IMG/VR virus record: IMGVR_UViG_3300042338_000020
Coordinates: 1 to 36,549 of that record
Direction: 5' to 3' (one strand)
From: a virus
Length of the DNA: 36,549 bases
Position numbers and translations under genes: made by a program. The notes beneath the pieces were generated by a model. That model did no database searches. It was given only the letters and a program-made list of their open reading frames with translations, and was not told the DNA's origin. Position 1 is the first letter of the stretch; every line of letters starts with the position of its first letter. Of this stretch, positions 1 to 36,549 are shown one piece after another.

Positions 1-484
1 GCTCTAAATTCGGCGGCGCACCCTCGCCCTGCTCAATGTTGGAGGTGATAGATACGCCATCGTCCTCAATGCCAATCGGCGCAACGTGCGGCTCGTAGCG
101 TACCCATGCGGTGCCACGGCCACCCAAGAACCGATCTTCCACGCCATAGGACATGGTTGAGCGGAAGTCGGGGTAATGCTCAATCTCAAAGTCAATCGCC
201 CGCTCTAGCAGTTGTCCTGCCACGCGGCCAACCGGGTCGTTGTCACCAAAGCGTCGGCTAATGTCAGCCTTGGGGAGCTTGGCGTAAACCGCAGGCTTCA
301 GCGTCTGGACGTTTGACCAGAGGATGTTGAACCGTGCAGCCTCGTTGCCGCCCTGCCCACGACTATCGTCACGATAGCGTTTGACGATCTTCTTGGTTCG
401 CGCCGTCCATTTAGCGAACTCGGCGTCATACTGCGCGATGGTGCGGAGGTACTTTTCCAGTTCCGGTTGCAGTATGCCTTCCAT
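1..484 (-). CDS. Portal protein, N-terminal part (cut by window edge, copy A)
   Basis: This is the first 161 codons of the portal protein, whose gene runs off the left edge of the window. The start is the ATG at 484, 2 bases after the stop of the upstream 100-aa gene. It matches the complete portal gene at 32640-34661 over the whole length, with only two base differences seen (positions 47 and 50). It belongs to the left copy of the 2.37-kb terminal repeat, so in a closed genome it would be the same gene as the complete portal rather than a second one. Confidence 0.9.
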   Translation of the reverse strand, partial: MEGILQPELEKYLRTIAQYDAEFAKWTARTKKIVKRYRDDSRGQGGNEAARFNILWSNVQTLKPAVYAKLPKADISRRFGDNDPVGRVAGQLLERAIDFEIEHYPDFRSTMSYGVEDRFLGGRGTAWVRYEPHVAPIGIEDDGVSITSNIEQGEGAPPNLE

Positions 485-486
485 GA

Positions 487-789
487 TTAGGCCGTGAAGA
501 ATCCAACAGCCATGACCGCAAGCCCTGCGCCGGTCGTGATCTTCCACGGGCCGCTGGCAGAGGCAGCGTTGATCTCAAGGCTGTAAACGCCCACAGGGGT
601 GTTTGCAGCCATCGTCAACACCGTTGTGCTGTTGTCCAACACGCTTAAGGTGCTTGTGCCGGTCGTCGTGACCGTCACCACAATGCGATGAAGGTAGTCA
701 CCCACGGCACCTGTGCCACCGAGTATCTGTGCGGTCTGCGAGGCGGCAACTGTTTCGTAGGGGTAACGATTCGGGCTGACAATGCTCAT
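487..789 (-). CDS. Conserved 100-aa protein between terminase and portal (copy A)
   Basis: A 100-aa protein that I do not recognise. It starts at the ATG whose last bases form the TGA stop of the large terminase (ATGA overlap), with an AGGAG-type ribosome site about 9 bases upstream inside the terminase gene. A longer in-frame start at 831 lies inside terminase and is less likely. The sequence is short, rich in Thr, Val, Ala and Gly with alternating hydrophobic residues (VVTVTTTGTSTLSV region), so it is probably all-beta, and it ends in a hydrophobic stretch (LAVMAVGFFTA). The position between terL and portal suggests a head or packaging accessory role. The protein is identical in copy B. Confidence 0.75.
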   Translation of the reverse strand: MSIVSPNRYPYETVAASQTAQILGGTGAVGDYLHRIVVTVTTTGTSTLSVLDNSTTVLTMAANTPVGVYSLEINAASASGPWKITTGAGLAVMAVGFFTA

Positions 790-2126
790 ATCCTTGCTCT
801 CCTTGTCGTCGTGCGGTCGTGAACCGCCCACATATCGTTTAGCGTGACTGTGTTCTCTGGCCCCACCATCAGCGGCTTGACCTCTGGCGCTGGGGGCTTG
901 TCAGCGACTTCAGACCATGATACCGCAACCATACGGAAAGCGTCACTAGGGTGTGATGTCCAATCGTGGCGCGGTGACTGACGATAGGCTTTCTTGTCCT
1001 CGTCGTATTCGCGTTGAAATTGGCGCAGCGCCTCAATACCCTCGCTGCATTTCTCGGCGTCAAACCACACACGCGGTAGCATCATGCGAACGGCTTGTAT
1101 GCCTGACTGCACACCGATGTCGGGGACGACAGCGAGTTTGGCGATGTCTAGTTGCGCCGCCAGCTGCTCAATGATGCTTTTGCCGGTCTGTAGGCTTTTG
1201 GCCCGAGCGTCGTGCGGTAGGTAGTGCTTGGCGTAACGGTACGGCTTGTTGCGTACCACATCGGCAATGGTGTGGATGTCCTCACCCGAGACGGCGTAGA
1301 AGTCTATGACGCGGATTTCCCCACGGGCGACCTGATAGAACCAGATGGCGGTGTCGTCGCGGTAGCCCAAATCCCAGCCGGTAAATGTCGGCAAGTTGGG
1401 GTCGTATGGAACGTTGGTGATGCGACCTTGTTCTGTCGCCTCGCGCATCTCTTTTCCAAAAAAAGCACCGAGGATCGCAGCCTCAAAGCTGCACTCGTAC
1501 TCCTGTAGGTACTGATCCTCGGCTAACTGCGCCTTTGCTGCGGCTAGCTCTGTCGCAGGGAGAAGCCCGCTGGTTGAGGCGGGAAGGCGCAACAGGAACC
1601 ACTCGCTAGGGAGACGAGTGGCGGTATCGTAAATTTCCCAGAACTGGTTTTTGCCTTTCGGTGTACCGCCGAAAACGCACCAACCCTGCTTGTCTGACAG
1701 GGACGCTCTCAACACGTTCCCGAATACGCTCGGCTTAAAGTCACCGTACTCGTCAAGGTACAGCCCCGAAAAGCCTAGACCGCGCATGGCGTCAGCGTTG
1801 TCGGCACCGAACAGGCGTATCTGACTGCCGTTGATTAGCGTGATGGTCAGTTCCTGCTCGTTGATGCTTTGGATGATCGGGTGTGCGCCGTCCTTGAAGT
1901 ACTGCCATGCCACGGCCTTTGCCTGACTGCGGTAAGGGGCGACGTAGCCGAACAACCCATAAGGCTGCTGGTACATCGCAGCAGCGCGGATCATGTCGTT
2001 GACGGCGGCGACGGTCTTGCCTGCGCGGCGATGTGCGACAAGGCAAGCCCAGCGTTTCGTGCGCTCATGGAATGGCATGAACGCCTTGCGTGGGCGATAG
2101 GGCAGGATTATTCGGGAGCCATCCAT
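786..2126 (-). CDS. terL: Terminase large subunit (copy A)
   Basis: 446-aa DNA-packaging motor with an N-terminal ATPase and a C-terminal RNase H-like nuclease (Terminase_6 / phage terminase type). Walker A is at residues 31-38 (AHRRAGKT), Walker B at 122-126 (LYLDE), and a coupling motif FGGTPKG follows at 152-158. The likely nuclease acids are D252 (GWDLGYRDD), D306 (PHDA) and D395 (HPSDAF). It overlaps the end of the small terminase gene by 19 bases and the next gene by 4 bases. Compared with copy B it has 21 substitutions, none at these motif residues except Leu/Ile at 122. Both copies are full length and look functional, so neither is decaying. Confidence 0.95.
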   Translation of the reverse strand: MDGSRIILPYRPRKAFMPFHERTKRWACLVAHRRAGKTVAAVNDMIRAAAMYQQPYGLFGYVAPYRSQAKAVAWQYFKDGAHPIIQSINEQELTITLINGSQIRLFGADNADAMRGLGFSGLYLDEYGDFKPSVFGNVLRASLSDKQGWCVFGGTPKGKNQFWEIYDTATRLPSEWFLLRLPASTSGLLPATELAAAKAQLAEDQYLQEYECSFEAAILGAFFGKEMREATEQGRITNVPYDPNLPTFTGWDLGYRDDTAIWFYQVARGEIRVIDFYAVSGEDIHTIADVVRNKPYRYAKHYLPHDARAKSLQTGKSIIEQLAAQLDIAKLAVVPDIGVQSGIQAVRMMLPRVWFDAEKCSEGIEALRQFQREYDEDKKAYRQSPRHDWTSHPSDAFRMVAVSWSEVADKPPAPEVKPLMVGPENTVTLNDMWAVHDRTTTRRARI

Positions 2127-2383
2127 CCGATCTGTACCTTGACCGGGCCGTTGTCCTTACCTGTGATCTCTTGGCGGGCGAGTTTGGGAACGTGGTATTC
2201 CAGCAGGGTGCTGAAGGCGTCAAAGGCGGCTTGCGCTCCCTTCTCCGCAGCGATTTCGTCTAACCACCCTTGGAGTCTGTCTGCGTTGCCGTCCACAAAC
2301 GCTGCAATGGCCTCTCTGGCGGCCTGTGTGGACTTATTAGGCGTACCCGCTTGCCTACCGCCTGTTTTCTTACCCTTTGCCAT
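2108..2383 (-). CDS. terS: Putative terminase small subunit
   Basis: 91-aa basic-then-acidic protein (starts MAKGKKTGGRQAGTPNKST) directly upstream of terL and overlapping it by 19 bases. The GGRQAGTPNK opening followed by a helical segment is common in small phage proteins encoded just before terL. The role as DNA-recognition subunit is inferred mainly from position, because I cannot identify the fold. No good ribosome site precedes the ATG at 2383. A second copy, lacking the first few codons, lies at the right edge of the window. Confidence 0.65.
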   Translation of the reverse strand: MAKGKKTGGRQAGTPNKSTQAAREAIAAFVDGNADRLQGWLDEIAAEKGAQAAFDAFSTLLEYHVPKLARQEITGKDNGPVKVQIGWMAPE

Positions 2384-2397
2384 CTGTTTAGGTCTAC

Positions 2398-2427
2398 TTT
2401 AGATTTAATCGTTTAGCGTGGTATACT
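2398..2427 (+). promoter_or_regulatory. Promoter with GTTTAG operator-like element for the 73-aa gene (leaderless)
   Basis: TTTAGA (2398-2403), 18-base spacer, TATACT (2422-2427), then only 6 bases to the ATG at 2434, so transcription should begin at or next to the A of the start codon. GTTTAG at 2411-2416 followed by 4 bases and GTATAC forms an imperfect palindrome over the -10. The same arrangement (GTTTAG, 5 bases, TANACT) is seen at 7219-7235 and, on the - strand, at 7174-7190. A further GTTTAGG lies at 2386-2392. Confidence 0.55.
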
Positions 2428-2433
2428 AACGGC

Positions 2434-2655
2434 ATGAAATCAGAAATAGAGACTCTGACGCCTTACGTCAATACTGACGTTAAGATTCCCCGCAAAATGT
2501 TAGACGCTTTGACGCTGCATGAGTTCTCATGTGCAGCGCAAGACATCCACGCGGTGTCGGCGCAGAGCGTTGAGGCATTCTTGCTTGCTCGGTTTAGCAA
2601 GAAACTTGCCTCGCAATTCAAGCCAGAATACCTCATTAGAAGCCCATCCGTTTGA
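2434..2655 (+). CDS. Isolated 73-aa protein on the opposite strand (moron-like)
   Basis: Small + strand gene placed between the leftward genes for the 400-aa protein and the small terminase. I do not recognise the product. It is mostly helical by eye, with the pattern VKIPRKMLDALTLHEFSCAAQDI and a basic C-terminal half, and it has no obvious helix-turn-helix or membrane segment. There is no ribosome site. A TATACT box ends 6 bases before the ATG, so the mRNA is probably leaderless, as for some phage regulators. The 3' end overlaps the end of the convergent 400-aa gene by 20 bases. An independent promoter inside an opposite-strand operon is the classical look of a moron. A regulatory role is possible but unproven. 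Confidence 0.6.
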   Translation: MKSEIETLTPYVNTDVKIPRKMLDALTLHEFSCAAQDIHAVSAQSVEAFLLARFSKKLASQFKPEYLIRSPSV

Positions 2656-3838
2656 GGATGTCCTCGGTGATGCGCCCGTAGTAGGGCTTCATCTGCAAGG
2701 CGCGGATATCCTGTTGTGAGGGGTTGCGCGGGTCTGCAACACCCCGAGCCTTCGCTACCGGCTCCAATAGCTCATATACGCGCACATCTTCTTTGATGCG
2801 GCCAATACCCTCGCCGGGGACGCCTGTGGGGTAAGCGGGGTGTCCTGACTTTGCAACGATTGGCTTATCGGTATAAATGCGCCCGACGTTCTGGATTCCG
2901 GTGTCAGGGGCTACCAGTTGGCGCGGATCGGTCACGGCTACTCTTGCCTCGCCAATACCTAACCCACCCTGCTCTCGGAAGTTTACGTCCAGCTTTTGCT
3001 TGATAAGTTTGCGAATGCTGTCTTTTGCGGTGCGGAACTGCTGCATCGCCCGTTCTGATCCTAGCCCCGCCCAATCGGGGATCAGTTTGCCAATTTCGGC
3101 GTCAACTGACTTTTTAACCTTTTTCGGCAACGCGGCGTCAGCGTAATTCAGCATAGTTTCGCCGGTCATACTCGCAAAGTCGCCCCCCGTTGGAGCCATG
3201 CGCCACGGAATATATAGCGGGTCTTGCCCGGTGATGACTTTGACTTCTTCAGCCAGCTTTTGGATTTGCTTGGTCGGGCGAACACCTGACGCCCATACCA
3301 TGCCGGGATTCTCAAACATGAAGTCCTGACCGCCCTGCAAATTTACCGGCTGTCGGAACTCTACATCGTTGATGCCCCGCAATAACCCGCCTGCGGCGGT
3401 GCGATCAGACATACTAGTAATAAAGGGGCGGCCTTCCAAATCCGCAATAGAAATTTCGGGCGCGTTGACGGTGCCTCGGCTTTCTACTTGCGGCTCTAAT
3501 TTTAATAACTTTTCGCGTTCTTTAACTCTTGGGTCAAATCGCGGATCGTAATCAGCAACCTTTGCCATCGCAGGGTCAAAGCCCTTCAACGCACCGATCA
3601 ACCGGCCTACCGGCACAGCAGATGCAGCGGCCATTGCCATACCGGCCTCGTCATCGGCTCGGCGGGCGCGTTCAAAGTCGCGGGCAGCGAGGGCTTGGCC
3701 TACGCCGGGGATAAAACTGCCGCCCATCTCCAGCGCCATGTCCACGGCGTCAGACTCTTGCGGTTGATCCAAACTCGTTAGCCGCTTTGCCTTCTCGTCA
3801 ACGTAGGCGAGTGCAGCGGCAAGGCGTTTGCGATTCAT
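2636..3838 (-). CDS. 400-aa protein of unknown function upstream of terminase
   Basis: I do not recognise this protein. It has a helical N-terminus, a Gly/Ala-rich segment near residues 39-100 (GSFIPGVGQALAARDFERARR and AMAAASAVPVGRLIGAL), then a mixed alpha/beta C-terminal domain of about 270 residues rich in charged and Gly-Pro turns. The composition of the N-terminal part resembles ejected or capsid-associated phage proteins, while the C-terminal part could be an enzyme domain. The start codon at 3838 overlaps the stop of the 96-aa gene by 4 bases (ATGA), which fixes the start. The 3' end overlaps the convergent 73-aa gene. Confidence 0.75.
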   Translation of the reverse strand: MNRKRLAAALAYVDEKAKRLTSLDQPQESDAVDMALEMGGSFIPGVGQALAARDFERARRADDEAGMAMAAASAVPVGRLIGALKGFDPAMAKVADYDPRFDPRVKEREKLLKLEPQVESRGTVNAPEISIADLEGRPFITSMSDRTAAGGLLRGINDVEFRQPVNLQGGQDFMFENPGMVWASGVRPTKQIQKLAEEVKVITGQDPLYIPWRMAPTGGDFASMTGETMLNYADAALPKKVKKSVDAEIGKLIPDWAGLGSERAMQQFRTAKDSIRKLIKQKLDVNFREQGGLGIGEARVAVTDPRQLVAPDTGIQNVGRIYTDKPIVAKSGHPAYPTGVPGEGIGRIKEDVRVYELLEPVAKARGVADPRNPSQQDIRALQMKPYYGRITEDILKRMGF

Positions 3839-4125
3839 GCCTTGTTCCTGCTGCTGATGGCTTTGGCCTTGGCTCGGGCGTCCTCCTTGCTAGAGGCTCC
3901 CCATGCCTTAAGTGCGAGGGCAAGGCGTGTCGGTTCGCCGTTCTTCGCCATCGGCCCCGGCATATTGCCCATCCGAGCGAGGAAAGAGGCTCGGCGTGGA
4001 TTGTCGCCCGACTTAACCGGGGGCTTCAACGTGCCGCCTGTCTCGGCTTTATACGAAGCGCGACCCTTGGCGTTCAGCCCGCCTTTCGGGTTCTTGCCCT
4101 CGCTGCGTGTCCACGCGGCTGTCAT
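3835..4125 (-). CDS. Conserved 96-aa phage protein (DUF6321-like)
   Basis: Very basic 96-aa protein (NPKGGLNAKGRASYK, GDNPRRASFLARMGNMPG, SSKEDARAKAKAISSRNKA). This set of motifs is typical of a small family found in many phages and called DUF6321 in my memory of domain names. The family has no known function. The abundance of Lys, Arg, Gly and Pro suggests nucleic-acid or phosphate binding. It starts with an ATGA overlap with the 52-aa gene upstream and ends in an ATGA overlap with the 400-aa gene, so it is translationally coupled on both sides. Confidence 0.75.
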   Translation of the reverse strand: MTAAWTRSEGKNPKGGLNAKGRASYKAETGGTLKPPVKSGDNPRRASFLARMGNMPGPMAKNGEPTRLALALKAWGASSKEDARAKAKAISSRNKA

Positions 4126-4280
4126 TTGTTTTCTTTCTTGGCCGTCTTGGCGCTCTCACGAAACGCCTTGGCGGTCGGTGCGCCGGGTTCGCCGGGTTTA
4201 CGCATACGCTCGCCCGAACCGGCCTTGATGCGCTCCTGCTTTGCCAAAATGTTGGCGTAGAGTCCCGGCTTACGGTTCAT
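4122..4280 (-). CDS. Small basic 52-aa protein
   Basis: Read directly from the - strand: ATG at 4280, TGA at 4122-4124, 52 codons, ending with Lys-rich KTAKKENK. It fills exactly the gap between the 122-aa and 96-aa genes and overlaps both by 4 bases (ATGA), which strongly supports it as a real gene despite its size. The sequence includes LYANILAKQERIKAGSGERM and KPGEPGAPTAKAF. I do not know a function. Its Gly/Pro/Lys-rich style matches the 96-aa neighbour. Confidence 0.75.
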   Translation of the reverse strand: MNRKPGLYANILAKQERIKAGSGERMRKPGEPGAPTAKAFRESAKTAKKENK

Positions 4281-4645
4281 TTAAAACGCTCCAGTTTGTA
4301 CAGAAGGGAGGCGATCTCGCCCACGATCTCGTCAATGATGTTCTGCAAGTCGGTGTCTTTCGGCAGGTCATCCCGAATGCCCTTGACGAACGTCAGCAGG
4401 CTGTTGGCGTATACAGCGGCGTCCTTCTGCACCTTAAACCCCTCAGGGTAGTCAGCGAGGGGCATGATGCCGTAGTGGCCTTGATATGCCTCTGCGTACT
4501 TGTCGGCCAAGTCCACGATGTTCTGGTAGTAGTGGCCGAGTGCCTTGTGACTCGCGTAGCTCGCCGTCTGCAAATGAAGGAAGTGCGTGGCGGTACTGCT
4601 ATGCAGCAATACGCCTACAAATTCGGCGGCGTCTTTGTGGCTCAT
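4277..4645 (-). CDS. 122-aa helical protein (DUF5856-like)
   Basis: The start is the ATG at 4645, which overlaps the upstream methyltransferase stop (ATGA). A longer in-frame start at 4777 would lie inside that gene and is rejected. The protein is nearly all helical, with conserved-looking THFLHLQTASYASHKALGHYY, which recalls small four-helix (ferritin/Dps-like) proteins and the phage family I know as DUF5856. It has His and Glu/Asp residues spaced as possible metal ligands, but this is only suggestive. It is coupled to the 52-aa gene downstream by another ATGA overlap. Confidence 0.7.
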   Translation of the reverse strand: MSHKDAAEFVGVLLHSSTATHFLHLQTASYASHKALGHYYQNIVDLADKYAEAYQGHYGIMPLADYPEGFKVQKDAAVYANSLLTFVKGIRDDLPKDTDLQNIIDEIVGEIASLLYKLERFK

Positions 4646-5253
4646 TGCGGCGTCAGCCTCAAGTTGGGCAGGATGATTGCAGTCGTAGCATCTCCCACCG
4701 CATAACGCTCTGTCAAGTAACGCTCGGGCGGGTACACAAGGATGCGCTGCGATAGGTCTATCTGCATCGCGTTCCACACCCCTTTCTCTATGCCTTCAAA
4801 GTCATCCAGCGTGATTACGGTGTCAGGCGTGAACAGGCGCTCAAGGTGCGGCTTGTCGTCAGGCTGTAAGCGTCCGTCTAGGTGCAGCAGGTCAATATTG
4901 CCGTCTAGTTTGGCGAGCATCTCGGTGCTGCTGCTATGGTACTGCGTGATAGAGGTGGTCAGCGGCAACTTGAAGTCGTGCGTCATGTCGCAGGTGTGTA
5001 CGTCTGCGCCCTCTCTCGCTAGCACAAACGTGGACTTGCCGATGTAGGTGCCGATCTCGGCCACAACCTTGGGTCGGAAGTGCCGTATAACCGCCCACAA
5101 CGCGATTAGGGAGGCGTGGTTAGTGCTGCCGGTACGTCGGGCAGGGTCTAATTTCTCCAAGTCCTCAATAACGTGCCACGGCAAGTCAGGCAGGTCAGCA
5201 AAGAGGGTGTCCCATATCGCACGGGATAGTCGTTTTCGGTTCACGTTTAGCAT
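4642..5253 (-). CDS. Class I methyltransferase-like protein (Methyltransf_24 type)
   Basis: 203 aa with a SAM-binding motif I near residues 61-76 (VVAEIGTYIGKSTFVLA), a DMTHD segment after it, and the later LLHLDGR and VITLDDFEG motifs seen in Methyltransf_24 / CmcI-like enzymes. The substrate is unknown; proteins of this kind are often found beside phage or cell-surface glycosyltransferases. The ATG at 5253 follows TAGGA at a suitable distance. The divergent + strand glycosyltransferase starts only 11 bases away, so the pair shares one control region. It is coupled to the 122-aa gene by a 4-base overlap. Confidence 0.75.
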   Translation of the reverse strand: MLNVNRKRLSRAIWDTLFADLPDLPWHVIEDLEKLDPARRTGSTNHASLIALWAVIRHFRPKVVAEIGTYIGKSTFVLAREGADVHTCDMTHDFKLPLTTSITQYHSSSTEMLAKLDGNIDLLHLDGRLQPDDKPHLERLFTPDTVITLDDFEGIEKGVWNAMQIDLSQRILVYPPERYLTERYAVGDATTAIILPNLRLTPQ

Positions 5254-5258
5254 ATATT
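5245..5258 (+). promoter_or_regulatory. Possible -10 and GTTTAG element before the + strand glycosyltransferase
   Basis: GTTTAGC (5245-5251) is followed by TATATT (5253-5258), which ends 6 bases before the ATG at 5265. No ribosome site is present (TTTGTCCT), so a leaderless start is possible, with the same -10 to ATG distance as at 2434. I see no good -35, and the spacing between GTTTAG and the -10 is shorter than in the other copies. Confidence 0.3.
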
Positions 5259-5264
5259 TGTCCT

Positions 5265-5927
5265 ATGTTTGTTTTCTTCCACGTTGGCGACGACATCGCC
5301 ATGCCCACCGCAATGGTCTTTTCCATTCGCGCCCACAACCCTGATGCGACCATTATTCAGGTCACAGACGACAAGACGCCAGCCGTACCCGGTGTCTCGC
5401 GGGTATTTGTGACGCAGGGCAATCGGCAGTACCTGATGCAATGGCGCACCAATGCTTTTGCGGAGTTGGGGCTGACGGAACCAGCGATGTACATGGATAC
5501 CGACATGATCATGCGGCACCCCCTTGACCCGGCTGCCGTGCTGGAGGGCGTCGTTGCGATGACCCGCCGTGAATTTAACCGTGACGCGGGGTTTAACCCA
5601 CGCCAGCGCGGTCAGGATTATTCCGAATACACCGGCAAGACGTTGGACGAGGTGTACCCGTATGTCGGCTGCTGCACGATTACGGCTGATTGGGGTGTGT
5701 GGGCTGACCTTGCCGAGATGTACAACGTCCTGCCCGATAAGTTCCGCGTGTGGTACGGGGATCAGGAGGTTTTGCGGGAATACGCTAAACGGGTGAAGGT
5801 GCAAGACCTGCCCGAGTCGCATTACGCGTGTCTGCCCGAGTTTCTGCCGCAACATCCCGACCCCGCTATCGTTCACTACAAAGGCGCTCGCAAGGCACTC
5901 ATGCCTAACGTAGCTGCTCGGGCTTGA
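5265..5927 (+). CDS. Glycosyltransferase-like protein (GT-A fold), isolated on + strand
   Basis: 220 aa. The N-terminus reads like a GT8-type nucleotide-sugar transferase (MVFSIRAHNPDATIIQVTD), and a DxD metal/nucleotide motif lies at D78-T-D80 (MYMDTDMI), with a later WYGDQEVL segment. It would transfer a sugar from a nucleotide donor, perhaps to phage DNA, virion or host glycan; the acceptor cannot be read from sequence. It lies alone on the + strand between leftward genes, starts 11 bases from the divergent methyltransferase gene and overlaps the convergent VRR-NUC gene by 23 bases. This looks like an inserted moron. A second, unrelated-looking glycosyltransferase is at 9885-10553. Confidence 0.75.
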   Translation: MFVFFHVGDDIAMPTAMVFSIRAHNPDATIIQVTDDKTPAVPGVSRVFVTQGNRQYLMQWRTNAFAELGLTEPAMYMDTDMIMRHPLDPAAVLEGVVAMTRREFNRDAGFNPRQRGQDYSEYTGKTLDEVYPYVGCCTITADWGVWADLAEMYNVLPDKFRVWYGDQEVLREYAKRVKVQDLPESHYACLPEFLPQHPDPAIVHYKGARKALMPNVAARA

Positions 5928-6225
5928 TGGCGGCTAGATAACGCTCCATCAACTCACGCACCGTGGCCTCGGGATCACGCGCAACATAAAACTCGCCGCG
6001 TGGCTCAAATATCGCTTGGAACCTTTCTTGGCTCGGGCGTAGTTTTCCTTTTTCTACTTTGATTTCTACCCAACACACCCACGGTGTTCCGTCGGGCAGA
6101 TTCCGCACGACGAGACGATCTGGTACGCCGCCGTTTAAGGCGAAGTCTAAAACGGTGAACCCTGCCGCGTGTAGCGCCCGGCCAATAAGGCCATCGTTCG
6201 CATCCCGCCTCGCCTTGTATCTCAC
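5905..6225 (-). CDS. VRR-NUC domain nuclease
   Basis: 106 aa, a size typical of stand-alone phage VRR-NUC (PD-(D/E)XK superfamily) nucleases. It shows GGVPD with D36, then W-V-E54-I-K56 and Q66 in KGKLRPSQERF, which is the family core. These enzymes cut DNA junctions or ends. The start codon is GTG at 6225 (GTGAGATAC), because no ATG lies before the domain. The ribosome site is weak. It follows the 107-aa gene by 47 bases. The 3' end overlaps the convergent glycosyltransferase. Confidence 0.85.
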   Translation of the reverse strand: MRYKARRDANDGLIGRALHAAGFTVLDFALNGGVPDRLVVRNLPDGTPWVCWVEIKVEKGKLRPSQERFQAIFEPRGEFYVARDPEATVRELMERYLAAIKPEQLR

Positions 6226-6272
6226 TTCGTGCCTCGTTGATGCAGCGGCCTAACCAGATAATCCACCACGTT

Positions 6273-6596
6273 CTATTGCTCCGCTTTAACTCTGGCACGA
6301 AGTCTCTCCACAGCCTTTTCACCCCAGAGCTGGCGTACCAGCCCAATCGTATCCCTATCCGACAATACGGCAGCAGCGCCAGCCTCTCGGATCAGTTCAG
6401 CGACCCTATCACGGTTGACCTCAACGCCTCTGGCTAACTGCGCGTCGTAGAACTTTAAGCGGTTCAGCGGGGATTCCTGTACTGCCGAATTCCACATAGC
6501 CTGATTGGAGTGGAACTGGTGTTCTAGGTTGTGACTGGGTTTAGGCTTTTCCGGTTGAGCCTGTTTAGTCGGAAAGTAAGTGAATTCATCACCCAT
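6273..6596 (-). CDS. 107-aa protein of unknown function
   Basis: A hydrophilic, mostly helical protein that I do not recognise. The N-terminal 35 residues are Pro/Gln/His-rich and look disordered; the rest is amphipathic (LNRLKFYDAQLARGVEVNRDRVAELIREAG). The ATG at 6596 has a clear AGAGAGG ribosome site 6 bases upstream. It is the first leftward gene after the roughly 400-base hairpin-rich stretch that follows cro, so it is probably transcribed from the cro promoter. Confidence 0.75.
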   Translation of the reverse strand: MGDEFTYFPTKQAQPEKPKPSHNLEHQFHSNQAMWNSAVQESPLNRLKFYDAQLARGVEVNRDRVAELIREAGAAAVLSDRDTIGLVRQLWGEKAVERLRARVKAEQ

Positions 6597-6622
6597 ATAT
6601 AACCTCTCTATGGTTTAGAACT

Positions 6623-6700
6623 GATGACTGATGGTGAACTCTGCACGGTTGAGACGGAGTACGCCTAACGTGGATCGTGCAGAGATGAGATGACTGACGG
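6623..6700. repeat. 9-bp inverted repeat flanked by a 12-base direct repeat
   Basis: CTCTGCACG (6639-6647) and CGTGCAGAG (6676-6684) are exact reverse complements with a 28-base loop. GATGACTGATGG (6623-6634) and GATGACTGACGG (6689-6700) flank the stem as direct repeats with one mismatch. Each direct repeat could encode a short start Met-Thr-Asp-Gly. The symmetry suggests a protein-binding or RNA structural site. Confidence 0.5.
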
Positions 6701-6810
6701 AGCCACCCTGCTGTCGGCTACTTTTCACCAGATTGCTCCGGTTGCCATTTGCGCTTCCCGACGATACGCCGCGCACCCACAGGCTGGCTGCCCCGGTGTG
6801 GGTTTAGGGT

Positions 6811-6944
6811 CATCTTGCGCGTAGTTTCCCCGACCAAGATGCCCGAGTGGTTAGGCGTGGTGGGGTGGTTGACAGGACTAGAACAGTCCTTCAGACTTCC
6901 ATCACGCTCAAATCGCAAATTAAGCGTAAGGCAGCCCCCCTGCC
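6811..6944 (+). other. Cluster of hairpins, possible structured RNA
   Basis: Exact stems by eye: CATCTTG/CAAGATG (6811-6817 with 6835-6841), GGACT/AGTCC (6875-6879 with 6885-6889), ACGCT/AGCGT (6904-6908 with 6923-6927), GGCAG/CTGCC (6930-6934 with 6940-6944). An alternative longer pairing joins GCGTGGTGG (6855-6863) to CCATCACGC (6899-6907). A tRNA D-arm-like string GCCCGAGTGGTTAGGC lies at 6841-6856, but no complete tRNA can be folded. The cluster ends right before the + strand terminator. Confidence 0.35.
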
Positions 6945-6952
6945 GCGTCAAG

Positions 6953-6983
6953 CCCCCATCGTGTTTCCCGATTGGGGGTTTTT
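6953..6983 (+). terminator. Rho-independent terminator, + strand
   Basis: CCCCCATCG (6953-6961) pairs with CGATTGGGGG (6969-6978), giving a GC-rich stem with one bulge and a 7-base loop, followed directly by TTTTT (6979-6983). The T-run is on the + strand side, so it ends rightward transcription, either of a local RNA or of read-through from the glycosyltransferase gene at 5265. Confidence 0.7.
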
Positions 6984-6998
6984 CGTTTCTAGCGTCCA

Positions 6999-7166
6999 CT
7001 AACGTCCTTTTGGTGGCTTTATAGCCCCGGCCTTGATCTGCCACAGCCTGGCTGCAGGGATCGCACCAGCCTTCACCCATTGGCTGACAGCACCTTTCGT
7101 TACCCCAAGTGCCAAGGCCACAGCCTGCTGGCTACCGTATCGTTTGATGAGCTTTTGGATGTCCAT
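6999..7166 (-). CDS. Cro-like (YdaS-type) helix-turn-helix regulator
   Basis: 55-aa protein read from the - strand (ATG 7166, TAG 6999-7001). It has a classic small Cro/YdaS pattern: QQAVALALGVTKGAVSQW at residues 13-30 is the helix-turn-helix, followed by VKAGAIPAARLWQI. It should be a DNA-binding repressor dimer acting on operators between itself and the divergent early operon. It has no ribosome site. A TAGACT -10-like box ends 7 bases before the ATG, so its mRNA may be leaderless. No larger CI-type repressor gene is seen opposite it. It is the first gene of the leftward transcript. Confidence 0.85.
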   Translation of the reverse strand: MDIQKLIKRYGSQQAVALALGVTKGAVSQWVKAGAIPAARLWQIKAGAIKPPKGR

Positions 7167-7173
7167 GCTCGGG

Positions 7174-7202
7174 AGTCTACCGGCCTAAACTTTTTTTGCC
7201 TA
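7174..7202 (-). promoter_or_regulatory. Leftward promoter/operator of cro
   Basis: On the - strand: TAGGCA (7202-7197), 17-base spacer, TAGACT (7179-7174), then 7 bases to the cro ATG. GTTTAG (7190-7185), 4 bases, GTAGAC (7180-7175) is an imperfect copy of the palindrome found over the rightward promoter. This places a likely Cro site over its own promoter, as expected for autoregulation. Confidence 0.5.
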
Positions 7203-7207
7203 GGGTG

Positions 7208-7235
7208 TTGACATGGGCGTTTAGGTTGCTAAACT
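7208..7235 (+). promoter_or_regulatory. Early rightward promoter with palindromic operator
   Basis: TTGACA (7208-7213, perfect -35), 16-base spacer, TAAACT (7230-7235). A perfect inverted repeat GTTTAG-GTTG-CTAAAC (7219-7234) covers the spacer and -10, so a dimeric regulator bound there would block RNA polymerase. It drives the early operon beginning at 7271. The first gene has a normal leader with an AGGAGC ribosome site. Confidence 0.75.
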
Positions 7236-7270
7236 GGGAACCGTTGATAAACACAACAGGAGCAATAGAT

Positions 7271-7549
7271 ATGCCACGCAAAGACACATTCCACGGTTTC
7301 GGCACCTTCTACGCCCTCAACAACAAGTTTGAGGTGCGCGTGGAGTACACCCAAGACCTAGATGGCGGCATTATCCTTGAGGCTGCCGACCTGATCGGCA
7401 TCTTCCTTGACAAAGACAAGGTTGCCTCATCGCTTAACCACGACATCAAGCTAGACATTTGCGACCTCGGTGCAGATGCCATTTTTGAGCTTGAGGAAAT
7501 CGCCACCAACGACGCGCTGATGAACGGCCCGTGGGGAGACGAGCTGTGA
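7271..7549 (+). CDS. First early protein, 92 aa, unknown
   Basis: The start is the ATG at 7271 with AGGAGC 8 bases before it; an upstream in-frame start at 7196 would overlap the promoter and is rejected. The acidic 92-aa protein contains HGFGTFYALNNKFEVRVEY and an Asp/Glu-rich middle, and it looks alpha/beta. I do not recognise it. As the first gene behind the strongest promoter it is likely made at once after infection, so a host-takeover or regulatory role is plausible. Its stop overlaps the GTG of the next small gene (GTGA). Confidence 0.75.
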   Translation: MPRKDTFHGFGTFYALNNKFEVRVEYTQDLDGGIILEAADLIGIFLDKDKVASSLNHDIKLDICDLGADAIFELEEIATNDALMNGPWGDEL

Positions 7550-7668
7550 GCCGCTGGTTACCCCAAGCCATTCTGCTTGTAGTGCTATACGCCACAGCAG
7601 CCATTCTTGACCCGTGCGGCGACGGCGGCTGCACTCCGGCAGAGGAGCGCGCAGCTCATGCACGATGA
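7546..7668 (+). CDS. 40-aa small membrane protein
   Basis: GTG start at 7546 overlapping the previous stop (GTGA), 40 codons, TGA at 7666-7668. Residues 5-22 (LPQAILLVVLYATAAILD) form one membrane segment or a signal anchor, followed by two cysteines (C24, C29) and a charged tail. It overlaps the next gene by 11 bases. Small single-pass proteins of this sort are frequent in early phage operons; the function is unknown. Confidence 0.55.
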   Translation: MSRWLPQAILLVVLYATAAILDPCGDGGCTPAEERAAHAR

Positions 7669-7819
7669 CGACATGACTTGGTGGCATCACCAAGACCAAC
7701 TAATGCAAGAACTGGAAGAACAGCAGCGCATAGACGCCTGCAACAAGGCTTTGGCCGAACTGATGGCCGTCATTAACGAACAATTGGAGAAGGTCAATGA
7801 GCGAACTGCTCAAAATTAA
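7658..7819 (+). CDS. 53-aa acidic coiled-coil protein
   Basis: ATG at 7658 chosen because it lies at the end of the 40-aa gene; a start at 7607 would sit inside it. The protein is highly charged and helical (DQLMQELEEQQRIDACNKALAEL), probably a short coiled coil. It overlaps the annealing-protein gene by 23 bases, which suggests coupled translation. It is possibly a partner of the recombination proteins, but nothing in the sequence proves it. Confidence 0.6.
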   Translation: MHDDDMTWWHHQDQLMQELEEQQRIDACNKALAELMAVINEQLEKVNERTAQN

Positions 7820-8333
7820 CGTCAACGATCACGTTGAAAAGAAAGGCAACCTGTCGTACCTGTCATGGGCATGGGCATGGGCTGAAGTCCTGAAGATTGA
7901 CCCGGCTGCCCGCTACGTCGTGCATGAGTACGAGGGCGGTATGCCGGTGTGCTACCTCAAGAACAACACGGCGATGGTCAAGGTCAGCGTGGAGATTAAA
8001 GGCGACACCAAGACTTGCTTGCTCCCCGTCATGGACAACCGTAACCGCAGCGTTGTTGATCCCGATTCGTTTGCGGTGAACACGGCCATTATGCGCTGCC
8101 TGACCAAGTGCATCGCGCTGCACGGCCTTGGCCTGTACATCTTTAGCGGCGAGGATTTGCCCGAGGGTTCACCGCCGCAGGTTGACCCCGATTTGGTCGC
8201 GCTGATTAACGGGGCGGTGTCGGTAGAAGAACTGACCAAGTTGTTCAAGCGCCTGACCAAAGAGCAGCGCATGACGCACATTGACCAGTTTACTGCCCGC
8301 AAGAAAGAACTAACCGGCCCGGAGGCTGCATGA
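7797..8333 (+). CDS. Single-strand annealing protein (DUF1071 / Sak-type SSAP)
   Basis: 178 aa. The opening NLSYLSWAWAWAEVLKIDP and the following MPVCYLKN...VSVEIKGDTK and FAVNTAIMRCLTKCIALHGLGLYIF segments are the hallmark of the DUF1071 single-strand annealing family. It would coat single-stranded DNA and anneal complementary strands together with the exonuclease encoded two genes later, as in lambda Red. The C-terminal third is charged and helical. GGAGAAGG lies just before the ATG. The stop overlaps the next ATG (ATGA). Confidence 0.85.
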   Translation: MSELLKINVNDHVEKKGNLSYLSWAWAWAEVLKIDPAARYVVHEYEGGMPVCYLKNNTAMVKVSVEIKGDTKTCLLPVMDNRNRSVVDPDSFAVNTAIMRCLTKCIALHGLGLYIFSGEDLPEGSPPQVDPDLVALINGAVSVEELTKLFKRLTKEQRMTHIDQFTARKKELTGPEAA

Positions 8334-8545
8334 ACAAACATAAAGACGAACGATGTTGCGGCAGTTGCATTTACTACGTTGAGCAACAAAACGATGAAGG
8401 TTTCTGTGCGTTTTCATGGCCGCCGTATAAAAAGGCAAAAGCACAACCAGTTAGTGCTTACGATTCGTGCGACTTGTTTAAAGAATTGGCCGATGACGAA
8501 GAACCAATAAACGAAATAAGTATTGTTTGGGTGAGGGGAAAGTAA
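8330..8545 (+). CDS. 71-aa Cys-rich (zinc or iron binding) protein
   Basis: Cysteines at 9, 10, 13 and 26 (CCGSCIYYV...EGFCAF) and another at 47 make a CxxC...C pattern common in small phage metal-binding proteins. The C-terminus is acidic. It lies between the annealing protein and the exonuclease, overlapping the first by 4 bases and the second by 1 (TAATG). The coding sequence is clearly AT-richer than its neighbours (many AAA, AAT, GAA and TTT codons), which hints at separate origin. Function unknown. Confidence 0.7.
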   Translation: MNKHKDERCCGSCIYYVEQQNDEGFCAFSWPPYKKAKAQPVSAYDSCDLFKELADDEEPINEISIVWVRGK

Positions 8546-9153
8546 TGGAACAGCGTACCGACGATTGGTTTGCAGCACGGTTAGGCAAAGTCACAGCCTC
8601 TCGCGTGGCTGATGTGGTCGCCAAGACCAAGAGCGGCTACAGCGCCTCCCGCGACAACTATATGGCCGACCTGATCGTGGAACGGCTGACGGGCCAGAAG
8701 GCGGCGGGGTTCAGCAGCGCCGCAATGGAGTGGGGCGTAGAGCAGGAGCCACACGCTAGAGCCGCTTATAGCGCCCGCACAGGCGAATTGGTGGAGGAGG
8801 TGGGCTTCATAGACCACCCGGCGATAGCCATGTCAGGCGCGTCCCCAGACGGTTTGGTAGGCGAAGGCTGCGTGGAGTTTAAGTGTCCCAACACGGCGAC
8901 CCATTTGGAGTACCTGTTAGCCGGTAAGCCGCCCGAAAAGTACGTCACGCAGATGCAATGGCAGATGGCCTGCACCAACCGACCGTGGTGCGACTTTGTG
9001 AGCTACGACAGCCGCTTACCCGAGCATCTGCAAATGCTGATCGTGCGGGTTCCGCGTGACGATAAACGCATTGCCGAGTTGGAGGACGAGGTACGCAAGT
9101 TCCTCGCAGAACTAGACGAGAAAGTAACCAAGCTGAAGGAGTTGAAGCTGTGA
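8545..9153 (+). CDS. YqaJ-like viral recombinase exonuclease (lambda Exo type)
   Basis: 202 aa from the ATG at 8545 (TAATG overlap; GAGGGGAAA upstream). It has the alkaline exonuclease core: QRTDDWFAARLGKVTASR at the N-terminus, E62 and E66 in MEWGVEQEPHARAAY, D102 in GASPDGLV, E111 and K113 in VEFKCPN, and the YVTQMQWQM helix. It would degrade 5' strands of duplex ends to give 3' tails for the annealing protein. The C-terminal 40 residues are a charged helix. It forms a two-component recombination system with the gene at 7797. Confidence 0.92.
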   Translation: MEQRTDDWFAARLGKVTASRVADVVAKTKSGYSASRDNYMADLIVERLTGQKAAGFSSAAMEWGVEQEPHARAAYSARTGELVEEVGFIDHPAIAMSGASPDGLVGEGCVEFKCPNTATHLEYLLAGKPPEKYVTQMQWQMACTNRPWCDFVSYDSRLPEHLQMLIVRVPRDDKRIAELEDEVRKFLAELDEKVTKLKELKL

Positions 9154-9434
9154 CTCAATACGATCCAAACATGAAAGGCGTCCTGTTTAAAAACAATAAG
9201 GACGGTAACGAGAAGCGCCCCGACTACCGTGGTTCGGCGGTAATTAACAACGTGGACTACAACCTGTCGGCTTGGATTAAGTCCTCACAAAAGACGGGCG
9301 ATAAGTACATGAGCATCAAGATTGAGGCGAAAGGCGAGGGCAAGTTGTCGCGGCAGGGCGAGCCGCAGCACCAAGCCACGAAGAAGCCCGAGATAACCGA
9401 GAAGAACTGGGATGACCTTGACACCCCATTCTGA
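9150..9434 (+). CDS. SSB-like small protein (DUF736-like) with acidic tip
   Basis: 94 aa; GTG start overlapping the exonuclease stop (GTGA). The body (KGVLFKNNKDGNEKRPDYRGSAV and YNLSAWIKSSQKTGDKYMSIKIE) matches the DUF736 style of small beta-barrel proteins. The tail ends NWDDLDTPF, closely resembling the acidic DDDIPF tip of bacterial single-strand DNA-binding proteins, which recruits repair enzymes. Together with its place after exonuclease and annealase, this points to a phage SSB substitute. That role is inference; the fold must be tested. It overlaps the next gene by 23 bases. Confidence 0.7.
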   Translation: MTQYDPNMKGVLFKNNKDGNEKRPDYRGSAVINNVDYNLSAWIKSSQKTGDKYMSIKIEAKGEGKLSRQGEPQHQATKKPEITEKNWDDLDTPF

Positions 9435-9888
9435 CTTTGAGGCGAGGTTCAAGGCGAGTCGCCCGGCAGAGATTGTCGTGGCGACTTACCTCCTTAACAT
9501 CGGCCATACCGTGACGCTGCCCAAGCGGCGCATGGCAAAAGACTTTGCCGACAGAGCCGAGTTTGCCGATAGGGGAGACATATACGCCTCGGGCAAGCGG
9601 ATAGAGGTAAAGCACATCAAGCACGATTTCGGGTATCAGGCGTGGCCGTTTGAGACAGCCGCAATCTGCGCCAAGAAGTCGTTTGATGCCGCCGATCCTC
9701 GCCCCGACTATTACTACATCGTCAACGCTAGTATGACCGTAGCGGCGTTGGTGGACGTTAAGACGACGTTCCCCGATTGGCGTGTGCAAAAGATAGTGGA
9801 TCGTGAGCGCGGGTATGACTATGACGTTTACGCCGTGACACCCGAGTACCTAGGCTGGCGGTACATAGACTTTGAGGAGCGGTTATGA
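9412..9888 (+). CDS. PD-(D/E)XK nuclease-like protein
   Basis: 158 aa. An N-terminal helix with E20, then D56 (RGDIYASG) and E65-V-K67 (IEVKHIKHDF) form the D...ExK core of restriction-like nucleases. The GD(I/L)-x(8)-EVK layout is like Holliday-junction resolvases and very short patch or repair nucleases of phages. The likely role is processing recombination intermediates with its operon partners. It starts within the end of the SSB-like gene and ends in an ATGA overlap with the glycosyltransferase. Confidence 0.7.
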   Translation: MTLTPHSDFEARFKASRPAEIVVATYLLNIGHTVTLPKRRMAKDFADRAEFADRGDIYASGKRIEVKHIKHDFGYQAWPFETAAICAKKSFDAADPRPDYYYIVNASMTVAALVDVKTTFPDWRVQKIVDRERGYDYDVYAVTPEYLGWRYIDFEERL

Positions 9889-10553
9889 AAGTGTTTATTG
9901 GTTACGACAGCCGCGAGGACATCGCATATCAGGTCTGCCGAGAGTCTATGGCGCGGCACTCCACCGAGTTTCTTGATATTAAACCCATCAAACAGTCAGA
10001 ACTTCGGGAGCGTGGACTTTACTGGCGAGAGACTGATCCGCTGTCGTCTACGGAGTTTTCGTTTACTCGCTTTCTGACCCCATACCTCGCCGGTTACGAC
10101 GGTTGGGCGGTATTTGTGGACTGCGATTTTCTTTTCCGGGGGGACATTGCGGGACTGTTGGACTACGCCGACGGGGCAAAAGCGTGCTTTCTTGTAAAGC
10201 ACGACTATAGGCCGACGGAACCCGTCAAGATGGACAACAAAGCGCAGCATCTCTATCCACGAAAGAACTGGTCATCTTTCATGTTTATCAACTGTGGGCA
10301 TCCTCAAGTCAAGGCTCTGACGCCCGAGGTGGTCAATCGTGAAACAGGGATGCACCTGCACCGCTTTAATTGGCTCACCGATGACGTAATCGGGGAGTTG
10401 CCGATCACATGGAACTACCTTGAGGGTTGGTATACCCGCGACCAATGCCCGAACCCGATTGCCGTCCATTTCACCCGTGGCGGCCCGTGGTTTAAGGACT
10501 ACATGGACGTTGAGTACGGCGAGGAGTGGATGCGTGAAGCGCATATTTCCTAA
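9885..10553 (+). CDS. Glycosyltransferase-like protein (GT-A fold) in the early operon
   Basis: 222 aa. It opens with MKVFIGYDSREDIAYQV, typical of GT8-like phage glycosyltransferases, has a D79-C-D81 (DxD) metal motif and later WSSFMFINCGH and VHFTRGGPW segments. It should use a nucleotide sugar; the acceptor is unknown. Because it is placed among DNA-metabolism genes rather than late genes, DNA or host-target modification is as possible as surface glycan modification. A GAGGAG ribosome site precedes the ATG at 9885. NinB starts 20 bases before its end. Confidence 0.75.
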   Translation: MKVFIGYDSREDIAYQVCRESMARHSTEFLDIKPIKQSELRERGLYWRETDPLSSTEFSFTRFLTPYLAGYDGWAVFVDCDFLFRGDIAGLLDYADGAKACFLVKHDYRPTEPVKMDNKAQHLYPRKNWSSFMFINCGHPQVKALTPEVVNRETGMHLHRFNWLTDDVIGELPITWNYLEGWYTRDQCPNPIAVHFTRGGPWFKDYMDVEYGEEWMREAHIS

Positions 10554-10950
10554 AGGAACCACGCCCGAACAAATAGCGGTTGCCGTAACGCGCATGACGC
10601 AAGGGTTAGACCTTCGCCGCGTGTGGTCGGTTGAAGTAACCGAGTGGAAGAAGCCTAAAACCAATCAGCAGTCGCGGTATCTCTTTGGGGTGGTCTATCC
10701 CATGATCATGGAGGCGGCGGGCGAGAGCTTAAGAGGTTTCACGCGAGAGGATATTCACGAATGGCTGTTAGGCGAAATTTGGGGGTGGGAGACACTAGAG
10801 GGGTTTGGCAGAAAGCGTTTGCGGCCACTTAAACGTACATCGCGCATGACCAAAGAAGAATTCACAGAATATCTGTACGGTATAGAAAACAAGTGCATTG
10901 AGCTGGGCATTGGCCCACTACCGGAGCCTCTGCATGAACCTACGGAATGA
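10534..10950 (+). CDS. ninB: NinB recombination protein
   Basis: 138 aa from the GTG at 10534, with GAGGAGTGG just upstream; an in-frame ATG at 10420 would lie inside the glycosyltransferase. It matches the lambda NinB (Orf) family: WSVEVTEWKKPKTNQQSRYL, then a GFTREDIHEWLLGE segment and RMTKEEFTEYLYGIENKC. Lambda NinB binds single-stranded DNA and SSB and helps recombination, in line with its neighbours. It overlaps the YbcO-like gene by 17 bases. Confidence 0.88.
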   Translation: MKRIFPKGTTPEQIAVAVTRMTQGLDLRRVWSVEVTEWKKPKTNQQSRYLFGVVYPMIMEAAGESLRGFTREDIHEWLLGEIWGWETLEGFGRKRLRPLKRTSRMTKEEFTEYLYGIENKCIELGIGPLPEPLHEPTE

Positions 10951-11218
10951 AGCAAAAGGGCGTGGATGTACCGTGCGTTTGCCGGACATCTGCAATCACA
11001 ACAGCGAAACGACCGTATTGGCTCACATACGCCTATCAGGGGTCAGCGGCATGGGCATCAAGGCTGATGACTTGCTCGGTGCGTGGGCGTGTAGCGCCTG
11101 CCACGACGCCGTAGACCGCCGATTCCGTACCGATCTTGACCGTGACTATGTGCGCCTTGCTCACCTTGAGGGCATGGTGCGAACCATCGCACAACTACGC
11201 AAAGAAGGGCTGATATGA
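10934..11218 (+). CDS. YbcO-like nuclease (DUF1364)
   Basis: 94 aa from the ATG at 10934. It carries the DUF1364 signature: MNLRNEAKGRGCTVRLPDIC, TVLAHIRLSGVSGMGIK, and DLLGAWACSACHDAVD. Conserved His and Cys residues (AHIR, CSACHD) would bind a metal in this HNH-type nuclease family, known from lambdoid prophages (YbcO). It commonly sits beside ninB, as here. The stop overlaps the next ATG (ATGA). Confidence 0.88.
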   Translation: MNLRNEAKGRGCTVRLPDICNHNSETTVLAHIRLSGVSGMGIKADDLLGAWACSACHDAVDRRFRTDLDRDYVRLAHLEGMVRTIAQLRKEGLI

Positions 11219-11766
11219 GCTTCATGGTAGATACGCCGTACACCACGGCCTACGTTCGCAATGAGTTTTTGTACGACCATCAGGAAGGCCAAGGAGGCTT
11301 CACGCTCTGTACCGTCCTAGGCTTTAGAGCCGAGCCGATGCGAGCGCCTATGTTTAGCGTGATGCTTGAGTGTGGTGCAATGTGGGCAAGGATGCCTATA
11401 CACGCGATCTGCTCCAAGCCCTGCGACCCGTTGCCGCTTAACGTCTGCGTGTGGTGGGACAGTTTTAGCCGATTCTGCGAAGTGCGTGAGATGCAGTTCC
11501 TGCGTAACCACCGAGTAGAGGCATATTGCCGCGACAAGGTGCTGCGGTCAGGCGTGTACCTGTTTAGCGTGTTCTGGGCCAATGGCGGTTGGTCGGAAAT
11601 ACCTGACCAATCCAAGGATCACCACATCATCGCGTTAGATAGCGGCCAATGGGTTGCTATGCCCAACAATAAACTGCGTTGGGTAGACCCCTCATGGATC
11701 AATGGCGATTTACCGAAAGGCTGGAAGTCACCTAGTACCAACTACAGCGTGGAGGCACTACCGTGA
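11215..11766 (+). CDS. 183-aa protein of unknown function
   Basis: I do not recognise this early protein. It has many aromatic residues and cysteines (VCVWWDSFSRFCEV, GVYLFSVFWANGGWSEIPDQ) and looks like a mixed or all-beta globular protein. It includes a DHHIIALDSGQWVAMPNNKLRWVD segment with the feel of a small enzyme or binding domain. It starts in an ATGA overlap with the YbcO-like gene and ends in a GTGA overlap with a 37-codon gene. Confidence 0.75.
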   Translation: MSFMVDTPYTTAYVRNEFLYDHQEGQGGFTLCTVLGFRAEPMRAPMFSVMLECGAMWARMPIHAICSKPCDPLPLNVCVWWDSFSRFCEVREMQFLRNHRVEAYCRDKVLRSGVYLFSVFWANGGWSEIPDQSKDHHIIALDSGQWVAMPNNKLRWVDPSWINGDLPKGWKSPSTNYSVEALP

Positions 11767-11876
11767 GATGGATCATAGACCTGTGGCGACGATTACAGAC
11801 TAACCGTGACCGCGAATGGCGTTCTGTGCCAGCCCCTAACTGGCGCTGTGCGCGTGGAGGGCGAGATATATGGTGA
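11763..11876 (+). CDS. 37-aa small basic protein
   Basis: GTG at 11763 overlapping the previous stop (GTGA), 37 codons, TGA at 11874-11876. Product VRWIIDLWRRLQTNRDREW and on, rich in Arg and Trp (6 Arg plus several Trp), probably a short amphipathic helix. The next gene begins 7 bases before its stop. The exact fit between two genes supports it; function unknown. Confidence 0.5.
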   Translation: MRWIIDLWRRLQTNRDREWRSVPAPNWRCARGGRDIW

Positions 11877-12070
11877 AAGACGACGTTAGCCCGCCGGGTG
11901 CGTGGAAGGAAGAAATGGAACGCGCACCGTGGGCGTTTGGGCAGCGCCAAGGGGATCGGGTAGCCAATGCGCTTGTGGCGATGCGCCGAGCCGGGTTAGC
12001 CGATGACGCAATGGTGCTAGAGATGGAGATAAAGACGCTACGCGCCGAATTAGAATACTTACGCCGCTGA
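11870..12070 (+). CDS. 66-aa helical protein ending in the tRNA
   Basis: Charged helical protein (GAWKEEMERAPWAFGQRQGDRV, then EMEIKTLRAELEYLRR, a short coiled coil at the C-terminus). Unknown function. Its TGA stop (12068-12070) is also the first three bases of the tRNA-Gln gene, so processing of the tRNA 5' end must cut the mRNA at its stop codon. Confidence 0.65.
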   Translation: MVKDDVSPPGAWKEEMERAPWAFGQRQGDRVANALVAMRRAGLADDAMVLEMEIKTLRAELEYLRR

Positions 12071-12316
12071 AGGGTCGTCTAACGGTAGGACAACGGACTT
12101 TGACTCCGTGAATGTTGGTTCAATCCCAGCCCCTTCAGCCACTTTCGGCGGCCAGCGGAACGGTGCGGTGCGTAGGTAGTATTTGCCTATGCAGATGCAC
12201 AGGCCGCCGAGGTACTGGTGTTCGTGCGAGCAGTAATACCCTTGGCCGTTGGCAGGGCAGAAAAAAACGCAGTCCTGACAGCCGTTAGGGACTACCCAAC
12301 TCGGCTGCGTAGCCAT
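12059..12316 (-). CDS. Cys-rich 85-aa protein running into the antisense of the tRNA
   Basis: From the ATG at 12316 the first 60 or so residues look like a small metal-binding protein: CQDCVFFC, then C and H in GYYCSHEH and GGLCICIG. It overlaps the end of the phosphoesterase gene by 25 bases. The last 26 residues (GAGIEPTFTESKSVVLPL) are simply the reverse strand of the tRNA-Gln gene and should not be trusted as a protein domain. No strong ribosome site is seen. The N-terminal part resembles the Cys-rich protein at 8330, so a real gene that ends across the tRNA is possible but uncertain. Confidence 0.4.
   Translation of the reverse strand: MATQPSWVVPNGCQDCVFFCPANGQGYYCSHEHQYLGGLCICIGKYYLRTAPFRWPPKVAEGAGIEPTFTESKSVVLPLDDPSAA
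12068..12141 (+). tRNA. tRNA-Gln (anticodon TTG)
   Basis: A complete cloverleaf folds by hand: acceptor TGAAGGG/CCCTTCA, D stem GTC/GAC, anticodon stem ACGGA/TCCGT with loop CTTTGAC (anticodon TTG), T stem GTTGG/CCAGC with loop TTCAATC, discriminator G and an encoded CCA end (12139-12141). It reads CAA and, by wobble, CAG. It ends the early operon. The phage has very glutamine-rich virion proteins, which could explain why this is the only tRNA it carries. Confidence 0.95.
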
Positions 12317-13353
12317 GTTAAGTATTCCGCGCCTTCCTCGGGTTCCCACCATACCTTGATCAAATCAGGGTGATCGTTGGGCAAGTCAGGGTTGATCGTG
12401 GTCAGCGCACAGGGCGACAAGCAATTGTCACGAAAGCCACGCTCTTTTGCATAGCGATCATAAATCTTATAACTAGCCACCTTCATCGTGTGCATGGTTA
12501 TGCCAGATATTGCATCTTTTAAAACGCTGTAGGCTGATTCGTGCTTATGGCCTGCCACATACAGGTGGTCGCGTGTACCCATCAGGGCGGCTTTCATAGG
12601 GCCGTGGGCAGGGTTCCAAATGGACGAGCCGCTGTGGTCGTGGCGGGCGTTTATTCGCACTTCTGACCCGTTAGGGAACCGCAACACAATGCGAGCTTCT
12701 GACCCTCGGTACAGCGAGTTGTTGTATTTAGCGATCCATTTAAGCGGGTCACCCGCGCCTGACCACAAGTCATGGTTTCCGGCAATCATGTAAAGCCACC
12801 GGCAGCGGTTTACAAACCACTCGGCCAACCGCCATGCCTGTGCGGCAGAGGTCGCCTGATCGCCGTAAAGCCTTGCTAAACGGCCAACCCAGTTGTTCGT
12901 GGTATCCCCCACCGAGCAGGCAAACAGCCCCTCTGTGGCGTTTACGAGGGCGGTGTGGCGCTCAATGGCCTCTATGTCGCAGCCATCGTCGTCAACGTGC
13001 GGGTCACCGAAGTGCAGCAGCCCAATCGGGCCTGCAATCTTGATTTTGATAGGGATGAGCTTGGAGGCTTCTTCGTGTTCGCGTTTGTGCAGGAACTTGC
13101 GTTTGCGCTGTTCTATCAATTCCTCAATGGGAACGTCGTCGTTAGGTAGCGGGGTAAACTCAAATTGATCACGCGGCGCGATGGTCTGGGCGTTAAGTCC
13201 GGGGATGGAAATGCCCTTGCCTCGCATATCTTGTATGCGATTCATTACAGTTCTGACGTTGATCCCAAGTTTTTGCGCCGCTATTGTTCTAGCGCCGTTT
13301 GACTCTTGTAAGGCTTGCAGTATCTGTTCGTCAGTCGCCTTTTTTGCGCTCAC
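12292..13353 (-). CDS. HTH-containing calcineurin-like metallophosphoesterase
   Basis: 353 aa from the GTG at 13353 (GAAGG upstream). The N-terminal 45 residues form a helix-turn-helix (ATDEQILQALQESNGARTIA, then LGINVRTVMNRIQDM), a linker follows, and residues 105-275 hold a full metallophosphoesterase metal site: D117-x-H119, G149-D150...N154, G192-N193-H194-D195, H238/H240 and G268-H269-x-H271. It should hydrolyse phosphodiester or phosphomonoester bonds with two metal ions; the HTH may bring it to DNA. It lies at the far end of the leftward transcript after the lysis genes. Confidence 0.88.
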   Translation of the reverse strand: MSAKKATDEQILQALQESNGARTIAAQKLGINVRTVMNRIQDMRGKGISIPGLNAQTIAPRDQFEFTPLPNDDVPIEELIEQRKRKFLHKREHEEASKLIPIKIKIAGPIGLLHFGDPHVDDDGCDIEAIERHTALVNATEGLFACSVGDTTNNWVGRLARLYGDQATSAAQAWRLAEWFVNRCRWLYMIAGNHDLWSGAGDPLKWIAKYNNSLYRGSEARIVLRFPNGSEVRINARHDHSGSSIWNPAHGPMKAALMGTRDHLYVAGHKHESAYSVLKDAISGITMHTMKVASYKIYDRYAKERGFRDNCLSPCALTTINPDLPNDHPDLIKVWWEPEEGAEYLTWLRSRVG

Positions 13354-13567
13354 GTTTAGCCTTCCTTTTAACCGTGATCCCGAGTTCTTCTCGGCGTTTC
13401 GCGGTAACTTCTGGGGCTAACTCGGCTCTCCACTCCAAATGTCCGTCAACCAGTCTGTACTCTTCTTTGTGCGTTAGCGCACAGTCGCAGCACTCGGTAT
13501 AGGTATAGCCCTTCACCCTATACCAAGAGCCTTCGTTCATCTGCACAACGGGGATTTTCTTTGGCAT
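13331..13567 (-). CDS. 78-aa small Cys-containing basic protein
   Basis: Small protein with TECCDCALTHKEEYRL (C26, C27, C29 and a nearby His), a possible zinc site, and a very basic end (VKRKAKRERKKGD). A good GAGGGG ribosome site precedes the ATG at 13567. It lies 1 base after the lysozyme stop and overlaps the phosphoesterase start by 23 bases. Function unknown; the basic tail suggests nucleic-acid contact. Confidence 0.7.
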   Translation of the reverse strand: MPKKIPVVQMNEGSWYRVKGYTYTECCDCALTHKEEYRLVDGHLEWRAELAPEVTAKRREELGITVKRKAKRERKKGD

Positions 13568-13568
13568 A

Positions 13569-14051
13569 TCAACCCCTCAAATACAATCTTTGCTCATCTC
13601 GCCTACGATTTACAAGTCCTTTCAATACCTTACCACCGGCTTTTGACCATTTCATGAACTCTGCGGCGGCTTCTTCAAAGTCACCACGGTTGTGTTTCAT
13701 GCGTAATGACGAGCGTTGGAGATTGCCTAGCCCCACGTTAAAAGAAAAGGAAACGAGGGCGTCAAACTGGCCTTGATGATTAACAGCAGCAGGGCAAAGT
13801 CGGGCCACGCCGCGCTCAAACCTGCCAAGGTCTTGAGCAAGGATAGCGTCAACCTCTCCCATAGTGAGGATGCGATCCCAACCTTCGGGTATCGGTAAAT
13901 CCCGTCGTTCTGCAAACGGCACCTTGGCGTGGTTAGGATCAATAACGTGGCCGACCCCGACCGTCCATAGCAGGGCCGGACACCGATAAGGGCGCGTCCT
14001 TACGCCCTCATGATGTTTAATCATGTGGATTGCGGCAGGGCTAACCTTCAC
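13569..14051 (-). CDS. Endolysin, GH24 lysozyme (P21 R / P22 gp19 type)
   Basis: 160 aa from the GTG at 14051, which overlaps the holin stop (GTGA); an ATG at 14081 is an alternative but lies inside the holin gene. Catalytic region: E15 (HHEGVRTR), C24 where the family usually has Asp, and T30 (LLWTVGVGH), an E-8-C-5-T triad, which is a known minority variant. The rest (DALVSFSFNVGLGN, SLRMKHN, GLVNRRRDEQRLYL) is standard for phage GH24 muramidases. It cleaves peptidoglycan at the end of infection. No signal-anchor is seen at the N-terminus, so release through the holin is likely. Confidence 0.92.
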   Translation of the reverse strand: MKVSPAAIHMIKHHEGVRTRPYRCPALLWTVGVGHVIDPNHAKVPFAERRDLPIPEGWDRILTMGEVDAILAQDLGRFERGVARLCPAAVNHQGQFDALVSFSFNVGLGNLQRSSLRMKHNRGDFEEAAAEFMKWSKAGGKVLKGLVNRRRDEQRLYLRG

Positions 14052-14533
14052 TTTTTGCCGAAAGCCTGCGTACCAAACCAAAAAGCAATGATGCTGCTCA
14101 AAATTAGCATCTCGTCGTCAGAAAACACTTCTGCCATCGCAGCGGCAAACGGCACACCCGTGTTGTAGGCATACCAAACGCCTGCAATGTTAATGGCGAC
14201 CAATTCCAGCACAAAGATGTAGGTCACAACCGGGCGCACCGAGGCGCGAAGGTTAATCATCCATTGAGATGCGCCTTTGCCGATCTCAACGTCGTGGCTA
14301 TACAGCGCCTGGCGTTCCTCGCCTGCGGTCTGCGTCTGGATTTGCTCTAGCTTAATTTCCTCAACCCGCGCTTGCGCGATAAACCCCCGCTCTGCGAGGG
14401 CTAGTTCACGCTCCTTTTGGGCGGCAACAAGGGCAAGCTCATGCTTCTTGTCTTGGCGGTCTTGGAAAATCTCAAGAATCTTGGGGAGGCCGCCTGCGAG
14501 GAACGACAAGAACGTGCTGATCATCGTCATCAT
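14048..14533 (-). CDS. Putative holin (GTA-type 3TM-like)
   Basis: 161 aa. A hydrophobic N-terminal segment (ISTFLSFLAGGLPKILEIF), a charged coiled coil at about 25-80 (QDKKHELALVAAQKERELALAERG), and two membrane segments near 103-122 (VVTYIFVLELVAINIAGVWY) and 143-157 (MLILSSIIAFWFGTQ). This plan matches the GTA_holin_3TM-like holins encoded just before endolysins. It ends in an overlap with the lysozyme start and begins in a 4-base overlap with the 85-aa gene. Confidence 0.8.
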   Translation of the reverse strand: MMTMISTFLSFLAGGLPKILEIFQDRQDKKHELALVAAQKERELALAERGFIAQARVEEIKLEQIQTQTAGEERQALYSHDVEIGKGASQWMINLRASVRPVVTYIFVLELVAINIAGVWYAYNTGVPFAAAMAEVFSDDEMLILSSIIAFWFGTQAFGKK

Positions 14534-14787
14534 TTGTTGCGTTCCTCTATCAACTTGACCCGCAATTGCAGGTCGTAAATCTTATCTAGCAGCTCTTCTT
14601 TCTGTTTCTGGCGATTAGCGGCGCTAATGGGGCTGTCCGTTGGCACGCCCTCTGGCGTAATCAGGGCGGGCATCTTGCCTTCTATGGCGATCAAGCGATT
14701 GTTAAACGATGTGATCTCCGACAGCAACCAGCCTACAGCGGCCAGCAGTACCGGAAACAACATATCCACAATCTTCTGCATATTCAC
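14530..14787 (-). CDS. 85-aa membrane-anchored coiled-coil lysis-cassette protein
   Basis: One N-terminal membrane segment (VDMLFPVLLAAVGWLLSEITS), a Pro-rich linker, then a charged helix (QKQKEELLDKIYDLQLRVKLIEERNK). The topology is like an inner-membrane spanin or an accessory holin. Position directly upstream of the holin supports a lysis role. No separate outer-membrane spanin lipoprotein was found. Overlaps both neighbours by 4 bases. Confidence 0.6.
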   Translation of the reverse strand: MNMQKIVDMLFPVLLAAVGWLLSEITSFNNRLIAIEGKMPALITPEGVPTDSPISAANRQKQKEELLDKIYDLQLRVKLIEERNK

Positions 14788-14978
14788 TTTTGCAACGCCT
14801 CAAGGAGCAACATCCCCATGCTGCCGAGCGCGCCAAGCAGGATGAGGATAATTGCGCCGCCCACCTTCAGCATAAGTTGCTCAAGGCGCTTCAGTCGCGC
14901 ATGAATTGCCTCGTAACGCACCGCGCAAACGTCAATGTGGCTCGTCACGGTTGTTTCTAGCTCTTGCAACGTCGTCAT
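14784..14978 (-). CDS. 64-aa coiled-coil plus C-terminal membrane protein (XhlA/holin-like)
   Basis: The N-terminal half is a charged helix (TSHIDVCAVRYEAIHARLKRLEQ), and the C-terminal half is a membrane segment (VGGAIILILLGALGSMGMLLLEAL). This coil-then-membrane order is that of XhlA-type haemolysin/holin accessory proteins, the mirror image of the 85-aa protein next to it. Start ATG 14978 overlaps the 50-aa gene stop. Confidence 0.6.
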   Translation of the reverse strand: MTTLQELETTVTSHIDVCAVRYEAIHARLKRLEQLMLKVGGAIILILLGALGSMGMLLLEALQK

Positions 14979-15127
14979 TGCTTCGTTTCCTCTACCTTCG
15001 GCACTTGCGGCTCGGCCTGTTCCTTAATCTTTAGCATTAGCGGCCAAGCGCCTACCTTGGTCGGCAGGTCGCCCAGCACTTGCAGGATGGCGTTTATTTC
15101 CTCAACGGATAGTTCCAACTTAATCAT
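14975..15127 (-). CDS. 50-aa protein between fibre accessory and lysis genes
   Basis: Read from the - strand: ATG 15127, TGA 14975-14977. The product has MIKLELSVEEINAILQVLG, then a Pro/Lys/Glu-rich end (EPQVPKVEETKQ). The opening looks like a small helical domain seen in many short phage proteins. Exact ATGA overlaps with both neighbours support it. Function unknown. Confidence 0.7.
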   Translation of the reverse strand: MIKLELSVEEINAILQVLGDLPTKVGAWPLMLKIKEQAEPQVPKVEETKQ

Positions 15128-15438
15128 TCTGCGCTCCACGGCAGCGGCTTGGCGACGGTCGGCGGGTTAACGAGCATATCCAACTCACGCGCTACGTTTG
15201 CCTCTACAGCGTCTTTGTCCACGCCGTTCGCGTAGCACCAACCAAGTACCGTTTCCTCGGTCAGGTCGGGGTACGCCACGAAGTCATCGCCCGGTGAGGC
15301 AAAGCCCATGCTGCCGTAGTTGCTGGCGGTAAACTCACCGCTGCTGTCGCTGCAACGCCATGCCGCAGTCACCACAACGTCGGTATGCGAGCCGTCTTGC
15401 GGCTTGACGATCATGCTTTCAATTTTCCAAGTAGCCAT
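15124..15438 (-). CDS. 104-aa protein after the tail fibre (possible fibre assembly partner)
   Basis: Small protein beginning MATWKIESMIVKPQDGSH with a beta-rich first half (DVVVTAAWRCSDSSGEFTAS), then a helical acidic half (DLTEETVLGWCYANGVDKDAVEANVARELD). It starts immediately after the fibre stop. Proteins of this shape follow tail-fibre genes in many phages and may assist fibre assembly, but no biochemical role can be read here. Confidence 0.7.
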   Translation of the reverse strand: MATWKIESMIVKPQDGSHTDVVVTAAWRCSDSSGEFTASNYGSMGFASPGDDFVAYPDLTEETVLGWCYANGVDKDAVEANVARELDMLVNPPTVAKPLPWSAE

Positions 15439-18400
15439 TTATTTAGCCTCCAGTTCAGCGACACGCGCTGTCAGTTCTTGAATTGCTTTAATTAACCGCG
15501 CTTCCATTACGGAAATACCGCCGATAATTTTGAAGCCGTCAGAATCTTCGCCAACCACATCGGGGTAAACAGTTTCCATTTCCTGCGCGATAAAGCCCGT
15601 GCAGTCTTTCGGGCCGTTGATAAAGTCAAACTTTCGTGGCTTCAATGCAAGAATCTTGGCAAGTTGCCCGTCAAGGTCTGCGACGTTTTCCTTCAACCGT
15701 GCATCAGATGAACTGTAGAACTGCACACCATTTGCGCCGTTACCTTGAATACCGCCAGCACCGTTACCGCCAGCGTTATAGGTAAACGTGATATAAGTCT
15801 GGTTAGTGGTGTTGTCATTGTCTTGCTTACGAACACCAATCGCCGGATTACCTGTTGAAGATGCGGCTGTTATCTCAACGAAAAGAGCAGCTTTTGCGCT
15901 TGCTTGGGTGATTCGTAACATTTCACTATCAAGAAATGTTGAATTGCCAATACCAAGCCGACCAGCCATGTAATTCTGCGCCGTCCCCGCTGCATAGAAG
16001 TTCCAGCGGTTAGAGCCAGAGGCGATGTTGCTATGGAAGCCGAAGTTGTTGGTGGCTCCGGTGAGAGTGGAGTCAGCAAAGTAACCGTACTGATTTGTAA
16101 CGGCTGATCCTGCGCCAAATGTTCCTTGGCTTGCACGATAGTGAGCGTAACTTGCAAGTGTAAACGATGCGGCTTGAGTTCCTGCTGCGCTGTTAAAGCC
16201 TGCATAAAGCACAGTTGTACCGCTTGGAATTGCTGCGTCTTGGCTGAATCCGATTGATAATGTGCCAGATGTTGGGAGTGTTCCGTTTATCTGACATTTA
16301 ACAAACGCGGTCGCCGCCGTCCCGCCGATCCCGACGTTGCCGGAGGAGTCAATACGCATCCGTTCGGCATTCGCTGTACCAAAAATAATCGGCGCAGACT
16401 CACGGTTATAAACATACGCATCGGTAGAACTAGACTTACCGCAACCGACATAGAATCCGTCGCTTAATCCTGTTCCGGTATTGACGTTTTTGTAGCACGT
16501 TGCCGCTGCTGCCCCATACACCTCAAGCAAGGTGTCGGTGGATGGCGTCATCCCAATACCGACGTTGCCCGACGTATCTATCCGCATCCGTTCGGTGAAA
16601 GTGACGTTGTTTCCGGCAGTACCAGATGCGGCGTTGTACCAAATATGCTCCCCACCGTTTTGCGCGTAAGCGGATGCGGTGGCTGAATTGATGTATTTGT
16701 TATTGGTTCCGTCAAAAAAGTAGTTAGAACCAACAAACGTCGCGTTTGCATTATTGTTGTACAACGACGAACTGCTGATCTGTAACACCTTAAACGTCGC
16801 CGTCCATGCGCTAGGCGTTGCGCCAATTCCCACTTGGCCCGACGTATCTATCCTGACCCTCTCGCTGCCTCCGGTGTAGAAGGTCATCGGGAGGTAGGTG
16901 CCGGTGCCGCGAATTGTAGATTGAATTAACGCTTCCGACGCATTTGTACCGGCAAGCAGCAAAGACGAGTTAGTTGGATCGCTGTTGTTGTAACAGTTGA
17001 TATTTGAAGCCGTGCCAGTACCGCTTGGTAATGCGCTAATTGACGTTGCGCTATTGCTAGTGCTGGTCTGAAATGCCAAACGATTGCCAAACGGCGTGCT
17101 GGTCATGTCGCCCGTGATGCGCTGGGCGGTGCCGGTGAATGCAAGGTTGCCGGTGGTGATCGTGGCCGTACCCGCGTTCAGCGATGCCACAGAGGCATTG
17201 GTAACGGTCAGCCCTGTTACTACAGCCGTGCCGACGTTAGCCGACGCCACACTAGCTCCGGTCGCCGTCAGCGTTGTTACCGTGCCTGTGGTGATAAGCG
17301 CCACACCGACGTTGGCAGAGGCAACCGAGGCAGCGGTACTGGTCAGGTTCGTAACCGTGCCGGTTGTGATAACGGCTGTGCCGACGTTAGCGGAGGCAAT
17401 AGACGCGCTCGTAGCCGTTAGGTTGGTGATCACCGCCACGCCTGCGTTGATAGAGGCAATAGAGGCAGCCGTAAACTGAAGGTTGCCGATGTTGGCCGAA
17501 GCAATGGACGCGCCAGAGGCGGTCAGCGTCGTTACCGTAGCCGTCGTTAGCAATGCCACCGCAGCGTTGACCGAGGCAACCGAGGCGCTAGTGGCGGTCA
17601 GATTGGTGACGGTGCCGTTGGTGACAACAGCCGTTCCAAGGTTGGCCGACGTAACCGATGCGCCGACAGCGCGAAGGTCGGTGATGTTCGCCACGCCCAC
17701 GTTGGCCGAGGCAACCGATACGCCCGTCAGGGTCAGCGCCGAGATAACGGCATTGCCGAGGTTAGCCGAGGCGATAGATGCGCCGGTCGCCGTCAGATTC
17801 GTGACGGTGGCGGTCGTCAACAAAGCGACACCCGCATTGACGGAGGCGACCGAGGCGCTCGTTGCCGTCAAATTGGTGACAGTTTCGGTCGTGACAACCG
17901 CTGTGCCAACGTTGGCCGAGGTGATGGACGCACCGGCTGCGCTCAAGTCCGTAATAACCGCCACAGCCGCGTTTGCGGAGGCGGTAGAGACGGTGGGTAG
18001 GTCTGACTTGCCTGTGACGGCGAGGGTGCTACCGAGCGTCGCAGCGCCCGTCACGGCAAACGTGCCGCCGACCGACAGCGCCGAGGTGACCGACACATTG
18101 GCTTGCAGGCCGGTGTTGCCCGTAACCGTCAAGGTGCCGTTGATCGTCGTGTTGCCGAACGAGTTGGCGGCATTGATCATCTGGAAGCGGGTGCCGTCGT
18201 AAATCACAACGACAATCTCGCCCGAGTTGATGTCGCCAGCGGCCAGCGCCGTGCTGCCGTCGCGGGTAATGGCCTTTGCGCCCAAGCCGTCCACGTTCAG
18301 CGTCACCGCGCCCGTGTTAGCGCCCGCGGCTACAAAGTAAAACAACTGGCCCGCAGCGTAGGCGGTCAGGGTGGGCGACATCGTGCCAAGAACGGTGTCG

Positions 18401-18681
18401 GTGCCAGTAATGGAGATGAGCTTGGCGACGGTGGACTGCACTTGCCCAAGGTTGGCGGCGTCCCCGATCAGCGTGCCGTTAGCAAGGCCGGTGATCTTGT
18501 TGCTGCCCATCGGGATGTTGGCCGTGGGCGTGGACTGACCGTCCTTGGTGATGCAGTTTGTTAAGCCCGAGGCAAGGTCTGCCGTCAGGGCGTTAAAGAC
18601 CGTCGCCGAAATGACGGTGTTGGCAACAACGGGCTGACCCGTTGAGTTGATGACAAAGGTGCCGCTGCCGTTAAAACTCAT
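15439..18681 (-). CDS. Tail fibre with pentad-repeat shaft and C-terminal S74 chaperone
   Basis: 1080 aa. Residues 1-180 form a virion-attachment head (GTFVINSTGQPVVANTVISA and a GQLFYFVAAGANTGAVTLN segment). Residues 231-515 are about 57 five-residue repeats with an aliphatic residue in the centre. Residues 560-900 contain three copies of an (S/T/A)ERMRIDTSGNVGIG-type unit. Residues 990-1080 are an intramolecular chaperone auto-processing domain (Peptidase_S74): SSSDARLKENV gives the Ser-Lys dyad region, then KPRKFDF, GFIAQEMETVYPDVV and a final coiled coil. The chaperone drives trimerisation and then cuts itself off. The fibre is the likely host-recognition protein. Confidence 0.92.
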   Translation of the reverse strand: MSFNGSGTFVINSTGQPVVANTVISATVFNALTADLASGLTNCITKDGQSTPTANIPMGSNKITGLANGTLIGDAANLGQVQSTVAKLISITGTDTVLGTMSPTLTAYAAGQLFYFVAAGANTGAVTLNVDGLGAKAITRDGSTALAAGDINSGEIVVVIYDGTRFQMINAANSFGNTTINGTLTVTGNTGLQANVSVTSALSVGGTFAVTGAATLGSTLAVTGKSDLPTVSTASANAAVAVITDLSAAGASITSANVGTAVVTTETVTNLTATSASVASVNAGVALLTTATVTNLTATGASIASANLGNAVISALTLTGVSVASANVGVANITDLRAVGASVTSANLGTAVVTNGTVTNLTATSASVASVNAAVALLTTATVTTLTASGASIASANIGNLQFTAASIASINAGVAVITNLTATSASIASANVGTAVITTGTVTNLTSTAASVASANVGVALITTGTVTTLTATGASVASANVGTAVVTGLTVTNASVASLNAGTATITTGNLAFTGTAQRITGDMTSTPFGNRLAFQTSTSNSATSISALPSGTGTASNINCYNNSDPTNSSLLLAGTNASEALIQSTIRGTGTYLPMTFYTGGSERVRIDTSGQVGIGATPSAWTATFKVLQISSSSLYNNNANATFVGSNYFFDGTNNKYINSATASAYAQNGGEHIWYNAASGTAGNNVTFTERMRIDTSGNVGIGMTPSTDTLLEVYGAAAATCYKNVNTGTGLSDGFYVGCGKSSSTDAYVYNRESAPIIFGTANAERMRIDSSGNVGIGGTAATAFVKCQINGTLPTSGTLSIGFSQDAAIPSGTTVLYAGFNSAAGTQAASFTLASYAHYRASQGTFGAGSAVTNQYGYFADSTLTGATNNFGFHSNIASGSNRWNFYAAGTAQNYMAGRLGIGNSTFLDSEMLRITQASAKAALFVEITAASSTGNPAIGVRKQDNDNTTNQTYITFTYNAGGNGAGGIQGNGANGVQFYSSSDARLKENVADLDGQLAKILALKPRKFDFINGPKDCTGFIAQEMETVYPDVVGEDSDGFKIIGGISVMEARLIKAIQELTARVAELEAK
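17143..17991 (-). repeat. Pentapeptide-type tandem repeats in the fibre shaft
   Basis: Residues 231-513 read in strict blocks of five with a hydrophobic centre: ASIAS ANLGN AVISA LTLTG. A larger motif A-S-x-(A/T)-S-x-N recurs with its Asn at 257, 282, 307, 327, 347, 372, 397, 412, 432, 457, 482 and 502. Every spacing is 15, 20 or 25 residues, always a multiple of five. The DNA copies are similar (GCCGACGCC-type and TTGGTAAC-type strings recur), allowing recombination between units. Confidence 0.85.
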
Positions 18682-18693
18682 CTGTGCTTACTC

Positions 18694-20361
18694 CTATTCT
18701 TTCGTCTGTTCTAACGCTTGCCGTTGCTCGGACAGACGCTGAATGTTCTCTAATTGAGCAATCAGTTGCCGCGTTAAATACGGGTTGACCTTGCCTTTGC
18801 TACGTCGTGCCATATCCACAGCAAATCCAAACCCCGGAACTGCTGCTAACTGATCGCCATACTGTGACAAAAGTTGCGCTAACTTTTCGCCAACATTTGC
18901 GGGTGCGCCGCCAGCTCTCATTTTTGCAGAGGCTTTGGCGGCTGCGCTTTCGGTTGCTTTAGTGGCTGCAACGCGGCCAGCGATGCCAATGGAGGGAATC
19001 ACCGCTGCTCCCGCCAAGCCTATTGGGCCTGCGGCTCCAAACCCGATGGAAGAACCTAAAGCGGGGCCAAGTGCGCCAGAAACAACACCTGTTGGCGCAA
19101 ACTTTCCAAGGAATCGCATGGCGTTGGATACTGGGCCGCCATTAACAACACCCAAAATGGCCTGTTGTTCTTCTTTGTTAAACAACCGAAAGTCATTGCT
19201 TTTGGCTAATTTTTTAAATTCTCTCCGCAATGCGTTTTCAACGCCCGCGCCAGAAAAAGTACCGGGCGATTCCAAGCGGGCATCAAACATGATGTCCTCA
19301 ATAACATCGCCTTTTCGCGCCCGCGACCAATAGCCGCGAGCTTCTTTCAACGCATCTACCCCGCCTTTGTCACCAACAGGCACGTTTTCTACAAAATCAT
19401 CAATTTTGTTTCGCAGAATCATGCCAACGCGCCGATCTGCGGGGTCAATGCTTGCTGCCGCATCTCGCGCCACTTGGCGCAACATATCCATGTCATCTAA
19501 TGTCTTGTTGCTGCCTTTATATCGTTCAAAAGCTGCGATTGCTGCGCTTGATTTAGGATGCAATTCGGGAATAACAGCAACTTGCTTGCCATCGCTATCG
19601 CGCAAGTTTGTTTTTAGCCCGTCAACAAAACTATCAAATTGATTAGCGTCAAAAAACACGCCTGCATCTGTGGCTCTTTGATACGCAGCCTTGGCTTGCG
19701 CCTTCAATTCTTCAACTGAAGGGATGCCGGGAAGCGGTATATCTCCAACTTGTTGAAACGGATATGCGACCGTCTTTGCGGCAACCGTCAATGGATCAAT
19801 GGCTTCTGATGCCGCCGCTAATTTGCCACCAACATATTCGGTTGGGGCGCTTGGGATGGCTTTTAACGCACGGCCAGTCCCATAACCAACAAGAGAAAGG
19901 TCAGAAAGTGTTTCTGCCGGGCGATCAGCGAACCGACGCTTTAACACATCAGGGTCAAGATACCCACGATAATGACCAATAATCCCTTCTGCTGGGCGCG
20001 TAAGCGGCGTTTCTTGCGATTTTCCGCTAACGCTTGGCAATGCGCTAATGCCAATACCCATGACGGTTTTGCCAAACTCTGTTGGCTCGCGGAATGGGTA
20101 ACTTATGGCGTCAGCCGCGCCAGTAACAACGTCTTTGCCAAGGCGAAGGAAATCGGATGGAAGATTGGCAATGCCTTCTTGCAAAGCCTCAACGCCAGTC
20201 AGCTTTTCTTCTTGCCGTCGCGCCATTTCATAAGCGCGAGCAATATCCTTGTACTCTGGCGTGTCAATCAAATCTTCGTTTTGCACAAGCCAGTCGGCGT
20301 ACCGGCGAGATTGCCGTTGCTCAACAAGCGGTTTTGGCTCTAGCAATGTTTGATTTGCCAT
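18694..20361 (-). CDS. 555-aa putative internal virion / ejection protein
   Basis: Long, largely helical protein with an Ala/Gly hydrophobic stretch at about 425-475 (GVVSGALGPALGSSIGFGAAGPIGLAGAAV) that could cross or disturb a membrane. The N-terminus (YADWLVQNEDLIDTPEYKDIARAYEMARR) is a charged helix typical of phage internal proteins. Such proteins are packed in the capsid and ejected ahead of DNA in podoviruses. GGAG precedes the ATG. The DNA here and in the next gene is visibly AT-richer than in the capsid genes. No enzymatic motif is seen. Confidence 0.7.
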   Translation of the reverse strand: MANQTLLEPKPLVEQRQSRRYADWLVQNEDLIDTPEYKDIARAYEMARRQEEKLTGVEALQEGIANLPSDFLRLGKDVVTGAADAISYPFREPTEFGKTVMGIGISALPSVSGKSQETPLTRPAEGIIGHYRGYLDPDVLKRRFADRPAETLSDLSLVGYGTGRALKAIPSAPTEYVGGKLAAASEAIDPLTVAAKTVAYPFQQVGDIPLPGIPSVEELKAQAKAAYQRATDAGVFFDANQFDSFVDGLKTNLRDSDGKQVAVIPELHPKSSAAIAAFERYKGSNKTLDDMDMLRQVARDAAASIDPADRRVGMILRNKIDDFVENVPVGDKGGVDALKEARGYWSRARKGDVIEDIMFDARLESPGTFSGAGVENALRREFKKLAKSNDFRLFNKEEQQAILGVVNGGPVSNAMRFLGKFAPTGVVSGALGPALGSSIGFGAAGPIGLAGAAVIPSIGIAGRVAATKATESAAAKASAKMRAGGAPANVGEKLAQLLSQYGDQLAAVPGFGFAVDMARRSKGKVNPYLTRQLIAQLENIQRLSEQRQALEQTKE

Positions 20362-20363
20362 TG

Positions 20364-22010
20364 CTATTTTCTCCGTTGCTGCATCTTTCGGATAATTTGA
20401 TCTGCGCGATCAAACACCGCCTTATCTTCCGCAGCAATTTCTGGGCGCGGATACAACGAGCTTTCTGGTTTATAACTTGGCGGCGACCAATTTAACGGGA
20501 ATTTATTACCGTAAGTTGAATCGTATTTGTTGATAATGCGTTGTTCCAAATCGCTTAATTGCTTGTCGGCGTTTTCCAACGCAAGCCGCATTGCGCGAGC
20601 ATCTTTAGTTCCCCTAATTGCGCCAATCGCAGTTTCAAAACGCGGCCATTCTTGCTCGGTAATACTGCCGGGCGCAAAACCTTCTGCTCGGCTTTGTTTT
20701 AATGCCTCAACGCTTGACCGCTCTCGCAAAGTATCAAACAGCGACTGCGCTGACGTTGCAGAACCTCGGATATTCGGCGTAAGCGTTTGGGTTGGGCCAA
20801 AAATGTAATCAGTACCGCCGTGTTGCTGCAAATCTTGGATAAAGTTTCGCATCATTGACACTTGACCAAGCGCAGCTTGCGCCGCTCCCTGATCAACGGG
20901 CTGTTTAGCAACTAAATTACCGTACTCTTTTGGAGACACGCGCTCAATAGCCGGTTTTTGGGTTGGTGCAACTGGCCTTCCGCTTGCCGTAGTTGCGCTT
21001 CCGCTGTACTGCAACCCTCTGCCGGGGGCAAACTCGCCGGTTTCTAATGCCGCGCCGTAACTAATCCCGCTAGGAGGTGCCATGCCGCCACTACCCGTGG
21101 GGGCGGTTGGCGCTTGCGGAGCAGGGCGAACATTTAAGTTTTGCAGGTTTTGCGGAAGCGGAGCCATCAACTGCTCTAAAGTTGGAGCGGTTGGCACCAT
21201 CCCCTGCTGATCAACCGGAATGTTAGTCAGTCCTAACGAACGGTTTATGTTTGAGTTTGCGACATCTAGCCTCATTTGGGCTATTTGATCTGGGGTAAAT
21301 ACTGGCTTGCCGTCATCAAGCCTTCTTAACAAAGTGTAATCAGGCGCTCCCTTTGCCACGCTTTGATCAAACGCTTTTCGGCTATCTTCAGTAGCAGAAC
21401 TTATTAAAGCTAATGGGTCTATTTGTCCGTAAACCGATTTAGCCTTTGGCGTTTCTAACATTTGAGCAAGACGCGCTGCCATAACCGGGCGATCCTTCAA
21501 TGCCGCAGCGCCAAGGCCGGTTGATGCCATGCCCAACACTTCTTCCGGTGCGCGGCGGTACTGCGATTGACGCGTAACCTCGCCCAACTCGGTCTGTTCG
21601 GGAACAGGAGCAGCGCGGCCTACAAACGGCGTGGCTTGCATACGCTGGGTGTATTGATCCAGCGTTTCCTCGGGACGCTTCGCCATCTGCTGCTCAAGTT
21701 GCGCGTCAGGCTGGTAGGTATACCCGCCCTGCATACGGCCAAGCATACGCTGGGCGTAATCGGCCTCCATGCCCTTGGCTTCTTCAGCGGCCTCACGCGC
21801 TTTGCGAGTTTCGCGGCCAGTCAGATAACCCTGCAATGCTTTTACAAGCGGCGCGGCCTTCGGGATCGGCGCTGCGTTGCCTTCCATCGGCTCGTACTGC
21901 TGTTGTGCAAGAGCTTCAGCCAAGGCAGCGCGGCGACGGGCTTCCTCTACTTGGCGCTCGTATTCAGTCGGTGCGCGGAAGGTTGGGACATAACGTACTG
22001 TTTTAGCCAT
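20364..22010 (-). CDS. 548-aa putative virion / ejection protein
   Basis: Start chosen at the ATG at 22010 (MAKTVRYVPTFRAP) because the longer frame begins at a TTG (22016). Charged helical N-terminus (EARRRAALAEALAQQQ), a Pro/Gly/Gln-rich, probably disordered middle (residues 240-370), and a helical C-terminus (WPRFETAIGAIRGTKDARAMRLALENADKQLSDLEQRI) ending in a short SPPSYKPE-type linker and basic tail. Composition and position between the Q-rich and the 555-aa proteins suggest an ejected or tail-associated protein. It overlaps the 124-aa gene by 8 bases. Confidence 0.7.
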   Translation of the reverse strand: MAKTVRYVPTFRAPTEYERQVEEARRRAALAEALAQQQYEPMEGNAAPIPKAAPLVKALQGYLTGRETRKAREAAEEAKGMEADYAQRMLGRMQGGYTYQPDAQLEQQMAKRPEETLDQYTQRMQATPFVGRAAPVPEQTELGEVTRQSQYRRAPEEVLGMASTGLGAAALKDRPVMAARLAQMLETPKAKSVYGQIDPLALISSATEDSRKAFDQSVAKGAPDYTLLRRLDDGKPVFTPDQIAQMRLDVANSNINRSLGLTNIPVDQQGMVPTAPTLEQLMAPLPQNLQNLNVRPAPQAPTAPTGSGGMAPPSGISYGAALETGEFAPGRGLQYSGSATTASGRPVAPTQKPAIERVSPKEYGNLVAKQPVDQGAAQAALGQVSMMRNFIQDLQQHGGTDYIFGPTQTLTPNIRGSATSAQSLFDTLRERSSVEALKQSRAEGFAPGSITEQEWPRFETAIGAIRGTKDARAMRLALENADKQLSDLEQRIINKYDSTYGNKFPLNWSPPSYKPESSLYPRPEIAAEDKAVFDRADQIIRKMQQRRK

Positions 22011-22377
22011 TCTCAAAGTCCCCTCTGTAAGAACCTCCCTGCGGCGTCGTCATACCGGCGGGAGAGGGCATACGCGGGCGCATCGGGCGTCCACCGATTT
22101 GCGGCGACATACCTTGCGAGCGACCCATGCCGCCCATCATGCCCGGTGTTCCGGTGATACCGGGCTGCGGGCTAGTCATCGGGCCGTTAAAGTTCATGTT
22201 CTGCGGCGGCACACCGGGCGCAGCGTTAGGCGTCGGCTGGCCGTAGGCTAATCCCGGCACTTGGCGCATCGCCATATCGCGCTGGCCTGCGGGAGCGGAT
22301 AGGGAGCTATTGCGCTCCTGCATCGCCATCATTTGTGCCAACTGTTGCGGTCGGCGGTCTGGACGAAATCCGTTCAT
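22003..22377 (-). CDS. 124-aa Pro/Gly/Met-rich low-complexity protein
   Basis: Nearly all of the protein is disordered low-complexity sequence with repeated Pro-Gly-Met (MTSPQPGITGTPGMMGGMGR and PMRPRMPSPAGMTT). There are 16 or so Met and many Gln. No domain recognisable. It is placed between the Q-rich ejection-type protein and the 548-aa protein, so it is probably a virion component or assembly linker. Ends GDFENG with an 8-base overlap into the next gene. Confidence 0.65.
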   Translation of the reverse strand: MNGFRPDRRPQQLAQMMAMQERNSSLSAPAGQRDMAMRQVPGLAYGQPTPNAAPGVPPQNMNFNGPMTSPQPGITGTPGMMGGMGRSQGMSPQIGGRPMRPRMPSPAGMTTPQGGSYRGDFENG

Positions 22378-22380
22378 GCG

Positions 22381-24717
22381 TTAGCCTCCGAATAATCCCT
22401 TGCCAATTGCGCCACCGAGCGGGCCACCGAGAGCGGTTCCAGCGGCTCCAGCAAGGCTACCAAGCAGTCCCATGTTGGCGTTGTACCCGGCAACTTGGTT
22501 TTGATAATTGCGCTGTGCAAAGTCGCCTTGCGCTTGACCCGCTTGGAATATCGGGGCTGGTGCAACCGACACGCCTTGATAACCTTGGAACTGCGGCAAT
22601 GCAACCTGACCGCCTGACAACAACGCGCTGATCTCGTTGATCGGCATGGAGCGTATCGCTGCCTGTTGCGCGAGAGCTTGTTGGATGGCCGTATTGCGGA
22701 ACTGTTGCTGCGCGATGCCTTGCTGGAACGCTTGTTGTTGCGCGGCGTTTTGAAATGCAGCGCGTTGAGCGTTGATGTCAAAGCCTTGAGCAATGGCCGC
22801 GTTGCGTTGATCCTGCTGCGCCATAAGCTGATTAAAGGCTTGCGATTGCGCTTGGTTCTGTGCGGCCTGACGCGCCAGCTCTTGCTGCATCGCTTGAGCC
22901 TGCGCTTGGTTGTAGAACTGCGCGGCTTCTTGCGACTGACCGGCCTGTTGAGCCTGACGGGCAAGGTTGGCTTGTTGAGCGGCAAGTTGCTGCTGGAAGT
23001 TCTGCCCTGCGGCAGCGTTCTGCAACTCTTGCACGTTGACGCCTTGACCGAAAAGCTGCTGCAACGCTTGGTTGGTCGCTTGGTTCGCGGCGAGTTGTCG
23101 TTCGTAGTTTTGCGCGATGGCTTGGTTTTGCAGTTCTTGAGCCTGCTGGCCCATGCCAAACTGCGCCATCAACGCTTCTCGGTTGAATTGACCTGTACCG
23201 AGTGCCTGCTGATACGCTTGTTGCTGCGCCTGATTTTGCGCCTGCTGTGCCGCAAGGGCTTGGTCAAAATTCTGACCAATGGCCTGATTGGCGGCTTGCT
23301 GCGCTTGCTGTTGGGTGCCAAATGACGCCAGTTGCGCCTCGCGGCCAAACTCACCCGCTTGCAGACGCTGCTGGAATGCCTGCTGTTGGGCTTGGTTTTG
23401 CGCGGCTTGCGTGGCAAGCGACTGTTGGAGGTTCTGTCCCAACCCGGTGTTATACAAACCAGCTTGCTCCATGCCTGCACCAAAGCCCGATAGGGCGGAT
23501 TGGTTGGCAAACATAGCGCGAGATTGCTGTTCGTTAAACGCTTGCTGACGCGCTGCTTGGTCAAGGCTGATGCCCTGCGCGGCGGCTTGTAGCAGAAGGT
23601 CGTTTTCCTTCTGCATCTGTGCGGCCATCGCGGAGTTATACGCCTCACCACCCGGTCGCAGACCTTGGTTGATGAGTTGCGTTTGCAGCGATTGGCGCTC
23701 GCCCTGCAACTGCGGTGACAGGCGAGACAGAATCGCTTGCTGCGCCGTCATGCCCGCGTTGACCGGCCCTTGCGGCAGGTTGCCGATGTCAATTTCGCGT
23801 TGCAGTTCTGGCCCTTGGACAAACTGCTGCGCGTAACCAAACTGGCCTTGCTGCGGGCCACCGGCCACACCGCCCAACCCCGATAGGTCAAGTCCTTGCA
23901 GGTTCAACCCTTGCGGGCCTGCGCCAGCTAGGCCAAACATTCCCGCATAAAACGGCATCTGCGAAACTCGGCTTACGCCCGAGAGGTCTGCGCCCTGCAA
24001 CTGCGGTGCGGCAGGGCCACCACGCGCCAAGCCATACATCTCGGCCTGTGCAGGCAACTGTGCGCCCTGCACGGCAACATTGGCCTGCGCCATTTGCCCC
24101 GGCCCAACTTGCCCCGGCAATGCCTCCATGCCGTATTGGCCGGTCGGCGCGTAAGCGGCTGTTGGTGCGCCTGCAATGCCACCCGTCGCGGCTTGCTGCG
24201 AGGTGTATCCAACCGTTTCGCTTGGCGGCGTTAGTTCACGCTGCATCGGCCCTGAATAGCCGATGGTGTAATCAATGTTAGGCAAGCTGCCCGTATCAAA
24301 CGGCTTGGCAACCGATAGATCTTTAATGCCATACGCAGCGTTTTTAGCTGCTAAATTTAACCAGTAATCAGCAGCTTGCTCTTGTTCAAACGCCATCTGA
24401 CCCAAATCGGTCAGTTTTTGCGTAATGGTCGGCTGCTCAATAAACGTGGTAAACGCCGCTTCGTTCGGCGCTTCACCTGCCATTTCGGGATTCGTGAACA
24501 GCCGCTGTTGGTAGGCTTCCATCGCCTTGTTGTAGGCGTCTTTGTCTACTGTCGGCGTTCGTTGCCAAGTCACCGTCTGCGACCCGGTGGGGCCGTAGAT
24601 GTTGGGATTGGACATATAGGCCGATTGCTTGGCGGCGGCCAAGTTCTCGGCTCCTTGCTGCCGCGCTAACGCGGCGTAATCAGGTGCTGGCGGTGGTGCT
24701 GGCGATTTTTTGCCCAT
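22381..24717 (-). CDS. 778-aa glutamine-rich virion protein (probable ejection protein)
   Basis: By hand count about 150 of 778 residues are Gln, concentrated in residues 330-710 as long Ala/Gln helices with recurring NQAQQQAFQQ and AxxFG units roughly 30-40 residues apart. The N-terminal 300 residues are Gly/Pro/Gln-rich with short repeats (LQGADLSG, LQGLDLSG). The last 30 residues are Gly/Ala-rich hydrophobic (LLGSLAGAAGTALGGPLGGA), like membrane-inserting tips of podoviral ejection proteins or needle components. It overlaps the GNAT gene by 38 bases. No enzymatic domain is visible. The role as a DNA-ejection conduit is inferred from composition and position. Confidence 0.7.
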   Translation of the reverse strand: MGKKSPAPPPAPDYAALARQQGAENLAAAKQSAYMSNPNIYGPTGSQTVTWQRTPTVDKDAYNKAMEAYQQRLFTNPEMAGEAPNEAAFTTFIEQPTITQKLTDLGQMAFEQEQAADYWLNLAAKNAAYGIKDLSVAKPFDTGSLPNIDYTIGYSGPMQRELTPPSETVGYTSQQAATGGIAGAPTAAYAPTGQYGMEALPGQVGPGQMAQANVAVQGAQLPAQAEMYGLARGGPAAPQLQGADLSGVSRVSQMPFYAGMFGLAGAGPQGLNLQGLDLSGLGGVAGGPQQGQFGYAQQFVQGPELQREIDIGNLPQGPVNAGMTAQQAILSRLSPQLQGERQSLQTQLINQGLRPGGEAYNSAMAAQMQKENDLLLQAAAQGISLDQAARQQAFNEQQSRAMFANQSALSGFGAGMEQAGLYNTGLGQNLQQSLATQAAQNQAQQQAFQQRLQAGEFGREAQLASFGTQQQAQQAANQAIGQNFDQALAAQQAQNQAQQQAYQQALGTGQFNREALMAQFGMGQQAQELQNQAIAQNYERQLAANQATNQALQQLFGQGVNVQELQNAAAGQNFQQQLAAQQANLARQAQQAGQSQEAAQFYNQAQAQAMQQELARQAAQNQAQSQAFNQLMAQQDQRNAAIAQGFDINAQRAAFQNAAQQQAFQQGIAQQQFRNTAIQQALAQQAAIRSMPINEISALLSGGQVALPQFQGYQGVSVAPAPIFQAGQAQGDFAQRNYQNQVAGYNANMGLLGSLAGAAGTALGGPLGGAIGKGLFGG

Positions 24718-25120
24718 ACCTCGGCTCCAAGAAACGACACTTGTCAGGTGTTTGCGTCATAAAAACAATGTCTCCGTCGGGTGCGCCATCCTTAATGCGC
24801 GCTTCCTCGGAAAACCCCATTTTCGTGACCAGTTTCAGCGCCCGGGTATGGTTGCTGGAAATCGGCCCTATTATCTTATCAACATTACAGACGTTATAGG
24901 GATAATCGTACACAGCGGCTAGGTAAGCCGGTGTGACTTGATCCCAAGTGATGTGACAAACGACCGATCTGCCGTTCCACATCTCATAAACCGTACCGGC
25001 GACAAGCTCACCATCTTTCTCAAGGCCAATCGCAACGGAACGGTCAGCGTGATAGCCGCCGTCTGTGCGCGACATGACCCAATGGCCCACATGGGGGCCG
25101 TTTACGATGCGCCAGCCCAT
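24680..25120 (-). CDS. GNAT-family acetyltransferase-like protein
   Basis: 146 aa from the ATG at 25120 (MGWRIVNGPHVGHWV); an upstream in-frame start at 25153 lies deeper in the hub gene. It has the GNAT acyl-CoA core: DKIIGPISSNHTRALKLVTKMGF followed by EEARIKDGAPDGDIVFM. Small acetyltransferases of exactly this type often sit among podoviral tail genes and may modify a host or virion protein. Overlaps the hub gene by 19 bases and the Q-rich gene by 38 bases. Confidence 0.78.
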   Translation of the reverse strand: MGWRIVNGPHVGHWVMSRTDGGYHADRSVAIGLEKDGELVAGTVYEMWNGRSVVCHITWDQVTPAYLAAVYDYPYNVCNVDKIIGPISSNHTRALKLVTKMGFSEEARIKDGAPDGDIVFMTQTPDKCRFLEPRYGQKIASTTAST

Positions 25121-26679
25121 CCGAGTTGATACACAACGTCCGTTGATGCCCATTCCAAGGAAACGTTCTTGCTGGCGCTGTTGAAAACCAAGCCGCCGCA
25201 GTAACCGATGCCTTGGATACCTACAAAGTTGTTGGTGATGATGAGGTCAGCACCCCACACCGCCTGATTCCATAGTCCAACGCCCCACAACCCGTATTGC
25301 GTTGCCACGAACGACAGCGCACCGAGGTCGGCGTTGGTCTGAAAATCCACGTTCATGCCGATATTGATGGTCGGCTGGCCGTTGCTATAAATAGTCGGGC
25401 GGCCACGGGTGAAATACTTAATGACGCCTCGCGTCTCAAAGTAGTTAAACGCTTGCAGCGCCTGTGTGCTGATAGCAACGCCGTCGTCGTTATAACCCGC
25501 TGCGCCCGATCCGGTTGTCCAGCACTCGGCAACGTAGCCGTCACCGCCGAAATACGGCTTGTCTGTAAGAATGGCAAAGCAGTTTGCGTTCCAGCCGGTG
25601 AACCGACACCACGCTTTTGTGATGTTGTTCATTACAAACTGCTCTTGGCCGCCCGTGCTCGGCGGTACGTTAACGATCAGCGCGTTGTTGGAGGCGTTGT
25701 ACAGCAACCCCCAGCCAAAATTAGACTTGTATTGCCGTGCCGCTGCTGCAAATGCGCCTTGAATCTTGTCTGACAGCGCCACTTGCGGGTCTAAACGAGA
25801 CGATTGCAGCGCCGACGCCATTGGGATCAAGCCATCTAACGTCAAAACAAGCAAATCACCGCCGTATTTCTGCAAGCAACGGCGAGAAATCGGCGCACCG
25901 ATAATCCACACGCCGATCAGCGCCCATGTAGAGGCGCTAGAGGGATCGGTTCCGCGATAAACAATGACTTCGCCTTGATCGGTAACAAAAACAAGGTTGT
26001 CGTCCACGCCGTAGCCCGCGTCAATCGTCCATGACGCCATTGCGACGAGGTTGCCACCCAAGTGCGCGACAGAAGATAGGTCAAGGACGTTTGCCGCACC
26101 GCCGATAGAAGCGGTTGGCAAGTACCACGCCTTAAGCGTGTTCTTTTGGATAAACCACATCCTGTTTTTGAACAGGGTGGGTTGGATTAGGTCGGTTGTT
26201 GTGACGCCTGTGATAGCAGGGCTAGACACACCGTCAATGGCTGTCCAAGTGGTTCCGTCAAACAAGCGCGGCTTGTCCACACCGTTTGCGGCGTAGAGGT
26301 AACTGCCGCCTGACGTTGTGATGTTGGTATATTCCCAGCGGCTATTGGTTAACCCTGCAACCTTTGCCGCACCAACGGCACCTGCTGTCGTAACGTCATA
26401 GATGTTGCCACCGACAACCGCAAACATCTTGTCTGTTGCGCCCGCGTTATAAACAAGCAGGCTTTCTACCTGCCCCGTCATGCCGGTGGCGTGTTTAACA
26501 TAGCCGCCACGCAACGCCACGCTAGAAACGCCGGGGAACAAATTGACGAGCGTCACGGCGTCAGTCGGAGCCATGTTGGCGAGCGAATCGCGGGCGTTCC
26601 AGCCGCCCACAGGGGCCGGCAACGACGCGACGTTATTGCTCGTCCGTTGGATCAACCGTCTACGAACGGGCGATGCCAT
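25102..26679 (-). CDS. Tail hub / packaged-DNA stabilisation protein (P22 gp10-like)
   Basis: 525 aa, all-beta. The N-terminus NVASLPAPVGGWNARDSLANMAPTDAVTLVNLFPGVSSVALRGGY is a hallmark of the beta-propeller hub proteins that plug the portal-adaptor ring of short-tailed phages (P22 gp10 family; length about 470 in P22). Repeated aromatic strand motifs follow. It starts 1 base from the adaptor stop (shared base at 26679). It would close the head after packaging and attach the fibre and needle. Confidence 0.75.
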   Translation of the reverse strand: MASPVRRRLIQRTSNNVASLPAPVGGWNARDSLANMAPTDAVTLVNLFPGVSSVALRGGYVKHATGMTGQVESLLVYNAGATDKMFAVVGGNIYDVTTAGAVGAAKVAGLTNSRWEYTNITTSGGSYLYAANGVDKPRLFDGTTWTAIDGVSSPAITGVTTTDLIQPTLFKNRMWFIQKNTLKAWYLPTASIGGAANVLDLSSVAHLGGNLVAMASWTIDAGYGVDDNLVFVTDQGEVIVYRGTDPSSASTWALIGVWIIGAPISRRCLQKYGGDLLVLTLDGLIPMASALQSSRLDPQVALSDKIQGAFAAAARQYKSNFGWGLLYNASNNALIVNVPPSTGGQEQFVMNNITKAWCRFTGWNANCFAILTDKPYFGGDGYVAECWTTGSGAAGYNDDGVAISTQALQAFNYFETRGVIKYFTRGRPTIYSNGQPTINIGMNVDFQTNADLGALSFVATQYGLWGVGLWNQAVWGADLIITNNFVGIQGIGYCGGLVFNSASKNVSLEWASTDVVYQLGWAGAS

Positions 26680-27590
26680 TAGTTGTTGCCCGTGCCGTAA
26701 CCGCTATCGGGGATGTTGTCGTAGCCGATCAACACCGTACCCGGTCGCGGGGCAAACGAGAGGTTGGCGGCAGCCGTGTCTTGCGCCACAGCCGTCTCAA
26801 ACTCCATCAGGTAATCGCGGTAGAGGGCGGTCGTGTCAAAGCCCTTCGCCTCAAAGTACTTGAGCTTGGTGGACAACACCATGAGGCGGTCGGGGTAGAT
26901 ACAGGTGTCATCGTCAGCGGTAAAGCTGTTCTTCGGCGTACCGTCTGCCGCCTCTGCCCACGCCTTGCTGCGGTACTCAAAGCCAAGCAACTCCCCGCCG
27001 TTCATTCCCGGCCAAATCTGGAAGTATTTGCCGAGCAAACGCCAGCGGATACGGGGGCCGGTGCTGATGTAGCCCGAGAGCAGCCATTCCCATTGCTGCG
27101 GCGACTCGGGGCCGAGCATTTCCCAACGCTTGCTCTTATCCCAATGAGTACGATTAACAGTACTAACGTAATCAGCGGGCAAACCGTATTTTACTTTCTG
27201 GAAGATGACCTGACCGCCAACAACCGTTTCGGTCGTCTGGTAGTTCAGCGTGACCGACGTAGGGCCAACGGAGGTGACGTAGGTGGCGTTAGGGATGCCG
27301 ACCCCTTGCACCTGATAGGTCGTGTCCAGCCCCGCCGTAGAGGCAAGCCCGGTGATTGCGGCGACACCGTTGACCCAGTTACCCGTGGCCGTGGTGGCTT
27401 CGGTGTAGAAAGTGTGTTGGCGAGTCAGTTCGCGCCAATCAGCACGACGGAGAAGCTCATACCCGCCCGCGTTCATTAGCGCAAGCAACTGCACAACGTC
27501 TTGGCTGTTATTGCCGGCGACGCTAGACGGCGTAGGAATGCCCAACTCCTTGGTGCATTCCTGTATGAGTTCAACCATCGTGCTGCCCAT
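26679..27590 (-). CDS. Head-tail adaptor (SU10/P22 gp4-like)
   Basis: 303 aa. The helical N-terminus VELIQECTKELGIPTPSSVAGNNSQDVVQLLALMNAGGYELLRRADWREL is the signature of phage adaptor proteins that dock under the portal (SU10-type adaptor), and an added beta domain (TTYQVQGVGIPNATYVTSVGPTSVTL) follows. A GGAGG ribosome site lies in the end of the upstream gene. It is followed directly by the hub gene, the order expected in short-tailed phages. Confidence 0.82.
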   Translation of the reverse strand: MGSTMVELIQECTKELGIPTPSSVAGNNSQDVVQLLALMNAGGYELLRRADWRELTRQHTFYTEATTATGNWVNGVAAITGLASTAGLDTTYQVQGVGIPNATYVTSVGPTSVTLNYQTTETVVGGQVIFQKVKYGLPADYVSTVNRTHWDKSKRWEMLGPESPQQWEWLLSGYISTGPRIRWRLLGKYFQIWPGMNGGELLGFEYRSKAWAEAADGTPKNSFTADDDTCIYPDRLMVLSTKLKYFEAKGFDTTALYRDYLMEFETAVAQDTAAANLSFAPRPGTVLIGYDNIPDSGYGTGNN

Positions 27591-27591
27591 G

Positions 27592-28137
27592 CTATGCCTC
27601 CGTTAGTTCTTTCGGCGGGCGACCACGACGAGGCTTGTCCTCCATCAAGGCCGCCATTTGTGCTTGCAACTCGGCCAACTGGCGCTTGGTGTCCTCAAGT
27701 TCTGCGCTGCTTTCAGCGCGGTTCTTGCGGTTCAAGTACAGTTTTGCCCGCTCACGCAGGCCAACTCCACCCATGCCGATGCGTTGCAGTTGTGCGTCTG
27801 ACGCTAGAGCCAACTGCTCTACCGTCACAAACTTCAAAATAACCAGTTCTGCGATCTGGTCGCGTGTAATTTCCTCGGGAGCGTCCTTTTGCCACTCCGA
27901 CAGCGGGGTGCCGATTTCTGCGGCCACGCCATCGCTCTGTTGCGTCTGAAAGTACAGCCATTGGCGCGGGAATCGTGCTTTATGTTCGTCGCGTGAGGGC
28001 TGATCAATGATGTTGGTCTTATCGCCGGGAGCCATGATGCGGCAGTAGGTCTTGCCTTTGCCGGGGCCATCGTCCTTAACGTAAAACTCAACGTGCAACT
28101 GTGCGTCGGCGTTAGAAACATCGCTATCTAGTGGCAT
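27592..28137 (-). CDS. 181-aa virion-module protein with basic tail
   Basis: Start at ATG 28137, preceded by GGAGCAAGGA; a longer frame from 28212 would run into the 275-aa gene. The first half is beta-rich (AQLHVEFYVKDDGPGKGKTYCRIMAPGDK), the second half is a coiled coil (ESSAELEDTKRQLAELQAQM), and the end is AT-hook-like (KPRRGRPPKE). This type is common in podoviruses just before the adaptor gene and is usually annotated hypothetical. DNA binding by the tail is inferred. Confidence 0.7.
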   Translation of the reverse strand: MPLDSDVSNADAQLHVEFYVKDDGPGKGKTYCRIMAPGDKTNIIDQPSRDEHKARFPRQWLYFQTQQSDGVAAEIGTPLSEWQKDAPEEITRDQIAELVILKFVTVEQLALASDAQLQRIGMGGVGLRERAKLYLNRKNRAESSAELEDTKRQLAELQAQMAALMEDKPRRGRPPKELTEA

Positions 28138-28157
28138 TGTCCTTGCTCCTGTGGGGA

Positions 28158-28985
28158 TTACAGGTTGTTGACCTGTGTGATGGTACAAATGACCGAGGGG
28201 ATCGCAGGCCATACGCTTGTGACGCTGGCTGCAAGAATTCTAACGCTTGTGTCATCCGTCGCCCACATCAATTCAACGTAGTGAGTAGGCTCAAGTTGGA
28301 TGATGAAGTTCCACGCGGCGACGGTACGCGCTGCGGTGCCTTGGATGGCGACCGTGCTGGCGGTGTTGGCGACGTTAGTGCCGTTTTTACGCAACCAAAT
28401 GTAGATATTGCCTGTGCCGCCAGAGGTTTTGTCTAACTGTGCCGAAAACTGCACGTTGTAAACGCCTTGGTTATCCACCACAAGCCGGGAGGACGGTGAA
28501 CCGATAGACACGCCATTGCTGCTGTCGGTGGTGTTGAAAACCATGCCGTAGGCGGTATTGATAGACGCCGCCGCTTGCAGCGTGGTGTCGCTAAACGCAC
28601 CGTAATGCAGGATCGGCACCTCTTGCCCAAACCCCTGCAATTCTTCCCAAAGCGTATTGCTTACAGCAAAGAACAAGGCCGAACAATCAGGGTTGATTAG
28701 CCCAGAACCTACGTTGTTGATGGTGCTGTTAGCATCATAGGGATACACCAGCAGCGGATTTGCGCCGCCATTACGCACGATAATGGTTTCGCCCATCTCG
28801 GTCGGCGGTAACTTGACGCCTGACCCTGCGGCTGCCGTCGTGACGTTGTTGTAGACGAACGTCAACTGCGTAGCATTGCCTGCCGACGTACCGGCTGCGC
28901 TCACGCTCGCGTTACCGTCGCCGCAAATGGAGACGGTGGACAGGCCGTTCACGCCCGATCCAAGTACGCGAGAGGGAATAGCCAT
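28158..28985 (-). CDS. 275-aa beta-rich structural protein (head fibre or decoration type)
   Basis: The N-terminal half repeats short beta strands (NATQLTFVYNNVTTAAAGSGV, GETIIVRNGGANPLLVYPYD). The C-terminal half (GVYNVQFSAQLDKTSGGTGNIYIWLRKNG, ...YVELMWATDDTSVRILA) has the strand pattern of C1q-like jelly rolls found on phage surface fibres. The Met start at 28985 shares its A with the upstream stop (TGATG). Probably a capsid-surface or tail-side protein; exact role unknown. Confidence 0.65.
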   Translation of the reverse strand: MAIPSRVLGSGVNGLSTVSICGDGNASVSAAGTSAGNATQLTFVYNNVTTAAAGSGVKLPPTEMGETIIVRNGGANPLLVYPYDANSTINNVGSGLINPDCSALFFAVSNTLWEELQGFGQEVPILHYGAFSDTTLQAAASINTAYGMVFNTTDSSNGVSIGSPSSRLVVDNQGVYNVQFSAQLDKTSGGTGNIYIWLRKNGTNVANTASTVAIQGTAARTVAAWNFIIQLEPTHYVELMWATDDTSVRILAASVTSVWPAIPSVICTITQVNNL

Positions 28986-29761
28986 CAGGCTGCCTTTGCC
29001 TGTTCGTGGCGCACTCGCATGATCTCGGCAATCAGGCCGGGGCCACGCGCATCCACGTTAATGTCGCCCATCACCTCAAACAGTTTCTGAAACTCGTTGG
29101 CCTGCTGGGCCATTGCCATGTTGCAGTTGAACTTCTTGCCGGTTGGGCCGCCCACATGAACGTCAATAGATGGGCCGGTGAATTCCCCGGTAAAACGCTT
29201 CAAGCCATCTGCCCGGTTGCAGCTGTCGTACCCGTACAGCACGAAGTTGCGGAACCCGAGCAGATAACCAATGTTGATGGCACGGAGTCCCGATGTCGTC
29301 CCGCCACCCACAGCCAATTTGCCTGGGCCAATCGCCTGCATCTCTGGGCCTTCTGCCCAGGAGTGCCACAGCCATACGTTTTTTCCTTGTAGGTAGTCAA
29401 ACGTCACGGGCGGGCAACGCGAGGCAACGAGGTACACGGTACGATCGTTCGCCTTTTGGATGCCGCTAGTGCGGTCGCGCGGATCTAGGTTAACCCACAT
29501 ATCAGGCTGGATGCCGTTCTCGCACAGAAAGTCATGCGCTGCCTTGATTGCCACGATGGGCCGACCGGCTTTGCGGTGCGCTCTGATTTCCTCTACAAAA
29601 TCGGGCATAGACCACCCGCTCGCCACGCACACGAATGTTCCATCGTGCTTAATGGGAGCGGGGGCCAGTTCTGGTAGACCACGGCCAAGCGCCGAGCGAA
29701 TGTTGGAGCAAAGCTCCTCCGCTGTACCCGCCGCCTGTACCGTGATCTCCAGAGGCTGCAT
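28985..29761 (-). CDS. DUF115 / MptE-like protein
   Basis: 258 aa. FVCVASGWSMPDF (about 43-55), IQPDMWVNLDPRD (84-96), GGGTTSGLRAINIGYLLGFRNFVLYGYDSC (152-181) are the conserved blocks of the DUF115 / 6-hydroxymethylpterin pyrophosphokinase MptE-like family. In bacteria, members occur in flagellin glycosylation and glycan loci. In a phage head module its substrate is unknown; virion or host glycan modification is possible. It sits between two structural genes with a 2-base gap on one side and a 1-base overlap on the other. Confidence 0.75.
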   Translation of the reverse strand: MQPLEITVQAAGTAEELCSNIRSALGRGLPELAPAPIKHDGTFVCVASGWSMPDFVEEIRAHRKAGRPIVAIKAAHDFLCENGIQPDMWVNLDPRDRTSGIQKANDRTVYLVASRCPPVTFDYLQGKNVWLWHSWAEGPEMQAIGPGKLAVGGGTTSGLRAINIGYLLGFRNFVLYGYDSCNRADGLKRFTGEFTGPSIDVHVGGPTGKKFNCNMAMAQQANEFQKLFEVMGDINVDARGPGLIAEIMRVRHEQAKAA

Positions 29762-29763
29762 CG

Positions 29764-30240
29764 TTAGAACCCGACGACGCCCGTGGCGACGTGCGGATAG
29801 CCCGCGATGCAGGTGACCGCAGAGGCCGAAGCCGCCGAGGTCGTGGCCACAAGGCCCGCCACCAAGCCACCCGTCACCGTAGCGTCGTCAAGCGACCCTG
29901 CGGTTGCGGTGGTGAACAGCGGGACGTTCGGCTGGCAGCCGACCAACACGCTGACACGCGGCTTGCCGCCCAACTGCACCCAGCCGTAATAGGCCGAGGC
30001 AATGGACGCTTGAGCAAAACCAACCGCCTTTGAATTGGCAGAGTTGGTCGTGGTCAACGGGGCCACCGTGTTGTTGACGTTGACAGTTACAGCCGACCAT
30101 TGAGCGCAAGTTGAAGCCGCCTGCACATAAATGGCCTGACCACCATCGCTCAAGTTGACAACGGTGCCAACGGCGAACGAGGGCGAGGTGTCGGTGTAGT
30201 CAAGCGACACACCGATCATATTGCTTACAGAAATAGACAT
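29764..30240 (-). CDS. 158-aa capsid-associated (decoration-like) protein
   Basis: Beta-rich protein with many Ala, Val, Thr and Ser (SFAVGTVVNLSDGGQAIYVQAAS; PRVSVLVGCQPNVPLFTTATAGSLDD). Size, position 12 bases after the major capsid gene and the GTVVNLSDGG...YVQA pattern suit a small capsid-decoration or head-stabilising protein. No enzymatic motif. The exact family is not identified. Confidence 0.6.
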   Translation of the reverse strand: MSISVSNMIGVSLDYTDTSPSFAVGTVVNLSDGGQAIYVQAASTCAQWSAVTVNVNNTVAPLTTTNSANSKAVGFAQASIASAYYGWVQLGGKPRVSVLVGCQPNVPLFTTATAGSLDDATVTGGLVAGLVATTSAASASAVTCIAGYPHVATGVVGF

Positions 30241-30252
30241 TTGTTTGCCCTC

Positions 30253-31272
30253 TTAATCAATCAACACGCCTTGGAACTGCGCGCCCGAGCAGGTCAAGTT
30301 ACCTGCCCAGCCGATCAGCTTCACAATGGCGTCTTGGTTAACGGCCTGCCGCTCGCCGCCAATCGGCACAAAGTTACGATCTTTGTGCGGGCGGAAGTGC
30401 AGGTACTTGGTGTTGAGGAACCACATATGGTTCGCGTTGCCAGCACCCGAGTTGTAGGTGGAGGAACCGATACCACCGTCCAGCACAACGTCAGACGCCA
30501 TGCCAGCGCCGTAGTACTTGAGCGAGGCAAAGCCCGCGCCAGCCATGCCCGAGCCGGACTCGGTGATGCGCTGGATGGCTTGCAACGACTGCAAGTAGTA
30601 ACGGTAGTAGTTGTTGTCAGCAACGATCAGGTCAGGCTTGTCGGTGCCACGAACGAGTTGGACAGCCAGAGCGTCCATGTAACCCTGAATCGTGGTGTTG
30701 GACACAACGCCCGAACCGCTGACCGACGCATCAAACACCTTGGACTGCCAGAACGACCACACGGCGCGGTTGATGCCGCCGTAGGTGCCGGTAGTCGGGT
30801 CATCGGGAACAGCCGCAGCAAGACCCGTGAGGTTCTTACCCGCGTTGCCCGTGCCGTCGCCGTACAGGTCGCCCGAGATGCGGTTAGCAAGCTGGGCTTC
30901 CGCAACTTCCATGCGACCGTCAAGAAGGTCAATGATGGCCTCCTTGCCCGAGTTCTGGATCATCTCCAGACCCGAAATAGTCACGGCAGAAGCGTACTGC
31001 GTGATGCTGAACTGCGCCGACGAAATCGGGCTGTTCTGGCCGACGTTCAACACCTCGTATCCCGAGTAGGAATTCGTGTTGTTGGTGGTCGGATCGTTGT
31101 ACATGATTTCTTGCAAAATCACGTTACCGCCCGAGAACGTCTTAACGTTCCCGCGCTCCTTGAGGCGACGAAGCAACGCGTTGTTGTTCGTCACGTTGTC
31201 AGCGAGTTCACCGCTACGGCTCTGAATAGTCGTGGCAATGATGTCGCTGATGCTTGAGTTGGCATAAGCCAT
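30253..31272 (-). CDS. Major capsid protein
   Basis: 339 aa. Helical N-arm (SISDIIATTIQSRSGELADNVTNNNALLRRLKERG), then TFSGGNVILQEIMYNDPTTNN and EGINRAVW-like core strands, ending QGVLID. This matches a family of podoviral major capsid proteins of HK97 fold. It lies right after the scaffold gene and before decoration-type genes, the standard order. No cleavable delta domain is obvious because the scaffold is separate. The high use of preferred codons suggests strong expression. Confidence 0.88.
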   Translation of the reverse strand: MAYANSSISDIIATTIQSRSGELADNVTNNNALLRRLKERGNVKTFSGGNVILQEIMYNDPTTNNTNSYSGYEVLNVGQNSPISSAQFSITQYASAVTISGLEMIQNSGKEAIIDLLDGRMEVAEAQLANRISGDLYGDGTGNAGKNLTGLAAAVPDDPTTGTYGGINRAVWSFWQSKVFDASVSGSGVVSNTTIQGYMDALAVQLVRGTDKPDLIVADNNYYRYYLQSLQAIQRITESGSGMAGAGFASLKYYGAGMASDVVLDGGIGSSTYNSGAGNANHMWFLNTKYLHFRPHKDRNFVPIGGERQAVNQDAIVKLIGWAGNLTCSGAQFQGVLID

Positions 31273-31295
31273 TTGATTACTCCTTCATCAGTTAG

Positions 31296-32294
31296 TTATA
31301 AGCGCGACTCTGTTTCGGAAAATGCTTCCTCTAGAATCGCACGACGGTTTGCCGCTTTTGGAGCCGTGTTAACGCCGGGTGTGGCGCTTCTGACACTCAC
31401 CGCTGCTGCTCGGGCGGCTTTCGCTGCCCTGTTTTGTTCCTTGGCTTGTTTTGCGGCGGCTTCGGCCTGTTGGGCCTTGGTCACCTGATCAAACAAGTTA
31501 GGATCAAGCCTGATGGCCTTCTCATAGGCTTCGTCCAACGTCTGCGCCATCCCACTCTGTAGGAGTTGGATCATCGCCGGTCGGACATCCTCAAAATGAT
31601 CGGCCTTCAAACTGAATTGGTTGATTTCGTTTAGCAGGGTCTGATTTTCCATCATTTCCTGCTGTTGCTTCCAGCCCATGACCTCGCCACGGACTTTGTT
31701 CAGTTCGTTTTGCAGCGCATACACGGTCGGGTCAACCGTTTGCTGCGGCATCTGGCCTTGCTGGCCCTGCATTGCACCCAAGTTGATGCCATATGACTGC
31801 GCGAGTTGTTGGAAATACACCAACTTCGTTTGCGGGTCGCTGTTACGCAACTTGTGGTCGGCGTCCATTAGGGCGGCTACGGCCTTATCAGGCGATAAAC
31901 CAAGCCCCTGTATGGTCTGCATATAGGGCGAGATGGCTTCCTGCATCGCATCGGCAAACTGCGCCTTGGAGAGCAGCGGTTCCACGCCCGCTCGCATTTG
32001 CTCCTCGCGCTGCCATGCGTATTCTTGCATCTTCGGGTCGGCTTTCTGCCAAACCTCGTGATAGTCCTTCTTCCACGATGCCGGTGGGCGACGCCAAACG
32101 GGCGGTTCCTCCTCTGCCTGCGGTTCGTCAGCACGTTCCGCAGCTTTCGGCGTAGCAAAACGCCCATTGCCGTCGCGTGAGACGGGTTCAATGGGTTCGC
32201 CACGCTCTGCCGCTTCTAAACTCTGCTCAAGAATCGCTCGGCGGTCAGTTACATCAGCCTGTGGGGCTTCATCTCGTTCCATTTGCTCGTCCAC
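31296..32294 (-). CDS. Capsid scaffolding protein
   Basis: 332 aa, hydrophilic and helical. Acidic N-terminus (EQMERDEAPQADVTDRRAILEQSLEAAERGEP), a Trp-rich PPASWKKDYHEVWQKADP segment typical of phage scaffolds, a Gln-rich helix (QGQMPQQTVDPTVYALQNELN), and a basic C-terminus (KQAKEQNRAAKAARAAAV) expected to contact the capsid protein. It sits immediately before the capsid gene. Confidence 0.88.
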   Translation of the reverse strand: MDEQMERDEAPQADVTDRRAILEQSLEAAERGEPIEPVSRDGNGRFATPKAAERADEPQAEEEPPVWRRPPASWKKDYHEVWQKADPKMQEYAWQREEQMRAGVEPLLSKAQFADAMQEAISPYMQTIQGLGLSPDKAVAALMDADHKLRNSDPQTKLVYFQQLAQSYGINLGAMQGQQGQMPQQTVDPTVYALQNELNKVRGEVMGWKQQQEMMENQTLLNEINQFSLKADHFEDVRPAMIQLLQSGMAQTLDEAYEKAIRLDPNLFDQVTKAQQAEAAAKQAKEQNRAAKAARAAAVSVRSATPGVNTAPKAANRRAILEEAFSETESRL

Positions 32295-32295
32295 G

Positions 32296-32643
32296 TTAGC
32301 CTCTCCTGTGGGGATTGGTGAAATTCGCGTGTTGGCGCAGGTCGCGCAGTATGCGATCTGCTTGCTCGTTGGTCATTCGGGTGTTGACGATGTGCTTGAT
32401 GCGTTCAAGCCGCGTGTCTACCGACTTTTCGTGCCTGATGTGCTTGCTCGGGTCTTCATTACCAACCTCAATGCAGTTGTTGGCCTTGAGGTGGCGTCGG
32501 TGTTCCGAGCGTGAGGTGACCATCTTGCCGTCAATCATGCTTTTGTACGGCACAATGTCAGGCACGACGTAGTGATAACGACCCTTGGCGTCCTTTTTAC
32601 GCTCAACAAACTCGCCGTCTATAAAAACGTAAGTGCGTTTCAT
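32296..32643 (-). CDS. 115-aa protein between portal and scaffold
   Basis: Small basic protein with YVFIDGEFVERKKDAKGRYHYV, then DIVPYKSMIDGKMVTSRSEHRRHLKANNCIEVGNE, and a helical end. The second block is widespread in phages between portal and scaffold and is usually annotated hypothetical; the HRRHLKANNC segment could bind a metal. The start overlaps the portal stop (ATGA). It probably acts in head assembly. Confidence 0.75.
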   Translation of the reverse strand: MKRTYVFIDGEFVERKKDAKGRYHYVVPDIVPYKSMIDGKMVTSRSEHRRHLKANNCIEVGNEDPSKHIRHEKSVDTRLERIKHIVNTRMTNEQADRILRDLRQHANFTNPHRRG

Positions 32644-34661
32644 TGATTAAACGTAGTTGGGGGTAGCGTTTTGTTCATCTGCGCGATGATTAAGCGCGTT
32701 TGGGCGTCCATGTCGGCCTTGTACTTGGCGGCTTCCTGCTGACTTTGCAGCTTCATCGCCTCCAACTGCGCCTCAAACTGCTGCTTTTGTTGCTCCATCG
32801 CCAGTTTCGTCTGGTTTTTGAGCTGTTCCATCTGCATCTGCTGCTGCAGTTTGGCTTGCTGTAGCGCGGCCTCCATCTGGATGCGGCTTTGCTCCATCTG
32901 ACCCTTTTGCTGCAACTCGGCTTGCTTGCCTTGCTGCTCGCCGTCTGGGCCTTGCTGCATCGCGGCTTGCTGCAACTGCTGCAACGTGGCGTCAATCTGA
33001 CCCTCAATCGGTCGTGCGGCCTTAAACGCCTGCATACCAAAACGCAGCAACTCCATCATCATCGGCACCATCTGCGGCGAGGCTTGGCCGACCGGCAGGG
33101 CTTGCGCGAGGAAGCCACCAAACGCTTGCAGGAACTGCATACGATCCTGCTTCATCTGGTTCTCGTCCAACATCACAAGGCTGTCGGCGGCAACGTCCAC
33201 GCGGAAGTTACGCAGCGGCTTGTCTTTGAGCAGTTCCAGCGCCTGCGGGATCAACTGCTGATCCGCTGGCGTCATCTGACCTGCGGCGGCGTAGGCAAGG
33301 ATGGTCTGTGGCTGGAAGTGTCGGCACATCACCTGCGCCTTCAACCGGATCAATTCCGACGCAAAGAGGGCAACGTCCTCCTGCATGGAGCGCAGCCTTA
33401 ATCCCGCGTATTGGCCTTTGATTTGCTGCGCGGTCGCGGTTTCGCTGGCGAACGACGTACCACGGATAATGTCCGAGATGCCTGTGATTTCGTAGATTTG
33501 GGACTTGATGTCCTCTCTTGCTCGGTAGCAGTTGAGGAGGGCGTTGGCGAGCGTGTCCAGCGGGAGAAGGTCAATGCTGCCTTTAAGGCCGCCCTTTTCG
33601 CTGAAAGCCATCCACTTATCAACTGGAATAAGCGCATTGTTATCGCCCTCCGTCATTAGGCGTTGCAGCGCAGGTTGGCTGGCGTCATACACGCCACGCA
33701 CACGCAGCGCCTTCACCAAGCCATCAATGCGGTCGGACAGGATGTCCAACTCCATCGCCTGATCTTGGTACAGCAGAAAGTCAGGCACCGGCACCAAGGT
33801 GTCGCTGGTCGTGGTGGCGTACAGCGGCTTCGGGCAGGGGAAGAACCCCTCAAGGCCGAGCGGGTCGTCACGCACATCAATGATCTGCGGCATACCCTTG
33901 CAGAACCAGTACACCTTCTCGGTTTCCTTGTCCCACAGTTCACAAATCTTTGCGCGGTTATAGGTGCGCTTGGCTTCGTTGTAAGCGTTGAGCGGCTCTG
34001 GGCCTTGGTCTAGCGGTATCCTGCGAGCCATCTCCTCGCCAAACCGCTCTGCCAGCGCCTCACGGCTCATGTACACCCAGCGCCATACGCAGGTGACTTC
34101 TTCCCATGTGCGAGCCTGTGAGTGGCCGAAATCACGCCAATGGATGTAATCCACCGGGGCGCACTCGTACTCAATCTGCTCTAAATTCGGCGGCGCACCC
34201 TCGCCCTGCTCAATGTTGGAGGTAATGGATACGCCATCGTCCTCAATGCCAATCGGCGCAACGTGCGGCTCGTAGCGTACCCATGCGGTGCCACGGCCAC
34301 CCAAGAACCGATCTTCCACGCCATAGGACATGGTTGAGCGGAAGTCGGGGTAATGCTCAATCTCAAAGTCAATCGCCCGCTCTAGCAGTTGTCCTGCCAC
34401 GCGGCCAACCGGGTCGTTGTCACCAAAGCGTCGGCTAATGTCAGCCTTGGGGAGCTTGGCGTAAACCGCAGGCTTCAGCGTCTGGACGTTTGACCAGAGG
34501 ATGTTGAACCGTGCAGCCTCGTTGCCGCCCTGCCCACGACTATCGTCACGATAGCGTTTGACGATCTTCTTGGTTCGCGCCGTCCATTTAGCGAACTCGG
34601 CGTCATACTGCGCGATGGTGCGGAGGTACTTTTCCAGTTCCGGTTGCAGTATGCCTTCCAT
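32640..34661 (-). CDS. Portal protein (P22-like)
   Basis: 673 aa from the ATG at 34661 (MEGILQPELEKYLRTIAQYDAEF); a frame extension to 34724 lies inside the 100-aa gene. The size and order suit the P22-type portal of short-tailed phages (P22 portal about 725 aa). Motifs such as FNILWSNVQTLKPAVYAKLPKADISRRFGD, then a wing and stem (DILSDRIDGLVKALRVRGVYDAS) and GTSFASETATAQQIKGQYAGLRLR are typical. Residues 553-660 are a Gln/Lys/Glu-rich coiled coil that could form the internal barrel. It forms the dodecameric DNA entry ring and works with terL. Confidence 0.92.
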   Translation of the reverse strand: MEGILQPELEKYLRTIAQYDAEFAKWTARTKKIVKRYRDDSRGQGGNEAARFNILWSNVQTLKPAVYAKLPKADISRRFGDNDPVGRVAGQLLERAIDFEIEHYPDFRSTMSYGVEDRFLGGRGTAWVRYEPHVAPIGIEDDGVSITSNIEQGEGAPPNLEQIEYECAPVDYIHWRDFGHSQARTWEEVTCVWRWVYMSREALAERFGEEMARRIPLDQGPEPLNAYNEAKRTYNRAKICELWDKETEKVYWFCKGMPQIIDVRDDPLGLEGFFPCPKPLYATTTSDTLVPVPDFLLYQDQAMELDILSDRIDGLVKALRVRGVYDASQPALQRLMTEGDNNALIPVDKWMAFSEKGGLKGSIDLLPLDTLANALLNCYRAREDIKSQIYEITGISDIIRGTSFASETATAQQIKGQYAGLRLRSMQEDVALFASELIRLKAQVMCRHFQPQTILAYAAAGQMTPADQQLIPQALELLKDKPLRNFRVDVAADSLVMLDENQMKQDRMQFLQAFGGFLAQALPVGQASPQMVPMMMELLRFGMQAFKAARPIEGQIDATLQQLQQAAMQQGPDGEQQGKQAELQQKGQMEQSRIQMEAALQQAKLQQQMQMEQLKNQTKLAMEQQKQQFEAQLEAMKLQSQQEAAKYKADMDAQTRLIIAQMNKTLPPTTFNQ

Positions 34662-34663
34662 GA

Positions 34664-34966
34664 TTAGGCCGTGAAGAATCCAACAGCCATGACCGCAAGC
34701 CCTGCGCCGGTCGTGATCTTCCACGGGCCGCTGGCAGAGGCAGCGTTGATCTCAAGGCTGTAAACGCCCACAGGGGTGTTTGCAGCCATCGTCAACACCG
34801 TTGTGCTGTTGTCCAACACGCTTAAGGTGCTTGTGCCGGTCGTCGTGACCGTCACCACAATGCGATGAAGGTAGTCACCCACGGCACCTGTGCCACCGAG
34901 TATCTGTGCGGTCTGCGAGGCGGCAACTGTTTCGTAGGGGTAACGATTCGGGCTGACAATGCTCAT
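34664..34966 (-). CDS. Conserved 100-aa protein between terminase and portal (copy B)
   Basis: Second copy of the gene at 487-789, with the same ATGA overlap with terminase. I see no base difference between the two copies, so it belongs to the conserved block of the repeat. The complete portal gene follows 2 bases after its stop. Confidence 0.75.
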   Translation of the reverse strand: MSIVSPNRYPYETVAASQTAQILGGTGAVGDYLHRIVVTVTTTGTSTLSVLDNSTTVLTMAANTPVGVYSLEINAASASGPWKITTGAGLAVMAVGFFTA

Positions 34967-36303
34967 ATCCTTGCTCTCCTTGTCGTCGTGCGGTCGTGAA
35001 CCGCCCACATATCGTTTAGCGTGACTGTGTTCTCTGGCCCCACCATCAGCGGCTTGACCTCTGGCGCTGGGGGCTTGTCAGCGACTTCAGACCATGATAC
35101 CGCAACCATACGGAAAGCGTCACTAGGGTGTGATGTCCAATCGTGGCGCGGGGACTGACGATATGCTTTCTTGTCCTCGTCGTATTCGCGTTGGTACTGG
35201 CGCAGCGCCTCAATGCCATCGCTGCACTTGGTTGCGTCAAACCACACACGCGGTAGCATCATACGAACGGCTTGTATGCCCGACTGCACACCGATGTCGG
35301 GGACAACAGCAAGTTTGGCGATGTCTAGTTGCGCCGCCAGTTGCTCAATGATGCTCTTGCCGGTCTGTAGGCTCTTGGCCCGAGCGTCATGGGGTAGGTA
35401 GTGCTTGGCATAGCGGTACGGCTTGTTGCGTACCACATCGGCAATCGTGTGGATGTCCTCGCCCGAGACGGCGTAGAAGTCTATAACGCGCAGTTCCCCA
35501 CGGGCGACCTGATAGAACCAGATGGCCGTGTCGTCGCGGTAGCCCAAGTCCCATGCGGTGTACGTCGGCAGATTCGGGTCGTACGGCACGTTGGTGATAC
35601 GGCCTTGGTCTTGCGCCTCGCGCATTTCCTTACCGTAAAAAGCACCGAGGATCGCAGCCTCAAAGCTGCACTCGTACTCCTGCAGGTACTGATCCTCGGC
35701 CAACTGCGCCTTTGCTGCGGCTAGCTCTGTCGCAGGGAGAAGCCCGCTGGTTGAGGCGGGAAGGCGCAACAGGAACCACTCGCTAGGGAGACGAGTGGCG
35801 GTATCGTAAATTTCCCAGAACTGGTTTTTCCCTTTCGGTGTACCGCCGAAAACGCACCAACCCTGCTTGTCTGACAATGCAGGGCGTATGACGTTCCCAA
35901 ACACGCTCGGCTTAAAGTCGCCGTACTCGTCAAGGTAGATGCCCGAGAAGCCTAGGCCGCGCAACGAGTCAGCGTTATCAGCACCGAACAGGCGTATCTG
36001 TGCGCCGTTAATCAAGGTGATGGCTAACTCTTGCTCGTTGACCGATTGAATGATCGGGTGTGCGCCATCCTTAAAATATTGCCATGCAACGGATTTGGCC
36101 TGCGACCTGTACGGTGCGACGTATCCGAACAGCCCATATTGCCCTTGATACATCGCAGCAGCGCGGATCATGTCGTTGACGGCGGCGACAGTCTTACCTG
36201 CGCGGCGATGTGCGACAAGGCAAGCCCAACGTTTCGTGCGCTCATGGAACGGCATGAACGCCTTGCGTGGGCGGTAGGGCAAAATTATTCGGGAGCCATC
36301 CAT
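34963..36303 (-). CDS. terL: Terminase large subunit (copy B)
   Basis: 446 aa with the same Walker A (31-38), Walker B (122-126, Ile instead of Leu at 122) and nuclease Asp residues 252, 306 and 395 as copy A. The substitutions relative to copy A include 54-55 (GQ for QP), 113-114 (SL for AM), 141-142 (PA for AS), 231-232 (QD for TE) and 358 (T for E). All are conservative or on the likely surface, and many further base changes are silent, so both versions are under purifying selection. In a closed genome this is the same locus as copy A. Confidence 0.95.
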   Translation of the reverse strand: MDGSRIILPYRPRKAFMPFHERTKRWACLVAHRRAGKTVAAVNDMIRAAAMYQGQYGLFGYVAPYRSQAKSVAWQYFKDGAHPIIQSVNEQELAITLINGAQIRLFGADNADSLRGLGFSGIYLDEYGDFKPSVFGNVIRPALSDKQGWCVFGGTPKGKNQFWEIYDTATRLPSEWFLLRLPASTSGLLPATELAAAKAQLAEDQYLQEYECSFEAAILGAFYGKEMREAQDQGRITNVPYDPNLPTYTAWDLGYRDDTAIWFYQVARGELRVIDFYAVSGEDIHTIADVVRNKPYRYAKHYLPHDARAKSLQTGKSIIEQLAAQLDIAKLAVVPDIGVQSGIQAVRMMLPRVWFDATKCSDGIEALRQYQREYDEDKKAYRQSPRHDWTSHPSDAFRMVAVSWSEVADKPPAPEVKPLMVGPENTVTLNDMWAVHDRTTTRRARI

Positions 36304-36549
36304 CCGATCTGTACCTTGACCGGGCCGTTGTCCTTGCCTGTGATTTCTTGGCGGGCGAGCTTCGGAACGTGGTACTCCAGCAGGGTGCTGAAGGCGTCAA
36401 AGGCAGCCTGCGCTCCCTTCTCCGCAGCGATCTCGTCTAGCCACCCTTGGAGTCTGTCTGCGTTGCCGTCCACAAACGCTGCAATGGCCTCTCTGGCGGC
36501 CTGTGTGGACTTATTAGGCGTACCCGCTTGCCTACCGCCTGTTTTCTTA
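36285..36549 (-). CDS. terS: Putative terminase small subunit (copy B, 5' end cut by window)
   Basis: The frame equals residues 5-91 of the small terminase at 2108-2383. The first codons lie beyond the right edge. The C-terminal protein sequence (EITGKDNGPVKVQIGWMAPE) is unchanged. An apparent Met start at 36473 is only an artefact of the truncation (the residue before it corresponds to FVDGNAD in the complete copy). Confidence 0.65.
   Translation of the reverse strand, partial: KKTGGRQAGTPNKSTQAAREAIAAFVDGNADRLQGWLDEIAAEKGAQAAFDAFSTLLEYHVPKLARQEITGKDNGPVKVQIGWMAPE

Follow-up and report, generated by a model that had tools for sequence, protein, structure and literature searches.

The window, by which we mean the whole 36,549-bp stretch of viral DNA analysed here, carries genes for portal, major head and tail proteins as well as Sak and YqaJ, and by its terminase the closest named isolate is Rhodoferax phage P26218, and HTVC010P-like Pelagibacter phages are close as well. 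Its two ends (1-2372 and 34178-36549) are 94% identical over 2,372 bp and each encodes the 446-aa terminase; they form a divergent terminal repeat, which perhaps reflects the assembly of two variants. A tRNA gene is found at 12068-12138 on the + strand. The locus of interest comprises a small cro gene, the early operon on the opposite strand and the promoter region between them, and its features are listed in Table 1 together with those of a distant 73-aa gene. Past the 3' end of cro, a GC-rich hairpin followed by a T run lies at 6950-6985 (+ strand).

Table 1. Coordinates of the genes, promoter elements and putative operators in the window
Feature	Position	Strand	Description
Site C, candidate weak operator/promoter	2411..2427	+	GTTTAG-CGTGG-TATACT; 17.7 bits; before the 73-aa gene
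73-aa gene	2434..2655	+	ATG 6 nt past -10 TATACT; probably leaderless
cro, 55 aa, P22_Cro family	6999..7166	-	recognition helix T23 K24 G25 A26 V27 S28 Q29; ATG 7 nt past -10
Operator B (very probable)	7175..7190 (7190-7175)	-	GTTTAG-GCCG-GTAGAC, imperfect; overlaps cro -10 TAGACT 7179-7174
Early promoter	7208..7235	+	TTGACA-16-TAAACT; conserved in relatives
Operator A (very probable)	7219..7234	+	GTTTAG-GTTG-CTAAAC, perfect palindrome; overlaps early promoter -10; type-I dyad in 53/53 same-helix relatives
Early leader element	7243..7257	+	GTTGATAAACACAAC; at the predicted 5' end of the mRNA; Shine-Dalgarno AGGAG (7258-7262) comes next
First early-operon gene, 92 aa	7271..7549	+	Sak annealing protein and YqaJ exonuclease genes downstream

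The 55-aa product matches the Pfam family P22_Cro (PF14549) over its helix-turn-helix (HTH) with 45.2 bits (curated cut-off 30.2), and YdaS (PF15943) with 39.4 bits, also above the cut-off (30.0). The structure of P22 Cro (PDB 1rzs) matches the same protein at 1.6e-5, and P22 Cro is 48% identical to it over 48 aligned residues. KorA/TrfB (PF16509) reaches 16.8 bits, below its cut-off of 26.7, and aligns with the recognition-helix stretch only. A family search with the first early protein and with the 73-aa protein gave no match for either.

A first-pass annotation of this DNA had reported the motif GTTTAG-N5-TANACT at three places, here called sites A, B and C. Indeed, these three strings lie at the coordinates and on the strands that it gave and are the sole exact matches in the 36,549 bp, against 0.01 expected by chance, and none of 100 shuffled windows contained three. 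Its description of their layout was likewise accurate: site A is a perfect 6-N4-6 palindrome and the second half-site matches at four of six positions in the other two, the right part of every site is in register with a -10 hexamer, and a single small Cro-like protein adjoins two of them, A and B. With a weight matrix built from the A and B sites of relatives only, A scored 25.1, B 17.9 and C 17.7 bits, and the next unrelated place in the window 9.5. TTGACA is present 16 bp upstream at site A; B and C have no good -35. A chance origin of sites A and B was considered and is ruled out by the counts against expectation, the matrix scores and the dyads found in relatives.

To follow these dyads across related phages, as the annotation had proposed, we used IMG/VR, where 92 stretches encode Cro relatives and the best 80 of the 92 were kept; further searches were seeded with divergent-helix proteins. 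Relatives with the same recognition helix keep both dyads at the same positions upstream of cro, their centres 44-48 bp apart, and the 4-bp centre and the flanks vary. At site A of these relatives the -10-proximal half CTAAACT is nearly invariant; at site B the -10 hexamer inside the dyad is variable (TAGACT, TATAGT, TAAACT, TATATT, TACACT). Seven relatives among the best 80 of 92 are 76% identical to the window Cro; their helix is TRAAVQQ, and both of their promoters show a different sequence. Three combinations were distinguished in all: type I, with helix T[KD]GA[VI]S[QH] and operator GTTTAG-N4-CTAAAC (53 distinct pairs); type II, with TRAAVQ[QL] and GTCAAS-N4-CTATCM (42 pairs); and type III, with xxPAVSR and RTTAAC-N4-GTTAAY (26 pairs). 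The type-II and type-III operators occupy the same promoters as those of type I.

All 121 distinct protein/upstream pairs, drawn from 79 distinct proteins, show the operator type that the helix type predicts. They amount to few independent switches, since the helix classes are mostly clades and a tree made without the helix residues has three changes. The type-I dyad scores 11-12 of 12 in type-I regions and at most 9 in type-II and type-III regions, and 0.3% of shuffled upstream regions reach 10. With their own patterns, both of which were read from these same data, type-II regions score 11-12 and 24 of the 26 type-III regions score 11. Two natural chimeras separate the parts of the protein: L286, whose operator is type II, joins a type-II N-terminal half and helix to the exact C-terminal part of a type-I protein, and L285, whose operator is type I, joins a type-I N-terminal half to a type-II-like C-terminal part. 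In both, the operator type goes with the N-terminal, helix-bearing half. L325 shares only 65% identity with the window Cro, but its helix is TDGAISQ and it still carries GTTTAGCAACCTAAAC. Judged from the sequences, sites A and B are very probably the operators of the 55-aa P22-type Cro.

The same covariation bears on the nature of the motif. As the element varies with the Cro helix and the position of the promoter is kept, we regard it as extremely improbable that the motif is a promoter element for a phage-specific RNA polymerase or sigma factor and no operator at all, even though the -10 hexamer is part of it in every case and site B is without a good -35. Against such an element also stand the ordinary TTGACA-16-TAAACT promoter at site A and the scanned ORFs, among which no polymerase or sigma factor gene was found.

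In 53 of 53 type-I regions the -10 and the ATG of cro are 6-8 nt apart, and in the window the 6-7 nt between -10 and ATG at cro and the 73-aa gene put the start of transcription at or beside the ATG, so that both mRNAs are probably leaderless. The early operon, unlike cro, has an ordinary leader with AGGAG. Its 15-base leader element, GTTGAYANAYACAAC, starts 6-7 nt past the early -10 and recurs with all three Cro types and at the second early promoters described below. A stem-loop in this early leader was considered and dropped, as variants such as GTTGATTAACAAACCACA break the pairing.

Among the longer relatives scanned, eight (G002, G006, G007, G008, G012, G014, G015 and G018) have a second early promoter about 415-700 bp from site A with a GTTTAG/GTATAG dyad of its own, and type-III loci have additional promoters with the type-III half-site GGTTAA. 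These second early promoters carry the resident type of operator in type-I and type-III loci alike, and the regulon in relatives therefore extends past the cro intergenic region, although the window itself has no such site. A further comparison concerns the L093/L338 contig, which is 94-95% identical to the window over about 1525-6597 and 88% identical over 7256-7766. Between those stretches only a weak 217-bp match (74%) is found, and the contig has a type-III Cro with type-III operators instead. As this block has been replaced between these flanks, Cro and its operators were exchanged together.

The annotation knew of no described operator with such a sequence, which is wrong at the level of the half-site. 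The operator OA of KorA, from plasmid RK2/RP4, is GTTTAGCTAAAC and overlaps a -10 (PMC2680271), and the YdaS/PaaR2 region of the cryptic prophage CP-933P has 18-bp inverted repeats with the half GTTTAGTAA over two divergent promoters (PMC8630535). The likeness to KorA includes the helix, TRGAVSQ in KorA and TKGAVSQ here, as well as the half-site GTTTAG and the placement of the operator over the -10 (PMC2680271, PMC4889941). The helix stretch LGLTRGAVSQAV of KorA corresponds to LGVTKGAVSQWV at residues 20-31 in the HTH of the window Cro, and KorA 39-55 aligns with Cro 15-31 such that R48 pairs with K24, G49 with G25 and Q53 with Q29. However, KorA has a separate dimerisation domain and half-sites without a spacer, and it straddles the DNA, whereas the protein here has 55 aa and its dyads an N4 centre; relatives of KorA with differing spacers are known (PMC9723621). 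The resemblance is confined to the HTH, and the dimer geometry would differ here.

In co-crystals of KorA with GTTTAGCTAAAC, R48 contacts G5, Q53 contacts T8, C11 and T12, and G49 packs against T7, where other residues or bases would clash (PMC4889941). In type II, G25 is replaced by A and the T is missing at the third position of the half-site (GTCAAS; GGATAG, the inverse of CTATCC). This loss accords with the KorA map, since a change of G25 to A would be expected to clash at T7. In type III, Q29 is replaced by R with different inner bases, and where K/R24 is lost the outer position is A or G. The KorA contacts would thus fit the changes in helix and operator, an agreement that was not built in.

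The geometry of the dyad has a counterpart in P22 and phage 21. Their Cro proteins belong to the P22_Cro family and share S28 and Q29 with the window Cro, and their O_R operators, dyads with a 4-bp centre (ATTTAAG-N4-CTTTAAT), lie upstream of cro; the P22 operators show the same N4 dyad (ATTTAAGTGTTCTTTAAT). Dyads of the cognate type with an N4 centre next to the protein's own cro gene are present at sites A and B, in relatives and in the P22 comparison. The differences are that the half-site here is GTTTAG rather than ATTTAAG, that no CI was found, and that a lone cro, its mRNA probably leaderless, faces the early operon, each promoter having a single operator. The CP-933P region likewise has a YdaS-type Cro, a GTTTAG-type half and a leaderless regulator (PMC8630535), but in that region the sites are also used by PaaR2, a CI analogue, which is the product of the leaderless gene, and the implied spacing of the GTTTAG halves is N6 rather than N4. 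Precedents therefore exist for the family, the dyad geometry and the half-site in P22 Cro, KorA and CP-933P YdaS/PaaR2. As cited in PMC4488713, Hall, Lefevre and Cordes (2005) compared lambdoid phages and proposed a correlation of Cro operator half-sites with recognition-helix residues; beside that correlation, as it is cited there, the present series comes from close, CI-less environmental phages and includes natural chimeras and block exchange. As far as our analysis shows, what is new is the CI-less setting, the three closely related specificities with chimeras, and the exchange as a block.

No S24-type CI repressor was found in 12 genomes (the window and 11 long relatives, several of them incomplete), and no match to integrase PF00589 in the same 12, some of which may be incomplete. 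The genes found thus include neither the competing CI nor the integrase of a lambda/P22-type lysis-lysogeny switch, and it is likely, on this gene content, that the phage has Cro without CI, though the relatives might have a CI that lacks an S24 domain. No other regulator was detected among the window ORFs scanned, which were all but a few small ones. In a pattern search, Rhodoferax phage P26218 had neither a window-type Cro nor the operators, and as this is the closest isolate by terminase, no cultured carrier was found. In bacterial genomes the relatives of Cro were short, weak HTH matches only, with no link to a host or prophage.

Cro and CI use common operators in P22 and lambda. The sites might therefore serve another repressor, CI-like or host-encoded and KorA-like, for which Cro would be incidental or secondary, and KorA does bind the same half-site (PMC2680271). 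That the operator type tracks the Cro helix makes this very improbable, as do the missing S24-type CI and integrase in the window and 11 relatives and the lack of a second regulator among the scanned ORFs.

From the sites, their positions, their conservation and covariation, all of which are read from sequence, we infer binding and repression by Cro, the geometry of its dimer and leaderless translation. A Cro dimer would bind the 16-bp dyads GTTTAG-N4-CTAAAC over the -10 of the early promoter at A and of its own promoter at B. K24, G25 and Q29 would read the half-site in the manner of R48, G49 and Q53 of KorA. The 4-bp spacer would place one half-site about a helical turn from the other (10 bp between centres), similar to the P22 operators. 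Bound Cro would block RNA polymerase and turn the early operon off, and at B it would limit its own synthesis from a leaderless mRNA. Among relatives, Cro and its operators shift jointly to at least two further specificities and can be swapped as a block. We hold this explanation as a whole, with a P22-type Cro on the A and B dyads repressing the early operon and itself, a KorA-like reading of the half-site and block exchange, with high confidence. On the sequence evidence it is a CI-less version of a switch of known kind; its relatives supply a clean natural series of specificities, and Cro is exchanged en bloc with its operators.

A broader interpretation can be offered more tentatively, and we would place it somewhat below an even chance. 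Cro and its operators may form an exchangeable specificity cassette of at least three mutually incompatible types, immunity-like without CI, in CI-less and probably obligately lytic freshwater phages, one type having the helix and half-site of KorA in another dimer geometry. If so, an infecting phage of the resident type would be held back during its early phase, and phages of other types would escape. Our data suggest that CI-less phages can swap Cro-operator blocks much as lambdoid phages swap immunity regions. The 79 distinct Cro proteins, in three helix classes with their own operators at the same promoter positions, also constitute a natural mutational series for protein-DNA recognition, with two reciprocal chimeras and a solved structure, that of KorA, that predicts contacts. 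They open the Cro recognition code to direct tests that need no more than very small proteins and short pieces of DNA.

The annotation had proposed a regulon of three sites. Conservation, covariation, the chimeras and the KorA parallel give very good support to the part resting on A and B; the part resting on C cannot be taken as established. Site C, which precedes the 73-aa gene, is a candidate for a weak third target. It scores like site B, hits scoring at least as high are expected at 0.03 per shuffled window, and it stands in register with a -10, 6 nt before a start codon. The intergenic stretch around it is nearly unchanged in seven other phages, some with genomes otherwise only about 69% identical. 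This conservation was weighed as support for the site and withdrawn, as site C lies inside a longer conserved island and beside non-matching types of Cro. The island also reaches into the coding sequences on both sides, a pattern that local recombination would explain as well as constraint would. Site C is identical in G023/L216, whose Cro is type II, and in the contig of L093/L338, whose Cro is type III. As it is unchanged beside these proteins, site C does not track Cro. Either the segment has moved recently or the site is not maintained by Cro. Moreover, its left half is GTTTGG in two phages, and relatives without the 73-aa gene have no site at that place. Repression of the 73-aa gene by Cro through site C, which would complete the three-site regulon, is therefore a possibility that we put just short of even. 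We judge it nearly an even matter, too, whether site C is a look-alike, that is, a plain -10 region in which GTTTAG stands by chance or as a relic and is unused by Cro. Its persistence beside non-matching Cro types would be expected of a look-alike, and nothing similar lies upstream of the 73-aa gene's more distant homologues, but the low chance expectation and the exact register speak against it.

On the other side of this intergenic stretch is terS (2108-2383, - strand). Upstream of it (2384-2410), relatives of terS have TTGTTT-N16-TAGANC about 7 nt before the ATG, a -10-to-ATG layout that suggests another leaderless gene. Five relatives (L163, L164, L167, L169 and L175) have a direct repeat, GTAAAC-N4-GTAAACT, upstream of terS that overlaps a -10 just before a start codon, possibly the operator of another regulator.
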